Source of the DNA: Micromonospora sp. WMMD1120
GTDB taxonomy: Bacteria > Actinomycetota > Actinomycetes > Mycobacteriales > Micromonosporaceae
Assembly (NCBI RefSeq): GCF_029626235.1
Contig: NZ_JARUBO010000005.1
Span: 4,622,001 to 4,686,000, forward strand
Length of the DNA stretch: 64,000 nt
Reading direction: 5' to 3'
Shown: in pieces, positions 1 to 64,000 of the stretch
How positions within the stretch are numbered: the stretch's first letter is position 1
Layout of the letters: each line of letters opens with the position of its first letter
Notes under the pieces: model-generated
The model's database searches: none
The model's input: only the letters and a program-made list of their open reading frames with translations
Told to the model about the DNA's origin: nothing
Translations under genes and position numbers: made by a program

Positions 1-648
1 GGCGCCGGTGTCGGGGCGCTGCCCTGGCGGGACCTTCGTTTCGTGTCGCTGGCCCTGCTCAACGGCATTCTGTTCCTGCACGTCGCGATCCTCGGTGTCG
101 CACTGCCGCTGTGGATCGTGACCCAGACGTCGGCGCCGAAGCCAGTCGTCGGAGTCGTCCTGCTGATCAACACCGTCCTCGCCGTCGCGCTGCAGGTCCG
201 GTTCAGCCGTGGTGGTGACGACCTCGGTCATGCCGGTCGGCTCCAGCGTCGCGCGGGTGTGACTCTCGCGGTGTTCTGCGTCCTGGCCGCGGTGTCGGGC
301 GGATTGGGCCCGGTGGCCGCGACGGGTGTCCTCCTCCTCGCCGCCGTGGCGTTGACATTCGGGGAGCTGTGGCAGTCGGCCGGGGGATGGGGGGTGTCCT
401 TCGGGCTGGCCCCGGTGGATCGACGCAACTTCTACCTCGGTCTCTACAACCTCGGTGCGGGTGGCTTCGCGGTCATCGGGCCAGGGCTGCTCACCGTGGC
501 CGTCGTCGGCCCCGGGCCGGTCGGCTGGCTGGTCCTGGGTGCCGTCCTTCTCGTCGCCGGGGTGCTCACGTCGGTGCTCACCCAGCGCTCGGCACGGTCC
601 GGGGAACCCGGTGACGTCGGCGTGCCCAGCCGGGCCGCGGAAGCCTGA
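1..648 (+). CDS. MFS transporter, C-terminal part (gene starts upstream of window)
   Basis: The reading frame is open from base 1, so the true start lies left of the window and the GTG at 43 is only internal. The visible 215 residues hold about five hydrophobic helices. The first follows a PWRDLRF segment typical of the loop before TM7 of major facilitator proteins, and the protein ends in a short polar tail. Only the C-terminal half of a roughly 400-residue MFS protein is present. It lies 38 bp upstream of a ketosynthase III gene on the same strand, so it probably exports, or gives resistance to, the product of the adjoining cluster. The substrate cannot be told from the sequence. Confidence 0.8.
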   Translation, partial: GAGVGALPWRDLRFVSLALLNGILFLHVAILGVALPLWIVTQTSAPKPVVGVVLLINTVLAVALQVRFSRGGDDLGHAGRLQRRAGVTLAVFCVLAAVSGGLGPVAATGVLLLAAVALTFGELWQSAGGWGVSFGLAPVDRRNFYLGLYNLGAGGFAVIGPGLLTVAVVGPGPVGWLVLGAVLLVAGVLTSVLTQRSARSGEPGDVGVPSRAAEA

Positions 649-686
649 GGCGAGCGCGCAGCACCGCCGCGACGAAGGGAAGTGCC

Positions 687-1709
687 ATGCCGCCTGTGCA
701 GTTCGGCGTCGTCTCGCTGGGCGCCGCGTTGGGGGAACCTCAGGATGTCGCCGAGCTGGCACCGAGTTACGTGAAGGACCCCGAGCGGGTGCTGGCGTGG
801 GGCTATCGCACGTTCCATCGGGTCGTCGACGGAACCACGTCGGCACATCTCGGTGCCCGAGCGGCCGCCCGGGCGTTGGAGCGGGCACGGATCGAGATCG
901 GCGAGATCGATCTGCTCGTGGTGGCCGCCAGCGACGTCCCGGACTACCTGCAGTGGGACGTCTCCTCGGCGGTCGCCCGCGAGCTGGGGATGACCGGGAC
1001 GCCGACCCTGCTGCTCACCCAGGCCTGCGCCGCCACGGTCACGGCGTTCCAGCAGATCGCCGGGACCTTCGCCGTTCGTGACGACGTGCGGACCGTCCTG
1101 CTCGTCGCTGTCAACCAGGTCAGCGAGGCACACGCCAACCGGATGAACACCAACACGTGTGTCTCCAGCGACGGGGCCGCGGCCGCCGTGTTGCGGCGGG
1201 ACCACACGACGTTGCGCTGGCTGGCGACCGACCAGTTCACCGATCCCGAATGCGTCGACTTCTTCCGGGTGGAATACGGCGGGGCCGCCGCACCGATCGC
1301 CCCCGACGGCCACGGCAACCTCGAATTTGACCGGCTTGCCGCCGTCTACCGGCAGTTTCGCCGCGACCCCGACCACTTCGCCCGGTTCACCCGGGAGCTG
1401 AACCAGCGGGTCGCCCTGGTCGTGAACAACGCCTTCGCGCGCTCCGGCCTCGACCGGTCCCGGCTGACCCGACTGATCTATCTCAACGACAACCACAAGG
1501 CGATGGTCGACGTGGCCGAGGCGGTCGGGTTGCCGCTCGACCGGACCAACGCCGAGCTGGGGGCCGCGATCGGGCACTGTGGCGCGGCCGACCAGCTGAT
1601 CTGCCTGGACACCTACGTCGAGCGCGGCGATCTGCACGAGGGCGACGTCGTGGCACTGGCCGGCATCGGGTACGGCATGCACTGGTTCTGCACCCTGCTG
1701 GAGGTGTGA
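687..1709 (+). CDS. Ketosynthase III (FabH-like) with altered catalytic triad
   Basis: A 340-residue thiolase-fold protein of KAS III length. The nucleophile Cys114 sits in TQACAATVTAF, equivalent to Cys112 of FabH. His270 lies in NDNHKAM, where FabH has HQAN. The usual catalytic Asn of the GNTSAAS loop is replaced by His297 in GHCGAAD. KAS III-like proteins with changed triads often act as acyltransferases or condense unusual acyl groups rather than making acetoacetyl-ACP, so a biosynthetic role is more likely than primary fatty acid synthesis. The start is ATG 687, with a purine-rich AAGGGAAG just upstream. It faces the leftward AlaX gene with only a 10 bp gap. Confidence 0.85.
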   Translation: MPPVQFGVVSLGAALGEPQDVAELAPSYVKDPERVLAWGYRTFHRVVDGTTSAHLGARAAARALERARIEIGEIDLLVVAASDVPDYLQWDVSSAVARELGMTGTPTLLLTQACAATVTAFQQIAGTFAVRDDVRTVLLVAVNQVSEAHANRMNTNTCVSSDGAAAAVLRRDHTTLRWLATDQFTDPECVDFFRVEYGGAAAPIAPDGHGNLEFDRLAAVYRQFRRDPDHFARFTRELNQRVALVVNNAFARSGLDRSRLTRLIYLNDNHKAMVDVAEAVGLPLDRTNAELGAAIGHCGAADQLICLDTYVERGDLHEGDVVALAGIGYGMHWFCTLLEV

Positions 1710-1719
1710 CCGCCTCCGC

Positions 1720-2592
1720 TCAACGCGGCAGAGAGGCGGCCACCAGGTGCATCTCCTTCTCCGATTCCCGGTAGTCGGCGCGAATCTGGATGGAACGCAG
1801 CTGCCCGAGGCTGCTGACGTGTGTGCCGCCACACGGCATCGTCGCCACGGGCGAGATCTCACAGCGCCAGACCCGCTGCGCGGTGAAGGTGTCCGACGAG
1901 CCGGTGAGATGAACCGGGGCATCGGCGGCAACCCAGGAGGCCAGCAGATCATTGGCCCGAGCGAGGTACGAGTCGAGGTCGGCGAGCATCCGGGCGTGGT
2001 CGAAACCCTTGCGTCGCAGAGACTTCCCCAGGCGGTACCGGTCCACGCTGCTGCCCAGGTCGTGCCGGCTGTCGATCAGCGCGGCGGCGTCGAAGTTGCG
2101 GCTTCCCCGTGAGTCCCGTGGCGCGTCCTTGCTCCACAGCTCGTCGGTGGCCTCGTTGAACGCGTACGCCACCAGGTGGCATCCGGTGTGCGCGGCGCTC
2201 AACCACCGGCGCCGGTGATCGTCGACCGTCAGCTCGACGGTCCGACCGATCCAGGACTCCTCCGGCTGCTTGACGATGAGGTGAGCGACAGCGAACACGT
2301 GCTCGGTGTCGCCACGGCGCGCGGTCACCTCAGGCCCGATCGACACCGCGCCGTCGGCCGGCCGGAACGTGAGGATCTGGGTGTCGACGACCGGGGTGAC
2401 CTGATCGCCCACGGTCAGGTCACCATGGTCTCCCGGTTGGTCCGGCCATGCGGCGTCGACCGGGTGGAACGGGGTCGCGTCGGTGACGACGGCCCAGCGC
2501 CCGGCGCCGGCCGGCAGGACCGCCTCGATCCGTGCCTGCCCGGCAGTGTCACCCCGGTGATAGGAGATACGGGTCTCGGTGATCTCGTACAA
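1720..2592 (-). CDS. AlaX-like aminoacyl-tRNA editing domain protein
   Basis: A stand-alone protein related to the editing domain of alanyl- and threonyl-tRNA synthetases. Its zinc site is recognisable: HTGCH (His135, His139) and CGGTH (Cys254, His258). AlaX proteins hydrolyse mischarged aminoacyl-tRNA in trans. The N-terminal half is unusual, with an acidic and proline-rich stretch where AlaX normally has its conserved YPxxGGQ motif. The reading frame extends upstream to 2811, into metK. I prefer the TTG start at 2592 because GGAG lies 5 bases before it and the residues that follow match the usual AlaX N-terminus; GTG 2673 is the alternative. Being last in the metK/ThDP operon of a pathway that handles amino acids, it may protect the host from charging a pathway amino acid. 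That role is inference. Confidence 0.75.
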   Translation of the reverse strand: MYEITETRISYHRGDTAGQARIEAVLPAGAGRWAVVTDATPFHPVDAAWPDQPGDHGDLTVGDQVTPVVDTQILTFRPADGAVSIGPEVTARRGDTEHVFAVAHLIVKQPEESWIGRTVELTVDDHRRRWLSAAHTGCHLVAYAFNEATDELWSKDAPRDSRGSRNFDAAALIDSRHDLGSSVDRYRLGKSLRRKGFDHARMLADLDSYLARANDLLASWVAADAPVHLTGSSDTFTAQRVWRCEISPVATMPCGGTHVSSLGQLRSIQIRADYRESEKEMHLVAASLPR

Positions 2593-2759
2593 GGCTTCTC
2601 CATCGAGCAGCGTGTGGGCAGTGCCTTCGACAGTAGGGCGTTCAGCTCGCGTCGGTGCGACCGACGGCCGCACACGCGGCGATTCCTGACCACCTTCGTG
2701 TCGCGCGGCCACGTCGTGCCCGTCCGCGCCGACCAGACCCGGCCGAAGGGCGCCCCAGG

Positions 2760-3953
2760 TCAGCTGGTCGCCGAGTTCTTCAGATCGGCCGCGCGGTCGG
2801 TGCTCTCCCACGTCAGGTCCGGCAGCTCACGGCCGAAGTGGCCGTACGCGGCGGTCTGCTGGTAGATCGGACGCAGCAGGTTCAGATCGCGGATGATCGC
2901 GGCCGGGCGCAGGTCGAACACCTCCTTGATCGCCTTCTCGATCCGCTCGACCGGCACGTTCTCGGTCCCGAACGTCTCCACGAACAGGCTCACCGGGTGT
3001 GCCTTGCCGATGGCGTAGGCCACCTGCACCTCGCACCGCTCGGCCAGGCCGGCCGCCACCACGTTCTTGGCGACCCAGCGCGTCATGTATGCCGCCGAGC
3101 GATCCACCTTCGACGGGTCCTTACCGGAGAAGGCGCCGCCACCGTGACGGGCGTAGCCGCCGTACGTGTCCACGATGATCTTCCGGCCGGTCAGGCCCGC
3201 GTCACCCATCGGACCGCCGATCTCGAACCGGCCCGTCGGGTTCACCAGCAGCCGGTACCCCTCGACGTCCAGGCCCAGGGCCTCCAACTCGGGAGCGATG
3301 ACGTGGTCGCGGACATCCGGCGTCAGCAGCGACTCCAGCGAGATGTCGCCCGCGTGCTGCGACGACACCACGATCGTGTCCAGGCGCACCGGACGCAGAC
3401 CGTCGTACTCGATGGTGACCTGCGTCTTGCCGTCAGGGCGCAGGTAGGGGATCGTGCCGTCCTTGCGCGCGGCCGACAGCCGGCGGGCCAGGCGGTGCGC
3501 CAGCGCGATCGGCAGCGGCATCAGCTCGGGCGTCTCCGAGCAGGCGAAGCCGAACATCATGCCCTGGTCCCCGGCGCCCTGGCTGTCCAGCGCGTCGCCG
3601 GCCCGACCCTCGCGCTCCTCGATGGCGGTGTCGACACCCTGCGCGATGTCCGGCGACTGCGATCCGATGGAGACGCTCACGCCGCAGGAGGCGCCGTCGA
3701 AGCCCTTCCTCGACGAGTCGTAGCCGATCCGCAGGATGGTGTCGCGAACGACGCTCGGAATGTCGGCGTAGGCCTGGGTGGTGACCTCGCCCGCCACGTG
3801 CACCTGGCCCGTGGTGATCAGGGTCTCCACCGCGACGCGGCTGCGCGGGTCCTGCGCGAGCAGGGCGTCGAGAATCCCGTCGCTGATCTGGTCAGCGATC
3901 TTGTCCGGGTGGCCTTCGGTGACCGACTCGGAGGTGAACAGGCGGCGTGCCAC
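2760..3953 (-). CDS. metK: S-adenosylmethionine synthase
   Basis: Converts methionine and ATP to S-adenosylmethionine, phosphate and diphosphate in the cytoplasm. At 397 residues it has the normal family length. Diagnostic motifs are GHPDK near residue 15 (ATP and metal site), GAGDQG in the middle and the glycine-rich GGGAFSGKD phosphate loop. It starts at GTG 3953 with AAAGGA seven bases upstream. It sits inside the leftward biosynthetic operon between the ThDP enzyme (63 bp upstream) and the AlaX-like gene. This suggests a dedicated SAM supply, possibly for the transferase at 6838. I cannot tell whether a second housekeeping copy exists outside the window. Confidence 0.97.
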
Positions 3954-4016
3954 GACGTGTCCTTTCGATATCGGCGTCGTCCCGGGTGGGGCGCGCCGGC
4001 GGGAGGATGACGGTTC

Positions 4017-5750
4017 TCAGTGGATCGGGCGTCGGGTGGCGGTGCCGGCGAGGGCTGCCTGCCACGCCTCCACGGGCGGCGGATTGTCCATGTGCTCGGG
4101 AACCCGGACGTGGATGACCGACGGTCCACCGCCGGCGGCCGCATCCTTGATCATCACGCTGAACTGCTCCAGGTCGAACGCGCGTGCCGCGGGCAGTCCC
4201 ATGCCGTTGGCGAGCAGCACGGGGTCGATGCGCCCGGGGTCGACGGCGAAGTAGCGCCCGCCGGCGTAGAGGTGCTGGATCATCTTGATCCAGCCGAGTG
4301 AGGTGTTGTCCAGCACGACGTAGGTGATCGGCAGCCCGAGCCGGCCGGCCGTCTCCCAGTCGCCGAGACCCATCGCCACGCTGCCCTCGGTGGTGAGGCA
4401 GAGGATCCGCTCGCCGGGATGCGCGACGGCGACGCCGATCGCGGCCGAGATGGCGAAGCCCAGGGGCCCGTGACCGCGCGGGATCACGACTCGCCACCCG
4501 TCACCTGACGATTCCCAGAAGGAGGCGAGGAAGGGCGTGGGGGTTCCGGCGTCCGCCACGACCCAGGTGGAGCCGCCGAACTCGGCGTGCAGCGCACGAA
4601 CCACGTCCCGCGGCTGAAGCCGCTGGTCACCCGGGTCCGGCAGGGGCGACGAGTGCGCAGCGACCCAGCGCTGCCGGGCGGTGGCGAGAGCCCGGACACG
4701 GCCGTCGCGGGTCTGCTCGTCCGCGGCGGGTAGCGCCTGGCGGAGCTGGTCGAGAGCCGCCCTGACGTCCGCGACCAGGGGTGTGCTCCCGGGGTAGTTG
4801 CGCCCGGCCCGCTGCGCGGAGAGGTCGATGTGTGCGATCCGGGTGCCCGAGCGGGGCGGGGCCGTGAAACTGGCCGTGTCGGTGGCGTTCGCACGGGTGC
4901 CGGCGAAGAGAACGAAGTCGGCGGTGCGCAGATAGTCGTTGGCGTACTCCCGGGCGCCGTTGGCGCCGACGACTCCGAGGGCGAGCGGGTGGTCCTCGGC
5001 GAGGGCGCCCTTGCCGTGGATGGAGGTGCCGACCGGGATGGCCCCGTGCTCCGCGAGGTCGGTGAGGGCGCGCCAGGCACCCGACAGGTGCACGCCGCCA
5101 CCGGCGACGATCGCGGGGCGTGCGGCCTGGGTGATCTGTTCGGCCACCCGGTTCACGGCCTCGGCCGGCGCGACCGGGCGTGCGGCGGGCACCGTGCTGC
5201 CGCCGGTGCCGACGGCCCGGTCGGCGGTCTCCTCCAGAACGTTCTCCGGGATGATCAACACCACCGGGCCGGGACGGCCGCTCGTCGCGGCGGTGATCGC
5301 CTCCGCGACCGCGCCGGGCAGCTCAGCCGCCCGGTCCACGGTCCGCCGCCACTTCGTCACGCCGCTGAACAACGCCATCTGGTCGATCTCGCTGATGGCG
5401 CTGGTGCCTCGGCTGCCGTGCGGATTGTCGGTGGCGATCGCGAGGATCGGGATGCCGGAGGCAAATGCCTCGCCGAGGCCACTGGCCAGATAGACGGCGC
5501 CCGCGCCGCTCGGCGCTTCGCAGACTCCGAGGCGACGGAGGGTACGCGCATAGCCGTCCGCCATGTATGCCGCGTGGCGTTCGTCGCGGGCGAGCACGTG
5601 CCGGACGTCCTGCGGGCGCCTGGCGATGACGTCGTAGAAATGGATGCTGGTGTCTCCGGGGAATCCGAAGATCGTGTCGACACCGTGCCGGACCAGCGCT
5701 TCGACCAGAAGTTCCGCGCCGACGGGCGCCGCGCCCTCAGCTGCGTTCAT
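4017..5750 (-). CDS. ThDP-dependent enzyme, acetolactate synthase large-subunit-like
   Basis: A 577-residue protein of the acetolactate synthase / benzoylformate decarboxylase superfamily. The N-terminal Pyr domain carries the cofactor-activating Glu57 (DERHAAYMADGYAR). A central DHS-like domain follows, then a C-terminal PP domain. The Mg-ThDP motif that normally reads GDG...N is TEG (454-456) followed by Asn482, so the first metal-binding Asp is replaced by Glu. Enzymes of this type decarboxylate 2-keto acids or join two carbonyl compounds. The start is ATG 5750 behind GGGGAG. It is the second gene of the leftward operon, 22 bp after the NTF2-like gene. The substrate is unknown; a keto-acid partner for the nearby reductive enzymes is one possibility. 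Confidence 0.85.
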   Translation of the reverse strand: MNAAEGAAPVGAELLVEALVRHGVDTIFGFPGDTSIHFYDVIARRPQDVRHVLARDERHAAYMADGYARTLRRLGVCEAPSGAGAVYLASGLGEAFASGIPILAIATDNPHGSRGTSAISEIDQMALFSGVTKWRRTVDRAAELPGAVAEAITAATSGRPGPVVLIIPENVLEETADRAVGTGGSTVPAARPVAPAEAVNRVAEQITQAARPAIVAGGGVHLSGAWRALTDLAEHGAIPVGTSIHGKGALAEDHPLALGVVGANGAREYANDYLRTADFVLFAGTRANATDTASFTAPPRSGTRIAHIDLSAQRAGRNYPGSTPLVADVRAALDQLRQALPAADEQTRDGRVRALATARQRWVAAHSSPLPDPGDQRLQPRDVVRALHAEFGGSTWVVADAGTPTPFLASFWESSGDGWRVVIPRGHGPLGFAISAAIGVAVAHPGERILCLTTEGSVAMGLGDWETAGRLGLPITYVVLDNTSLGWIKMIQHLYAGGRYFAVDPGRIDPVLLANGMGLPAARAFDLEQFSVMIKDAAAGGGPSVIHVRVPEHMDNPPPVEAWQAALAGTATRRPIH

Positions 5751-5772
5751 TGATTTCTCCCCGGGGGAGTCG

Positions 5773-6147
5773 CTAGGCGAATGGAACGAAGAAGAACGTT
5801 CGTCGGTACGCGAACCGGCCGGTTCCGGAAACGGTGAAGAAGTCGGCGAAACCGATTGTCGAGTGCTGTCCGTCCAGGGTGGTCCGGTCGGCCGTTCCGT
5901 GCACCGCCACCTCGAACCCTTCGACGATCAAGGACGTGATGCTGTGCCGGCGGCTGCGGATCGCTGGCTGGGATCGATAGAACTCGGCAATGGCTGATCG
6001 CCCGACGATGGATTCCTGACCTGGTCGGTCGTAGATCGAGTCCGGTTCGAAGAGAAGCATCATCCCGTCGATGTCATCGGCGTCGACCCGGTGGTAGTAC
6101 GTGCGCACCACGTCGTCGAGGTGACTGCGATTCATCGTTTGTGCCAC
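5773..6147 (-). CDS. SnoaL/NTF2-like small protein
   Basis: A 124-residue cone-fold protein of the NTF2/SnoaL superfamily. It opens with a helix containing YYHRVDADDIDGMMLLFEPDSIY, split here as YYHRVDADDID and GMMLLFEPDSIY, a typical start for this fold, and ends in alternating beta strands with many aromatic residues. Members include ketosteroid isomerases, cyclases, hydroxylases and inactive accessory proteins, so the reaction cannot be assigned. The frame is open up to 6255, but I place the start at GTG 6147 because GGAG lies six bases before it; ATG 6135 is the alternative. It is the first gene of the leftward operon. Confidence 0.7.
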   Translation of the reverse strand: MAQTMNRSHLDDVVRTYYHRVDADDIDGMMLLFEPDSIYDRPGQESIVGRSAIAEFYRSQPAIRSRRHSITSLIVEGFEVAVHGTADRTTLDGQHSTIGFADFFTVSGTGRFAYRRTFFFVPFA

Positions 6148-6837
6148 GAGCGTCTCCGGAATGAATTCGCGGCTCACCACAGAGCGGCTCCGGCCGTGGT
6201 GATCACCGATCAGGGGACGGTGAAGTGCAGGCTCGTCGGTGCGGACAAAATGCATGATGCGGCATCTTCTTCACGTTTGTCGCCCCACACGGTGTGGCTC
6301 TCGTCACAGTGCGTGCTTCCGCGAGGGCGGTGGTGGCCCGGCATGCTGATGCGGTGCCTCCAAGCAGCATCGATGCAAGTGATCGCCAAAACGGTGGGAT
6401 TCCCATGCTGCGACGCCATTGTGAGCACGGGATGTCAAGGGGGCGGCAGGTGTGTGGGGTGGTGCCCTCCGGACCTTCGGCACGGTAGCTTATCGCGGCT
6501 CAGGCGTGGGGTACGCACAGCATTCTCCAAGGTCGTTATCGGCTTTCTGCTGAGCGTCGAGTCAAGTTCCCACATATTAGGAGATCTTGCTTGCGCCCCC
6601 AGGGGTGCATGTGCTTGCATCGATCCCTGTCGGGCCGGAGTGCCTTTTGACGGGGGTGGGGCGGAGTCCGAATCGGCGAGAGTGGCCCGGTGTTTCCTGG
6701 TCATCTCGTTCACCTGCGGTGACTCCGGCTAATCCCGTGAACCGTCAAGGCGACGTAGTGGTCGCTGTATGCCTGTGCATCACGCAGTAATTCTCGTCGC
6801 GTGGTTCTGTGAACAACCGGTAGATAACGGGGGAAGA
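6148..6837. promoter_or_regulatory. Divergent intergenic region of the biosynthetic cluster
   Basis: A 690 bp stretch without a convincing gene separates the leftward operon (NTF2, ThDP, metK, AlaX) from the rightward one. Its GC content is visibly lower than its neighbours, with AT-rich patches near 6555-6590 and 6780-6835, as expected for divergent promoters. A perfect 6+1+6 inverted repeat, CCACACgGTGTGG, lies at 6285-6297 and could be an operator. I could not fix -35/-10 boxes with confidence. Confidence 0.5.
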
Positions 6838-7533
6838 ATGAGCACGGCCAGTCAACAGAACACGGAACTCCTGGATTTCTATCGGCCGCAGGGCGACGGA
6901 GAGCCGAATCTCTTCGAGATCTGGGAGAAGGGCGGAGCCCGTGGCGACTCCGTGACACCGTCGACCTACTCCACCGAGTACCGCGCCTGGATGACGAGCA
7001 TCCTGGTGAGCCGGTTGCAGAGCAACAAGGTCACCGACCTGCTCAGCCTCGGCTGCGGCAACGCCGTGGTGGAGGCGGACACGGCCAAGGCCGGCTACCG
7101 CGTGCTCGCGGTGGACGCGCTGGAGGAGGCGGTCGGGCTCGCCCGAGCCAAGGGTCTGGAGGCGCTGCAGGCGGATCTGAACACCTGGACGCCCGACGAG
7201 AAGTGGTCGGTCATCTACATGGACGGCGTGCTCGGGCATCTGTACAACCCCGAGGACGGGCTCCAGTCGATCCTCAAGCGCATTCTCACCTGGCTCGAAC
7301 CGGGGCCTGCCGGCGTGGCGTCCTTCGTGGCGTCCAACGACGACACCCAGAACGGTGAGTGGGTGCAGCCGGCCTCGAACGTCAAGGGCTTCTACTGGCT
7401 GTCCGCCGGCTACCTCGGCGAGCAGGCGCTCGCCGCGGGCTTCGACCGGGTCGAGATCCAGCACTTCCACTACCGGCGCCCGCAGTCAGGTCCGCGCCGC
7501 CGGTCAGTGGTCGTGGCGCAGCTGCACGCCTGA
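6838..7533 (+). CDS. SAM-dependent methyltransferase-fold enzyme
   Basis: A 231-residue class I methyltransferase-fold protein. The SAM-binding motif I is LLSLGCGNAVVE around residues 70-80, followed by an acidic end of strand 2 (LAVDALEEAVGLA). The frame is open from 6769, but ATG 6838 follows a purine run (CGGGGGAAGA) and gives a normal N-terminus. It heads the rightward operon, 14 bp before the saccharopine-dehydrogenase-like gene. With metK across the promoter it probably consumes SAM. Methyl transfer is the default guess, but some members of this fold use SAM in other ways (aminocarboxypropyl transfer, azetidine formation), and the sequence alone does not decide. Confidence 0.8.
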   Translation: MSTASQQNTELLDFYRPQGDGEPNLFEIWEKGGARGDSVTPSTYSTEYRAWMTSILVSRLQSNKVTDLLSLGCGNAVVEADTAKAGYRVLAVDALEEAVGLARAKGLEALQADLNTWTPDEKWSVIYMDGVLGHLYNPEDGLQSILKRILTWLEPGPAGVASFVASNDDTQNGEWVQPASNVKGFYWLSAGYLGEQALAAGFDRVEIQHFHYRRPQSGPRRRSVVVAQLHA

Positions 7534-7547
7534 CCAGGAGATCTGTG

Positions 7548-8597
7548 ATGAGCGATGGTGAGCTGTGGTTACGCGAAGAGATCAACCCGGACGAGCACCG
7601 CACCGTCCTGACCCCCGACGACGCCCGGGTGCTGATCGCCGACGGCGTGCGGCTGACCGTCGAGGAGTCGGCGCACCGGGTCTTCGACACCGGGGAGTAC
7701 GCGGCGGCCGGTGCCCGGATCGTCGCGGCCGGCACCTGGCCGCAGGCGCCGGCCGAGACCGTCATCGTGGGACTCAAGGCCCCCGCCGACGAGCCGGAGC
7801 CGCTGCGCCACCGACACATATTCTTCGGGCACGCCTACAAGGGCCAGCGCGACGGTGCGGCGCTGCTGCGCCGCTTCCGGGCCGGTGGAACCCTGCTGGA
7901 CCTGGAATACCTGACCGACGACACGGGCCGCCGGGTCGCCGCGTTCGGCTACTGGGCCGGCTACGTCGGCGCGGCGTTGGCGCTCCTGCATCACCGGGGG
8001 CGGCTCGTCGCGCCCCTGCGGGCGATGACCCGTCCGGAACTGGACGAGGCTATCGCCGCGTCCGGAGACAGCCGTGTGCGGGCGTTGGTGATCGGCGCGC
8101 TGGGCCGGTGCGGCCGGGGCGCGCGGGACGCGCTGTCAGTGGGCGGGGTCGAGCCCACGGCGTGGGACGTCGCCGAAACCCGCGATCTCGACCGCAGGGC
8201 GATCCTCGACCACGACGTGCTGGTCAACACCGTGCTGTCGAACGAACTCGCGCCTGCGTTCGTGCGCCCGGAGGATCTCGACGACCCGGCTCGCACGCTG
8301 TCCGTGATCAGCGATGTGACCTGTGACGTGACGTCCGAGTTCAACCTGCTGCCGATCTACCGGACTCCGACCGACTGGGCCCGGCCGGTGCGCCAGTTGC
8401 GCGCCGAGCCCAGGCTCGACCTGATCGCCATCGACAACCTGCCCTCGTTGCTGCCGCGGGAGGCGAGTCTGGCCTTCTCCGCCGACCTGCTGCCGCACCT
8501 GCGCACCCTGCCGGACGACACGCCGGTCTGGCGACGGGCGTACGACCGGTTCGTGACCGCGACCGCCGAACTCGACCTGATGGGAAGCCTCTCGTGA
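7548..8597 (+). CDS. Saccharopine dehydrogenase-like enzyme (LYS1 type)
   Basis: A 349-residue protein resembling the lysine-forming, NAD-dependent saccharopine dehydrogenase of the alpha-aminoadipate pathway. The N-terminus has the alanine-dehydrogenase-like pattern (LREEINPDEHRTVLTPDDA), followed by IFFGHAYKGQ and LLDLEYLTDD blocks. The Rossmann region contains ALVIGALGRCGRGA. The start is ATG 7548 with AGGAG eight bases upstream. Codon 8 (7569-7571) is TTA, the rare Leu codon that makes translation depend on the BldA tRNA in streptomycete-like bacteria. Its stop overlaps the start of the next gene (GTGA), a related enzyme. Such enzymes make or cleave secondary amines between an amino acid and a carbonyl compound. 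Confidence 0.8.
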   Translation: MSDGELWLREEINPDEHRTVLTPDDARVLIADGVRLTVEESAHRVFDTGEYAAAGARIVAAGTWPQAPAETVIVGLKAPADEPEPLRHRHIFFGHAYKGQRDGAALLRRFRAGGTLLDLEYLTDDTGRRVAAFGYWAGYVGAALALLHHRGRLVAPLRAMTRPELDEAIAASGDSRVRALVIGALGRCGRGARDALSVGGVEPTAWDVAETRDLDRRAILDHDVLVNTVLSNELAPAFVRPEDLDDPARTLSVISDVTCDVTSEFNLLPIYRTPTDWARPVRQLRAEPRLDLIAIDNLPSLLPREASLAFSADLLPHLRTLPDDTPVWRRAYDRFVTATAELDLMGSLS

Positions 8598-9745
8598 CAT
8601 CCACCCTCCTCGGGCCGACCGGCCGGGTTCACTGGCTCGGCACCGGCCTGTCGACCGGAAGTGGGCTGGCCCTGGTCTGCGCCAGCGCGGCCGAGACCAC
8701 GGTCTGGGGACGCACCCGGGAGAAGGCGCAGGCCTGTCTCGAGCGGCTCGGGCTCACCGGTCAGGCCGAAGCGCGGGCGCTCGACTGGGCGGTCCTCGCC
8801 GACGCCGTACGCCCGGGTGATCTCGTGGTCTCCATGCTGCCGGCCGTCGAGCACCCTGCCGTGCTCCGGCTCTGCCTGCGTCGGTCGGCGCACTTCGCCA
8901 GCTCCAGCTACGTCTCGCCGGAGGTCGCCGAGCTGGCCGCCGACGCGCGGCGGGCCGGGCTCGTGGTGCTGACCGACGCGGGGCTCGACCCCGGCATCGA
9001 TCATCTACTGGCCCACCGGCTCGTTCAGGCCGCGGAGAAGACCCTCGGCGATGCTCCGGCGTCGGTGTCCTTCACGTCGTACTGCGGGAGCTTCCCCGCG
9101 GTGCCGAACGACTTCCGCTACCGGTTCAGCTGGGCGCCCCGAGGTGTCCTGACCGCGCTGGGCACTCCTGCCCGCTTCGTGGAGGGCGGTCGCGAGCGGA
9201 CCGTCGACCGGCCGTACCGCGCCGTGGAGAAGCTCACCCTGGGTGGCGAGCCGTTCGAGGTCTACCCGAACCGGGACAGCATCCCGTACATCGCTACGTA
9301 TCAGTTCCCGAAGTTCTGGGAGGTGGACACCTTCGTTCGCGGCACGGTCCGGCTCGACGGATGGACCGACGCCTGGCAGCCGGTCTTCACGCAGTTGGAG
9401 AACGGCACCGCCGACGAGATCACCGCCCTGGCCGCGCGGCTGGCCGAGCAGTACCCGGCGACCAGCGAGGACCACGACCGGGTGGTCATGTTCGTGCGGC
9501 TGGAGGCGGTGACCGACGACGGAGCGCGCTGGTCCGGCGGTTACGCCATGGACGTCGAGGGGGATGCCACCGAGAACGCGACACCTCGGCTGGTCTCGGT
9601 GGCCCTCGCCGGCGGGCTCGCCGAGGTGCTGGCCGGCCGGTTGTCTCCCGGTCTGCACCAGGCGACCTCCGACCCCGAGTCGATCGACAGCTGGCTGGAC
9701 TTCCTGTCCGCCAACGGCATCGTCTGTCAGGAATATGCGCCATAG
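8594..9745 (+). CDS. Saccharopine reductase-like enzyme (LYS9 type)
   Basis: A 383-residue protein of the glutamate-forming saccharopine dehydrogenase (saccharopine reductase) family. It has an N-terminal Rossmann segment (HWLGTGLSTGSG), the DAGLDPGIDHLLA block typical of the family near residue 130, and the later SFTSYCGSFPAVPNDFRYRFSW block, split here as SFTSYCGSFPAVPND and FRYRFSW. It starts at GTG 8594, overlapping the LYS1-like stop by 4 bp. The two genes form a translationally coupled pair, like the two consecutive steps of the aminoadipate route. In this setting they probably build, or interconvert, an opine-like N-C linked intermediate rather than lysine. That role is inference. Confidence 0.8.
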   Translation: MTSTLLGPTGRVHWLGTGLSTGSGLALVCASAAETTVWGRTREKAQACLERLGLTGQAEARALDWAVLADAVRPGDLVVSMLPAVEHPAVLRLCLRRSAHFASSSYVSPEVAELAADARRAGLVVLTDAGLDPGIDHLLAHRLVQAAEKTLGDAPASVSFTSYCGSFPAVPNDFRYRFSWAPRGVLTALGTPARFVEGGRERTVDRPYRAVEKLTLGGEPFEVYPNRDSIPYIATYQFPKFWEVDTFVRGTVRLDGWTDAWQPVFTQLENGTADEITALAARLAEQYPATSEDHDRVVMFVRLEAVTDDGARWSGGYAMDVEGDATENATPRLVSVALAGGLAEVLAGRLSPGLHQATSDPESIDSWLDFLSANGIVCQEYAP

Positions 9746-9853
9746 GCCGATGATCTAGTACACGGTTGGATTTCGATCGCCTCTCATCGTTCCGACGTAA
9801 GTACACTTCGGATGATTTGGCGTGAGTCACAGCCAGTTACGGGGGGCCAGAAC

Positions 9854-10843
9854 ATGGCGCAGCAGTCGGGGACCAGGCAATCGGCGACCATTCGGCGCGG
9901 CATCTTTCCGCTGCTGCTGTTTGCCGCATTCACCGCCGCGATGGACGTGTACGGCAGCAACCGGCTCCAGGTGGTCAGCCCGGAGAGCCTCACCGCGGTC
10001 TCCTTCACGTTGACGGCGGTCTTCTTCCTCGCCCTGGAGATGACGCGCAACGGCACCGCCTTCCTGACGATGCTGCGCGACTCACGCCACGACGTCATCG
10101 CCATCAACATCACCACCGCCGTGACGTGGCTCGCCACCTTCTACGCCCTGCGCAACCTGGAGCCTGCGGTGGTGAACGTGGTCGGTTTGGCGCTCGGTCC
10201 GGTGTTCATCCTCGTGACCGGGGCGATCCTGCGCCGGGGGGCGTCCGTGATCGCCGCCGAGGTGGTTGTCGCGTTGGGGATCTGCGTGTTCCTCAGCGTC
10301 CTGGTGTGGGGCTCCTTCACCGGTGAGACCGCCGTCGGGGACATCGGTGAGAGCACCGCCGCCTGGGGCCTCTTCTTCTCGGTGGTGTGCGCGATCGGAT
10401 CGGCGGCCAACATCACCTACATGAAGCGGCTCAGCGACAGCGGTCGCAGCCCGCAGGAGGTGCTGGCGGTGCGGTTCTTCCTGATGATCGCGATTGGCTG
10501 GGCGATGACCGCAACCAGTTCGCTGGACGAGGTGAGAGCCGCGCTCGTGCCCGGCGCGGTGGTGGCCGTCATCGGTATCGCGCTCCCGATCTACCTCCTG
10601 CAGATCGGGATCAGGCACACCGAGCCCATCACCACGGCGCTGATCGTCTCGCTCTCACCGATCTTCGCCTACTTCATGCAATTCCTGGACGGGCGGCTAC
10701 AGCCGTCCGCGCTGACCATCGTGGGAATCGTGGGCATCGTGGCTCTCGCGACCGCCGGGACGCTGGCCCGGGCACGCCACGACAACCGGTTGGAAGCCGT
10801 GACAGTGCCGTCGGCGTACGAGACCGCCGGAGACCGGCGATGA
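9854..10843 (+). CDS. EamA/DMT-family transporter
   Basis: A 329-residue membrane protein with about ten hydrophobic helices in two repeated halves, as in the drug/metabolite transporter (EamA, RhaT) family. The second half ends with the characteristic PIFAYFMQFLDGR segment before the last helix. ATG 9854 follows a GGGGGG run eight bases upstream and is preferred over the in-frame ATG at 9812. It overlaps the upstream end of the ATP-grasp gene. EamA proteins often export amino acids and small peptides, so this is a plausible exporter of the pathway product. Confidence 0.85.
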   Translation: MAQQSGTRQSATIRRGIFPLLLFAAFTAAMDVYGSNRLQVVSPESLTAVSFTLTAVFFLALEMTRNGTAFLTMLRDSRHDVIAINITTAVTWLATFYALRNLEPAVVNVVGLALGPVFILVTGAILRRGASVIAAEVVVALGICVFLSVLVWGSFTGETAVGDIGESTAAWGLFFSVVCAIGSAANITYMKRLSDSGRSPQEVLAVRFFLMIAIGWAMTATSSLDEVRAALVPGAVVAVIGIALPIYLLQIGIRHTEPITTALIVSLSPIFAYFMQFLDGRLQPSALTIVGIVGIVALATAGTLARARHDNRLEAVTVPSAYETAGDRR

Positions 10844-10854
10844 AGGAGTCCTCC

Positions 10855-12078
10855 ATGAAATGTGCCATCGTCGACGCGTACGGCGCGGGCCGGCACCTGC
10901 CGGCCGCGTTGCGGCGTCACGGCATGGAATTCATCCACGTCCGCTCGGATGCTCCCGACTGGCGGCTCAGCTACCGGCCCGAGGAGTTCACCGTCGACCT
11001 GAAGCACGAGGAAGACCTGGACGCCACAGTCGCCCGGGTCCGGGAGCACGGCGTCGGCATCGTCGTGGCCGGCGCCGAGTCCGGGGTGTTGCTGGCCGAC
11101 CAGTTGTCGGCCGCCCTGGGCACACCGGGCAACGGAATGCGCGATCCCTTGGCGCGCCGCGACAAGTTCGTGATGCATCAGGCGATCCGGGACGCCGGCC
11201 TGGCGTCCGCCGCCGGTTTCCGGTCGGAGTCGGTCGACGCGATCCTGGACTGGGCGGCCGACCGGGGGCAGTGGCCGGTGGTCCTCAAGCCGCCGTCCAG
11301 CGCGGGCGGGGACAACGTCTACGTCTGCGACACCCCGGACGAGATCAGGGACGCGTACGCGCGGATCACCGGCACCATCGACCGGTACGGCCGCTCGAAC
11401 AGCGTCGTGCTCGTGCAACAGTTCCTCGCCGGCGCCGAGTACTACGTCAACTCGGTCAGCAGGGATGGCGTGCACCGGATCGTGGAGGTCTGGCGCTACC
11501 ACAAGCGCTCCACCGGCGGTCGGACCATCTACGACTACGAGGACCTGCTGGCCTGGGACGACCCTGCCGCCAGGCAGATCGCCGACTACACCCTGGCGGT
11601 TCTGGACGCGCTCGAGATCCGCAACGGCGCGGGGCACACGGAGGTCATGCTGACCGCGTCCGGACCGGTCCTGGTCGAGTGCGGAGCCCGCCTCGGTGGT
11701 GGCCAGATGCCGGAACTGCTGACCCGCTGCACCGGCACCAACCAGGTCGACAGCCTCGCCCTGGCGATCGCCGACCCCGAGGCGTTCACGCGTCAGGGAA
11801 CCAGCGGTTACCGGCTCGACGCCAACCTGCGCTGCGTCAACCTGATCACCGAGCGGGACGGCGTCATGCCGGGTGCCGACGCCTGGGAGGCGGTCCGGGC
11901 GCTGCCGTCCTTCGACAGCCTGGTGCTCAACATCCCGGAGGGCACCCCCCTGTCGCCCACCACCGACATGGCCACCTGCCCGGGCACGCTGTACCTGTGT
12001 GCCCCTGACCGGCAGCAGGTCCTCGCCGACTACGACCGGCTGCGCTCGCTGGAACTCGCCGACCTCTACGGCGGCTGA
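10855..12078 (+). CDS. ATP-grasp ligase (amino acid / dipeptide ligase type)
   Basis: A 407-residue ATP-grasp enzyme. The N-terminal domain (about 1-110) is followed by the ATP-binding Lys in VVLKPPSSAGGDNVYVC near residue 145, and by the metal-binding segment VECGARLGGGQMPEL near residue 285. Proteins of this build join a carboxylate to an amine through an acyl phosphate; close relatives include L-amino acid ligases (BacD type) and BtrJ, which acylates a carrier protein in butirosin biosynthesis. ATG 10855 has AAGGAG seven bases upstream, preferable to ATG 10840, which overlaps the EamA stop. The carrier-protein block begins 100 bp downstream, so it may charge an ACP or form a peptide bond. 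Which of these it does is unresolved. Confidence 0.85.
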   Translation: MKCAIVDAYGAGRHLPAALRRHGMEFIHVRSDAPDWRLSYRPEEFTVDLKHEEDLDATVARVREHGVGIVVAGAESGVLLADQLSAALGTPGNGMRDPLARRDKFVMHQAIRDAGLASAAGFRSESVDAILDWAADRGQWPVVLKPPSSAGGDNVYVCDTPDEIRDAYARITGTIDRYGRSNSVVLVQQFLAGAEYYVNSVSRDGVHRIVEVWRYHKRSTGGRTIYDYEDLLAWDDPAARQIADYTLAVLDALEIRNGAGHTEVMLTASGPVLVECGARLGGGQMPELLTRCTGTNQVDSLALAIADPEAFTRQGTSGYRLDANLRCVNLITERDGVMPGADAWEAVRALPSFDSLVLNIPEGTPLSPTTDMATCPGTLYLCAPDRQQVLADYDRLRSLELADLYGG

Positions 12079-12180
12079 TCGGCACGTCCTCGCCTCGGTG
12101 GAGCACACGCCGAGGCGCGGGACGGGCGTGCCCGGTTGCCCTGATTCGGCACCACCGTCCACTCGGAGAGGAGCGTCAGA

Positions 12181-12453
12181 GTGCCCACCGGGACCGCCGA
12201 CCGCGCCACCGTCGCGGACACCGTCAAACGGCTCGCCATCGCCCACTCCAAGCTGACGATCAGCACCGATGGGATCACCGAGGCGGAGCCGCTCGCCGGG
12301 CCGCTGCTGGACGTCACGTCGCTGGGCCTGCTCACCGTACTGCTCAAGATCGAAGAAGAGCTCGGTGTGACGCTGCCCGACGACCTGTTCTCCGCCCCCC
12401 TGCCGCGCACCGTGGGCGACCTGGTCGACCTCGTGCAGCGGGCCGCCCGATGA
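12181..12453 (+). CDS. Acyl carrier protein 1
   Basis: A 90-residue acidic helical protein of ACP size. The phosphopantetheine attachment serine is Ser47 in LDVTSLGLLTVLLKIEEELG, where the common DSL triplet reads TSL. The helix III region (LPDDLFSAPLPRTVGDLVDLV) is typical. It starts at GTG 12181 behind a strong GAGAGGAG and opens the nine-gene coupled block. The next gene overlaps it by 4 bp. It likely carries an aminoacyl or acyl group handed over by the adenylating enzymes or the ATP-grasp ligase. Confidence 0.85.
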   Translation: MPTGTADRATVADTVKRLAIAHSKLTISTDGITEAEPLAGPLLDVTSLGLLTVLLKIEEELGVTLPDDLFSAPLPRTVGDLVDLVQRAAR

Positions 12454-13556
12454 GCGGCTCCGCCGCCGACCTCGGTGCGGCCCTCGACGCGCTGCCCGCC
12501 GAGCTGTTCGACTGCGTGCAGGTCAACCTCGCGCTGCTGGCCGACGTGCGGCACGGACCCGGCACCCATCTGCGACTCGGCGCCCGGCTCACCTTCCGGC
12601 CCCGGTTCCAGGACGGTTGGTGGACCGTCGAACCCGCAGTGGTCGACCAGGTGCGGCACTCGGCCGGGCTCCTCGGACTCGACGTCGACCAGCGCTGGGA
12701 CGCCTGCCCGGCGGACCGGATGCCCGAGTTGATCGCCCGGTACGAGCCGCTCTACGTCGTGGCCGACGCCTATCACCTGCCGTGGCTTCCCTACGCCGGG
12801 CAGCAGCACATGCGGCACAGCTTCCTCGTGCACCCGCACGACGACGGCGTGCGGGTCTGGGACGCCTACCGCAACGACACCCGATGGGGACCGGCGGTTC
12901 CGGGACACTGGGACCTCAGCGAGAAGGACCTGATCGCCGCGCTCGGCGACACCGCCGACGTGATCAGCTTCGGCACGGCGGCGCTGCCCGAACCACTGCC
13001 GGCAGTCGAGCTCGACGACCCGAGCGAATACCTGGCCTCGTACGCCGCCGCCCCGGACCGGGCCGCCGCGCTCGCCCGCCTGACCCTGGAGACGTGGCTG
13101 CTCGCCCGGTCCCGGCTGCTGCACGCCGCCTGCCGCGACATGGCGCTCCAGGAGCATCTCGAGGCCTGGCAGGGGCTGGTGCAGCAGACGTACGTCGCGT
13201 GGCGGATGGTGCAGCGGGGCCGACCCGCGCCGGAGGCCCCGCTGCGGCGACTCGGTGACCTGCTGAACCAGGACCGGGTGCTCTTCGCCGTACCGGTGGC
13301 CGATGGGCAGCCGTGGCGACAGCGCGTCGCCGAGGCCGCCGCGTCCGTCCTCGGCCTGCCCGTGCCCGCGGTGCTGGGTGGCGCCCGGTTCGACACCGCC
13401 CCCGGGTACGGCTCGTTGCGGATCGTCGAGATCGTCGAGCTGGTGGAACGGGTGGTCGGTGTGGAACTGTCCGCCGACGATCTCGTACCCGAGAACCTGC
13501 GGGACCTCGACGGCCTGTGCCGGATCGTGGCCCGCGCCGGGGTCGGCGCCCGATGA
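12450..13556 (+). CDS. BtrH-like acyltransferase fused to an acyl carrier domain
   Basis: A 368-residue two-domain protein. Residues 1-290 resemble BtrH of butirosin biosynthesis, which moves an acyl group from ACP to an amine. Cys22 sits in the opening FDCVQVNL segment, and His109 and His123 in DAYHLPW...MRHSFLV could complete a Cys-His catalytic site. The last 75 residues are an ACP-like domain with Ser322 in GYGSLRIVEIVELVERVVG, the expected phosphopantetheine site. Start ATG 12450 overlaps the ACP1 stop. A transferase covalently tied to its own carrier suggests it passes intermediates between carriers, or holds the chain during tailoring. The domain assignment is by my own reading and needs a profile search. 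Confidence 0.75.
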   Translation: MSGSAADLGAALDALPAELFDCVQVNLALLADVRHGPGTHLRLGARLTFRPRFQDGWWTVEPAVVDQVRHSAGLLGLDVDQRWDACPADRMPELIARYEPLYVVADAYHLPWLPYAGQQHMRHSFLVHPHDDGVRVWDAYRNDTRWGPAVPGHWDLSEKDLIAALGDTADVISFGTAALPEPLPAVELDDPSEYLASYAAAPDRAAALARLTLETWLLARSRLLHAACRDMALQEHLEAWQGLVQQTYVAWRMVQRGRPAPEAPLRRLGDLLNQDRVLFAVPVADGQPWRQRVAEAAASVLGLPVPAVLGGARFDTAPGYGSLRIVEIVELVERVVGVELSADDLVPENLRDLDGLCRIVARAGVGAR

Positions 13557-15028
13557 CAGTGCTGCACCGGCTCTTCGACACGGCGGCGCGGCGTGCCCCC
13601 GACGACGTGGCCGTCACCGTGGGCGAGGACCGGGCCACCTTCGCCGAGCTGGTGACATCGGGTCGCCGGATCGCGGCCGGCCTGCTCGATGCCGGCCTTC
13701 GCCGCGGTGACCGACTGGTGATCGTGTCACCGCCGTCGGTGCTCCTGCCCGCCGTCCTGTACGCCGCGGCCCGAGTCGGCGTGGTCTTCGTCGTCCTGCA
13801 CGAACAACTCCGGGGTGAGCCGCTGCGGCATGTGCTCGATGACTGTGAGCCGGCCCTGGTCCTCAGCGACGACGCGCAGGTCAGAGCCGTGGCGGCCGAG
13901 TTCGGGTCCGCCACCGGCGACCTCGGTGGCCTGGCTGCGCGGGCGCCACTGGACGGCCTGCCCCCGGGTGGTGAGCCGCTGACCGTGGACCCGGTGTGTC
14001 TGGTCTACACCTCCGGTTCCACGGCCCGGCCCAACGCGGTGGTCTCCACCCACCAGCAGATGCTGTTCGCTGTCGCGGCCATCCAGGAGGCCGTCGGCTA
14101 CCGCCGCGACGACGTGGTGTTCTGCCCGTCACCGGTCTCCTTCGACTACGGGCTGTACCAGCTCTTCCTCGGCGCGCTCAGCGGCGCCCGGATACACCTG
14201 GCCGGTCTGACGGCCACCGGGCCCGGCCTGTCGGCGGCGCTCACCGCGACCGGCGCGACAGTGCTCGCCGCAGTCCCGTCGACGGCCGAGATGCTGGCCC
14301 GGCTGCTGGGCCGGGGTGGTGAGCCACCGAAGCTGCGGCTGCTCACCACCACCGGCGCGGCGATGCCCGCCGACCTGCCGCGGACGCTGCGAGCACGGAT
14401 GCCGCAGCTGCGGATCCAGGTGATGTACGGCCTGACCGAGTGCAAGAGGGTCGCCATCATGCCCCCGGACGGTGACCGGGAGCGGCCCGGGTCGAGCGGC
14501 CGCCCGCTGGCCGGTACCGAGGTGTTCGCCGTCGACGACAAGGGACGTCGTCTGCCCGACGGCGTCGTCGGTGAGCTGGTGGTCCGTGGTCCGCACGTGA
14601 TGTCCGGCTACTGGCGGCGTCCGGAGCTGACCGCCGACCGGTTCCGGGTGGAGGAGGGGCTCACCATCCAACTGCGCACCGGCGACCAGGGCCGGGTGGA
14701 ACCCGGAGGATGGGTCTACGTCGACGGTCGGACCGACGACATCTACAAGGAACGCGGATACCGGGTGAGCGCCACCGAGGTGGAGGCGGCGGCCCGTCGG
14801 ATACCGCGGGTCACGTCCGTCGCGGTGCTGCCGCCCCGCGACGGCGTCCGATCGGTGCTGGTCGCGGTCACGGAGCTGGCCCCGGAGACGGTGCTCGACC
14901 GGTTGCGTGACCATCTCGAGGTGTTCAAGATCCCGCAACGGTGCGTGGTCGTCGACACCCTGCCGCTGACCCGCAACGGCAAGATCGATCGCGCGGCGCT
15001 GACCACAATGGTGGCCGGCCGTGCTTGA
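13553..15028 (+). CDS. AMP-dependent acyl/aminoacyl ligase
   Basis: A 491-residue member of the ANL superfamily with all core motifs: LVYTSGSTARPNAVV (phosphate loop), MYGLTECKR (adenine loop), LRTGDQG, the hinge-region GRTDDIYKERGYRVS, and the C-terminal catalytic Lys in TRNGKIDR. It resembles stand-alone CoA or ACP ligases more than NRPS adenylation domains, because the A5 motif reads YGLTECK. ATG 13553 overlaps the upstream stop by 4 bp. It probably activates a carboxylic acid for transfer to one of the neighbouring carrier proteins, in the manner of VinM or related loaders. Substrate unknown. Confidence 0.87.
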   Translation: MTVLHRLFDTAARRAPDDVAVTVGEDRATFAELVTSGRRIAAGLLDAGLRRGDRLVIVSPPSVLLPAVLYAAARVGVVFVVLHEQLRGEPLRHVLDDCEPALVLSDDAQVRAVAAEFGSATGDLGGLAARAPLDGLPPGGEPLTVDPVCLVYTSGSTARPNAVVSTHQQMLFAVAAIQEAVGYRRDDVVFCPSPVSFDYGLYQLFLGALSGARIHLAGLTATGPGLSAALTATGATVLAAVPSTAEMLARLLGRGGEPPKLRLLTTTGAAMPADLPRTLRARMPQLRIQVMYGLTECKRVAIMPPDGDRERPGSSGRPLAGTEVFAVDDKGRRLPDGVVGELVVRGPHVMSGYWRRPELTADRFRVEEGLTIQLRTGDQGRVEPGGWVYVDGRTDDIYKERGYRVSATEVEAAARRIPRVTSVAVLPPRDGVRSVLVAVTELAPETVLDRLRDHLEVFKIPQRCVVVDTLPLTRNGKIDRAALTTMVAGRA

Positions 15029-16295
15029 TCCCGCTCTGGCCCGGCACGTCGCGGCCACGGCCGGAACCCCGGCTTACGTGTACGACCTCGCGGACGCCCG
15101 GGACAGCCTCGCCGCCCTGCGCGACGCGGTTCCCGAGGGGACCGACACCTACTACTCGGTGAAGGCCAACCGTCACCCGGAACTGCTGCGGGCGCTGCAC
15201 GACGCCGGCAGTCGGGCCGAGGTCTGCTCGCCGGGCGAACTCACCGCCGCCCTGGCGGCCGGCTGGGAGCCCGGCGCCATCCTGTACGCCGGGCCCGGCA
15301 AACGCGACCTCGATCTGCGCACCGCGCTCGCTGCCGGAGTGCGGCACTTCTCGGTGGACTCGCCGTACGCCCTGGACCAGCTGAACCGGTGCGCGCAGGC
15401 GGCCGGCGCGCCGGTGCGGTGCCTGCTGCGGATCAACGCCGACGCGCCCGCGTCCCGGCCCGGCCTGACCATGACCGGGGTGTCGTCGCCGTTCGGTGCC
15501 GACGCCCGCTGGGTGGCGAGCGCCCCGGAACGGTTCGGGCACCGGCCGCACGTGACAGTGGTCGGACTGCACCTCTACATGGGCACCAACCTGACCACTG
15601 TGGATGATCTTTTCGCCCAGTTCACCAGCAGCCTGCGAACCGCCGCCGACCTGCGCGAGGCGCTGCGCGCCCGAGGGGTACGCCTGGACGTGCTCGACCT
15701 CGGCGGCGGGTTCGGCGCGCCGTTCGCCCGCGCCGGCCGTCGCCTCGACCTGTCCGGGCTGCGTGAACCGCTCACCGCCCTGCTCGACGCGGAGGTGCCG
15801 GCCTGGCGGGAGGGCCGACCCCGCATCGCCTTCGAATCGGGCCGCTACCTCGTCGGTACCGCCGGTACCCTGCTCACCCGCGTCCTCGACGCGAAGACCT
15901 CGCACGGCAGCAACCTGGTCGTGCTCGAGTCGGGCATCAACCACCTCGGCGGCCTGTCCGGGCTGCGTCGCCTGCCGCCGCTGGTGCCGAGCCTGATCCC
16001 GGTCGACGCGGCGGCACCCCCGGCGGACACGGTGCCGACCACTGTGTGCGGCCCGCTGTGCACCCCGCTGGACGTGTGGGCGCGGGGCGTCGAACTGCCC
16101 CGGCTCGGTCCCGGCGACCTGCTGGCCGTGCCCAACGTCGGCGCCTACGGCCTGGACGCGAGCCTGATCGCCTTCCTGGGCCACCCGCCGCCGGTCGAGG
16201 TGGTCATCGACTCCACCACCCCGGACCCGGCCACCTGGCACGTATCCCGGCTGGACCTGGTCCGTACCCCGATCGCCCTGGGAGAACCGCTGTGA
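15021..16295 (+). CDS. PLP-dependent decarboxylase, fold type III (LysA/BtrK-like)
   Basis: A 424-residue alanine-racemase-fold decarboxylase related to diaminopimelate and ornithine decarboxylases. The Schiff-base lysine is Lys48 (YYSVKANRHP). A glycine-rich phosphate loop LDLGGGFGAPF and the interface Cys347 in GPLCTPLDV are present. Relatives in secondary metabolism (BtrK, VinO, FlvO) decarboxylate an amino acid while it is bound to an ACP, for example glutamyl-ACP to 4-aminobutyryl-ACP. Its position between an AMP-ligase and ACP2, with 8 bp and 4 bp overlaps, supports the same here. It starts at GTG 15021. The identity of the amino acid is not deducible. Confidence 0.88.
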   Translation: MLDPALARHVAATAGTPAYVYDLADARDSLAALRDAVPEGTDTYYSVKANRHPELLRALHDAGSRAEVCSPGELTAALAAGWEPGAILYAGPGKRDLDLRTALAAGVRHFSVDSPYALDQLNRCAQAAGAPVRCLLRINADAPASRPGLTMTGVSSPFGADARWVASAPERFGHRPHVTVVGLHLYMGTNLTTVDDLFAQFTSSLRTAADLREALRARGVRLDVLDLGGGFGAPFARAGRRLDLSGLREPLTALLDAEVPAWREGRPRIAFESGRYLVGTAGTLLTRVLDAKTSHGSNLVVLESGINHLGGLSGLRRLPPLVPSLIPVDAAAPPADTVPTTVCGPLCTPLDVWARGVELPRLGPGDLLAVPNVGAYGLDASLIAFLGHPPPVEVVIDSTTPDPATWHVSRLDLVRTPIALGEPL

Positions 16296-16531
16296 ATCCG
16301 GAGTACGTCGCGCTGTTGTCGCGCTTCCTCAAGTACGCCACCCCCGACCAGATCACCGCCGACGCGTCACTGCACGACCTGGGCCTGGATTCGATGCAGT
16401 CGATCGAACTGCTCTTCGCCATCGAGGACGACCTCGGTGTCAGCCTCCCCGACGAGGCGTTGACCGAGAGCACGTTCGCCACCGCCGGAAGCCTCTGGGC
16501 GGCCGTGTGCCACGCTCGCGGTGACGCATGA
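16292..16531 (+). CDS. Acyl carrier protein 2
   Basis: A 79-residue canonical ACP. Ser34 lies in LGLDSMQSIELLFAIEDDLG, a textbook phosphopantetheine site, and the acidic second helix follows. It starts at GTG 16292 (GTGA overlap with the decarboxylase) and overlaps the first flavoenzyme gene by 4 bp. Placement directly after the decarboxylase and before the dehydrogenases makes it the most likely carrier on which the amino acid is decarboxylated and oxidised. Confidence 0.9.
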   Translation: MNPEYVALLSRFLKYATPDQITADASLHDLGLDSMQSIELLFAIEDDLGVSLPDEALTESTFATAGSLWAAVCHARGDA

Positions 16532-17712
16532 CGGCGGCGGCCACGGCCGTCGACCTGACCGACCGGGTACGACGGGTCGCGGCGGTGGCCCGGGAGCACG
16601 CGCGGCGTACCGACGACGAGGCGGTCTTCCCCACCGAGGCGCTGGCCGAACTGCGCGCGTCCGGGCTGCTGGCGTTGGTCGTGCCGGCCGCGTACGGCGG
16701 GCTCGGTGGCGGGCCGGCAGAGCTGGTCGACTGTGCCGAGTCGCTGGCCCGCGCCGATCTGTCGGTGGCTCTGATCTTCGCGATGCACTGCCAGCAGGTC
16801 GCCACCGTCGCCAGGTACGGCGGCGATGAGCTGCGGGCCACCCTTCTGCCCCGCGTCGCCGCGGGCGAACGCTACCTGGCGTCGGTCACCACCTCCGCGG
16901 GCACCGGTGGTCATCTGTTGTCCGCGACCGCGCCGCTGCGTGACACCGAGGAGGGGCTTCTGATCGAGCGGTTCGCGCCGATCGTCACCGGCGGGGCCCA
17001 CGCCGACGGCTTCCTCATCACCATGGGCAGCCCCGGCGCTGACGCGTCCGGACAGGCCGGACAGGTCTGCCTCGTCTATGCCGAGCGCGAGCAACTGCGG
17101 ATCACCGAGTCGGGCCGGTGGCAGCCGATGGGCATGCGGGCCAGCCACAGTGTGGCGCTACAGCTCACCGGCACGGTCCCCCGCCACCAGATGATCGGCC
17201 CGGAGCACGGCTTCCGGGAGATCTCGCTGGCCCTCTTCTCGCCGCTGGCGCACCTCGGCTGGGCCGCCTGCTGGCTGGGCTCCGCCGCCGGGGCGCTCTC
17301 CCGGGTGGCGACCCTGCTGCGCAGCCCTGAGGGCCGGCGACGATTCGACCACCGCTCCGAGCTGCTGCTGACCCGGCTGGCTCGGGCCCGCCACCGGATC
17401 GACGCCGTCCACGCGTTGCTGCGGCACACCCAGCACGTCGTCGAGGAGGGCGGTGAGCTGTCGACCGCGCCGGTGCAGATGCTGCTCAACGGCCTGAAGG
17501 TGACCGCGGCGGAGTCGTGCCGCCAGGCCGTCGAGGAACTCGTCGACGCGGTCGGGTTGCGGCACGGCTACTTCAAGGACTCGGACACCTACCTCGAACG
17601 GGTCCTGCGCGACCTGCGGTCCGCGTCGCTCAACTACCACAACGACCGCCTCGACCTTGCCGACGGACGGCACGTGCTGCTCGACCGGAAGGTCACCCAT
17701 GTCGGTGGGTGA
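16528..17712 (+). CDS. Acyl-CoA dehydrogenase-like flavoprotein 1
   Basis: A 394-residue protein with the three-domain acyl-CoA dehydrogenase fold: N-terminal helices (1-120), a middle beta domain with FAPIVTGGAHADGFLI, and a C-terminal four-helix bundle. In the C-terminal motif the pattern RDLRSASLNYHND aligns by eye with the segment that supplies the catalytic Glu in most members (IYEG), and here that position is His. Family members acting on carrier-bound amino acids (prolyl-ACP oxidase type) introduce C=C or C=N bonds. The altered residue suggests a base elsewhere or a different oxidation. ATG 16528 overlaps the ACP2 stop. Confidence 0.85.
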   Translation: MTAAATAVDLTDRVRRVAAVAREHARRTDDEAVFPTEALAELRASGLLALVVPAAYGGLGGGPAELVDCAESLARADLSVALIFAMHCQQVATVARYGGDELRATLLPRVAAGERYLASVTTSAGTGGHLLSATAPLRDTEEGLLIERFAPIVTGGAHADGFLITMGSPGADASGQAGQVCLVYAEREQLRITESGRWQPMGMRASHSVALQLTGTVPRHQMIGPEHGFREISLALFSPLAHLGWAACWLGSAAGALSRVATLLRSPEGRRRFDHRSELLLTRLARARHRIDAVHALLRHTQHVVEEGGELSTAPVQMLLNGLKVTAAESCRQAVEELVDAVGLRHGYFKDSDTYLERVLRDLRSASLNYHNDRLDLADGRHVLLDRKVTHVGG

Positions 17713-18784
17713 GCGGACGGCCCGGTCCGCTGCCGCGCTGACCCGGGCGGTGGCCGGTGACCGTCCGGTCTGGCCGGCTCTCGGGGCGTCCGGCCTGGTA
17801 GCGGCGCTGTACGAGTCGGGCGGACGCGTCGATCCGGAACGGCTCGGCCGGCTGCTGGCAGCCGTGGACACGGTCCACCCGATCGGGGTCACGTTGGGCG
17901 TGTGTGTGCAGGTCGCGGCGGCGCTGCCGCTGCTGCGTTCGACGCTGCCGGACCATCCGCTGACGGCCGAGGCGACCGCCGGACGGGCGGTGCTGGCGCT
18001 CGCCGCCACCGACAGCGGTCGCGGGTCGCGCCTCAGCTCACTGGCCACCGGCTATCGGATCGACGGCGACCGGCTCACCCTGACCGGCTCGAAACGGTGG
18101 ATCACCAACGCGCGCACGGCGGACGCGTTCCTCGTGCTGGCCCGGCACGAGGAGGGTCCACACTTCACCAACTTCAGCTTCGTGCTGGTCCCGGCCGGCG
18201 CGCCCGGCGTGACAGTGACCCCGACCCGTACCGGACTGTTCGGCGGTGCCGAACTCGGCGACGTGACGTTCAGCGACGTACAGCTCCCCGCCACCGCCGT
18301 CATCGGCGGCCGTGGCCGGGGGATGGCACTGTTCGCCAGGCACATCGGCACCGAGCGGCTGGCCGGTGGTCTGTGGGCGGTCGCCCTGTGCCGGCGGGTG
18401 CTGGTCGACACCGTGGAACGCCTGCGCCGGCCGGACGACGGCGGCACCTGCCTCTGGCAGGACCCGGGCGTACGGCGGCAGGTGGCCGCATGCCTGGCCC
18501 GTGTCCACGAGCTCCGCGCCGTGTGCGTGACCGCCGGCCCATGGGTCGTCGAGCGCCACGACCCCGCCGCCGCGGCCCGGGTGAAGATCGCCACCGCCGA
18601 CACCGTCGACCGGGTGCTCGGTGAGTGCGCCCGCCTGCACGGCGCGGCCGGGTTCGTCGACGGGGGCATCCAGCGACTGCGCACGGAGGCGGCCGTGTTC
18701 GGCATCGGTGGCGGTGTCGGCGAGGTGGCCCTGGAGCTGGTCGCCGACCGGGTCGATGACCTCCTGCACGGTCTCGCCTGGTGA
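17699..18784 (+). CDS. Acyl-CoA dehydrogenase-like flavoprotein 2
   Basis: A 361-residue acyl-CoA-dehydrogenase family protein, slightly short. The middle-domain segment LTGSKRWITNARTADAFLVLA is clearly of the family (read as LTGSKRWITNA and RTADAFLVLA). The C-terminal end GAAGFVDGGIQRLRTEAAVFG keeps the helix pattern, but the following GIGGGVGEV lacks the usual catalytic Glu. ATG 17699 overlaps flavoprotein 1 by 14 bp. Two adjacent non-identical members suggest a heteromeric enzyme or two successive oxidations on the carrier-bound substrate; both ideas are inference. Confidence 0.83.
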   Translation: MSVGERTARSAAALTRAVAGDRPVWPALGASGLVAALYESGGRVDPERLGRLLAAVDTVHPIGVTLGVCVQVAAALPLLRSTLPDHPLTAEATAGRAVLALAATDSGRGSRLSSLATGYRIDGDRLTLTGSKRWITNARTADAFLVLARHEEGPHFTNFSFVLVPAGAPGVTVTPTRTGLFGGAELGDVTFSDVQLPATAVIGGRGRGMALFARHIGTERLAGGLWAVALCRRVLVDTVERLRRPDDGGTCLWQDPGVRRQVAACLARVHELRAVCVTAGPWVVERHDPAAAARVKIATADTVDRVLGECARLHGAAGFVDGGIQRLRTEAAVFGIGGGVGEVALELVADRVDDLLHGLAW

Positions 18785-18846
18785 CGGTGGCCGAGATGGA
18801 CACGGACGGAGGCGCCGCCGGCCGTGGCCCACGGGAGGGGGAGACG

Positions 18847-19716
18847 ATGGCGACCTGGGCGGAGTTGAGCTGCTACACCAGCAACCTGGCGGCCTACCTG
18901 GCGCCCGGACGGCCGCGCCTACGGTTCGAGCTGGCTGACGCGGTCCGTCTCGCGGTCCTCCCCGCGACGACGGCCCTGTCCCATCACGACCGCGTCGACG
19001 GCGGCAGCCTGGGATATCGCGGGGCGGCCCGGTGGGCGGAGGCCACGGCCGGGATGGCCGCCGAGCTGGAGACCAACGGTTCGGTCCTGGCGGTCGCGAA
19101 CACCCACCAGATGCCCTGGTCTCCCGACTACCAGCGCCGCGCGACACCGCACTGGGTGCTGCTGACCGGTCGCCCCGGGGGCGGCTGGCAGGTGGCGGAC
19201 CACTTCGCCGCGACGACGCCGCACGGCGAGCATCGGCCGTACCACGGGCAGGCCACCGAGGACGAGCTGCGGGCGCTGCTCACGCCGGTCGGCACAGTGT
19301 CCGACGAGGTCGCCAACCGCGACCGGTACGCCCTCGGCGAGCCGGTCGAGGTGCCACCGCCGTCGCAGTACCGGTGGCTGGTCCGTACCGCTGCGGTGCG
19401 TACCACCGCGCGGCCGGGATGGCTGACCGGCTCGGACGCCGTGGCACACCTCGCCGCGATGGTCGAGGACCGGGAAAGGCTCGCCGCCTTGACCGACGAC
19501 CTGTGGGCGGCGAGCCGGCACCAGCTGTTCCGGCACCGGGTCCGTTCGGCCGCCGGACTGACCGACCCGGAGGCCACCTCGGCCGCCGTGTCAGCGTGGG
19601 AGGAACTGCCACGGGCGCTGCGGTTCGCCGTGGAGTCGGCCGGCCGTGGGCGGCCCCGCCCGGGTCTGGTCCGTGCCGCGTTCGACCGGATCATCACCGC
19701 CGGGGCAACCGCGTGA
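18847..19716 (+). CDS. BtrH-like acyltransferase 2
   Basis: A 289-residue protein with the same opening pattern as the BtrH-like part of the gene at 12450: an early cysteine (Cys9, LSCYTSNLAAYL) and a central NTHQMPWSPDYQRRATPHWVLL stretch (read as NTHQMPWSPDY and QRRATPHWVLL) with two histidines. BtrH enzymes transfer an ACP-bound acyl group to an acceptor amine. The frame is open from GTG 18781, which overlaps the previous stop, but the extra 22 residues are low-complexity. ATG 18847 follows a very strong GGGAGGGGGAG, so I prefer it. Unlike its paralogue it has no fused carrier domain. Likely role: off-loading or inter-carrier transfer in the pathway. Confidence 0.7.
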   Translation: MATWAELSCYTSNLAAYLAPGRPRLRFELADAVRLAVLPATTALSHHDRVDGGSLGYRGAARWAEATAGMAAELETNGSVLAVANTHQMPWSPDYQRRATPHWVLLTGRPGGGWQVADHFAATTPHGEHRPYHGQATEDELRALLTPVGTVSDEVANRDRYALGEPVEVPPPSQYRWLVRTAAVRTTARPGWLTGSDAVAHLAAMVEDRERLAALTDDLWAASRHQLFRHRVRSAAGLTDPEATSAAVSAWEELPRALRFAVESAGRGRPRPGLVRAAFDRIITAGATA

Positions 19717-21299
19717 ACACCCTGTACGACTGGTTCGCCGAGTCCGCCGACCGGCATCGAAACCGGATCGCGCTCGATCTCGGCGCCAACCGGCTCCGGT
19801 ACGGAGAACTCGACGATCTCGCCGAGCGGGTCGCCGCCGCGACGGTGCACCTGCTCGGACGGCCCCCGCGCCGGCTGGGGCTGCTCGCGGCACGCAGCGC
19901 CGGCGCGTACGCCGGATATCTCGCCGCGTACCGGCTGGGCGCCACGGTCGTGCCGCTCAACCCGGCGTATCCGCCCGCGCGAACCGCGGCCGTCGCCAGG
20001 GCGGCCGAGCTGGACCTGGTCCTGGCCGACGCTGGCGGCAGCGCCGGTGCGGTGCCGGTGCTACCGGTCGACGACCGCGCTCTCGCCGCGCTCGCACCGG
20101 CGAACGGTGTGCCCGCACCCGGCGCGGACGCGGTCCGTCCGGCGTACATCATGTTCACCTCCGGGTCGACCGGCACCCCGAAGGGTGTGCCGGTGACCCA
20201 CGCCAACGTGCTCGCCTTCCTGCGGGCGGTCGCCGGTCGCGCGGAGCTGACCAGCGACGCCCGGGTGTCGCAGATGTTCGACCTCACCTTCGATCCGTCG
20301 ATCTTCGACCTCTTCGCCACCTGGGGCGCCGGAGCGACAGTGGTGGTGCCGCAACCGGCCGACCTGATGGCGGCGGTCCGCTTCGTCCGGCAACGCGAGA
20401 TCACCCACTGGAGTTCGGTGCCGTCGGCGATCGCCATCGCCCGGCGGCTACGGCAGCTCGGCCCGGACCGCATGCCGACGTTGCGATGGAGCATGTTCTG
20501 CGGTGAGCCGCTGTCCGCCGACGCCGCGGCCGCCTGGCGGGAGGCCGCGCCGAACAGCGTCATCGAGAACATGTACGGACCCACCGAGCTCACCGTCACC
20601 TGCACCGGCTACCGACTGCCGGCAGCACCCGCCGACTGGCCGACCACCAGGAACGGCACAGTGCCCATCGGGGAGCCGTACCCGGCGGTCGACTGGCTGC
20701 TGCTGGACGAGGACCTGCGGCCCGCGGTCGAGGGAGAGTTGTGCGTCCGGGGCCCTCAGCGGTTCCCGGGTTATCTCGATCCGGCGGACGACCGTGATCG
20801 GTTCGTCACCGGCGCCTCGGGCCGCTATCGGCTCCGCCGTGGCGCGCCGACCGGGTCGGACTGGTACCGGACCGGGGACCGGGTCCGCCAGGAGAACGGT
20901 CGGCTGATCCACCTCGGCCGGCTGGACCACCAGGTGAAGGTGTCCGGATACCGCGTCGAACTCGGCGAGATCGAGGCGGTCGCCCGGCGCCACCCGGAGG
21001 TGCAGGAGGCGGTTGCCCTGGCCCTCGCCGTGCCGGCGGGCGGCGTGGATCTGCACCTCGCCTACACGGGGCCGGTGGTCGACGAAGGGGAGCTGCTGGC
21101 CCTGCTGCGGTCCACGCTCGCCCCGTTCATGGTGCCCCGCCGGCTCACGCGGTTCGAGGCCCTGCCGCTCACCCCCAACGGCAAGATCGACCGCGGCCTG
21201 CTCGGCCGTGTCCTGGGTTCCGCCCGTCCTCCGGGCCAGGGCCCCGGTGCCGCGTCGCAGCAGATGCTGAACGGCGGGGGACCGGTCGCTCCGTCCTGA
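19713..21299 (+). CDS. Free-standing NRPS-type adenylation protein
   Basis: A 528-residue single adenylation domain with the standard core motifs: A3 FTSGSTGTPKG, A4 FDLTFDPS, A5 NMYGPTEL, A7 YRTGD, A8 GRLDHQVKVSGYRVELGEIE and A10 LTPNGKIDR. It has no condensation or carrier domain. The Asp of FDLTFDPS is the residue that binds the substrate alpha-amino group, so the substrate is an amino acid; I do not attempt a specificity call. It starts at GTG 19713 (GTGA overlap) and ends the coupled block. By analogy with VinN/FlvN it should load an amino acid onto a discrete ACP for decarboxylation. The C-terminal 30 residues are a Gly/Pro-rich tail. Confidence 0.9.
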   Translation: MNTLYDWFAESADRHRNRIALDLGANRLRYGELDDLAERVAAATVHLLGRPPRRLGLLAARSAGAYAGYLAAYRLGATVVPLNPAYPPARTAAVARAAELDLVLADAGGSAGAVPVLPVDDRALAALAPANGVPAPGADAVRPAYIMFTSGSTGTPKGVPVTHANVLAFLRAVAGRAELTSDARVSQMFDLTFDPSIFDLFATWGAGATVVVPQPADLMAAVRFVRQREITHWSSVPSAIAIARRLRQLGPDRMPTLRWSMFCGEPLSADAAAAWREAAPNSVIENMYGPTELTVTCTGYRLPAAPADWPTTRNGTVPIGEPYPAVDWLLLDEDLRPAVEGELCVRGPQRFPGYLDPADDRDRFVTGASGRYRLRRGAPTGSDWYRTGDRVRQENGRLIHLGRLDHQVKVSGYRVELGEIEAVARRHPEVQEAVALALAVPAGGVDLHLAYTGPVVDEGELLALLRSTLAPFMVPRRLTRFEALPLTPNGKIDRGLLGRVLGSARPPGQGPGAASQQMLNGGGPVAPS

Positions 21300-21374
21300 C
21301 CCGAACGACGGGCCGTCGCGGAGATGCGGCGCAGCCCCGGCTCTCCTGCCCGTGGCAGACCCTCCGGGGTGCGG

Positions 21375-21980
21375 GTGGACGAGTTCTGGTCACTGATCGA
21401 GAGGGCCCGCGAGGACGTGCCGGACGATGCCGGGGCGTGGCCGTCGGGCTCGATGATCGGTGCAGCCTTGGCGGCGAGGCTGGCGCAGCTGCCGGCGGAG
21501 CGCATCGTCGAGTTCCAACGCTGTTACGAGCGGGTGGCCGCACGGGGACATCGGTGGGGCTTGTGCGCGGCGGCCTACGTGATCTGGGGGTACGTCTCGG
21601 ATGACGCGTTCAGTGACTTCACGGCCGGCCTGATCGGCCTGGGGCGTGACGCGTTCGAGCGGGCGGTGACCGATGCGGACTCGTTGGCGGAGCACCCGAT
21701 GGTCCAGGCGATCGCCGCCGGCCACGTCGACCGATTCGCGCTGGCAGCCGAGGCGATCGAGTTCGCGGCGCCCACCGCGTTCGGCCAGCACAGTGACGAT
21801 GCCGACGGTTTCTGGGAAGCGTCGGAAGCCCAGCCTGACGGATCTGGTGACAGGGACGAACCCTCGGCTGAGCACCAGTGGTCGGGGAGATTCGGCAGCG
21901 CCGACGACGCTGCCCAGATTCCCCTGCGGCTACCCCGCCTGCTCGCTCTGTACCCCGACCGCGTACCCGGCGATCACTGA
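21375..21980 (+). CDS. DUF4240 domain protein
   Basis: About 201 residues. The opening DEFWSLIERAR and the pattern of short aromatic helices (YERVAARGHRWGLCAAAYVIWG) match the DUF4240 family, whose function is unknown. The C-terminus is acidic and poorly conserved. The start is uncertain: GTG 21375 puts the family motif at the N-terminus, GTG 21369 and ATG 21324 are also in frame, and none has a good ribosome binding site. It lies 75 bp after the adenylation gene on the same strand, but its content suggests it is outside the biosynthetic cluster. Confidence 0.7.
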   Translation: MDEFWSLIERAREDVPDDAGAWPSGSMIGAALAARLAQLPAERIVEFQRCYERVAARGHRWGLCAAAYVIWGYVSDDAFSDFTAGLIGLGRDAFERAVTDADSLAEHPMVQAIAAGHVDRFALAAEAIEFAAPTAFGQHSDDADGFWEASEAQPDGSGDRDEPSAEHQWSGRFGSADDAAQIPLRLPRLLALYPDRVPGDH

Positions 21981-21990
21981 TCGATCGGGT

Positions 21991-22009
21991 CCGGGGGAGT
22001 CCTCCCCGG
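21991..22009. terminator. Hairpin between convergent genes
   Basis: A GC-rich stem CCGGGG/CCCCGG (21991-21996 with 22004-22009) lies in the 29 bp gap between the convergent DUF4240 and SDR genes. It could terminate both. There is no U-tract, as is common in actinomycetes. Confidence 0.45.
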
Positions 22010-22936
22010 TCAGGCCGCGGCCTTCGCGGAGACCTCCCAGAGGCGGTCGGCGTTGCCCGGGTCGAGGGAGTAGTCGGCGACCGCGTTCACCAACTCCGGG
22101 ATCGTTGCCGGGCGACGGTTGACGGGGGTGGCTTCCTGGTTGTCGTTGAAGTAACGGCCGCCGATCCCGTTCAGCAGGGGTGACGTCGCGAGCAGCACGG
22201 TTGTCGAGGCGCCCTGGGCGGGCGTCTTCTGCAACTCGACGGGGGTGGCGAGTTTGCCGCCCACGTGCCGCTGAAGCGGCGTGGCGATCGCCCCTGGATT
22301 GACGGCGTTGACCGTGATCCCGTCGCCGGCCCAGCGGGCCGACGCCCCTACCGCGAAAAGGTTGACGGCCGTCTTCGACTGGGCGTACGCCTGCTGTGGG
22401 TCGTACGGGCGGAAGCTGAAGTTGATGTCGTCGAAGACGACCGGGGAGAACAGGTGACCCGACGAGCTCAGCGACACCACCCGTGCCCCGTCCGCCGCCG
22501 CGAGGGCGCGGTGGAGGCCGACAGTGAGCGCGAAGTGGCCGAGGTGGTTCGTGGCGAACTGCGCCTCCCAACCCGCCTCGGTGAGGGTCCGTTCCTGGAT
22601 CGCCATCACGCCGGCGTTGTTGATCAGCAGATGGAGTGGCCCGTCCCATTCGGCGACGAACGCGGCGATGGAGGACGGCTGAACCAACTCGAGCCGCCTG
22701 ACGCCGATGTTCGGGTTTCCGGTCTCCTGGGTGATCTGGGCGGCGACCCTCGCCCCGGAGTCCGCGTCGCGAACCGCCAGGGTGACCGCCGCGCCGAGAC
22801 GGGCGAGCGTCTTCACGGTCTCGACGCCGATGCCGGACGCGCCGCCGGTGACGATCGCGCGCTTGCCCGTCAGGTCGACTCCGGCGCTGACCTCATCGGC
22901 TGTGGACTGGGCGGTGAACGGCGTACTGATCCGCAT
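22010..22936 (-). CDS. Short-chain dehydrogenase/reductase
   Basis: A 308-residue classical-to-extended SDR of the retinol-dehydrogenase/oxidoreductase type. The NAD(P) site GGASGIGVETV is at about residues 36-46, the NNAGVM motif is near residue 120, and the catalytic Tyr184 and Lys188 are in YAQSK. It starts at ATG 22936 behind GGAAGAGGA. It is divergent from the MmyB-like regulator at 23103. This arrangement is common in actinobacteria and suggests that the regulator controls it. Substrate unknown. Confidence 0.92.
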   Translation of the reverse strand: MRISTPFTAQSTADEVSAGVDLTGKRAIVTGGASGIGVETVKTLARLGAAVTLAVRDADSGARVAAQITQETGNPNIGVRRLELVQPSSIAAFVAEWDGPLHLLINNAGVMAIQERTLTEAGWEAQFATNHLGHFALTVGLHRALAAADGARVVSLSSSGHLFSPVVFDDINFSFRPYDPQQAYAQSKTAVNLFAVGASARWAGDGITVNAVNPGAIATPLQRHVGGKLATPVELQKTPAQGASTTVLLATSPLLNGIGGRYFNDNQEATPVNRRPATIPELVNAVADYSLDPGNADRLWEVSAKAAA

Positions 22937-23102
22937 GATAAATCCTCTTCCTCACCTTCGGTCTGGGATAGGCGGTCCCGGACTTCTCAGCCCCGGGGCC
23001 ACGGACCACGTTGCCACCGCTCGGTGACCTGTGCGGGTGTCCCGCTGATCCTGGGTCTGTCAGGGCCAGGAAACCAGGCCGACCCGCCGCTACGTTGGGA
23101 AC

Positions 23103-23966
23103 ATGACCAGCACCAACGCGCTCGGTGAGTACCTGCGGAGCAGGCGGGAACTGGTCCGGCCGCAGGATGTCGGCCTACCCGCCGGCGGCCGACGCCGGGT
23201 CGCCGGCCTGCGCCGCGAAGAACTCGCGATGCTCGCCGGCATCAGCGCCGACTACTACCTACGCCTCGAGCAGGGACGCGGCCAGCGCCCCTCCGCGCAG
23301 GTGCTGGACGCTCTCGCCCGCGTGCTGCAACTCGACGCCGACAGCACCGCCTACCTACACGAGCTCGCCGCACCGAAGCCACGCCGCCGCGCACGCCGAC
23401 GAACCGAACAAGTACCGGTCGGCATCGCCCAGATGATCGACCAGATGCCCCTACCCGCGTTCGTCCAGAACAAGTACCTCGACGTCCTGGCGGCCAACGC
23501 CCTCGGCCGGGCACTCTCCCCGAGCTACCACCCCGGGACGAACCTGCTGCGCGCGGTCTTCCTCGACCCCGCCGAACGCGACCTACACCAGGACTGGGAC
23601 CGCGCCACCGCGGACGCCGTCGCCGGCCTTCGCGCGGTTTCCGCCACCGACGTCGAGGACCCGTACCTCGCCGCGCTCGTCGGCGACCTGTCACTGCGCA
23701 GCGAACGGTTCCGACGCCTGTGGGCCCGCCACGACGTCCACAAACGCGTCGGCGGCACCAGCTCGATCAAACACCCCGAAGTCGGTCTCATGCACCTCCG
23801 TCACGAGAAACTCGCGATCACCGGCACCGACGGTCAGCTCCTGGTCATCTACCACGCCGAGCCCCACACCGCAGCCGCGCAGGCCCTCGCCCTGCTCGGC
23901 AGCATCGCCGCCAGTGCCGGCCCACCCGCCACCCCGGCGGTGCGTGATTCGGCGACACGGACCTGA
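23103..23966 (+). CDS. XRE-family regulator with MmyB-like ligand-binding domain
   Basis: A 287-residue transcription regulator. An N-terminal Cro/C1-type helix-turn-helix (about 5-75) includes RREELAMLAGISADYYLRLEQGR, read as RREELAMLAGIS and ADYYLRLEQGR. A C-terminal PAS-like MmyB domain (about 105-270) has LPAFVQNKYLDVLAAN and SIKHPEVGLMHLRHEKL. Such proteins bind a small ligand, fatty acids in one structural study of the family, and regulate a divergent SDR gene. The 166 bp intergenic region 22937-23102 would contain both promoters. Start ATG 23103 with GGGAA upstream. Confidence 0.93.
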   Translation: MTSTNALGEYLRSRRELVRPQDVGLPAGGRRRVAGLRREELAMLAGISADYYLRLEQGRGQRPSAQVLDALARVLQLDADSTAYLHELAAPKPRRRARRRTEQVPVGIAQMIDQMPLPAFVQNKYLDVLAANALGRALSPSYHPGTNLLRAVFLDPAERDLHQDWDRATADAVAGLRAVSATDVEDPYLAALVGDLSLRSERFRRLWARHDVHKRVGGTSSIKHPEVGLMHLRHEKLAITGTDGQLLVIYHAEPHTAAAQALALLGSIAASAGPPATPAVRDSATRT

Positions 23967-24235
23967 CCTGGTGTGCCACGCCGCAGTCCACGTGGGCCAC
24001 GCCGCCAGGGCGGTGGTCCCGTCTGCGGCCGGTCTGGATCGTGGCCCACGACGCCGTTCCGGCGCGTGCACTACCGGTGTTGCGCGTAACCCATGCATGT
24101 CGACGCGGCGACCAGCCGGGTGGCGGAGCAGCCGGGGACGCGCGGAGGGTGCGCTTGCCCGAGGACGCTGGCGCCGGCGATCGTGAGCGTGCCCCGAGCC
24201 ACGCCGCTGTGGCGAGCCAACGCTGAGGTGGCACG

Positions 24236-25255
24236 TCACGTGAGCGCCGTCTCGCGGGCCCAGTAGTCCCGGTCGGGCAGGAGGACCCAGTGGTCGGCGG
24301 GGCCGGTGACGCACCGGGCGTCGACGGGACGCAGTCCGACGAACGCGCACGCGTAGGCGGGGGCCTGTAGCGGGTAGAGGTAGCTGAGCAGGACCATCAG
24401 GCTGGTGTCTGTGCTTCTCGGGGCGCCGCCCGGGTGCAGGTCCCAGCCGATCGTCTCCCCATCGCGATAGATGCTGCCCTGGTTGCCGCTCTTCGGGTTG
24501 GCGTAGAGGCCGTAGGCGACGGTGCCGGCGGACAGCAGCCGACCTATCAGGGGCGTCTGTGGCTGGTATCCCCACGGCTGGGTGATCACGCAGCCGCCTG
24601 GGGTGTCGGTGACGCCGACGAGTAGCGGGTCGCGCACCTCGGCGAGCCAGTCCCAGTCGTGCTCGTCGCCTGGCTCGGCGTCCTCGTCGACGTCGATGTC
24701 GTAGTAGGCGAGAAGCTCGTCCTCGGTCATCGGTGTGGCGTCGAGCCGGCGGATCGCCTCGATCGCGTCGATCCGGGCAACCGAGAGCAGCCCGGTCCCG
24801 TCGTAGTAGTCGACCCGCAGACGTTCGCTCAACTCACCGGCGGACGCGACGAACTCCCGTTCGGCCGGGCTCAGCTCGACACCGGCAGGTGCGGCGCCGA
24901 ACAGGTCGGGCTCGGGGCCGGCGAGGCACAGCCGACCGGGTGACCAACCGGCCATCATCGGCTGCCACGGGTCCGCGCCGGCGGCTGCCAGCACCCGGGC
25001 GTTGTCGTGCCGTCGCGAGTGGACCGCCAGCCACAGCGGGGAGCGGCCGTCGGACAGGCAGTCGACATCCGTTGTCGCCGCGGCCATCGCTGCCACGACA
25101 GCGGGCGGCCAGTGCTCCGCCGCGACGTGCAGGGCCGTGTCAAGACCGAGGGGCATGCAGGGATCGGCGCCCGCCGCCAGGCGAGCGCGCACCTCAGCCT
25201 CGTTGACGCGCCGCAACGGCACGCCAGCCCATTCCGCCACGACCCGTCCCCCCAT
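24236..25255 (-). CDS. Ankyrin-repeat protein with C-terminal DUF6461-like domain
   Basis: A 339-residue cytoplasmic protein. The first about 105 residues form two to three ankyrin repeats (LDTALHVAAEHW and GRSPLWLAVHSRRHDNARVL). Residues 190-330 contain GGCVITQPWGYQ and LLSAGTVAYGLYANPKSGN with a DGETIGWDLHPG strand, the pattern I associate with DUF6461. Function unknown; ankyrin repeats point to protein binding. The ATG at 25255 is the first start and has no clear ribosome site. The 270 bp between 23967 and 24235 holds no gene that I can support. Confidence 0.65.
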   Translation of the reverse strand: MGGRVVAEWAGVPLRRVNEAEVRARLAAGADPCMPLGLDTALHVAAEHWPPAVVAAMAAATTDVDCLSDGRSPLWLAVHSRRHDNARVLAAAGADPWQPMMAGWSPGRLCLAGPEPDLFGAAPAGVELSPAEREFVASAGELSERLRVDYYDGTGLLSVARIDAIEAIRRLDATPMTEDELLAYYDIDVDEDAEPGDEHDWDWLAEVRDPLLVGVTDTPGGCVITQPWGYQPQTPLIGRLLSAGTVAYGLYANPKSGNQGSIYRDGETIGWDLHPGGAPRSTDTSLMVLLSYLYPLQAPAYACAFVGLRPVDARCVTGPADHWVLLPDRDYWARETALT

Positions 25256-25420
25256 CGCCTGCCACCATCCGCGACGCTAAACGGCGCCTGCGACATTCGC
25301 CGCGAGCGATTGCCGACAGCTCCGGCGGAGCACCGGCGGCCCGAACGAGACATCGTCGAGGCTCGATTAATTCTTTCCGCGACCTGGCGGTTCTCCGAGC
25401 GACTGCTCTACTGTCGAGAC

Positions 25421-26713
25421 ATGGTCTCGCGTCGATCGCTGCTGCGGGCGGTGCCAATCGCGGCCGCTGCCCTCACCGCCGCCCCCGGTGCCCCCCGATG
25501 GCTCGGCCCCTCGTCGACCTCGACGAGCGCGGATCGCGTACCACCCGACCTGACCACGATGCAGGCCGCCGCCACCGCGGTTCGCGGATTCACTGCCGAC
25601 CTCTACCGCACGGTGGCGTCGACCCGCTCCGGCGGCAATGTGGTGTGCGCACCGTATTCCGTCGGGCTCGCGCTGGGTATGACCAGGGCGGGTGCCGGCT
25701 CGGTCACGGCGGACGAGATGGACGCCGTGCTCCACGCGCCGCATCCACGCCCCAGCGCGCTGGACAGCGGGCTCAACACCATCGATCAGACGCTCGCCGA
25801 GCGGTACCAGGACGGCGACGGGACACGGCGGCCCCGGCTGACCACCGCCAACGCCCTGTGGACGCACGTCGACCTGGGCCTGCGACCCGGATTCCAGGAA
25901 ACCCTCGCCGGCTACTACGGCGCCGCACCGCACCCGGTCGACTTCCGCGACGCCCCCGAGGCGGCCCGTCAGCAGATCAACACCTGGGTCTCCGACCGGA
26001 CCAACGCGAAGATCCCCGAGCTGCTGCAGTCCGACGCCGTGAACTCCGACACCCGGCTGATCCTCACCAACGCGCTCTATCTCATGGCTGCCTGGAAGTA
26101 CCCGTTCACCGCCGCAGCCACGGCGGTAGAACCGTTCACCCGGGATGACGGCGGCATCGTCAACGTGCCGATCATGCGTGGGCCGTTCGACAGGATGGGC
26201 TACCTCGAAGGGGACGGTTGGCGCGCGGTCGACGTGCCGTACGCGGGCGACGGGCTCGCCATGGCCATCGTCATGCCGACCCGGGGCGATCTCGCCGCGG
26301 TCGAAGCGAACCTCAACGTGACCTGGCTGGGCGCGCTGCTGGCCGGGTTCCAGATCACCGACGTGCAACTACGGCTGCCCCGATGGAGGTTCCGCCTGCC
26401 GGTCGAGCTGCGGGCCGCGTTGGGCAGCCTCGGCATGCCCACCGCGTTCACTCCACAGGCCGACTTCACCGGCATGAGCACCGATACTGCCCTGTGCATC
26501 GACGACGTGGTGCACGAGACGTTCATCGCGGTGGACGAGAAGGGCACCGAGGCCGCCGCCGCGACGGCAGTCATCGTCCGGCCGCCGTCGGTGCCCCAGG
26601 GGCCGCAGTTCTTCGTCAACCGACCATTCCTGTACGTCATCCACGACCTGCTCACCGGCGTACCGCTGTTCCTCGGCCGGGTCCACGACCCCCTGGTCGC
26701 CGGCCAGGCCTGA
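25421..26713 (+). CDS. Secreted serpin (serine protease inhibitor)
   Basis: A 430-residue serpin. The N-terminus MVSRRSLLRAVPIAAAALTAAPG carries a twin-arginine-like signal (SRRSLLR followed by a hydrophobic stretch), so it is probably exported. The serpin body includes NVVCAPYSVGLALGMT, LTTANALWTHVDLG, LTNALYLMAAWKYPF and the C-terminal FFVNRPFLYVIHDL. The hinge of the reactive-centre loop begins at Glu373 (EKGTEAAAATAV), with small residues from P12 to P9 as required for loop insertion, so it should be inhibitory. The scissile bond lies around the Arg-Pro-Pro-Ser segment and cannot be fixed exactly because the loop is about two residues longer than in antitrypsin. Upstream codons are in frame, but ATG 25421 starts the signal peptide. 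Confidence 0.92.
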   Translation: MVSRRSLLRAVPIAAAALTAAPGAPRWLGPSSTSTSADRVPPDLTTMQAAATAVRGFTADLYRTVASTRSGGNVVCAPYSVGLALGMTRAGAGSVTADEMDAVLHAPHPRPSALDSGLNTIDQTLAERYQDGDGTRRPRLTTANALWTHVDLGLRPGFQETLAGYYGAAPHPVDFRDAPEAARQQINTWVSDRTNAKIPELLQSDAVNSDTRLILTNALYLMAAWKYPFTAAATAVEPFTRDDGGIVNVPIMRGPFDRMGYLEGDGWRAVDVPYAGDGLAMAIVMPTRGDLAAVEANLNVTWLGALLAGFQITDVQLRLPRWRFRLPVELRAALGSLGMPTAFTPQADFTGMSTDTALCIDDVVHETFIAVDEKGTEAAAATAVIVRPPSVPQGPQFFVNRPFLYVIHDLLTGVPLFLGRVHDPLVAGQA

Positions 26714-26750
26714 CCGCAACCACTCGACGTCGTCACAGCCGCATCCTGCG

Positions 26751-27008
26751 TCACGCGTCGCGGCGACGGAACACCACGGCGGCGAGCGTCAGGGCGGCGC
26801 AGGTCCACGCGATAGTGGCGGCGGCGCCCCGCGACGGGTCGAGGGCGGCGGTGTCCGGCAGGTAGGCGGCGCTCGTGCTGGACGACGCCCGTAACAGCGG
26901 GCCGGCGACGAAGTAGAGGCCGAGCAGCACAATCGCGGCGGGCACGGCGTGGCGGAGAAGGTCGGCGACCGCCGCCGCCGGCCGCTCAACGACGGCATGC
27001 TCGGTGCG
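26751..27008 (-). pseudogene. Remnant of an ABC-type permease C-terminus
   Basis: About 85 codons open to a TAG at 27009-27011, with no credible start. The translation has one long hydrophobic helix (VPAAIVLLGLYFVAGPLL), a loop, and a second helix (AWTCAALTLAAVVFRRRDA) ending in the positively charged tail typical of ABC-2 type permeases in actinobacteria. It looks like the last part of a membrane gene that lost its 5' end. Upstream it abuts a fragment of a different gene on the other strand. Confidence 0.5.
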
Positions 27009-27017
27009 CTACGCGGC

Positions 27018-27209
27018 ATGAACACCAAGTCGGAGATCAATTCTCCCGACCTCTTCGCCGACGTGGTCTGGCAGCTCGGGCTGATGGACTCGCCGCCGCT
27101 GCGGCTGCCGATCGGAGCCGACTCGGAGGCGTTCCTGGAACCCGCCTACGACGCTCGTCGCAGAGAGTATGACCAGGTCATCAAGGATGGTCACCACACC
27201 GTCTCCTGA
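27018..27209 (+). pseudogene. Remnant of a short-chain dehydrogenase C-terminus
   Basis: A 63-codon fragment. Its PPLRLPIGADSEAFLEPAYDA and RRREYDQ segments match the C-terminal tail of many SDR proteins, where PPLRLPLGSDA precedes a closing helix. No Rossmann domain is present upstream; the sequence runs instead into the opposite-strand permease remnant. The two remnants head to head mark a deletion junction near 27009-27018. Confidence 0.45.
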
Positions 27210-27230
27210 GCAACGTCCTCTGATCGCTGG

Positions 27231-27734
27231 TCACGCCTGCGCCGCCGCGTTCAGCAACTCGTAGGTCTCCTGGTCGAAGGCGACCAGGCGGACGTGCTCG
27301 ACATCTGTAGGTGTCGCCCTGATGGTCGAGATCGCGATCTTCGCTGCCTCTGCGGGTGGGAAGCCGTAGACGCCGGTGGCGATAGCTGGGAACGCGACGC
27401 TGCGGGCACCGACCTCGTCGGCGACCTCGAGGCTGCGCCGATAGCACGACGTCAGGACGTCAGCCTCACCATGGCCACCGCCCTCCCACACGGGTCCGAC
27501 GGTATGAATGACGTGGCGTACCTGTGGCTCCAGGTCGAACGCCGGTGTGGCGACCGCGTCGCCGGCATCGCAGGGTGCGAGCGCGGCGCCGGCCCGGGCC
27601 AGTCGCGGTCCTGCCGCACGGTGGATCGCTCCGTCCACCCCGCCGCCACCCAACAGTGACTCATTGGCCGCGGTAACCATGGCGTCGACGTGCTCGCTGG
27701 TGATATCACCACGCACCACTTCAATCACAGGCAT
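27231..27734 (-). CDS. Macrodomain ADP-ribose hydrolase (O-acetyl-ADP-ribose deacetylase type)
   Basis: A 167-residue single macrodomain. ADP-ribose-binding motifs are [19 protein letters not shown] around residues 20-38 and [10 protein letters not shown] around residues 120-129, both characteristic of the MacroD/YmdB class that removes ADP-ribose from proteins and hydrolyses O-acetyl-ADP-ribose. It starts at ATG 27734, 18 bp downstream of the stop of the leftward unknown gene at 27753, so the two may form an operon. It is a different type from the membrane-anchored macrodomain at 41813. Confidence 0.92.
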
Positions 27735-27752
27735 GCCGTGATGATGTCAGGC

Positions 27753-29294
27753 TCAACCCAGGGTGGTGTGGGCGTCGGCGAGGAAGTGGTCACGGTCGGT
27801 CCCGTGGGCGATTGCCGCGTTGTAGACGGCATCGATCGCGGCGGCCAGCGGATCGTCATTCGCCAGCGCGAGCAGGGCGGGGAACGCGGCGGCCTGCTGC
27901 AGCATCTCGGTGACGGCGAGTGTGCTGGGGACTTCTGGGTCCAGGGGGAGCCTGACGGTGGTGTGCGGCACCTCGGGATCGGACAGGAGCCGGCGAAACG
28001 CGGCAGCGCCGCCCTGTTCGGTGAAGGATCGGGGCAGCGGGTGGTCGGCCTCGGCGTCGGCGAGCGCGTCGACGATCCAGCCGATCTGCTCCAGTCCTGC
28101 CACCCGCATCGCCCGCCGGGCAGCCCAGCAGGCTACCTCCCGCTGGCGGGCGGCGGGCAGTGCGTCGACACGGTCGAGCAGCCGGCGGTCGATGCGGGCC
28201 AGGGACGCCGCCTGGCCGAAGAGCCGGCGGACACGATCCGACGGGGGAGCACCTCCCCACCGCTTGGCGTCGCGCTCGGCCTGCAGGCGGCGGTATTTTT
28301 CGGCCAACGCGGTCGCCTCGGCCGCCTGCTCACGCAACGTCGTCATCCACGGATGCGACCCCCCGTCGCTGTCGAGGAGATGGTCCCAGATCAGACCGAG
28401 GGCGAGGGCGTGCCGGCCCAGCACTCCCTCGTGCCGCAGAGTGAAGCCGTCGGGGCCGGACATCAGCCGTACGGTGCTCGGCTCGTCGTCCGGCAGCGTC
28501 ACCAGCGGACGGGGGAAGAGCGGTTCGTCGGCGGTGGACCACGACCACAGCAGGGTCTCGTCGTCGACCCGCTCAAGCCTGGCCTCGAGGTCGCCGGCGG
28601 GCAGCACGTCCGGTACCTCGACCGGCGCGGGCCGGTGTCGGACCACGGTTACCCGGGGCAGGCCAGCGTCGTCCTCGTACGGGTCGGGCGGCAGGGTCGT
28701 CGGACGACCGGAGGGGCGCGGAACCAGCGACAGTATGGCCCACTCGGCGGCCTTCGTGGGCTTCTGCTCCCAGTCGCGGCCCCCCGGGTCCGCCAGTACG
28801 GTGCGCCATGGCGTTTCCTCGGACACCGCCCAGATGTGCAGCTCGTGCTGCTCGGGCGGGTCGTCGTCGGTGCGTACGCTCTCGTGCAGGCGGTTGCGCG
28901 CGTGCACCCGCACCCGGATCAGCCCGCGTGGGACAGCGATGTCGGTGAGGGCGTCCGCGGTACCGCCCATCAGGCCGATGACCGACAGCCTGCCGCTGGG
29001 GCTCCACAGGGACGCCTCACTGATCGCGTCCCAGCCGCTGTCGACCTCCGCCGGCGGCCCGGGCAGCACACGGACGCGTACGTCGATCCAACCGGTGTGG
29101 ATGCCGCAAAACCCGGTGAACTGATATGGCGCGACAACGTGTACGAGGTCGTCGCCGAGCATGTAGATCCCCATGCCGGACGCGCCGGGCACGGCCGTCA
29201 CCTCGTACTGACAGTAGCTGACCGACAGGCTCGTCCAACTGCTGCCCGACGCCGGATCACGATGATCCGCATCAACCAATTCGGCCACTCGCAC
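27753..29294 (-). CDS. Large hypothetical protein
   Basis: A 513-residue protein that I do not recognise. The N-terminal third is rich in beta strands (VSYCQYEVTAVPG, FCGIHTGWIDVRVRVLPG). A central acidic and proline-rich part follows, then a helical region (about 310-400) with heavy Arg/Ala content (EKYRRLQAERDAKRWGG), and an Ala/Leu-rich C-terminus. There is no signal peptide or transmembrane segment. Reading-frame bias is clean throughout, so it is a real gene. It lies 18 bp upstream of the macrodomain gene on the same strand. Start ATG 29294. Confidence 0.7.
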   Translation of the reverse strand: MRVAELVDADHRDPASGSSWTSLSVSYCQYEVTAVPGASGMGIYMLGDDLVHVVAPYQFTGFCGIHTGWIDVRVRVLPGPPAEVDSGWDAISEASLWSPSGRLSVIGLMGGTADALTDIAVPRGLIRVRVHARNRLHESVRTDDDPPEQHELHIWAVSEETPWRTVLADPGGRDWEQKPTKAAEWAILSLVPRPSGRPTTLPPDPYEDDAGLPRVTVVRHRPAPVEVPDVLPAGDLEARLERVDDETLLWSWSTADEPLFPRPLVTLPDDEPSTVRLMSGPDGFTLRHEGVLGRHALALGLIWDHLLDSDGGSHPWMTTLREQAAEATALAEKYRRLQAERDAKRWGGAPPSDRVRRLFGQAASLARIDRRLLDRVDALPAARQREVACWAARRAMRVAGLEQIGWIVDALADAEADHPLPRSFTEQGGAAAFRRLLSDPEVPHTTVRLPLDPEVPSTLAVTEMLQQAAAFPALLALANDDPLAAAIDAVYNAAIAHGTDRDHFLADAHTTLG

Positions 29295-29383
29295 ATCCTA
29301 CGGCCCTCCACCACCGGCCTTCACGGTGCGCGACCGCGCTCCTGTCTTGAACCGGCTCGCCTCATCGCGCGGCATTGACGCTC

Positions 29384-29413
29384 TTGACAGGCTCCAGATA
29401 GCACGATTAACAT
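29384..29413 (+). promoter_or_regulatory. Sigma70-type promoter of the GH43 gene
   Basis: TTGACA (29384-29389), an 18-base spacer and TAACAT (29408-29413) form a near-consensus vegetative promoter. The expected transcription start falls about 10 bases before the LacI-type operator at 29425. The GH43 start codon is 230 bases downstream. Confidence 0.6.
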
Positions 29414-29424
29414 CACCGCAACAT

Positions 29425-29438
29425 TGTTAGCGCTAACA
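29425..29438. promoter_or_regulatory. LacI-family operator, copy 1 (perfect palindrome)
   Basis: TGTTAGCGCTAACA is a perfect 14 bp palindrome with the central CG step typical of LacI/GalR-family operators. It sits just downstream of the -10 box, where a repressor would block transcription of the secreted GH43 gene. Two imperfect copies are at 29608 and 34482. Confidence 0.7.
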
Positions 29439-29607
29439 GATGCCGGTCACCGATCCCCCCGCGATGAGATCGACCCGATGGACCTGTGCGCTGGAAGCTG
29501 AACTGGCCGAGCGGATTCGTTTTTCCCACCCCTCGTGTACGACGTCGCTGACACCCAGCAGTTGACCGTGCTCGGCCGGTCTCGGACGTCGGATGCCTCT
29601 GCCCGTT

Positions 29608-29621
29608 GTTAGCGCTCATAC
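29608..29621. promoter_or_regulatory. LacI-family operator, copy 2
   Basis: TGTTAGCGCTCATA matches operator copy 1 at 12 of 14 positions, with an intact left half. It lies 24 bases before the GH43 start codon. Two sites 183 bp apart could act together by looping. Confidence 0.55.
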
Positions 29622-29644
29622 GCCTAGACGGAAGGTAGGACCTG

Positions 29645-31390
29645 ATGGTTTTCGAAAGGGATGCCGGCAGGCGACGTCGAGGTCTGGCGGCGGTCGGCCT
29701 CGCGCTCCTGGTGGGATTCGGGGTGGGCCAACTGGCGCCGGTCGTGCCGGCCGCCGCGGAGAAGCCCACGCCGCCGGGCATCGGACCGCAGACCCCGTCC
29801 GCCAAGGTGCCACTGGCCGGTGTCGACATGGCCCAGACGTACGTCAACCCGATCAACCTGCCGGGAATGGCCGTGCGCAACATCGTCGGAACGATGCCAC
29901 CGACGGACGCGAACGTCGCGAACACGTCGCAGATCCCGGCCAGCCTGAACCTGGAGACGTGGACGGCGGCGTCCGGGCGGACTCTGGCGAGCCGATCCAC
30001 AGTGGGCTTCACGAGGATCTCGGAGAACTCCGCCCGGACCGGGGCGGACTGGTCGGCGCTGAACGTCGACGGGACCATTTATCTCTACGCGTCGGGCGCC
30101 ATGCAGAACGCGCCGAACAACAACCGCACGGTGTGGTCCACCACCGACTACCTCACCTGGACACCGCACGAGATGAACCTGGGCCTGGTCGCACCGACCG
30201 TCGTCCAGCTCGGCGACAAGTTCTACATGGCCGGCAACAACACGCCGGTCTATCAGGCGGACTCGCCGACCGGCCCGTGGACCAGCATGGGGAGTTTCCT
30301 GCGCCCGAACGGCCAGACGTTGAGCGTTGGCGACGTGCAGTTCTTCCCGGACACGGACGGCCGACTGTATCTGACGTACAACATCGGCTCGCCGATCATG
30401 GGTGTCGAACTCGACCCGAACAACCCTCGGCAGCTGATCAGCGAACCGGTCGTGCTCTGGACGTTCGATCCGCGTCAGGAGTGGCAGCACATCGGTGACA
30501 ACAAGGCCACCTACACGCACGGGTACGTGGAGGGCTCGCAGCTGTTCAAGGTGGGGGACACCTACTACCTCTCGGTCGCGTCCGGTGGCACGGAGTTCAC
30601 CACGTACGCGACCGGCGTGATGACGTCGAAGAAGCCCCTGTCCGGGTTCACGGTCACCCAGCAGAACCCGATCGGTTACGGGAACAACCATCCGAGCGCG
30701 GTGTATCCGAACGCCGGTCACGGCAGCTTCGTCCTCGACAAGGCCGGGAACCTGGTCTTCTTCTACACGTATGTCATCGCGTACGAGGAGTTCTTCGAAC
30801 GGCGACTGGGGATGGACATCTGCACAGTGACTCCCGCCGGTCCCAAGCGGGGAGCGATCGACTGCGAGTTGTCCAACACCCCGCAGCTGGCGCCCGGGAA
30901 GAAGATCTCGGGTCGGGACGATGTCGGCCTCTACAACGTGGCCACCAACAGCCAGGCGTACTGGGCGAGCAGCTACGCGCCGGGGCGCAACCCGTACTAC
31001 GGCGGGGACCGCTTGCTGTCCACCTGGTGGGAGCCGGCCGACGGCGACACCACGCCCACGTACATCAGGGGTTTTGGGACCGTCTTCCACATCTCCGCCG
31101 CGCAGATCCAGTGGAAGGAACTCGGGCGGACGTTCACCAGTGCCAACGCGGTGCGGTACACGCTGGAGTACAAGGACATCCCCACCAACACCTGGCGGCC
31201 CCTGGTCGACAGGAGCACGAACACCACCGCCTACACGGCTGACTACGTCACCTTCGACCGGGTGCTGACGAACGCGGTCAGGCTGAAGGTCCTGGGCACG
31301 ACCGAGGCGGTCAAGGTCGGGGTGCACGAACTCAACGTGTTCGGCGAGAACTACAACCTGGCCGCCTCGAAGGGCATGATCACTCCGTAG
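29645..31390 (+). CDS. Secreted glycoside hydrolase, GH43-like
   Basis: A 581-residue exported protein. An Arg-rich start and hydrophobic core (LAAVGLALLVGFGVGQL) followed by a VPAAAEK cleavage region make a signal peptide. The body has the blade-like repeats of a five-bladed beta-propeller: TIYLYASGAMQ, VWSTTDYLTWTPHEM, VVQLGDKFYMAGN, VGDTYYLSVASGG and GNLVFFYTYV. This is typical of family GH43 and relatives, which act on arabinan, xylan or similar. The last 100 residues (YTLEYKDIPTNTWRPLVD, VRLKVLGT) look like a discoidin/CBM32-type module. Start ATG 29645 follows GGAAGGTAGGA. It is divergent in regulation from, but shares operators with, the GH43 gene at 31479-34438. Exact substrate unknown. 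Confidence 0.75.
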   Translation: MVFERDAGRRRRGLAAVGLALLVGFGVGQLAPVVPAAAEKPTPPGIGPQTPSAKVPLAGVDMAQTYVNPINLPGMAVRNIVGTMPPTDANVANTSQIPASLNLETWTAASGRTLASRSTVGFTRISENSARTGADWSALNVDGTIYLYASGAMQNAPNNNRTVWSTTDYLTWTPHEMNLGLVAPTVVQLGDKFYMAGNNTPVYQADSPTGPWTSMGSFLRPNGQTLSVGDVQFFPDTDGRLYLTYNIGSPIMGVELDPNNPRQLISEPVVLWTFDPRQEWQHIGDNKATYTHGYVEGSQLFKVGDTYYLSVASGGTEFTTYATGVMTSKKPLSGFTVTQQNPIGYGNNHPSAVYPNAGHGSFVLDKAGNLVFFYTYVIAYEEFFERRLGMDICTVTPAGPKRGAIDCELSNTPQLAPGKKISGRDDVGLYNVATNSQAYWASSYAPGRNPYYGGDRLLSTWWEPADGDTTPTYIRGFGTVFHISAAQIQWKELGRTFTSANAVRYTLEYKDIPTNTWRPLVDRSTNTTAYTADYVTFDRVLTNAVRLKVLGTTEAVKVGVHELNVFGENYNLAASKGMITP

Positions 31391-31414
31391 TCGGGTTGCG
31401 GGGCCGCACACAGG

Positions 31415-31448
31415 GCGGCGGGCGGGATCGAAAGATCCCGCCCGCCGC
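31415..31448. terminator. Strong bidirectional terminator
   Basis: A perfect 15 bp stem (31415-31429 pairing with 31434-31448) closed by a GAAA tetraloop lies between the two convergent glycosidase genes. It should terminate both. Confidence 0.85.
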
Positions 31449-31478
31449 TTCGGTCGGCGCCCGTCGATGCGCCCCGGG

Positions 31479-34438
31479 CTAGCGCACCCGCACCTTCTGG
31501 TGGTTGCCCGCCTGGGGCCGGTAGGTTGGGTTGCCGGAGTAGGCGACGTGGACCTGGTAGACCCCGGGCCGCAGGTCGGCGGTCCGCAGTTCGACGACGG
31601 CCTTACCGTCGGCCAGTGGCACGACCTGCTCGGTGCCGCCGAAGGTGACGGTGACCTCGCCCGTGGGGGTCGGAGCGTGCGGCCTCGGTCGGCCGGTCGG
31701 CTCGACTGTCACGTTCAGTGTGGACGTGTCCCCACGGACAACCGACGCCGGCGTGGCCTTCGCCCTGACCTTGACGGCGGCCGAGCCGGAGGGGACCTCG
31801 AACGACGCCGTACCCTCCGACGCCTTCAGGTAGTCGAAGCCGAGGTACTCGGCCTTGACCGCGCGGGAGCCGGCGGGCAGGCCCGTCGGCAGCGTGACGG
31901 TGGCGGTGCCGTCCTCGAGGTGGGCGAGCGTCGACCACGAGCCGACGCTGAACCGCACCTGACCGCCGGTCTCGAATCCGTCGGCCGCCGTCACCGTCGC
32001 GGTGACCGTGGTCGTCTGCGCGGTGCCCGCGTACGGTTTGACCGCCACCTCGGTGGTGGTCGCGACGTCGCTGTTCGGGATACCGCGGATGTCGTTCCAC
32101 TCCCGGACGGTCAACGGGATCACGGTGCCGTGCCGGGGCCGGACCACACCCGCGTTGGTCATCGTGATCGCCTTGGCGTTCCAGGTCGGCGCCTCGATGT
32201 TCTCGTGGCACGCGGCCTGGTAGCCGCCACCGTTGGTGTACCGGTCACCCCAGAGGTAGAACTGGCCGGGGCAGGAGGTGTCCCCGGGGTTGGCCTTGAA
32301 GATGACCGGTCCCTCGTACCCCTGGTTGGCGACCCACGTGGTGCGCCCCAGAGCCGGCGCGACCATCGTCCAGTTGTCGATGTCGCTGTCCAGGAAGTCG
32401 GTGTGCTTCTCCGAGAAGATGTCCGAGCCCTGGTTGCCGGCCTCGTTCTTGGTCACCCGGTAGTACTGGTCGCCGACCTTGATCGCGGTGGTGTCGATCC
32501 GCGACAGCGGGGCCGGGTCCTGCCAGACCTGCGGGGCGGAGAACGTCCGGAAGTCCCGCGTCGTGGCGTACCACATCTGCGCGTTGCCCTGACCGGTGCG
32601 GTTCACCGGGTCGCTCCAGAGCGACTGTGCCCAGAACACGACGTAGGCGCCGATCTCCTCGACCCAGAGCGACTCCGGGGCGAAGGCGTTGCCCGCGTTG
32701 TCCGGCGCGACCTTGACGTGCCGCTGAGGCGTCCAGTTCACCAGATCGTGCGACTCGAACACCTCGATGTACTGGGTGTCGTTGATGGCGTACCCGCCCT
32801 GGTCGTACCAGTTCAGGTCGGTGGCGATCATGTAGAACGTGTCGCCGTCGGGTGAGCGCACGATGTGCGGGTCACGGAGGCCCTGGTCGCCCAGTTGGGA
32901 GATGAGCGACGGCCGGCCTCCGGTCAGACCGGTCCAGTCCAGGGCGGTGTTCCCGTTGGAGGTGGCGAACATGATCTGTTCGCCGTCCGCGATCCCCTCA
33001 CCCTTGAAGTACCCCATGAAGTACCGCTCGTACTCCTCGGAACGCGGCATCGCGGTGATGGTCACCGGGAACGACTTCCACTGCGAGGCCGCGCCCTTGG
33101 TGATGGTCGCCGTCACTGTGGCGGTGACATCGTCGTGGCCGAAGGCCGGTCGGGTGACCTCGCCCGTGGGGGTGACGAGGTCGGTGGTCGAGCTCCAGGT
33201 GATCGTGGAGCCGAACTCGCCCCGGGCCGGGAGGTCGAGGTTTCCGCGTACGTCGTCGGTGGCCTGCAGGGTCAGGTCGGAGGTGTCGCGGTCGACCGCA
33301 CGGGCATCGTCGAACTCGGCCTTGACCACGATCGGGATCTCCCGTGTGGTGACCTCCTGGGCGCCCTTGCGGACAGTCGCCGTGAGCGTGGCCGTCGCGT
33401 CGGGCTGCCCCTGGGCGGGTCGTTTGATCTTGCCGGTCACCGCGACCTTGCGGGCGCTGGCGACGGCGGGCGGCGTGTAGACCTCCACGACCGACGGGTC
33501 CGAACTCGTCCAGGTGATCGCCGAACCGCCACCGCGCCGGTCTTGGGCAGCACGAGATCGCGTACGACCGCACTGGTCAGCCCGAGGTCGATGGCGGCGG
33601 CGTCGGCGCGGACGCCGTCGGAGACGGTCGTCTCCGCCCGCGCGAGCGTCTCGTCGGGGCTCAGCGCCCGGTCGTACACCCGGAAGTCCCGGATCGTTCC
33701 CCGGAACGAGTAGTGGCTCGACGTCTGGGACCGACCGAGGAAGTTGCAGTTGGTCCCCGCGGCGTTCACCGACGGCGGCGTGGTCAGGTTCGTCGACGTC
33801 GCGTGCGGCACGCCGTCCAGGTAGAGCCGGCCGGTCCAGCTCGTGCCGTCCGAGTTCAGGGACTGGGTGTAGGTGACATGCGTCCACGCGCCCTCGAGCA
33901 TGCGGACCCGGTTCTGCTGGACGTTCGTCGAACCCACCGCGACGCGGAACCGCTGGGTGTTCGACGCGAAGATGGATCCCTCGGCGCCGGTGTCGACGTC
34001 ACACGAGCCGGACTTGCGGCCGAAACCCCACATGTGGTGCTCGCCGACGTTGGCCGGGTCGATCCGCACGGCGTAGTCGACGGTGAGGTTGGACATGCCC
34101 GCGGTGATGTTGTTCGGCAGCGCCACGTACGCGCCGTCGAGGGCGCCCTCGTAGGAGTCGGGGTTCAACCTGACTCCCTCGCCGGTCAATGTCGCCTTTC
34201 CGGGATTCACCAGCGTGGCGTTCGCCGCCGCGCCCGCGCTACCCGAGTTGACCAGCGTCGTCCCGCTGGTCTCGTCGAGGGCGAAGTGGTGTACCAGACC
34301 CTCGTCGAGCTGCTTCCCGGCCGCGTAAGAGGGTGTCGCCGCGACCGAGACCGAGAGAAGCGCACCCAGTGCCAGGACCGCGACGCCTCGGTCCTTCCGA
34401 CTCGACCCGAGACGTGGCCTTCGCTGTCGCAGTCGCAA
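31479..34438 (-). pseudogene. Secreted multidomain GH43 glycosidase, frameshifted
   Basis: Two overlapping frames together encode one protein of about 985 residues. Part 1 (34438 to about 33535) has a signal peptide (VAVLALGALLSVSVAATPSYA) and a LamG/concanavalin-like domain (GLVHHFALDETSG ... RDFRVYDRALSPDE). Part 2, in the next frame, has Ig-like repeats (SAITWTSSDPSVVEV), a GH43 beta-propeller (GLRDPHIVRSPDGDTFYMIATDLNW, read as GLRDPHIVRSPDG and DTFYMIATDLNW) and further Ig-like domains to 31479. Adding one G near 33531-33536 restores the expected LPKTGAGGGSAITW. This is either a real inactivating deletion or a sequencing error in a G-rich tract. TTG 34438 is a good start, with AAGGAGG five bases upstream. 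The rest of the gene shows no decay. Confidence 0.85.
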
Positions 34439-34481
34439 TTGATCCTCCTTGGCCGGGGGACTCGCTCCTATGTAAACGGCG

Positions 34482-34495
34482 TGTTAACGCTAACT
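34482..34495. promoter_or_regulatory. LacI-family operator, copy 3
   Basis: TGTTAACGCTAACT matches the perfect palindrome at 29425 in 12 of 14 positions. On the minus strand a TTGACC (34515-34510), a 17-base spacer and TAGCGT (34492-34487) make a plausible promoter whose -10 box lies inside the operator. Binding here would repress the frameshifted GH43 gene together with the one at 29645. Confidence 0.55.
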
Positions 34496-34590
34496 ACCGG
34501 GTGCTGTCAGGTCAACGCAGCGCGTTGCAGTCGCCGTCGGTCCGGGCGCCGGCCGGGACGCGGAAGACCGGGTATCCTCGTCAACACCCG

Positions 34591-34660
34591 GGGCGAGAGG
34601 CGCTGCGACGGGGCCCGGTCCCCGCCACGCTCGCCCGATGACACCGACCAAGGGCGCCTC
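34591..34660 (+). ncRNA. S-adenosylhomocysteine (SAH) riboswitch
   Basis: Directly upstream of metH. Stem P1 pairs GGGCGAG (34591-34597) with CTCGCCC (34630-34636). An inner hairpin CGGGG/CCCCG (609-613 with 620-624, 34 kb numbering) is closed by CCCGGT. The segment GAGGCGC (34597-34603), followed by TGCGAC, forms a perfect 7 bp pseudoknot with GCGCCTC (34654-34660). This layout, with the GAGGCGCTGC core, fits the known SAH riboswitch architecture found before metH and ahcY genes. The metH ribosome site GGAGG starts ten bases after the pseudoknot, so SAH binding would be expected to raise metH translation. A covariance-model search would settle it. Confidence 0.72.
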
Positions 34661-34683
34661 CGTCGATGCGGAGGTTGGTCAGC

Positions 34684-38301
<3,618 letters not shown>

Positions 38302-38309
38302 GCGCGCGC

Positions 38310-39803
38310 TCAGGCGGAGTTGCGCCACTTGCGGCCGTGCCGACCGATGAGTCGGTCGGCGTCGGTCGGGCCCCAGGAGGCGGCCTCGTAGGTGGGGATC
38401 GGCGAGTGGTCCTTCGCCCAGTTGTCGATGATCGGGTCGACGATCCGCCAGCACTGCTGCACCTCGTCGCTGCGGATGAACAGCGACGCGTCACCGATCA
38501 ATGCGTCCAGGAGCAGGCGCTCGTACGCCTCCGGGGACTCCTCGGCGAACGTCTGGTCGTAGGAGAACTCCATCGTGGCGGTGCGGACCCGGAAGGAGTG
38601 GCCCGGCACCTTGGCGCCGAAGCGCAGCGAGATGCCCTCGTTCGGCTGGATGCGCAGGATCAGGGCGTCGGCGTCGAGGCCGGTGAGCTGGTCGGTCGGG
38701 ATCGGCAGGTGCGGCGGCCGCTGGAACTGTAGCGCCACCTCGGTGAGCCGGGCGGGCAGGCGCTTGCCCGTGCGCACGTAGAACGGCACCCCGGCCCAGC
38801 GCCAGTTGTCCACATTGAGCCGCATGGCGGCGTAGGTCTCGGTCCGCGACAGCGGGTCGACACCGGCCTCCTCGCGGTAGCCGGCCATCAGCTCCTCGCG
38901 GGTGCCGCCCCGGGTGTACTGCCCCCGGACCGCGGCCTCGGCGATGTCCCGGTCGGTGGGGAGCCGAATCGCCTGCAGCAGCTTCACCTTCTCGTTGCGC
39001 AGACCCTCGGCCTCGAATGAGGCCGGTGGCTCCATCAGCGCCAGCGCGAGGACCTGGAGCACGTGGTTCTGCACGATGTCCCGCATCGCGCCGGCGTCCT
39101 CGTAGAAGCCGCCGCGGCTGCCGACGCCGAGAGTCTCGGCGACGGTGATCTGCACGTGGTCGACCCAGGACCGGTCCCAGATGGGCTGGAAGATCGAGTT
39201 CGCGAAGCGCAACGCGAGCACGTTCTGGACGGTGTCCTTGCCCAGGTAGTGGTCGATGCGGAAGACCTGGTGCTCGTCGAAGGCGCCGTGCACGACAGCG
39301 TCCAGCTCGCGGGCCGTGACCAGGTCGCGCCCGTACGGCTTCTCGATGACCAGGCGCGAGAAGGAGCCTTCGCGTGGCTGGTTGAGCCCGACACCGGCCA
39401 GCCCGTTGATCACCGGCTCGAAGGCTCCGGCCGGGGTGGACAGGTAGAAGAGCCGGTTGCCGGCCGTGCCCCGCTGTGCGTCCAGCTCGTCGAGGGTCTC
39501 CACGAGCCGCTTGTAGGTCTCCGGGTCGTCGTAGCCGCCGGCGACGTACCGCACGCCGCCCTGGAGTTGACGCCTGCTGGCCAGCGTGCGTTCGCCGAGG
39601 GCGCTCTCGGCGAACTGCTCGTCGGTCATCGACGTGCGCGCGACGCCGACCACCGCGAACTGGTCCGGGAGCCGCTCGTGCCGAGCCAGGCTCTCGACCG
39701 CGGGCAGCAGCTTACGCCGGGTCAGGTCGCCGGAGGCACCGAAGATCACCAGCGTGGCCGGCGGGGCACTCCGCTCCTGGATGAGCTGAGATGCGTGGTC
39801 CAT
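38310..39803 (-). CDS. zwf: Glucose-6-phosphate 1-dehydrogenase
   Basis: Oxidises glucose 6-phosphate to 6-phosphogluconolactone with NADP, the entry step of the oxidative pentose phosphate pathway. 497 residues. The nucleotide-binding GASGDLTRRKLLPA is near residue 25, and the catalytic RIDHYLGKD is in the middle of the protein. The frame opens at GTG 39824, but GGAGGAA precedes ATG 39803 at normal spacing. It converges on metH with an 8 bp gap. The 230 bp upstream (39804-40034) shows no gene. Confidence 0.97.
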   Translation of the reverse strand: MDHASQLIQERSAPPATLVIFGASGDLTRRKLLPAVESLARHERLPDQFAVVGVARTSMTDEQFAESALGERTLASRRQLQGGVRYVAGGYDDPETYKRLVETLDELDAQRGTAGNRLFYLSTPAGAFEPVINGLAGVGLNQPREGSFSRLVIEKPYGRDLVTARELDAVVHGAFDEHQVFRIDHYLGKDTVQNVLALRFANSIFQPIWDRSWVDHVQITVAETLGVGSRGGFYEDAGAMRDIVQNHVLQVLALALMEPPASFEAEGLRNEKVKLLQAIRLPTDRDIAEAAVRGQYTRGGTREELMAGYREEAGVDPLSRTETYAAMRLNVDNWRWAGVPFYVRTGKRLPARLTEVALQFQRPPHLPIPTDQLTGLDADALILRIQPNEGISLRFGAKVPGHSFRVRTATMEFSYDQTFAEESPEAYERLLLDALIGDASLFIRSDEVQQCWRIVDPIIDNWAKDHSPIPTYEAASWGPTDADRLIGRHGRKWRNSA

Positions 39804-40034
39804 GGTCTGCGTTCCTCCGGGCACAAGGGGTGGCCACGCGGCGTGGCTCGTCGGTCACGGAGCTTGAGCGTCGCATGCCGGGCTGAGAGGTCAAGCTCTC
39901 GGTGGGCGATTCGATGCGGTCGGTCGGCGGACGGAGTTGGTGCTACGAATGATCATGCCAGGCGGCCGGCGTGGGTCAACGGGTTCATCGACGGCCGTGC
40001 CGGGAACTGCCGGCACGGCGGCGGTGGACGGTTG

Positions 40035-41816
40035 TCAGGGGCGGGTGCGGGACCGGACCCGGTCGAGCAGGACGCGACCGAGCAGGCGTACCCGGTGCCA
40101 GGCGCCGAACTGCACGGCGGCGCACCCGACGACCGCCTCGCGCAGCGTGAACACCTGCCCGGCCCGGGGGAGCAGGAGCACCCGCCAGGACGCCGCCGTC
40201 GAGCCCAGGATCTCCGCCCGGCGCTGTTGGGCGCGATAGAGCCGGCCCAGCTCAGCGACGGGCGTCGTGACGCGATGGTTGTCCCGCAGACGCCGGTGTT
40301 GGTAGGAGAGGGCGGCATGGACGTTGCCGGCCTCCAGGAACCACTCCTGGGTCTCGGCCGCCTCGGACTCCGGCCGGGAGGTGGCCGGCGTGGCGTGCCG
40401 CAGGCTCGTGGAGACGTCGGCGAGCCGCCGGAACTCGTGCAGTCCGTCGCGCTGGCGGGGCTCGGGCAACCAGCGAGCAGCCCTGCGGCCCAGGTGGCGG
40501 CCCAGCCAGCGCAGGTCGGGCACCAACCTCATGTGCTCGATGACCCGAGCCTCGGTTTCGGCGATGACCCGCAGCTCCGTCTCGTCCGAGACGCGCCGCC
40601 GCTGCCACGTCAGCCACGCGTACGCGGGCAACAGGCGGCCCTGGACCCACAGTGTCGCCCCGATGCGTTCGGTGCGGCGCAGCGACCGTGGCTGCTGCCG
40701 CCACCAGTGGCGCAGGTCGGCGTACCGGCCCTCCTCCCACATCAGGTCGGATCGGGCCAGGATCAGCTCCTCGGCGGGCACGTCAGGTTCCTCCGCCAGC
40801 AACCGACGGACCTCGGGGACGAGACCGACAGCGCGGAAGTACAGGAAGGTGGCGGCCAGCCGGCGCCGGTCGTCCACATCGATGCTGACGGCGCGCGGTG
40901 GCCGCAGGTCCGGCGCGGGAACTCGGTCGAAGCCCCAGCGGGTGGCGAGCCCGTCGAGGAGTTCAGTGGTCGGCCCGCAGAGGAACTCGACAGTGGCCCC
41001 GGCTCTGCGCAGGTGCCCGGCGAGGGCGGGCAGGGTGCCGTCCCGGTTGCCGTGCTCGACTCCGAAGACGGCGGTGGACGGTCGCGGCGTCGGTCGGTGC
41101 CAGGCGCAAGACGAGTGGTTGACCCAGTGGACGGTCCGGCCGTCCAGCGCGCCCGGCGCAAGATCGGCGACCGCGACATCCACGTCGAAGAAGTCACTGC
41201 CGCTGTAGCCCACGATGACGATCCGGCGGGCCGGCCCCCGCAGTCGGTCGACGAGCGCCGCCCGGTCGGTGTCGTCGAAGCCGCGTTCGATGCGCGCGAG
41301 GGTGGCGCCCAGGCGGGCGGGGTCCGCCCCGTCGGAGAAGGCGTTGTGGAAGTGGTGGATCTGACCGGGCAGCGGCGACCGCCCGTGCCGCTCGACGTGC
41401 GCGCGTTCGACGCACAGATCGAAATTCGCGGTGAGCTGATGCCCGCCCGCGTGCAGGTGCGCGGCGAGGAACTCGTGCACCGGATTCGGACGGGCGCCCC
41501 GCACGTCGGCAAGAATCTCCCCGACCAGGTCGGGCGTCTGCTGCGCGCCGAGCGCCGTCTCCAGCCGGGGCAACCGGGTCCGGGCCGGCTCCGCCGGGCA
41601 GATGGACCCGCGCCGCCAGCCCAGCAGTTCGTGGTACGCGAGGACGGTGTCCAGGGTGAACGGGCGGAACAGCGCCGCGAAGGCGCGCTCGGTGAGCTGC
41701 CATCCCGTCGGCAGACAGCTCGGCGCACCCCGGGAGATGCCGGCTCCGGTCCAGAAGAGAGCGTCCGCCGGGCCCGCTTCCGCCATCGTCGCGACGGCCT
41801 CCTCGAGCACGCTCAT
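40035..41816 (-). CDS. SIR2-domain protein with C-terminal helical region
   Basis: A 593-residue protein. The N-terminal about 290 residues form a SIR2 (sirtuin-type) NAD-binding domain: GAGIS at 24-28, TANFD at 129-133, His154/155 (GQIHHFHN) in place of the catalytic HG, and VGYSGSDFF near residue 205. The rest is helical with many Arg/Leu/Trp pairs and resembles a tetratricopeptide-like or sensor region. Stand-alone SIR2 proteins of this kind in bacteria are NAD+ hydrolases in antiphage systems (Thoeris ThsA, DSR, SIR2-Argonaute). Its ATG overlaps the stop of the macrodomain gene by 4 bp, so it is the last gene of a NUDIX-macro-SIR2 operon. Confidence 0.82.
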   Translation of the reverse strand: MSVLEEAVATMAEAGPADALFWTGAGISRGAPSCLPTGWQLTERAFAALFRPFTLDTVLAYHELLGWRRGSICPAEPARTRLPRLETALGAQQTPDLVGEILADVRGARPNPVHEFLAAHLHAGGHQLTANFDLCVERAHVERHGRSPLPGQIHHFHNAFSDGADPARLGATLARIERGFDDTDRAALVDRLRGPARRIVIVGYSGSDFFDVDVAVADLAPGALDGRTVHWVNHSSCAWHRPTPRPSTAVFGVEHGNRDGTLPALAGHLRRAGATVEFLCGPTTELLDGLATRWGFDRVPAPDLRPPRAVSIDVDDRRRLAATFLYFRAVGLVPEVRRLLAEEPDVPAEELILARSDLMWEEGRYADLRHWWRQQPRSLRRTERIGATLWVQGRLLPAYAWLTWQRRRVSDETELRVIAETEARVIEHMRLVPDLRWLGRHLGRRAARWLPEPRQRDGLHEFRRLADVSTSLRHATPATSRPESEAAETQEWFLEAGNVHAALSYQHRRLRDNHRVTTPVAELGRLYRAQQRRAEILGSTAASWRVLLLPRAGQVFTLREAVVGCAAVQFGAWHRVRLLGRVLLDRVRSRTRP

Positions 41817-42859
41817 GCGGGGTCGAGACCGCTGACGTCGTGATGCTCGGTCAGCACCAGTCGGACGATCTGCTCCTCCAGGTCGGTGAAGGCGAGCAGG
41901 TAGACGGTGCGTACCCGGCTGCTGGGATGCGCCCGGAAGTAGTCCAGAGCCGCCTCGACCATGATCTGGGCGGTCCGCTGCGGATCACCACCACCGTTTC
42001 CGGTGCCGAGGAGCGGCAGGACGACCGTTCGTAGCTCCTCGCCGCCGGCGTTGAGCCGGTCCATCTCGGCCAGCACGTTGCGCATGCAGCCACTGATGTC
42101 GGCGACCTGCCGGTAGCCGGTGCCCGGTGAGCCCTCCACCGAGGCGACGTGCAGGATCCGCTTGACGCTGTTGCTCTCCGCGAGCCTGCCGGAGGAGGTG
42201 GTGAAAACCGTGGCGGGGGCGACCGGAGTGCGCAGCGCCACCTCACGCAACTCGTCGTAGACCAGGTCGTCGACCAGGTTGCCGGCCGTGTCACGCCGCC
42301 CGCCCCGGTAGCGGATCGTGCCGGAGATGGTCGGCTCCGTCGGACGGGCCATCTCCATCTGGACGTTCTCCGCGTTGACCCAGACGTCGACGCCGGTGAC
42401 GTTGGAGATGTTGCCGGTGATGATGCCGAGCCGGTGCCGGCGGTCCTGCCTGATCGACGCGTGCGCTCGGGTCGTGCGTTGCAGGCGTTGGGGCTGCTGC
42501 GCGGCCTCGACGATGGTCAACCGCCGGTTCAGCCGCTCGACCTCCTGCCTGGCCTGCCGGACCTCGGCTTCGAGCGCGTCACGCTTGCCCGCGCGCGCCA
42601 ACCACTGGAAGGAGAGAGTGGTGAAGACCAGCACGAACGCGGTGGCCCCGCCGATGCTGAAGCCGAGCGCGCGACCGTCGGCGTACGACTCCGGGAAGAT
42701 GGAGAACATCAGCAACGAGACCGCGACCGCGTAGAGCAACACCGACGGCAGTTGCATCGCGGCCTGCCGGCCGGCGCGTCGCGGATCGGAGAACCACACC
42801 TGGAGCAGGATTCCGATCAGCATCAGGGCGCCCGTGACGCCGAGCAGTTGCGAGTTCAC
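41813..42859 (-). CDS. Membrane-anchored macrodomain protein
   Basis: A 348-residue protein. Three transmembrane helices (about 5-25, 38-58, 68-90) are followed by a short coiled coil (EAEVRQARQEVERLNRRL) and a cytoplasmic macrodomain (about 150-340) with LGIITGNISNVTGVDVWVNAEN and LPLLGTGNGGGDP as the ADP-ribose-binding loops. The VDVWVNAENVQMEMARP region differs from the MacroD class. It is likely a reader or hydrolase of an ADP-ribose-type nucleotide at the membrane. It starts at GTG 42859 with AGGACA upstream, overlapping the NUDIX stop (GTGA), and overlaps the SIR2 gene by 4 bp. It is the middle gene of the operon. Confidence 0.8.
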   Translation of the reverse strand: MNSQLLGVTGALMLIGILLQVWFSDPRRAGRQAAMQLPSVLLYAVAVSLLMFSIFPESYADGRALGFSIGGATAFVLVFTTLSFQWLARAGKRDALEAEVRQARQEVERLNRRLTIVEAAQQPQRLQRTTRAHASIRQDRRHRLGIITGNISNVTGVDVWVNAENVQMEMARPTEPTISGTIRYRGGRRDTAGNLVDDLVYDELREVALRTPVAPATVFTTSSGRLAESNSVKRILHVASVEGSPGTGYRQVADISGCMRNVLAEMDRLNAGGEELRTVVLPLLGTGNGGGDPQRTAQIMVEAALDYFRAHPSSRVRTVYLLAFTDLEEQIVRLVLTEHHDVSGLDPA

Positions 42860-43467
42860 CGGTGTGTCCTGTTGCGGTCCAGCCAGAACAGCCCGGTCAG
42901 GGTCTTCGCGTCCCGGATCGCGCCGCTGTCGAGCAGCTCCGCCAGGTCGCCGAGTGGCAGCACGCGGCGGGCGATGTTCTCCGCCTCGTCCGCGCGACCG
43001 CCTCCCTCGCCCACCCGCAGACTGTCGTCGACCTCCGCGTAGAAGAGGGTGACGCGCTCCGACGATCCCCCCGGCGAGGGGTAGACCGTCGAGATCCTCT
43101 CCAGGGCGCGCACGTCGTACCCGATCTCCTCCTGGATCTCGCGGCGGATGGCGGCCTCCGGCGTCTCGTCGGCGTCGACCATGCCGGCCACCAACTCCAC
43201 CAACCATCCCGACCCGTGGCCGAGGGTCGGGAACCGGAACTGCTCGACGAGGATGAGCTCCTCGCGCGCGGTGTCCACCACGACCGCTGCCACGGAATTG
43301 CCACGATCGGCGTTGACGAGGGTGACCGGCCTGCTCCAGTCGCCGGACAGGGAGCGGTCCGGCGCATAGGTGCGATATCGGAGTGTGGCTTCCCGGATGG
43401 TGAAGATCCGGGTGGTGAGGAGCACCTGCTCGGAGAAGACTTCGACGTCGCGCTGACGATCGGGCAC
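42856..43467 (-). CDS. NUDIX hydrolase, ADP-ribose pyrophosphatase-like
   Basis: A 203-residue protein with a perfect Nudix box from Gly95 to Tyr117 (GMVDADETPEAAIRREIQEE and then IGY), the Mg-binding motif of the family. The preceding ELVA and the N-terminal strand-rich domain fit the ADP-ribose pyrophosphatase subgroup, which cleaves ADP-ribose to AMP and ribose 5-phosphate. It starts at GTG 43467 with AAGGAG seven bases upstream, and is first gene of the leftward NUDIX-macro-SIR2 operon. In this context it may destroy an ADP-ribose-derived signal or recycle SIR2/TIR products. Confidence 0.88.
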   Translation of the reverse strand: MPDRQRDVEVFSEQVLLTTRIFTIREATLRYRTYAPDRSLSGDWSRPVTLVNADRGNSVAAVVVDTAREELILVEQFRFPTLGHGSGWLVELVAGMVDADETPEAAIRREIQEEIGYDVRALERISTVYPSPGGSSERVTLFYAEVDDSLRVGEGGGRADEAENIARRVLPLGDLAELLDSGAIRDAKTLTGLFWLDRNRTHR

Positions 43468-43599
43468 GTTGCCGCTCCTTGATCGAACAAACGCCCGCTT
43501 TCCTCACGAAGCGCGGCGCTTAACCTAAGCATAACTCCGAATCCAACGTCGTTGATGTTGCGGCGATCTGTCGGAAGATGGCGGCAAAGGGGACCACAA
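43468..43599. promoter_or_regulatory. Divergent promoter region of the NAD+/ADP-ribose island
   Basis: 132 bp separate the NUDIX and TIR genes. The middle (43520-43545) is the AT-richest part, with TTAACCTAAGCATAACT, and contains a short inverted repeat GCTTA-acc-TAAGC at 43518-43530. Both operons probably start here. I cannot place exact promoter boxes. Confidence 0.45.
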
Positions 43600-45729
43600 A
43601 TGCTCGACGAGCGACCGGCGGCCTACTTCAGTCACAGCTACGACGTCCTGGACCGGCGGGTCACCGACTTCTTTTTGGAGACGCTGTCGGAGCGGTTCGC
43701 GCTCGCCGTCGATCCGCGCTCCGCGACCCTGTCCACGATGCACCTTGAGTTGATGATGCGACGAACCGCCTGTTTCGTCGCTGTGGTCACCCGCCGGGAA
43801 AACCAACCACAGTATCGTTGTTCGCCATTCGCCGTACACGAGTACGGCCTGGCGGTGCTGACAAACCGGCCGAGGCTGGTGATTCCGGAGATCAACATTC
43901 CGGCACGCCATTTTATTGGCGCGGACCTGGCCCGTCCGTTCAACCGCAATCGGCTCGCCGCGTACCGGATGCCCGTGGAGGCGCTCGACGAGCTGGTGGC
44001 CCGCGCCCGGGAACACGCGGACGAGGTGGACCGACCGCTGGGCGCCGCCGCGCTCATGCTCCCACCCACACCGGAGTACGCGGCGGCCGAACCGGAGCTG
44101 CGCCGGCTCATCTCGCAGGCCGGTTGGCAGGTGGACAACATCTCCGAGGCGCTGCTGCGCGACGAGGTCGACGCCGCCGGAGCGGCGACACTGCTGGATC
44201 GGTACGACTTCGTCCTCCTCGACGTCCTGGACCCACGGACCCCGTCCTGGGTGTTGCCGTTCCTACAGGCCCGTGGCGTGCCGATGGTCCGGCTGGTGTG
44301 CCACCGCGCCGACGACCACGCGATCCGGCAACTGCCTCGGCTCGCCGTCAGCCAGGCGCTACAGGCGTCCAGCGCGGTCAACCGACACGCCATCTGGTGG
44401 TCCGGGCTGGACGTGCTGCTGCCGGAGCTGGGCCGGGAGATCGGTCGGTTGCAGATGCCCCGGCTCCAGTTCGCCGGCCTACCGGAGGCCCGCCGGTATG
44501 TCTGGAGCCTCGGCCGGGACCAGGGCCCGGTCTTCCTCAGCAGCGCCCAGGGCGACAACGACCTCGCCCAACTGATCGCCCAGGAACTGGACCTGCGCAA
44601 CGTCGAGCACTTCCACTACCTGTTCAACAGCGACCTACCGCGGGGCAAGGCGTGGGAGCACCGCCTGCTCGCCAAGGTCGGTGAGTGCCGGATCTTCGTG
44701 CCGCTGGTGAGCCGGCACTATCTGCACAGCGCGTGGTGCAGGAAGGAGATGGACATCGCGCTGGAGTTGAGTGGTCAGGGGCGGATGCGGGTGTTGCCGT
44801 ACTTCCTCGACCACGATGCCGGCGCCACAGTGCCGATCCAGGGCACCTCGATGATGCACCTGAACGCGGCCGCACGGGTCCGGCGCGTCGTCGACGACGT
44901 GGATCGGGCGCTCACCGACCTGACCGACCGGCGGCACCGTCCGCGCATCGAGATCACCGTGGCGGGTGGGCGGACGGCGCCGGACGTGGACGTGGTGGTG
45001 CTCGCCACCGGCCCGACGGAGTACGCGGCGGCGGCCCGCACGCTGCGGGATCCGTCCCCGGTGGTCGGCACGGCCGAGCATCCCAACCGCTTCGACTGGC
45101 TCGCCGGCACTGTCGCCCGCCAGCAGGGCAGCGGCTACCAACTGGTGCTCTGCCGGGCCGGCGCGGACGGCGGCCGGGAAGCGTTGCGGGCCGCCGTCGA
45201 GGCGTTCGGGCCCGAACACGTCGTGCTGCTCGGCGCCGCGTCGGCGTTGGTGCCGGCCGGCGTGGTGGTGGCCGACCGGATCTGCGGCTTCCACAGGTTC
45301 AGCGTCGACAGCTCGTTCGTGCCCAGCCCGCACCGGGACTACCCGACCGATCCCGGTGTCGCGGCGTCGGCGGAGGGGCTGCCGTCGGTGGTACGGGGAA
45401 CAGTGGCCGTCGGTGACGAGGTGGTGCCCGCGCCGGACGCCCCCGCCTTCGCTCGGGTGCTGAACACGTGGCCCGACACGGTGGCGGTGGGCGTGCTGTC
45501 GGTGGACACCGTCGAGCAGTTGGAGGACTTCCGGGCGTACGGTCGGATCAACCACTTCAGCGCTGTCGTCGGCATCGCGCCGCCCGACGCGGGCGATGCC
45601 GCCCGCGCGGCGGCGGCAGAGCACGCATTCACCGTCGTCAGCCGGCTAGTCTCGGCGCACTGGCCGCGACCGCCGCGCACCGACGCGGCAGACGAGGGGG
45701 CATCCGGTGTGGCAGCCACAGCCGATTGA
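43600..45729 (+). CDS. TIR-domain protein fused to a nucleoside-phosphorylase-like domain
   Basis: A 709-residue three-part protein. Residues 1-110 (AAYFSHSYDVLDRRVTDFF, FAVHEYGLAVL) look like a degenerate TIR or a related nucleotide-binding fold. Residues about 305-435 are a clear TIR domain: VFLSSAQGDNDLAQLIAQ, a conserved ECRIFVPLVSRHYLHSAWCRKE with Glu383 in the position of the NADase catalytic glutamate, and a final RVLPYF strand. Residues about 450-700 resemble the MTA/SAH nucleosidase and purine nucleoside phosphorylase fold (VVVLATGPTEY, VVLLGAASALVPAGVVVADRI). TIR domains cleave NAD+ or make cyclic ADP-ribose signals. ATG 43600 is preferred (AAGGGGA upstream) over TTG 43552. The RyR gene overlaps its end by 23 bp. 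Confidence 0.8.
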   Translation: MLDERPAAYFSHSYDVLDRRVTDFFLETLSERFALAVDPRSATLSTMHLELMMRRTACFVAVVTRRENQPQYRCSPFAVHEYGLAVLTNRPRLVIPEINIPARHFIGADLARPFNRNRLAAYRMPVEALDELVARAREHADEVDRPLGAAALMLPPTPEYAAAEPELRRLISQAGWQVDNISEALLRDEVDAAGAATLLDRYDFVLLDVLDPRTPSWVLPFLQARGVPMVRLVCHRADDHAIRQLPRLAVSQALQASSAVNRHAIWWSGLDVLLPELGREIGRLQMPRLQFAGLPEARRYVWSLGRDQGPVFLSSAQGDNDLAQLIAQELDLRNVEHFHYLFNSDLPRGKAWEHRLLAKVGECRIFVPLVSRHYLHSAWCRKEMDIALELSGQGRMRVLPYFLDHDAGATVPIQGTSMMHLNAAARVRRVVDDVDRALTDLTDRRHRPRIEITVAGGRTAPDVDVVVLATGPTEYAAAARTLRDPSPVVGTAEHPNRFDWLAGTVARQQGSGYQLVLCRAGADGGREALRAAVEAFGPEHVVLLGAASALVPAGVVVADRICGFHRFSVDSSFVPSPHRDYPTDPGVAASAEGLPSVVRGTVAVGDEVVPAPDAPAFARVLNTWPDTVAVGVLSVDTVEQLEDFRAYGRINHFSAVVGIAPPDAGDAARAAAAEHAFTVVSRLVSAHWPRPPRTDAADEGASGVAATAD

Positions 45730-45991
45730 CACCGGCGGCGTCGAGGTGCCGCAGGCGGTGCGGGGGGAACAGGAGACACTCGCCCGCCAGGCGCACGACA
45801 TCTGGGCCGCGAAACGGCTCGCGGACGGCTGGAGGTACGGCGAGCGCCGCGACGACGCCGAGAAGACCCACCCGAACCTGGTCGCCTACGAGGAGCTGGA
45901 CGAGAACGACAAGTCCTACGACCGGGAGCTGATCGACGGGACCATCCGGCTCCTGATCAAGCTGGGCTTCCGGATCGAGCGCGACACCTGA
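45707..45991 (+). CDS. RyR-domain protein
   Basis: A 94-residue protein that is almost entirely one RyR (ryanodine receptor) domain: LARQAHDIWAAKRLADGWRYG, then HPNLVAYEELDENDKSYDREL and a closing LLIKLGFRI helix, read as LARQAHDIWAAKRL, ADGWRYG, HPNLVAYEELDENDK and SYDREL. Bacterial RyR domains have been proposed, from comparative genomics, to sense NAD-derived or other nucleotide signals. It starts at GTG 45707 behind AGGGGG and overlaps the TIR gene by 23 bp, so the two are translationally coupled. It would be the sensor or effector partner of the TIR protein. Function inferred from context only. Confidence 0.82.
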   Translation: MWQPQPIDTGGVEVPQAVRGEQETLARQAHDIWAAKRLADGWRYGERRDDAEKTHPNLVAYEELDENDKSYDRELIDGTIRLLIKLGFRIERDT

Positions 45992-46062
45992 ACAACTCCG
46001 TCAGTCGAGGGCAGGTGTCGGTGCCGTTACGTCGGTCGGCGCCGCCGAGACGGCCGTCCATG

Positions 46063-46094
46063 GGAGTGCCCCTGCGTGAATGCAGGGGCACTCC
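46063..46094. terminator. Terminator at the end of the island
   Basis: A perfect 13 bp inverted repeat (46063-46075 with 46082-46094) with a GTGAAT loop lies 70 bp after the RyR stop. It would stop rightward transcription of the island and leftward transcription of the pseudogene. Confidence 0.8.
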
Positions 46095-46134
46095 TTGACG
46101 CTGTGGTTGTTGACCGCCGCATGACCGGGTACGG

Positions 46135-47764
46135 CTATGGCAGCCACCACGGTGCGAAGTACGGCGCCGACGCTCCCTCGGTCGAGAAGGACCACCCGCC
46201 CGCCGGCGCGCTCTGCAGCCTGACGACGACGTTCGCGACGTACGTCGAGCTGACCGGGCGGAAGTCGACCTCGCTGTACCAGGGCCCCCCGTTCGGGGCG
46301 CAGAAGTCCGACGCGTTGTCGGTGTAGGTCACCACCACACCGTTCTGGTAGGTGACGACCGGCCACGCTGAGGCAGAGGGCGACGCTGAGGTGGGTGCAG
46401 GCCAGGACATCGTCCTGACCGGCACTGGTCGCGGCGGCGAGCGCCTGCCGTGCGCATGCGGTGGCGGCGTCGGTGTCGCCGGCCAGCAGGTGCGCGTGGG
46501 CGGTCCAGGCGAGCAGCAGCGCCCGATCGGTGAGCGGGGCGGATCGGGCGAGTGGCCGGTCGAGGATCGCCAGGGCCGCGCGGGCGTCACCCCGCTGGTA
46601 GTGGATCCGGCCCAACCGCCAGGCGACGCCGGCGTCCCAGGCATCCTCGGCGACGGCGTCGTACTCGCGGGTGGCCGCGCCGAGGTCGCCGAGGGTGCGC
46701 AACGCGTCGCCGAGCAGCAGACGCAGCCGGCGGCTGCGCTGCCGTTCCGGCAGCATGCGGACGAGCTCGGCCACCGCGGTGCAGCGACCTGCCGCGATCA
46801 TCCGATCGCCGTACGCGTCGAGCACCCGGGCGCTTGCCGCATGGTCCCTGGCCCGCAGGTACTCCCGGGCCGCGGCGACCGGCGGTCCGTGCTCGTCGTA
46901 CCAGTCTGCCGCGGCGGCGGCCGTGTCGCGGAGCTGATCGGCGGTCGGTGCCCGGTGTCCGTGCCGGGCGGTCTCGACGACGATCGGCACGAAGAGTTCT
47001 TCGGGTGCCGGTGCGCCCGGCCCGGCCGCGGCCCAGGCCGTGCGGGTCAGCAGGCCGGTGCGGCGGAGCCGGTCGATGACGCGCGGGGCGCCGCGGTGGC
47101 CGAGCGCACGGCACAGCCCCACACTCACCGGCGCCAACGCACCGACCTGACGCAGCAGCCGGTTCGCGTCCGCCGGTTGCGCGGCCAGCACCTCGTCGGC
47201 GACGTACCGCGCGAGCGGCCCACCTGGCTCGCTGAGGATCGGGGCGAGCGGCCCGGGCGGCACCCCACCCAGCCGCAGGGTCTCGGCGGACAGGTGGACG
47301 AGCGCCGGCCAGCCGCCGGTCGCCGCGTACAGCCGGTCGGCAAGGTCCGGTGTGGAGAGGCCGTACTCCTCGGCGATCAGGTCGGCGATCCGTTGCGGGG
47401 GGAGCGCCAGGTCGGCCGGGCCCACCTCGGTCCAGAGGCCGCTGCCGAGCAGGCGCGTGGTCGGTGCGGACAGCGGCCACCGCGAGGCGAGGATGACGGT
47501 GACGTCGTCCGCCCACCGCGCGACCTCCTCGACTAGGAGGTGCAGCTGCTCCGCCGAGGTCGGCGGCAGGTCGTCGACCACGACCAGACGGTCGCCGGCC
47601 GCGACGGCGTCGGCGACGAGCTGGCGTACGGGTGCGTCGTCCCCTCGGCACCAGCGGGCGCCCGCAGGAGGAAACCAGCGGCGCAGCGCGGTGGTCTTGC
47701 CGTATCCGGCGGCGGCCACGACGCAGCAGACTCCCCGCTGGTGACCTGCCCGTAACGGATGCAC
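46135..47764 (-). pseudogene. Truncated LuxR/MalT-type regulator joined to the tail of a secreted protein
   Basis: From 47764 to about 46370 the frame encodes a STAND ATPase regulator: Walker A AGYGKTTALRRW near residue 20, Walker B RLVVVDDLPPTS, then tetratricopeptide-like helices (LLLGDALRTLGDLGAA, LLLAWTAHAHLLAGDTDAA). It stops being coherent at about 46370, and the LuxR helix-turn-helix is absent. From there, in another minus-strand frame, the sequence is the C-terminal about 80 residues of a different protein (VVTYQNGVVVTYTDNASDF ... GWSFSTEGASAPYFAPWW) ending at 46135. Two unrelated genes were therefore joined by a deletion. Start GTG 47764; codon 4 is TTA. Confidence 0.7.
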
Positions 47765-48031
47765 AGCGCTCCTTCCGGACGACCGGCTCGCCGCTGGGAT
47801 TAAGGTTCACCGGCGACGTCCGGGCAGGCAAGGCCCTGGCGGGTCGCGTACCCGATCCTCGGCGCGCCCGCCCGGCATCATCACCGCCCCGGCTGTCACG
47901 CGACGCGGTCGGGAACCTCGACGAAATGACCTCAAGCGGCTCTTCACCGAACGCGGCCGTGACCGGACGGCACCATCGCGAAGCATGCTCGACGGCGAGG
48001 AGGGCTCCGGCGCCGAGCTAAGCTCCCCGGC

Positions 48032-49081
48032 GTGATCCGGATCCAGTTCGACGATTCCTCGATCGACCGCACCCGGATCGCCGTCAGTCCGATCACCGAG
48101 CTGGTCAGCGGCTTGGACATGGTGCATCGCGAGCGGGCCCGGCGGGCCGCGCCATGGCCGTACACGGCATGGGTCGGGCGGGCCCGCGAGGTGCTGCGGA
48201 CGGTCCCCGAGACGGCCCCGCTGAGGGTCTACGCGCAGTTGTACGGTGAGAGTCACAACCGGCCGACCCCGGACGTGTTCACCCCGGTGCCAACGGCGGC
48301 CAACCCGACCTTCGGTGAGCAGCTCGACAACCTGCGCCGCACGCCGCACGCCCTCGTGCGGGAACAGTTCGCGAAGCATTATCCGCAAGAGCTGCCCGCC
48401 TTCCTCGCGCCCTATCGTGACGATCCGGATCGCGCCTTCGGCCGGCTGGGCGATGCCCTGGCCGCGTTCTGGGAGCTGACGACCGCCGCGCACTGGCCGG
48501 CCATGCGGGCCGCGCTCGACGAGGAGGTGCTCCTGCGGGCCCGCACGCTAGCCGTGGCCGGCCCCGAGGCTCTGCTGAGCGGCCTGCGCGGCGCCGCGTG
48601 GTGGCAGCGGCCCGTGCTGTCGCTGTCGAGGCAGCACGAGTCGGTGCTCGACGCGCGCGGGCGGCGTCTGGTGCTCGTGCCCGTGCTGCTCCTGCAAAAC
48701 AGGATGACCTGCTCGACGGACCACCCCGAGATCCTGATGGTGACCTATCAGGCCCGGGGGGCGGCGGCGCTGGCCGAGCGCCCGGCGCCAACCGATCGTG
48801 AGCGCGACCGGCTCGCCCGGCTGATCGGGTCAGGACGCGCCACCGTGCTGCGCGCCCTGACCGAGCCCATGACCACCACGAGCCTGGCTGCGGCGCTCGG
48901 CCTGTCGTCCGGCACGGTCTCCGAGCACCTGACTGCCCTGCGACAAGCCGGCGCCGTCAGCCGGACACGCTTCGGGCGGCAGGTCTTCTACGCGCGCCGC
49001 CCGGAGGGCGACACGCTGCTGGTCACGTTCGGGGATTCGGCATCTGCCGAGGAGTTAGAAGCGGCCGCGGGCGACTCCTAG
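48032..49081 (+). CDS. ArsR-type winged-helix regulator with DUF5937-like N-terminus
   Basis: A 349-residue regulator. The first about 240 residues (FDDSSIDRTRIAVSPITELV ... LVLVPVLL) form a domain found in actinobacterial ArsR-like proteins. The last 90 hold the winged helix-turn-helix (LTEPMTTTSLAAALGLSSGTVSEHLTALRQAG, in which LAAALGLSSGTVSEHL is the recognition unit). It has no metal-binding Cys pair. It starts at GTG 48032 and ends 11 bp before the ABC exporter genes, so it most likely controls them. The 267 bp upstream show no gene. Confidence 0.85.
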   Translation: MIRIQFDDSSIDRTRIAVSPITELVSGLDMVHRERARRAAPWPYTAWVGRAREVLRTVPETAPLRVYAQLYGESHNRPTPDVFTPVPTAANPTFGEQLDNLRRTPHALVREQFAKHYPQELPAFLAPYRDDPDRAFGRLGDALAAFWELTTAAHWPAMRAALDEEVLLRARTLAVAGPEALLSGLRGAAWWQRPVLSLSRQHESVLDARGRRLVLVPVLLLQNRMTCSTDHPEILMVTYQARGAAALAERPAPTDRERDRLARLIGSGRATVLRALTEPMTTTSLAAALGLSSGTVSEHLTALRQAGAVSRTRFGRQVFYARRPEGDTLLVTFGDSASAEELEAAAGDS

Positions 49082-49092
49082 CGTCCGGAGTC

Positions 49093-50622
49093 ATGCATCC
49101 CGTTCTCACGGGCGTCCTGCACCGCAGGGCACGCTCGCTCGCCCTTGCCTGTGCCGCCTCGGCCGGACACCAGATCTGCGAGGCCCTGATCCCACTGGCC
49201 ATCGGACTGGCCGTCGACCACGCCGTCAACGGTGGCCCGCCGATGTCGATCGTGCTGGCTGTCGGGGGAGTGCTGGCCCTGTTCGCCGTGCTGGCCACCG
49301 GCGGTGGCGTCAACTACTGGCGGCTGACCTCCGCCACCACACGCGAAGCCCACGATCTGCGCGTCCGCGCTGCCGGCCGCATCCTGACCGATGGTGCCGG
49401 CGCGCAGCGGCAGCCCGGCGACCTGTCGACGGTCCTGGTCTCCGACGCCAAGGCCACCGCCGAGGTGCTGCGGGCGGCCGTGCTGCTGGTTTCGGGAGTC
49501 GCTGGTCTGCTCGTCACCGTGGCCGTGCTGCTGTCGATCGATCCCTGGCTCGGCCTCGGCGTCGCCGCGGGGGTGCCTACGCTCGGACTGGCCGTCAGTC
49601 GGATCAGCCCCGTGCTCGAGCGCAGGATCGCCGATCGGCAGCACACCGCCGGGTCAGCCGCAGCCCTCGCCGCCGAACTGGTCCAGGCCCTGCGACCGCT
49701 GCGCGGCTTCGGCGGCGTCGCTGAGGCGGTCCGCCGCTACCGTACGGTGAACCTGACCTCCCGCGACACCGCGCTGCGAAGCGCGACGGCAGCAGCGGCC
49801 GCAGTAGGTATCGGCGCGATGGTCAGCGGCCTCGTGCTGGTCGGCACCACCGCCGTCGCGGCCGCCATGACGCTCTCCGGACGCATCGGCGTCGGCGGCT
49901 TCGTCACCGTCGTGGCCATGGTCGCGTTCGCCGGCGAGCCGGTCGACCGTATCGCCACCGGCATCAAGCAACTGGCGATCTCCAGGGCCAGCGCCATCCG
50001 CATCGCCGTCCTGCTCGATGCCGCGCCGCCGAACCGTGATGACCCGCCACGCACGGACGCCGTGTGCGGTCTCGCCGTGCGAGAGGGTGAACTGCTCGGA
50101 GTCGTCGCCACGGTCCCCGACGCCGCCGACGCCCTGATCAACTCTTTCGCCCGGACGCACCCGGACGTGCTGGTGGAACCGCACCTGGTGCACCTGTTCG
50201 GCCGTACCGTGGCTGAGGCCCTCGACACCGGCCGCGACACCGATCCGGCCGCCCTGCGTCGTGCCCTCGGCGCGGCACAGGCCACCGACGTGACGTCGGC
50301 GCTGCTCGACGGCGGCGCCAACCTCTCCGGCGGACAGCGCCAGCGGGTGGCGCTCGCCCGCGCCCTGGCCGCCGAGCCGTCGCTGCTGATCCTGCGTGAC
50401 CCGCTCACCGCCGTCGACGCGGTCACCGAGGACCGGGTTGGCGCGGGGCTGGCCGGCACGCGACGCGACGGCCGCGCAAGCACCGTCATCGTGACCACGT
50501 CGCCCACGTTGCTCGCCCGTTGTGACCGCGTCGCCTTCCTGTCCGACGCCGGGGCCGCGCACGTGTCCACCCACGACCGACTCGTCACCGACGCCGCCTA
50601 CGCCGCGGCGGTCCTGCGATGA
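49093..50622 (+). CDS. ABC exporter half-transporter A with degenerate ATPase site
   Basis: A 509-residue fusion of a six-helix transmembrane domain (1-300) and a nucleotide-binding domain. The NBD keeps the signature LSGGQRQRVALARAL (from Leu411) and a D-loop (LTAVD). It has no Walker A: the expected position reads LLGVVATVPDAADAL. The Walker B LLILRDP lacks the catalytic Glu. It can donate only the signature motif to a composite site. Start ATG 49093, 11 bp after the regulator; the last 4 bp overlap the partner gene. Confidence 0.88.
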   Translation: MHPVLTGVLHRRARSLALACAASAGHQICEALIPLAIGLAVDHAVNGGPPMSIVLAVGGVLALFAVLATGGGVNYWRLTSATTREAHDLRVRAAGRILTDGAGAQRQPGDLSTVLVSDAKATAEVLRAAVLLVSGVAGLLVTVAVLLSIDPWLGLGVAAGVPTLGLAVSRISPVLERRIADRQHTAGSAAALAAELVQALRPLRGFGGVAEAVRRYRTVNLTSRDTALRSATAAAAAVGIGAMVSGLVLVGTTAVAAAMTLSGRIGVGGFVTVVAMVAFAGEPVDRIATGIKQLAISRASAIRIAVLLDAAPPNRDDPPRTDAVCGLAVREGELLGVVATVPDAADALINSFARTHPDVLVEPHLVHLFGRTVAEALDTGRDTDPAALRRALGAAQATDVTSALLDGGANLSGGQRQRVALARALAAEPSLLILRDPLTAVDAVTEDRVGAGLAGTRRDGRASTVIVTTSPTLLARCDRVAFLSDAGAAHVSTHDRLVTDAAYAAAVLR

Positions 50623-52367
50623 CGACGCTTCCGATCGCCACCGGCCGGCAAAGCCTCACCCTGCTTGCCAGGATCCTGAGCTGCCATCGCGCCATGGTCG
50701 TCGCCGCCCTGCTCTGGACCGCGCTGAGCGCCGCCGCTACCGTTGCCGCCCCGCTGCTGCTGGGCTCGCTGGTCGACGCGGTCCGTGCCAGCAACGCGCC
50801 CCAGACGACCGGTGTGGCCGCCGGGATCTGCGCGGTGGCCCTGGCCGGTGCCGCCGCTACCGCGCTGGTACTGCGTGCCACCGAGCGCCTCGGCGCGCAC
50901 GTTGCGGCGGACCTGCGCGCCCAGGCGGTCCACCGCACCCTCGAGCTGCCACCGGCCGTCCTGGAGAACGCCGGTCGCGGCGAGGTGGCGTCACGGGTCA
51001 CCGAGGACCTGGAGAATCTCGTCACCTCGGTCCCGTTGGTGGCCGAGGTCCTGCGCGCACTGGTCACCGTCATGCTGTCCGCCGCGGGCTTCCTGACCCT
51101 GGACTGGCGGCTGGCGCTCGCCTTCGTGGTGGTCTTCCCGATCTACGCACTCAGCCTGCGTGCCTATCTGCCGCGGGCAGCCCTCCTTTGGACACAGGAG
51201 CGGTCGCTCGCCGCCGAGCGCGGACGGGTGCTGCTGGAGTCACTGCACGGTCGTAACACCGTGTCCGCGTATCGGATGGCCGCGCTGCAGACCCGGCGGC
51301 TGGCCACGGCGTCGGGGGACAACCTGGCCGCATCCCTGCGCGCCGCGCGCAGCTACCTGTGGTTCAGCAAGAGCATGAACGCGGCCGAGGCGATCGGGCT
51401 GTCCGCCGTCCTGCTGACCGGTTACTGGCTGGTCCGCGCCGATCTGGTCACCGTCGGTGCGGTGACGGCGGCCGCCCTGCTGTTCCACCGCCTGTTCACG
51501 CCGCTGGGCACCCTGCTGCTCTCCTTCGACGCCGTGCAGCGCGCGCAGGCATCGATGGCGCGTACCGCCGGAGTTCTGCTGGTGCCGCCGCCCGCCGCGG
51601 GCCGGCAGGAACGACCCGGCGCGCCGGGGACGGTAGCGGTCACCGTCTGCGGGCTGCGGCACGCGTACGACGGCGTACCCGACGTCCTGACCGGCATCGA
51701 CCTCGACATACCGGCGGGCACCTCGCTGGCGCTGGTCGGCGGCAGCGGCGCCGGCAAGACGACACTCGCGAACCTGATCGCCGGCACCTTCCCCGCGAAC
51801 GCCGGCCGGATCACGCTGACCGGCCCGGACACCACCGTCGACGTCGCCGACCTGGACCCCGCCGTGCTGCGCGACTGGATCGGCCTGGTGTCGCAGGAGA
51901 CCCATGTTTTCACGGGCACGCTGCGCGACAACCTCACCTACGCCGCGCCGGACGCCGGCGACGACCGCCTCCTCAGTGCCCTGGCGGCGGTCGGCGCGCG
52001 CGACTGGGCGTCGCGCGATCTGCTGGACACGGCAGCCGGCCCGCTGTCGCCCGCACAGGCGCAGCAGCTCGCGCTGGCGCGGCTGCTCCTGCGTGACCCG
52101 CCCGTCGTCGTGCTCGACGAGGCGACCGCCGAGGCGGGCAGCGCGGGTGCCGGTGATCTGGAGCGGGCCGCCGCGGGGCTGATCGAGGGCCGCACGGCCG
52201 TGGTGATCGCGCACCGGCTGACCCAGGCCCGTGCATGCGATCGCATCGCCCTCCTGGAAGCCGGAACCATCGTCGAGATCGGTACGCACGACGACCTCAT
52301 CGCGCGCGGTGGCGCCTACACCGCTCTCTGGTCGGCCTGGTCGCACTCGGCGACGTCAACGACCTGA
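50619..52367 (+). CDS. ABC exporter half-transporter B
   Basis: A 582-residue partner of the preceding gene, also a TMD-NBD fusion. The Walker A is intact (GGSGAGKTT, 374-382), the Walker B with catalytic Glu is VVVLDEAT, and the switch His is IAHRL. The signature is degraded to LSPAQAQQ and the D-loop is missing. With half A it makes a heterodimer having one complete site (this Walker A/B, the other's LSGGQ) and one dead site. It probably exports a drug, lipid or peptide under control of the ArsR-type regulator. Start ATG 50619 (ATGA overlap). Confidence 0.9.
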   Translation: MTTLPIATGRQSLTLLARILSCHRAMVVAALLWTALSAAATVAAPLLLGSLVDAVRASNAPQTTGVAAGICAVALAGAAATALVLRATERLGAHVAADLRAQAVHRTLELPPAVLENAGRGEVASRVTEDLENLVTSVPLVAEVLRALVTVMLSAAGFLTLDWRLALAFVVVFPIYALSLRAYLPRAALLWTQERSLAAERGRVLLESLHGRNTVSAYRMAALQTRRLATASGDNLAASLRAARSYLWFSKSMNAAEAIGLSAVLLTGYWLVRADLVTVGAVTAAALLFHRLFTPLGTLLLSFDAVQRAQASMARTAGVLLVPPPAAGRQERPGAPGTVAVTVCGLRHAYDGVPDVLTGIDLDIPAGTSLALVGGSGAGKTTLANLIAGTFPANAGRITLTGPDTTVDVADLDPAVLRDWIGLVSQETHVFTGTLRDNLTYAAPDAGDDRLLSALAAVGARDWASRDLLDTAAGPLSPAQAQQLALARLLLRDPPVVVLDEATAEAGSAGAGDLERAAAGLIEGRTAVVIAHRLTQARACDRIALLEAGTIVEIGTHDDLIARGGAYTALWSAWSHSATSTT

Positions 52368-52508
52368 CCCGCCGGAATCCTGTCGTCAGTCGACGTCGCG
52401 ATCCGTCGAAGGCAGTGTCGGAAACATCAACCGTCCATTATGGACAACCGATCGGGCGACCCGTACCGCCGATCCGGGCCCTACGTCGCGCTCACTCGAG
52501 GAGAACAC

Positions 52509-55070
52509 ATGTCAATCCGATCCGGCCGAACATCGTCATTCGCGGTGCTGCCACGACAACGAAAGCTCCTGGCGGGCATTCTCTGTGTCCTCGTACTGGT
52601 GCTGGGACTGGCTCCCGGCCGGCCGGCGCTGGCCGCGGGCCTCGACCCTTGCGACCGGGGGGAGAGCGCGTTCACCCTGCCGTCGGGAACGTCGGCCGGC
52701 GACGTCACCCTGCGCCTGGGCTGCGCCAAGGACGCGGGCGACCTGCGCACGCTGGCCGACAGCGGCGACGACGCGATGTTCCAGATCACGGGTCACGGCG
52801 CCGAGTACCAGGACGAGTTCCACGACTACATGCAGAAGCTCACCGACGAATCGCGGCGGGCGAAGGCCAGCGGCACGTCGCTCGGCACGTTCCTCGGGGA
52901 CCGGTTCACCCTGAACCTTCCCGGCGTCGTGCCGCCCACTGGTGAACCAGCCGCGCCTACTCTCGATTTCGACGGGAAGCTGGTCACCGTCGATGCCACC
53001 CTCGTGGTGGTGATCCCCGCCGGCGAGGTCCAGGCCAACGCGAACTGGTGGCAGAAAGCAGTCGCGGCGATCGGCGGTACGGCGATCGGCGCCCTGATCG
53101 GGGCCGCCTGCGCAGCAGCGATCCCCGTCATCCCGGCGCTCGCTCCTGCCTGCGGCGCACTCGGTGGTTTCTTCATCAGCCTGTTCATCGATCTCTTCAA
53201 CTCGATGTTCGACGGCAGGTCGCTCGGCAGCCGCGATGTCTGGGTCGAGGCGATCACACAGGGTCTCCTCGGTGCCGCGCTGGGCGCTGCGGTAGGTGCG
53301 GTCCTCGCCTGGGCCGAGAAATATGGTGTGCCCGTCTTCACCAGCCTGCAGAACTACCTGAAGGACTCGTTCCGCGCCCTGCTCACGTGGTTGGGGACGA
53401 AATCGGGGACGCTGTCGGTGTTCGCCTTCATCGAAGAGGAGATGCAGCGGTTCTTGTTCGACTTCGTCGCACGTCTGCGGCGGGCAGTCGGACAAGCCTC
53501 CACCGAGCTGCGGGTCATGCCTCTCGGTGATTCGATCACCGCAGGTGTGGAGAGTTCGGACAACAACGGCTATCGCGGAGAACTGTTCGACGCGCTGGAC
53601 ATCGTCGCCGGTGACGTCGACTTCGTCGGCTCGCAGGAGGCCGGCACCATGGACGATCCCGACCACGAGGGTCATCCCGGGTGGCGGATCGACCAGATCA
53701 CCCGGGTCGCCGACTGCAAGGTGGCCCAGTACAAACCGAACGTCATCACGCTGATGGCCGGTACCAACGACATCAACCAGAGCTACGACCTGTCCGGCGC
53801 ACCCCAACGCCTCAAGAACCTGATCAACAAGGCGCTTGCCTACTCGCCCCGGGCCACGGTCGTCGTCGCCAAGCTGTTGCCCACCGACAAGTCCGGCCTG
53901 CAACCCCGCATCGACACCTACAACCCGGCGATCTACAACGTGGTGCGCGACCTGCGGGCCGAGGGCAAACACGTGATCTGGGCGGACACCAGCAACATCC
54001 AGGCCAGTGAGGGCATGCAGAACGACGCCCACCCGAACGACGGCGGCTACATGAAACTCGCCCACGCCTTCTATTTCGGCGTCCGGGAGGCCATGGACGG
54101 GGGCTGGATCCAGACGCCCGAGATGCCGGAGCCGAGCGAACCGTGCGACGCGACCGGCAATCCGGTCGACGACGGCACGGCGCTGGGGTCCGGCTGGAGT
54201 CGGATCGGTGTGATCGCTCCGGGCATGCCACGGCCGGCGAACTACGTCCGGACCGAGATCGCGGAGATGAACGGCGACCGGCGGCAGGACTACGTCCAGA
54301 TCCGCCAGGACGGCTCGATCCGGGTCGCCATCAACACCGAGGACGAGCCCGGGCACATCACCTGGCCGCTCTGGCTCGGTGGCACCGGGGTGTTCAACCC
54401 GTGCTCCACCTGCGCACAGGTCGGCACCGGCTCGAACCCACCCGCGTACGGCAACCAGATCCGTCTCGCCGACATCGACGGCAACGGCCGAGACGACGTC
54501 GTCTTCGTCAGCGAGGACGGCAACATGGACGCCTACCTCAACCTCTCAGTTACGAACACCTCACCCCCGGGGTGGACCAAGATGGCGAACGCCGGCCCGG
54601 CGCAGTTGCAGGGCGTCAAGCGCGCGCACATCCGGTTCGCCGACATCAACGGCGACGGGCGCGACGACGCCCTGCGCATCGGCGACAACGGCCGGGTCCA
54701 CGCCTACTACAACATCGCCGACGGAGACTCGGGCACGCTGATCAAGAAGCCGAAGTGGGTGGAGAAGCTGAGCTGGGCCCCCGGCGTCAACGGCGCCTCG
54801 CTCAACAGCCTGCGCTTCTCCGACGTCGACGGCGACGGCCGGGCCGACTACCTGATGGTCGGCACCGACGGCAGCGTCCACGCGTTCCTCAACCGGGGCG
54901 GTAAGGACGCCGGCGGCTTCGAGCAGCACCTGAACTGGTCCAACGCCTCGAACTACCCGCGCGAGTACATCCAGTTCAACGACGTCACCGGCGACGGTAA
55001 GGCCGACTACCTCGTCGTCTACCGCCAGGGTGCGGTCCGGGCCTGGCTCAACCGCGGCGGAAACCTCTAA
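52509..55070 (+). CDS. Secreted SGNH hydrolase with FG-GAP/VCBS repeats
   Basis: An 853-residue exported protein with a signal peptide (LLAGILCVLVLVLGLAPG ... ALAAG). Residues 175-255 are strongly hydrophobic and Gly/Ala-rich (IGGTAIGALIGAACAAAIP, ALGGFFISLFIDLF). An SGNH lipase/esterase domain follows (about 335-520): block I GDSITAG with Ser342, GTND with Asn420, and DAHPNDGGY with Asp506 and His508. The C-terminal 300 residues hold four calcium-binding propeller repeats (DIDGNGRDD, DINGDGRDD, DVDGDGRAD, DVTGDGKAD). Start ATG 52509 behind GAGGAGAACAC. Carbohydrate esterase or lipase activity is likely. Confidence 0.88.
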   Translation: MSIRSGRTSSFAVLPRQRKLLAGILCVLVLVLGLAPGRPALAAGLDPCDRGESAFTLPSGTSAGDVTLRLGCAKDAGDLRTLADSGDDAMFQITGHGAEYQDEFHDYMQKLTDESRRAKASGTSLGTFLGDRFTLNLPGVVPPTGEPAAPTLDFDGKLVTVDATLVVVIPAGEVQANANWWQKAVAAIGGTAIGALIGAACAAAIPVIPALAPACGALGGFFISLFIDLFNSMFDGRSLGSRDVWVEAITQGLLGAALGAAVGAVLAWAEKYGVPVFTSLQNYLKDSFRALLTWLGTKSGTLSVFAFIEEEMQRFLFDFVARLRRAVGQASTELRVMPLGDSITAGVESSDNNGYRGELFDALDIVAGDVDFVGSQEAGTMDDPDHEGHPGWRIDQITRVADCKVAQYKPNVITLMAGTNDINQSYDLSGAPQRLKNLINKALAYSPRATVVVAKLLPTDKSGLQPRIDTYNPAIYNVVRDLRAEGKHVIWADTSNIQASEGMQNDAHPNDGGYMKLAHAFYFGVREAMDGGWIQTPEMPEPSEPCDATGNPVDDGTALGSGWSRIGVIAPGMPRPANYVRTEIAEMNGDRRQDYVQIRQDGSIRVAINTEDEPGHITWPLWLGGTGVFNPCSTCAQVGTGSNPPAYGNQIRLADIDGNGRDDVVFVSEDGNMDAYLNLSVTNTSPPGWTKMANAGPAQLQGVKRAHIRFADINGDGRDDALRIGDNGRVHAYYNIADGDSGTLIKKPKWVEKLSWAPGVNGASLNSLRFSDVDGDGRADYLMVGTDGSVHAFLNRGGKDAGGFEQHLNWSNASNYPREYIQFNDVTGDGKADYLVVYRQGAVRAWLNRGGNL

Positions 55071-55076
55071 CCGGCA

Positions 55077-55108
55077 GCGGGCCGCCGTCCACCCGGACGG
55101 CGGCCCGC
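55077..55108. terminator. Terminator after the SGNH/VCBS gene
   Basis: A perfect 14 bp GC-rich stem (55077-55090 with 55095-55108) and ACCC loop lie 6 bp after the stop codon. Classic actinobacterial intrinsic terminator form without a U-tract. Confidence 0.85.
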
Positions 55109-55274
55109 GCCAGGCCCACCGACCGCACTCACATCCAGTGCCAAACTCGAACAACTCACTGCCTCGACAGTAGGGGCCACCTCACGTGCAGGGGAGTTGC
55201 AGACACCGGCCTCCGCGTCGGACGAGTCGTCGTCGAGCGGCGCGCAGCCGCCGGAAGGCCCGTCTCGTTACCCT

Positions 55275-55703
55275 GTGGGTGTGTGGCTGCCAGAGACGTG
55301 GTGTGCTCCGGTCATTCGCGCGGACTTCCGTGATGACGAGGTGTGGGAGCGGCTCAAAGACGAGATCGTCGACCCCACGGCCGAGGGCTTCAGGGCTGGC
55401 GTCGAGTTCGTCGAGGACCGAGCGCTGATCGGTCTTGACGAGACCGCGATCGCAGCCGGCTATCCTCGCGCCTACCCAGGTCAGTACCGGCACCCCGTGC
55501 TGTTCGTCGTCGACACCGTCACCGTCTCGCTGCCCGAACGTCCCCTGCTCGTCGTCAATCTGAACGACAGGATCGAGACGGGTCCGTTCCGAACCGTGCC
55601 GCAGCAGGTCCAGGCAATCGAGAACAACCTGTCGATAGCGAACATGGACTTCTTCGAGTTCGCGCGAGCGGCGGACCCGGACGGCGTCTTCCGAGGCTTC
55701 TGA
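55275..55703 (+). CDS. DUF6924 domain protein
   Basis: About 142 residues. The order VIRADFRDDEVWERLK, LFVVDTVTV, PLLVVNL, NNLSIANMDFFEFARA and DPDGVFRGF matches the DUF6924 family of unknown function. It has no signal peptide. The frame is open to TTG 55197, but those extra 26 residues are Ser/Pro-rich and unlike the family; GTG 55275 is my choice, with low certainty. Isolated gene between two terminator-bounded loci. Confidence 0.72.
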   Translation: MGVWLPETWCAPVIRADFRDDEVWERLKDEIVDPTAEGFRAGVEFVEDRALIGLDETAIAAGYPRAYPGQYRHPVLFVVDTVTVSLPERPLLVVNLNDRIETGPFRTVPQQVQAIENNLSIANMDFFEFARAADPDGVFRGF

Positions 55704-55811
55704 GCGGCATGCCGGCCGCCCATCGACAGCCGGCCATCACCTCTCGACATATTGTTTCCGGGCGCCGGAACCTTCCTCGCACCCCGTAGGTGGGAGTGGT
55801 GACGAGGGGAG

Positions 55812-56319
55812 GTGACGGTGTCCGACGGCGATCTGATCTCCGAGCTCTACCGGCGGGGGCGCGACCTGGACCAGCTGGGAGACGGGCGTCGACGCGGCCG
55901 CGATCGCGGCGGTCGGGCTCAACGACCGGGAGGGCTACCTGCTGACCGCGTCGGGAACGCACGCTGAGGTGCGGTTATTGCGCACGACGAACGGCGCGAA
56001 GACCTGGACGGACACCGGCGCCGACCTGCCGGCGCGGACGCACTGGGATCTCACGGTGGGGGCGGACGGGTCACTGCTGGCGATCACTCCCGGCGGTGAC
56101 GGCGTGGCGGCCGACGTCCTCGCGCGACTGCTGGTCAGCCGCGACGGCGGGAGACACTTCACGACCGCCCGGGAGTACGGCCCGCTCGTCGGCTCGGTCA
56201 GCGTGGCACCCGGGTACGCCTGGCTGTTCGGACGCGACGACGGGTCGGCCGGGGAACCGGACCACGTCCTGGTCACCACCGACGCGGTCACCTGGACCCG
56301 CTTCCCGCTCGCACCCTGA
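55812..56319 (+). pseudogene. Frameshifted BNR/sialidase-like repeat fragment
   Basis: From GTG 55812 (with GAGGGGAG upstream) the sequence codes for SDGDLISELYR, then switches to another frame with GGGATWTSWETGVDAAAIAAVGL and runs to 56319. The repeats LLRTTNGAKTWTDTGADL and LLVSRDGGRHFTTAREY are typical BNR (Asp-box) blades of sialidase-like propellers. Only about 165 codons remain, much less than a full propeller, and a base is missing near 55855. This is a decayed 3' fragment. Confidence 0.55.
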
Positions 56320-56570
56320 CCCAGGTGCGGTCCGACCGGGCTCGCCGGGTTCGGCGCCGTTCGTCTTCCGCTGTCGGCGCGTCCCGCGCCACCGCCGCGT
56401 TCACGCCGTCGGCCGGTCGACGCAAAGAATCCATATTCATCGATCTAGTGGGAAATGACAACTGCGGTGTTCGATTTTGCGCGCGGGTCGTGCAATCCGC
56501 CGCTGCCGTTGTTACCGGCGAGTAGCCGATGTGTTACGACGTGGACCCCGGCTATCCCTGGAGGTCCTGA

Positions 56571-57365
56571 ATGCGTCGTCGGCTCCTGCCCACCCTCGGC
56601 GGACTCGCCACCGGTCTGCTGCTCAGCCTCGGACTCGCCGTGCCGGCCGCCGCCGCCAGCACCGACTATGCCGCCCTCGGCGATTCCTACTCCTCCGGCG
56701 TCGGCACCAACAACTACGACAGCAGCAGCGGATCGTGCTTGCGCAGCCCGCAGGCCTACCCCCGGCTGTGGGCCAACGCGCACGCGCCGACGAGCTTCCA
56801 GTTCGTCGCGTGCTCCGGCGCGACCACCAGCGACGTGCTCGGCAGCCAACTCGGCGCGCTGAGTGCCGGCACGGACCTGGTGACCATCTCGGTCGGCGGC
56901 AACGACGCCGGATTCGCCAATGTGGTGACCACCTGCCGGCTGGGCAGCGACAGCTCGTGCCTCTCGGCGGTCAACAACGCCAAGTCCTACATCACCAACA
57001 CGCTGCCCGGGCGGCTGAACGAGACGTACCAGGCGATCCGCAGCCGGGCCCCGTCGGCGCAGGTCGTCGTGCTCGGGTACCCCCGCCTCTTCGAGCTCGG
57101 CTCCTGTGGCTTCGGCAGCATCAGCGAATACAAGCGTGGCCTGCTCAACGGCGGTGCCGACACCATGTCCGGCGTGATCTCCGCGCGCGCCGCCGCTGCG
57201 GGCTTCACCTACGCCGACGTCCGCACCCGCTTCGCCGGCCACGGCGTGTGCGCGAGCAGCCCGTGGATCAACGGCACCACCTGGCCGTTGACCGAGTCGT
57301 ACCACCCCAGGGCCAGCGGACACTCCTCCGGCTATCTGCCCGCGCTGACGGCCGTCACCGGCTGA
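56571..57365 (+). CDS. Secreted SGNH (GDSL) lipase/esterase
   Basis: A 264-residue exported hydrolase resembling the Streptomyces GDSL lipases. The signal peptide is MRRRLLPTLGGLATGLLLSL with an AAAAS cleavage region. Block I is GDSYSSGVG with Ser39, block III is SVGGNDAGF, and SYHPRASGH near the C-terminus supplies the catalytic His. Six cysteines suit three disulphides as in that group. Start ATG 56571 with GGAGG six bases upstream. The 250 bp before it show no gene. Confidence 0.93.
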   Translation: MRRRLLPTLGGLATGLLLSLGLAVPAAAASTDYAALGDSYSSGVGTNNYDSSSGSCLRSPQAYPRLWANAHAPTSFQFVACSGATTSDVLGSQLGALSAGTDLVTISVGGNDAGFANVVTTCRLGSDSSCLSAVNNAKSYITNTLPGRLNETYQAIRSRAPSAQVVVLGYPRLFELGSCGFGSISEYKRGLLNGGADTMSGVISARAAAAGFTYADVRTRFAGHGVCASSPWINGTTWPLTESYHPRASGHSSGYLPALTAVTG

Positions 57366-57492
57366 CCGGCAACGTGGCCGGGGCCCGTGCGCGAAGGGCT
57401 CCGGTCGCGTGGTGCCACAGCGCGTCATTTATCGATAGTCTTCTATCCAAAGGGCAGGGGCGGCGTCTGCCGTCCATTGGAAGGGAGAGCGG

Positions 57493-58722
57493 ATGAGGGA
57501 CATGTTGCGGCGCCGCGTGCGGGACGCCGCCGTCGTGCTCGGTGTCTGGGTCCTCGGAGCGAGTCTGGTGCCGGCGCCCGCCGCCGGCGCGGAGCCGGCT
57601 CCGCCAACCGCTCCGGCATCCGTGCGGGCCCCGGAGGTCGCGCAATTCTCCGCCGAGGGCGTCACCACGGTGGGGGAGCTGCGCGTCCTCGACGCCACCC
57701 GCGCCGCCGTCCAGTCGGGGTCGCCTCAGGTCATCCGGCACCCCGGCGCCACGTACATCAAGGTCCACTTCCGGTCGCTGCGACTCGACGAGGGCGACCA
57801 CGTCACGGTGTCGAGCCCGGACGGCCAGGAAACCTATCGGTACGACAGGAATCTCCACCGGGCGGCCGGCTCGGACTACACCACCGATGGCGAGCCGGGC
57901 TTCTGGGCGATGTCCGTGACGGGGGACACCGCCGTCGTGACGCTACACAGCAGGCGGCCCGCACGCGCGATCGTCGACGTCGACCGGTTCTGGCGCGGCT
58001 ACGACCAGGCCGAGATCGCCGAGCACAACTTCTCGACCACATCCGTCTGCAGCACCGACGCCCGTCGGGACGTGGTCTGCTACCAGAACAGCCACCCCAC
58101 CGAGTACGCCCGTGGCCGCGCCGTGGCACGGTTGCTGATCGGTGGCGGTGGCCTCTGCACCACCTGGCGGGTCGGTGACACCAACCGGATGCTCACCAAC
58201 AAGCACTGCGTGTCGACCCAGTCCACGGTCAGCGCCAGCGAGGTCCAGTTCAACTACCAGTGCGCCACGTGCGGAGGCGGCAATCCCGGATCGGGCACGA
58301 AGGTGAGCGGTGCGACCCTCTACCGGGTGAGCAGTGGTGGCTCGGGCGAGCTCGACTACGCGCTCTACTCGGTGAACAACTTCTCCACGATCCAGGGGTT
58401 CGGCACGCTCTACCTGAGGACCACCGCCACCAGCACCGGCACGCGGATCTACATCCCCGGACACGGGGACGGCAGTCCGAAGCGGCTGTCGATCTACGAG
58501 GACACCCAGAACGGTGGCCTCTGCACCGTACGCAATGCGAACTACAACACCTGGAACATCAGCTACAGCTGCGACACCTCGGGTGGAAACTCGGGCTCGC
58601 CGGTGCTCGACGCCGCTCACCGCGTCGTCGCCCTGCACCACCTCGGCGGCTGCCCGTCCAACCAGGGCGCCAAGGCGCACCTGATCTACAACGAGATCGC
58701 CAGCCTGATCGACAACGGCTGA
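57493..58722 (+). CDS. Secreted trypsin-like serine protease
   Basis: A 409-residue exported protein. After a signal peptide (VLGVWVLGASLVPAPAAGA) comes a propeptide or beta-sandwich region (40-200) and a chymotrypsin-fold protease domain (about 205-405). The triad is His238 (LTNKHCV), Asp288 (GELDYALY) and Ser367 (GGNSGSPVL). Paired cysteines flank the His and Ser. Start ATG 57493 behind GGAAGGGAGAG. It is the kind of enzyme the serpin at 25421 could inhibit, though nothing links the two. Confidence 0.9.
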   Translation: MRDMLRRRVRDAAVVLGVWVLGASLVPAPAAGAEPAPPTAPASVRAPEVAQFSAEGVTTVGELRVLDATRAAVQSGSPQVIRHPGATYIKVHFRSLRLDEGDHVTVSSPDGQETYRYDRNLHRAAGSDYTTDGEPGFWAMSVTGDTAVVTLHSRRPARAIVDVDRFWRGYDQAEIAEHNFSTTSVCSTDARRDVVCYQNSHPTEYARGRAVARLLIGGGGLCTTWRVGDTNRMLTNKHCVSTQSTVSASEVQFNYQCATCGGGNPGSGTKVSGATLYRVSSGGSGELDYALYSVNNFSTIQGFGTLYLRTTATSTGTRIYIPGHGDGSPKRLSIYEDTQNGGLCTVRNANYNTWNISYSCDTSGGNSGSPVLDAAHRVVALHHLGGCPSNQGAKAHLIYNEIASLIDNG

Positions 58723-58729
58723 CGACGTA

Positions 58730-58764
58730 CTCCGGTGGCTCGTCCTGACGGCGAGCCACCGGAG
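58730..58764. terminator. Terminator after the protease gene
   Basis: A perfect 13 bp stem (58730-58742 with 58752-58764) with a 9-base loop begins 7 bp after the protease stop. The following 240 bp (58765-59005) hold no gene that I can support. Confidence 0.83.
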
Positions 58765-59005
58765 AGGCGCCGGATCGGCGCCGATCGGGCATCATCCGTC
58801 GGGCCACCGGGCCCGGCCGCTGCCTCCGTCCAGCGGCGGCAGCGGCCGCTGTCGCTCACTCCAACCAGCGACGACTGGAACGCCAGCCGGTGGGACCCCG
58901 ACGTGCTGCGCGACATCGAAGCCCGCCGTCATCGCGACAAGAGCCTGATCCCGAGGTCTGGTCGGTGTTCGGCGCGACGACGTCCAGGCCGACGGTCGTC
59001 ATCGG

Positions 59006-59818
59006 CTACCGGCGGTCCGCGCCGAGCTGGGCTCGGGTACAGCTGCGGTAGAGGATCGTCGCGTCGTCGGTGGCGACGTCCTCGCGCACCTCAGTCTCTC
59101 GGACCCGGCGGATGGCCGCACCGGGCCCGTCGGTGTCCAGCAGGTGCAGCAGTCCGGCCCAGTCGGTCAGTCCGAAGATGTCCACGATTCGGCTTGCGCC
59201 GTTGCTGAGCAGCGCGCCCACTGTCGCCTCGTCCACCGGGCGGCTACCGGTGATCGCCTCGTCCACTACCCGCGGGTCGTCCTTGGCCACCCAGAAACCG
59301 CCCGGGCTGTTGCGACGAGCGCGCAGTTCCCGCAGGAGCAGGCGGTATTCGTCACTGCCCTCCGGAACACCCGCGAGCCGGGTCTCGAAGGACCGGGCGA
59401 TCACCGCCTCGCGCGGATCGCGGACGACCCGTGGCGTGGCCCCCGCGCTGCCGACGACCGCAACGGCATCACCGAGAACCAGATACTCGACGAGACGGTC
59501 CGAGAATCGGAGCATCGCCACGGCCGCGTACGGGCTGTTCGGATGGGCGACGTCGCAGGTGTCGCGATGCTCATCGGTGATTCGCTCGATACTGTCGGCC
59601 AGCACGTCACGCAGGGGTCGGTCATCGGACAGCGTGCCCAGCAGAGCGCCGCCGAGGCGAGTCGCGTACCACGCCACGCCGTGATGACAGACCTTCTCCG
59701 CGCCGGCGATGCCACCCGCGCCGTCAACCAGGACCATTGCGGATGTAACGGCCCCTGCGAAGTCCTCGTTCGTGCGCCCCGGGTGTCCCGCGTCGGTCGC
59801 CATCGTCACCCGCACCAC
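59006..59818 (-). CDS. PP2C-like protein phosphatase
   Basis: A 270-residue protein with the PP2C-type layout: GHPGRTNEDFAGAV near the N-terminus (metal site Asn-Glu-Asp), MVLVDGAGG (equivalent to the DGMGG motif) near residue 30, a central LVLGDAVAVV and a late DDATILYRS. It is shorter than eukaryotic-type Stp phosphatases. It probably removes phosphate from Ser/Thr; the partner kinase is not in the window. Start: GTG/ATG region at 59818, first in-frame start. Confidence 0.82.
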   Translation of the reverse strand: MVRVTMATDAGHPGRTNEDFAGAVTSAMVLVDGAGGIAGAEKVCHHGVAWYATRLGGALLGTLSDDRPLRDVLADSIERITDEHRDTCDVAHPNSPYAAVAMLRFSDRLVEYLVLGDAVAVVGSAGATPRVVRDPREAVIARSFETRLAGVPEGSDEYRLLLRELRARRNSPGGFWVAKDDPRVVDEAITGSRPVDEATVGALLSNGASRIVDIFGLTDWAGLLHLLDTDGPGAAIRRVRETEVREDVATDDATILYRSCTRAQLGADRR

Positions 59819-60240
59819 CCGATCATCACACGGCCGATACCTCGCCTGGCGCCGCGGGACCGCGTACTCGCCCTCGGGTACGCCGTACCGCTGTCCGGCG
59901 TCGGCTACCTTCTCATGGCCGCCACCGCCTTCGGACGCAAGTAGCGGCGCTCACCCGCACCGGGTCACGGCCCGAGGTAGGAACGGCCTTCGCCGTTCGC
60001 GTACGCGGTCGTGAGCAGCGCGAATCCCGCTACCCGCACGCGGTCGGCGTACCGTTGCGTCTCGTTGCCGCCACCGGCGCAACCGGCCCCGGCGACCGCT
60101 CACCCATCCGGTGCTGGTGGGTGTCGGCACGCCGGTCTTCACCGCCCTGGAAGAACGGGCGCGCCTGACTCTGGCGGAGACCCGGGGATCAAGCCGACTT
60201 ATCGTCGGTATTTTGCCGTGGGGATGGTGTCGGCGGCACG
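59819..60240. other. Intergenic stretch with possible gene remnant
   Basis: 422 bp without an intact gene. On the minus strand, 60106 to 59965 can be read as GGGNETQRYADRVRVAG and then ALLTTAYANGEGRSY before a stop. This recalls the ETQRYADRLRAAG segment of alpha/beta-hydrolases. It may be the last scrap of such a gene. Nothing else stands out. Confidence 0.25.
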
Positions 60241-62472
60241 ATGGTGGGCGTGTCCGCGCCGGTGTCGTCCCGCCCGTCTCCGCATGTTCTCGAGGCGGTG
60301 TTGGAGCGGCTGACCTACGTCAACGAGGAGACCGGGTACACCGTCGCCCGGGTCGCGACCGGCCGTGGTTCGGATCTGCTGACGGTGGTCGGAGCCCTGC
60401 TCGGCGCGCAGCCCGGCGAGAGCCTGCGATTGCAGGGTTGGTGGTCGTCGCATCCGCAGTACGGCCGGCAGTTCGAGGTGGTCTCCTACACCACAGTGCT
60501 TCCGGCGACGATCCAGGGCATCCGCCGTTACCTGGGCTCCGGGTTGGTCAAGGGCATCGGGCCGGTGTTCGCCGAGCGGATCGTGGAGCACTTCGGCCTG
60601 GACACGTTGCAGGTCATCGAGGACGAGCCGGGCCGACTGGTGGAGGTTCCGGGGCTCGGTCCCAAGCGTACTGCGAAGATCACCGCGGCCTGGGCGGAGC
60701 AGAAGGCCATCAAGGAGGTGATGGTGTTCCTGCAGGGTGTCGGGGTGTCCACGTCGATCGCGGTGCGGATCTACAAGAAGTACGGTGACGTCTCGATCAG
60801 CGTGGTGCGCAACGAGCCGTATCGCCTGGCCGCCGATGTGTGGGGGATCGGGTTCAAGACCGCTGACACGATCGCCCAGGCTGTCGGCATCCCGCACGAC
60901 AGTCCGCAACGGGTCAAGGCGGGGTTGCAGTACACGCTGTCGCAGGCCACCGAGAATGGCCACTGCTACCTCCCCGCCCCGCAGCTGGTCGCGGACGCGG
61001 TGAAGATCCTCGACGTGCCGGCCGGGCTGACCATCCGCTGTCTCGACGAGCTTGTCGGTGAGGAAGGCGTCGTCCGCGAACGTGTACCCGGCACGGAAGG
61101 ACTGGTTGAGGCGATTTATCTGGTGCCGTTTCACCGCGCGGAACAGTCCCTGGCCGGTTCGGTGCTGCGGCTGCTCGGCGCGCGCGCGGACCGGATGTCG
61201 CAGTTCGCCGGCGTCGACTGGGACAGGGCGCTGGGCTGGCTGAAGGCACGTACCGGTGCCGCCCTGGCTCCGGAGCAGGAGCAGGCCGTCCGGTTGGCGC
61301 TGACGTCGAAGGTCGCCGTGCTCACCGGAGGCCCTGGTTGCGGTAAGAGCTTCACCGTCCGCTCCGTCGTCGAACTCGCCGTCGTGAAGAAAGCCAAGGT
61401 GCTGCTCGTCGCGCCGACCGGGCGGGCCGCGAAACGCCTCGCCGAACTGACCGGCCAGCCCGCCGCGACGGTGCACCGGCTGCTGAAACTGCAACCCGGC
61501 GGTGAGCCCACCTACGACCGGGACACCCCCCTGGACGTCGATCTGCTGGTGGTGGACGAGGCGTCCATGCTCGACCTGATCCTGGCCAACAAACTCGTCA
61601 AGGCCGTCCCGCCCGGGGCGCATCTGCTGCTGGTCGGTGACGTCGACCAGCTCCCGTCGGTCGGCGCCGGTGAGGTGCTGCGGGACCTCCTCGCCGCCGA
61701 CCCGATTCCCCGGGTCCGGCTCACCCAGGTGTTCCGCCAGGCCGCCGACTCCGGGGTGGTCAGCAATGCCCACCGGATCAACGCCGGCCTACCGCCGATC
61801 CTGCGGGGCATGAGCGACTTCTTCCTCTTTTCCTGCGACGACACCGAGGCGACCGCCGCGTTGACCGTCGACGTCACGTGCACCCGCATCGCGAAGCGCT
61901 TCGGGCTCGACCCGCGCCGTGACGTGCAGGTCCTCGCTCCGATGCACCGCGGCCCGGCCGGGGCCGGCGCGCTGAACACGCTGCTGCAGCAGCAGCTCAC
62001 CCCGGCGCGGGAGGGCATGCCCGAACGTCGGATCGGTGGCAGAGTGTTCCGCATCGGCGACAAGGTCACCCAGATCCGCAACAACTACGACAAAGGTCAG
62101 GCAGGAGTGTTCAACGGCACCGTCGGGGTCGTCACGGCCCTCTCCACCGACGAGCAGACCCTGACCGTACGCACCGACGAAGACGAACTCATCGACTACG
62201 ACTTCGACGAACTCGACGAACTGGCCCACGCCTACGCGATGACGATCCACCGCTCGCAGGGCTCCGAGTACCCGGCCGTGGTCATCCCCATCACGACCAG
62301 CGCCTGGATGATGCTGCAACGCAACCTGCTCTACACCGCCGTCACGAGGGCGAAGAAACTGGTCGTGCTCGTCGGCTCCCGGCGGGCACTGGCCGCCGCC
62401 GTGCGTACCGTCGGCGCCGGGCGCCGGCACACCGCTCTCACCCACCGACTCGACCCCCCACACCAGGCGTGA
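60241..62472 (+). CDS. RecD2-type ATP-dependent DNA helicase
   Basis: A 743-residue superfamily 1 helicase of the RecD2 (RecD-like without RecBC) class. The N-terminal region (1-330) has an OB-like domain and helix-hairpin-helix repeats (GIGPVFAERIVEHFG, VPGLGPKRTAKI). The helicase core has Walker A GGPGCGKSF near residue 365, Walker B LLVVDEASML, motif III VGDVDQLPSVG, and the C-terminal TIHRSQGSEYP and LLYTAVTRAKK. It unwinds 5'-3' and acts in DNA repair. Start ATG 60241; GTG 60250 is also possible. Confidence 0.95.
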   Translation: MVGVSAPVSSRPSPHVLEAVLERLTYVNEETGYTVARVATGRGSDLLTVVGALLGAQPGESLRLQGWWSSHPQYGRQFEVVSYTTVLPATIQGIRRYLGSGLVKGIGPVFAERIVEHFGLDTLQVIEDEPGRLVEVPGLGPKRTAKITAAWAEQKAIKEVMVFLQGVGVSTSIAVRIYKKYGDVSISVVRNEPYRLAADVWGIGFKTADTIAQAVGIPHDSPQRVKAGLQYTLSQATENGHCYLPAPQLVADAVKILDVPAGLTIRCLDELVGEEGVVRERVPGTEGLVEAIYLVPFHRAEQSLAGSVLRLLGARADRMSQFAGVDWDRALGWLKARTGAALAPEQEQAVRLALTSKVAVLTGGPGCGKSFTVRSVVELAVVKKAKVLLVAPTGRAAKRLAELTGQPAATVHRLLKLQPGGEPTYDRDTPLDVDLLVVDEASMLDLILANKLVKAVPPGAHLLLVGDVDQLPSVGAGEVLRDLLAADPIPRVRLTQVFRQAADSGVVSNAHRINAGLPPILRGMSDFFLFSCDDTEATAALTVDVTCTRIAKRFGLDPRRDVQVLAPMHRGPAGAGALNTLLQQQLTPAREGMPERRIGGRVFRIGDKVTQIRNNYDKGQAGVFNGTVGVVTALSTDEQTLTVRTDEDELIDYDFDELDELAHAYAMTIHRSQGSEYPAVVIPITTSAWMMLQRNLLYTAVTRAKKLVVLVGSRRALAAAVRTVGAGRRHTALTHRLDPPHQA

Positions 62473-62551
62473 CAGGCCATGAGTGTGGGAACCCGCTCTC
62501 GCGCCGGTGCCGGGTCGCGCCCGGAACCGACCGGACTCCACGGAGGCACAG

Positions 62552-63001
62552 ATGCGGATCGCCTCGTTGTCGTACCTCGACGAACACGCCACCGTCATCG
62601 GGGCCGGTGTCGACGAGGTGTGGTCGGTGCTGGTCGACACTGTCGACCGGTCGTTCTCGCGCGGACCCATGGCCAGGTACGCCGGCCTGATCGGGGCGAC
62701 CGATCCCACCGCGACCGGCCCGCGCCCGCTCACCGAGGGCTCGACGGTGCCCGGGTTCCGGGTGGCCGCCGCGATCCCGGGTCGTGAGTTGGTGTTGGTC
62801 GGGCGGCACCGCTTCTCGACCTACGCTCTGATCTTCCACCTCGAGCAGGTCACGACGGGCCGGACGCGGCTGCTCGCCGAGAGCCGGGCGGACTTCCCGG
62901 GCCTGGCGGGGAAGTTCTACCGGCAGCTCGTCGTGGCTACGGGTGGCCATGTGATCGCGGTCCGACGACTCCTCGAGGCCGTCCGCCGCCGGTCCGAGTG
63001 A
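62552..63001 (+). CDS. SRPBCC-fold protein
   Basis: A 149-residue single-domain protein. The pattern GAGVDEVWSVLVDTVDRSFSRG and then an alternating strand region (LVLVGRHRFSTYALIFHLEQV, TRLLAESRADFPG) and a long C-terminal helix (LVVATGGHVIAVRRLLEAV) fits the START/SRPBCC (polyketide cyclase-like) fold, in which a hydrophobic ligand is held. Function unknown. ATG 62552 has GGAGG six bases upstream, preferred over the longer frame from 62483. It follows the RecD2 gene by 80 bp. Confidence 0.72.
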   Translation: MRIASLSYLDEHATVIGAGVDEVWSVLVDTVDRSFSRGPMARYAGLIGATDPTATGPRPLTEGSTVPGFRVAAAIPGRELVLVGRHRFSTYALIFHLEQVTTGRTRLLAESRADFPGLAGKFYRQLVVATGGHVIAVRRLLEAVRRRSE

Positions 63002-63535
63002 CAGGCGCCGGATCGGAAAGCATTTCGCCGCATCGCTACCGGCCTATCGCGCGACGAAGCCCGGTAATTCGGGATCTTGGGCGGATTGGTGCCCTGCGTC
63101 GGGAACGGCCATCGACAGTTAACAATCGGACAGCTTTGCCGGTGGTGGCCCGCCGGTATGCTGAGGCGAACCGAGTGTCTGGCGGGGGAATTCGTCATCG
63201 GATCACTGGTCCCTGGGGGGGGATTGTTGTCTAGCACCTTGATTCGGGCCGGGGATGGCCCTCCGTGTGCCACGCCGAGGCCCGGCCCTGAGCCGGCTCA
63301 AAACGGCCGGGCCTCGTGACTTTCGAATCTTTGATTCGGTGCGCCGGGCTGCGTATCGCGGCCTGATACTTGGCGTACCTGTCTACCTGCTGGCGGCATC
63401 GAAGGCCCGTGAGCGCGCTGCTCCGAGGCCATATCCCGATGCCCCGGAACGGGCTCTCAGGATCTCCCGATCACCAGAATCTGGAGCCCGCGCGCCTACG
63501 GAATTGGCAACTTGCTGCACGAGGAGGACGGCGGG
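63002..63535. other. Non-coding stretch before the recombinase-domain gene
   Basis: 534 bp without a supported gene. It contains a hairpin at 63277-63315: an 11 bp outer stem (63277-63287 with 63305-63315) enclosing a second perfect 12 bp palindrome TGAGCCGGCTCA (63289-63300). It is probably a terminator. GC content is lower in 63000-63240, which may hold a promoter for the next gene or be an element boundary. Confidence 0.5.
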
Positions 63536-64000
63536 ATGAGCGACGTGGGGGTCCGGGTCGAGCGGGCGAGTACAAGGAGACGGCCGCCGTACGGCTACCG
63601 CCAGGTCGAAAAGATGTTCACCGGCGGTACGACGGCGACGGTCCTGGAACCGGACGCCGTCGCGGCATCGGTGGTGCGGCGGATCTTCGAAGAGTACGTC
63701 GGCGGCCGCGGGCTGCAGCTCATCGCCGAATCGCTCACCGCGGACGGCATCCTCAGCCCGTCCGCCTACGACCGGGCGCGTAATCCACACTTCGGTGGGG
63801 TGGCCTGGCCGAAGGGAACGGTCCGGGCGATCCTGGTAAACAGCCGCTACACCGGTTACGAAGACCACCGGCAGGTGTACCCCCCGCTCATCCACGAGGA
63901 ACTCTTCACCCGTGCCCAGGAGGCCATTGCCAGCAAGCGGGTGGTGTCGGTCGACGACTCCGCCAGCGGCCGGCCGTACCTGTTCCGCGGCATCCTTCGC
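63536..64000 (+). CDS. Recombinase-domain protein lacking the resolvase domain (runs off window)
   Basis: The first 155 residues are visible and the frame is open at 64000. Start ATG 63536 is well supported by GAGGAGG 8-14 bases upstream. After a short Arg-rich leader (VERASTRRRPPYGYRQV) the sequence is the recombinase domain of large serine integrases: VVRRIFEEYVGGRGLQLIAESL, then PKGTVRAILVNSRYTGYEDHRQV (read as VVRRIFEEYVG, GRGLQLIAESL, GTVRAILVNSRYTGY) and HEELFTRAQEAI. The N-terminal resolvase catalytic domain with its serine is absent, since translation starts 25 residues before the recombinase domain. It may be a DNA-binding derivative of an integrase, or a split one. Confidence 0.8.
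   Translation, partial: MSDVGVRVERASTRRRPPYGYRQVEKMFTGGTTATVLEPDAVAASVVRRIFEEYVGGRGLQLIAESLTADGILSPSAYDRARNPHFGGVAWPKGTVRAILVNSRYTGYEDHRQVYPPLIHEELFTRAQEAIASKRVVSVDDSASGRPYLFRGILR

Follow-up and report, generated by a model that had tools for sequence, protein, structure and literature searches.

A five-gene TIR, RyR, SIR2, macro-domain and NUDIX block recurs in Micromonospora as a candidate mobile NAD+-based immune module

In this study, we found that five neighbouring genes of Micromonospora sp. WMMD1120, lying within the 64,000-nucleotide stretch of DNA that was analysed (the window), form one unit: as comparison of the homologous copies shows, two operon-like groups read away from each other, with a conserved promoter region between them (Table 1). 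Their distribution suggests that the five genes travel together as a self-contained mobile immune module, one that includes a gene to bind or clear its alarm signal. On sequence grounds, we consider the chances about even that the block moves horizontally as a self-contained antiphage module based on NAD+, in which a TIR protein would signal and a SIR2 protein would act as effector, in the manner of Thoeris and DSR systems.

The coordinates bear out the five genes and reading frames of the first-pass annotation, together with the 132-bp divergent gap, the 4-bp overlaps of the SIR2 with the macro gene and of the macro with the NUDIX gene, and the 23-bp overlap of the TIR with the RyR gene. These overlaps are conserved in the other copies wherever gene calls resolve them. 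Within the promoter region, comparison of the Micromonospora copies revealed a core (CGGCGnTTAACCTnAGCATAACTCCG) and a block (GTCGTTGATGTTG) that are conserved in four copies. The strong terminator previously placed at the right end did not hold up: the hairpin at ~46062–46095 (z of −6.1 over 46050–46110) has no U-run and is missing from the terminator scan. It belongs to the chromosomal flank outside the module, and the same flank is present in genome G105. Rfam gave no match at the gathering threshold within 39500–46500.

Table 1. Features of the five-gene block, in window coordinates
Feature	Position	Strand	Basis or size
SIR2-type NADase-like protein gene	40035..41816	-	593 aa; motifs, structure model and Foldseek
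Membrane-anchored macro-domain protein gene	41813..42859	-	348 aa; Pfam Macro
NUDIX hydrolase gene	42856..43467	-	Pfam NUDIX, TIGR00052, Nudix box
Divergent promoter region	43468..43599	.	132 bp between NUDIX and TIR genes
TIR protein gene	43600..45729	+	709 aa; Pfam TIR_2
Stand-alone RyR-domain protein gene	45707..45991	+	94 aa; Pfam RyR

A check proposed at first pass was whether the neighbourhood exists beyond this strain, and it does. Of the 151 Micromonospora genomes sampled, four carry the block, with identical gene order and 86–90% DNA identity, and these copies sit at four different chromosomal sites with different flanks. When three 20-kb regions were compared with positions 30001–56000 of the window, the sole match was a 5.95-kb block, and homology ends at most ~70 bp from the outer stop codons. 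Full-length TIR, SIR2 and a strong RyR match (100 bits or more) occur in the same four genomes; macro relatives are found in seven of the 151, those four included, and the remaining three carry one without full-length TIR, SIR2 or strong RyR. Values of dN/dS between 0.13 and 0.42 for each of the five genes (six pairs per gene) indicate that all five are under purifying selection. Because the same layout recurs at four sites and dN/dS falls in this range, we regard the block as more than a chance neighbourhood.

Among the observations that count against an antiphage module are the rarity of the block in the genus and of full-length TIR in the class (just 2 of 394 genomes), and the finding that Pfam recognised no known defence gene among 20 flank genes at the four sites (10 window genes, and 10 of the 37 ORFs predicted near the remaining three copies). 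The defence-island enrichment that was to be scored was not seen in this Pfam scan, in which the genes are ordinary metabolic, transport or regulatory ones. Two flank genes carry STAND/NB-ARC-type domains. Flanking genes of the metabolic, transport and regulatory kind, and the commonplace role of NUDIX ADPRases and macro domains as ADP-ribose enzymes, would suit a housekeeping role in NAD+ salvage or ADP-ribose detoxification with no phage link. We nonetheless find that role very unlikely: full-length TIR and SIR2 were not found in 147 of the 151 genus genomes, the copies occupy four sites, and both the SIR2 and the TIR domain are similar to those of antiphage NADases.

No clean empty site was found. 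The left flank (zwf) runs on to 39995–40005 in G002, G108 and G075, while in two further genomes the right flank begins at 46062 (G105) or 46123 (G133), but the two flanks do not share a neighbourhood in the compared genomes. The five module genes include no transposase and no integrase. In viral contigs, patterns matched, yet no SIR2, macro or TIR relative was confirmed. Plasmids yielded no SIR2 or TIR relative; for macro, they gave no more than weak partial matches, found in 16 records of Streptomyces clavuligerus. Phage records contained no macro relative.

The TIR protein begins with two alpha/beta segments (residues 1–290), followed by a TIR domain at ~305–440 and a degenerate MTAN/PNP-like domain at 460–690. 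A Pfam TIR_2 match above cut-off (3e-14, 54 bits) and profile matches to the CRISPR-associated TIR protein Cat1 (3e-10) and plant RPS4 (1.5e-7) support the TIR assignment. Glu383, within WCRKE, is invariant in 9/9 sequences, and we take it to be the catalytic Glu of the domain. The N-terminal segment was tried as a second TIR domain; a 44-column match that aligns Glu81 with Glu383 (E = 0.0015, probability 17%) is suggestive only. The earlier label "TIR-phosphorylase" stands in part, as both the TIR domain and the nucleosidase (MTAN/PNP) fold are present, but the phosphorylase is degenerate: PNP_UDP_1 scores 6e-4, under its Pfam cut-off. The structure match list for this protein spans the PNP part only. 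In MTAN nucleosidases, the catalytic residues are the Glu of EMEx and the Asp of ISD; neither motif is kept here (GVLS and GIAP in P0004), whereas P0010–P0012 retain EMEx and SD. The PNP domain has probably lost activity.

The SIR2 protein consists, in a structure model with a pLDDT of 90.6, of a SIR2 fold (1–296) and a helical, TPR-like C-terminal half (316–591). Pfam returned no usable match (just PriCT_1 at 0.15) and PADLOC returned zero families at E ≤ 1. The assignment is borne by the motifs GAGIS (24), TANFD (129), HFH (155) and GYSGSD (203), by precomputed Pfam SIR2_2 on two of the 55 matches listed (P0052 and P0058), and by the model, for which Foldseek ranks DSR2 as the best match. 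No SLOG domain was seen, residues 316–591 being all helical, and the lack of such a domain to take a cADPR signal counts against a model in which a TIR signal reaches SIR2. In the macro protein, three hydrophobic stretches (from 5, 37 and 64) precede a macro domain of the DVWVNxEN family at ~145–340, which Pfam Macro matches above cut-off (9e-7). No PADLOC ThsA model matched this protein, the sole match at E ≤ 1 being JAB (0.04), and the library may lack a TM-macro ThsA model. The NUDIX hydrolase belongs to the YffH/AdpP (ADP-ribose diphosphatase-like) subfamily, with matches above cut-off in Pfam (7e-18) and NCBIfam (TIGR00052, 1.5e-32) and an intact Nudix box at residue 95. For all three proteins, the family named at first pass is upheld.

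The same is true of the RyR protein, which matches PF02026 at 1.5e-29 (102.5 bits against a Pfam cut-off of 27.4) and bacterial 3nrt at 6e-25. RyR domains are common in the genus, where 48 of 151 genomes score above the cut-off, but only four of them have the strong stand-alone type. Phage records contain RyR relatives in 56 of 50,697 cases, two of which cover 80% or more of the query. According to the consulted part of a 2026 preprint (PMC13232231), phage RyDEP hydrolyses 2'/3'cADPR, no such enzyme having been known before it; when eight additional RyR homologues from phages were tested, six bound 2'/3'cADPR and none cleaved the signals. H30, W33, H55 and D72 of the module RyR correspond, with the same spacing, to RyDEP H75, W78, H100 and D117, a match made through the published residue numbers rather than an alignment. 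Since phage RyR-domain proteins act in this way and the four residues match, the sensor role suggested earlier gives way to that of a putative signal binder or hydrolase, rather than a channel-type sensor, and the protein probably binds or removes the TIR signal. Conversely, the RyR of L170, a locus in another genus, has Met at the H55 position, which, together with the non-cleaving phage homologues in that part of PMC13232231, we count against the antiphage-module reading.

Members of the macro family lie, in some loci, next to or fused with NUDIX, TIR, SIR2, PNP or TrkA-RyR. Fusions include NUDIX-macro, TIR-NUDIX and TIR-macro, and NUDIX-macro is also found in other phyla. For 35 representatives of 69 loci (65% identity clusters; genes of at least 100 aa from a simple gene caller, with loci that have short flanks contributing fewer genes), NUDIX accounts for 7 of the 68 immediately flanking genes and is the commonest nearest-neighbour family (the next families shown have 3); PNP accounts for 2. 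For 52 far genes taken as a control, the 25 families shown, whose lowest count is 2, do not include NUDIX. TIR_2 reaches 3 of these 52, so the neighbour associations are not all specific; the near families shown do not include SIR2_2, and we claim no SIR2 enrichment. The prominence of NUDIX next to macro genes, a TrkA_N-RyR fusion downstream of the macro gene in L065, and the binding of adenine ligands by RyR R12 domains (PMC13232231, consulted part) would all fit an arrangement in which RyR is a receptor or effector subunit, macro and NUDIX shield the uninfected cell by binding or degrading ADPR-type signals, and killing falls to the SIR2 or TIR NADase. We judge this quite improbable, because the module RyR is a lone 94-aa domain without an output domain and the phage RyR-domain proteins tested were sinks or a hydrolase, as far as that part of the preprint goes.

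The components also occur apart. In L170, a TIR-PNP gene overlaps an RyR gene and the other arm is absent. L179 and L160 have SIR2 without macro, NUDIX, TIR or RyR matches, and six loci (L053, L059, L060, L067, L068 and L098) have NUDIX-macro without a SIR2-profile match, although more distant SIR2 proteins are possible there. These matches indicate that the module is composite: TIR-RyR and SIR2 each exist without the rest, and the two arms may therefore act separately. They favour two independent systems side by side, a toxin-antitoxin-like TIR-RyR pair (toxic NADase and product mop) and NUDIX-macro-SIR2, which would share a promoter and profit from joint inheritance. However, both arms are present in 4/4 Micromonospora copies, in the same divergent layout and with a conserved promoter core, and wherever one of full-length TIR, SIR2 and strong RyR occurs among the 151 sampled genus genomes, the other two occur as well. 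We consider such a pairing unlikely, if a serious contender.

If the block is instead a single antiphage module, the TIR protein would use its N-terminal and dead-nucleosidase domains to sense infection and would convert NAD+ to a signal of the ADP-ribose type, either a cyclic ADPR isomer or a related compound. This signal would activate the SIR2-TPR protein, which would destroy NAD+ and halt the infected cell. The TM-macro protein may be a second, membrane-located receptor or effector of the macro-type Thoeris kind. RyR, co-translated with TIR, would bind or hydrolyse the signal and so set a threshold or end the response, and NUDIX would cleave the free ADP-ribose remaining after NAD+ breakdown.

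A further proposal, possible but in our view doubtful, is that a bacterial TIR immune operon carries its own off-switch, a RyR protein that hydrolyses or soaks up the signal, that a common promoter couples this operon to a SIR2-TPR NADase and a macro receptor in the membrane, and that phage RyDEP, and perhaps animal RyR R12, descended from such regulators. If true, this small module (6 kb), from a genus that is not known to be pathogenic, would show bacteria themselves binding or switching off stable cADPR-type alarm signals, an enzymatic activity so far reported from phage in the consulted part of PMC13232231. It would also bring TIR, SIR2 and macro-domain immunity together in a single transferable unit, and the RyR domain that phages use would have a host-side origin.

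Neither PADLOC-DB 2.0.0 nor NCBIfam contains a match naming such a five-gene system. Titles and the beginnings of abstracts revealed no paper on the set, which a 2025 preprint surveying TIR systems may contain, and RyR is not mentioned in the consulted parts of PMC9503650 and PMC8195603. By its fold, the SIR2 protein resembles DSR2 (defence-associated sirtuin 2), with a SIR2 domain and a helical C-terminal region, and DSR2 fills Foldseek ranks 1–41 for the predicted structure; it differs in its length (593 aa against about 1000), its ~10% identity and its place beside macro and NUDIX genes in one operon. DSR2 is activated by phage tail tube protein. In Streptomyces, SIR2-STAND proteins that are presumably Avs5-like (L032, L035) likewise place SIR2_2 next to a TM-macro gene of the same macro family, but there the SIR2 part forms a fusion with a STAND-like NTPase and the two loci have no TIR, NUDIX or RyR profile matches. 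In Thoeris, the TIR product activates an effector, and the module TIR protein shares with Thoeris of any type the putative catalytic Glu383. Type I Thoeris pairs a SIR2-SLOG ThsA with a TIR ThsB; the SIR2 fold is common to both, whereas no SLOG was seen in the module protein, whose C-terminal half is all-helical and TPR-like. Macro-type Thoeris, which we take to be 'type II', combines a TM-macro ThsA with a TIR ThsB (PMC11204291, consulted part), and so, although the five-gene set is unnamed in the databases as had been supposed, a TIR protein and a membrane-anchored macro domain at one locus have a precedent, by architecture only. Relative to that system, the module adds SIR2-TPR, NUDIX and RyR, and its TIR protein has extra N-terminal and PNP-like domains. 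Finally, the module RyR shares PF02026 and the equivalents of the four RyDEP residues with the phage evasion proteins described in the consulted part of PMC13232231, but it is bacterial and is encoded within a TIR operon.

The five-gene neighbourhood, which the first-pass annotation had singled out in this strain, recurs beyond it: the module is present in 4 of 151 Micromonospora genomes sampled (an even draw of 150 from a larger group, together with the genome of the window). Matches to full-length TIR, to full-length SIR2 and to RyR at 100 bits or more (strong) are all confined to four genomes, G000, G006, G012 and G064. Lower-scoring matches were seen elsewhere, to the TIR domain in another 52 genomes and to RyR, at 56 bits or less, in another 45. 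The macro gene is present in seven, namely these four plus G101, G105 and G116. When a 20-kb stretch enclosing each of the other three copies was compared by blastn with window positions 30001–56000 (floor 150 bp, E 1e-20), each gave one match, running from 40039 or 40048 to 45988 at 90.2, 88.7 and 86.0% identity, and no further match of at least 150 bp at E 1e-20 lay beyond the module block in these regions. Homology of the window flanks to other genomes stops at 39995–40005 on the left and begins at 46062 on the right, which places the module edges within about 70 bp of the outer stop codons. The dN/dS values of 0.13 to 0.42 across the five genes (Nei–Gojobori, six pairs per gene) indicate that all five proteins have been kept functional.

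ORF calls bore out all five gene positions claimed earlier. Neighbouring genes of the left group (NUDIX, macro, SIR2) overlap by 4 bp and TIR and RyR by 23 bp, with a divergent gap of 132 bp between the groups. The TIR–RyR and macro–SIR2 overlaps are present in all three other copies; the NUDIX–macro overlap was seen in two, the gene caller having fused these genes in the third. Across copies the divergent region measures 130–134 bp and retains a 26-bp core, in which two positions vary, along with another block of 12–13 bp.

Genes of the module (gene, window coordinates, strand, basis)
NUDIX	43467-42856	-	ORF call
macro	42859-41813	-	ORF call
SIR2	41816-40035	-	ORF call
TIR	43600-45729	+	ORF call
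RyR	45707-45991	+	ORF call

Pfam assigned the NUDIX (7e-18), Macro (9e-7), TIR_2 (3e-14) and RyR (1.5e-29) domains; the PNP match of the TIR protein was sub-threshold at 6e-4. The NUDIX protein, whose Nudix box is intact, belongs to the YffH/AdpP family (NCBIfam TIGR00052, 1.5e-32) and matches PDC-S07 in PADLOC (5e-8), which gave only weak ThsB and SAVED-TIR matches for the TIR protein and did not recognize the SIR2 and RyR proteins. Pfam offers no usable match for the SIR2 protein itself; this protein carries the motifs GAGIS, TANFD, HFH and GYSGSD, and the columns invariant among 23 aligned relatives include the TANFD asparagine and both HFH histidines. A precomputed SIR2_2 domain is present in two of the 55 SIR2 relatives listed.

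Full-length TIR copies were detected by profile in 2 of 394 genomes of the class (G000, G012), with matches to the C-terminal, PNP-type part in 33 others; the SIR2 profile matched 6 of 296 class genomes, two of them Micromonospora. Among 330 family genomes, TIR matched in 34 (full length in G000, G012, G006 and G729; positions 5–485 in G560) and SIR2 in 15 (full length in G549 and the three module genomes of that sample). In G729 a RyR gene lies downstream of, and overlaps, a full-length TIR-PNP relative, and the surrounding 19.5 kb contains no SIR2, macro or NUDIX match. The TIR relatives of G560 and G055 lack the PNP part, and G549 and G263 carry full-length SIR2 relatives without matches to the other four module genes. 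Protein-database relatives include a TIR protein at 83% (contig labelled Actinoplanes) and a SIR2 protein at 84% (M. haikouensis).

One scan of the genome collection with the pattern DVWVNxEN gave 69 macro loci spread over many phyla. NUDIX lies directly upstream of macro at L053, L059, L060, L067, L068 and L098 and is fused to it at L089 and L092 and in protein P0099; P0097 is a TIR–macro fusion. Among the nearest genes of 35 macro representatives NUDIX accounts for 7 of 68, and in a control of 52 genes further out it falls outside the 25 families listed (TIR_2, 3 of 52); thus, the NUDIX–macro link is clear and the other macro links are suggestive. These comprise SIR2 with STAND (L032, STAND score just below the cut-off; L035) and, by Pfam, SIR2_2 (L043, L086), PNP (L046, L063), CHAT (L056, L080) and TIR with FGE-sulfatase (L057). 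In Verrucomicrobiaceae (L065:9434-13502) a macro protein is followed by a TrkA_N–RyR protein, and in a Mycobacteriaceae MAG (L044:6297-8278) the macro gene overlaps by 4 bp a gene for a RES domain, a family whose toxins degrade NAD+. At L074:5026-7670 (Desulfobacterales), a TIR–NUDIX fusion adjoins and, as called, overlaps a macro gene, and is an independent condensed version of the module's themes. Several of the 30 macro neighbours scanned by Pfam are plainly unrelated (PEPCK, polyphosphate kinase, UvrD, a ribonucleotide reductase subunit), and some received no family. A Hyphomonas-type group clusters 14 loci, and at the one scanned (L076:9302-11839) macro is followed by the ribonucleotide reductase small subunit gene; this branch may serve a housekeeping role. 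Separately, in Micromonospora G101 (L146:4013-7078) a protein that combines a PNP domain with three lipoprotein_Ltp stretches is encoded on the strand opposite to that of a nearby TM-macro gene.

The phage RyR-domain enzyme RyDEP is reported to cleave 2'/3'cADPR; six of eight further phage homologues bind these signals, and cleavage is reported for none of the eight (PMC13232231, a 2026 preprint). Residues H30, W33, H55 and D72 of the window RyR have spacing identical to that of RyDEP residues H75, W78, H100 and D117, and among 50,697 phage records 56 contain a RyR relative. That a bacterial TIR enzyme is translated together with this domain suggests the TIR product as the ligand of RyR; judged by sequence, cleaving, storing or reporting the signal would all be compatible. 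In another genus, the RyR protein paired with a TIR-PNP gene (L170:10950-11240) has Met at the His55 position, and the ligand set is therefore not kept everywhere.

The flanks scanned (ten genes of the window and 10 of the 37 ORFs called around the three other copies) contain transporters, glycosidases, a kinase, methionine synthase, G6PD, lipases and regulators, including one BTAD/NB-ARC and one weak nSTAND, among others; no recognized defence gene was found among these 20. The zwf (G6PD) gene at 38310-39824 is apparently a sporadically distributed paralogue, with a 93–96% identical match in 6 of 24 searched genomes and a second, weaker match (about 66–69%) in all 24. On the other side, a regulator-like gene (46001-47764; weak nSTAND-NTPase/TPR) sits at a rearrangement point, as flank 46062-46360 and the gene body from 46358 are separated by about 3.2 kb in G105 and G133.

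We propose a model in which the TIR protein would produce an ADPR-type signal, SIR2-TPR and perhaps also TM-macro would respond to it, and RyR and NUDIX would keep the signal and what is left of it in check. Each activity taken singly would follow from its protein family and from the precedents of Thoeris and DSR2; how they are wired together we infer. Three observations count against this model: the SIR2 protein has no SLOG domain to receive the signal, no defence gene was recognized in the flanks scanned, and the TIR-RyR and SIR2 arms also occur apart. The five-gene set is unnamed in PADLOC 2.0.0 and NCBIfam scans, and a literature search, whose scope did not include one directly relevant preprint, found no description of it. 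In its working the module may be likened to Thoeris, and it may or may not belong to the macro type; however, type I Thoeris has a SLOG domain, which the module SIR2 lacks, and the module is thus not type I Thoeris.
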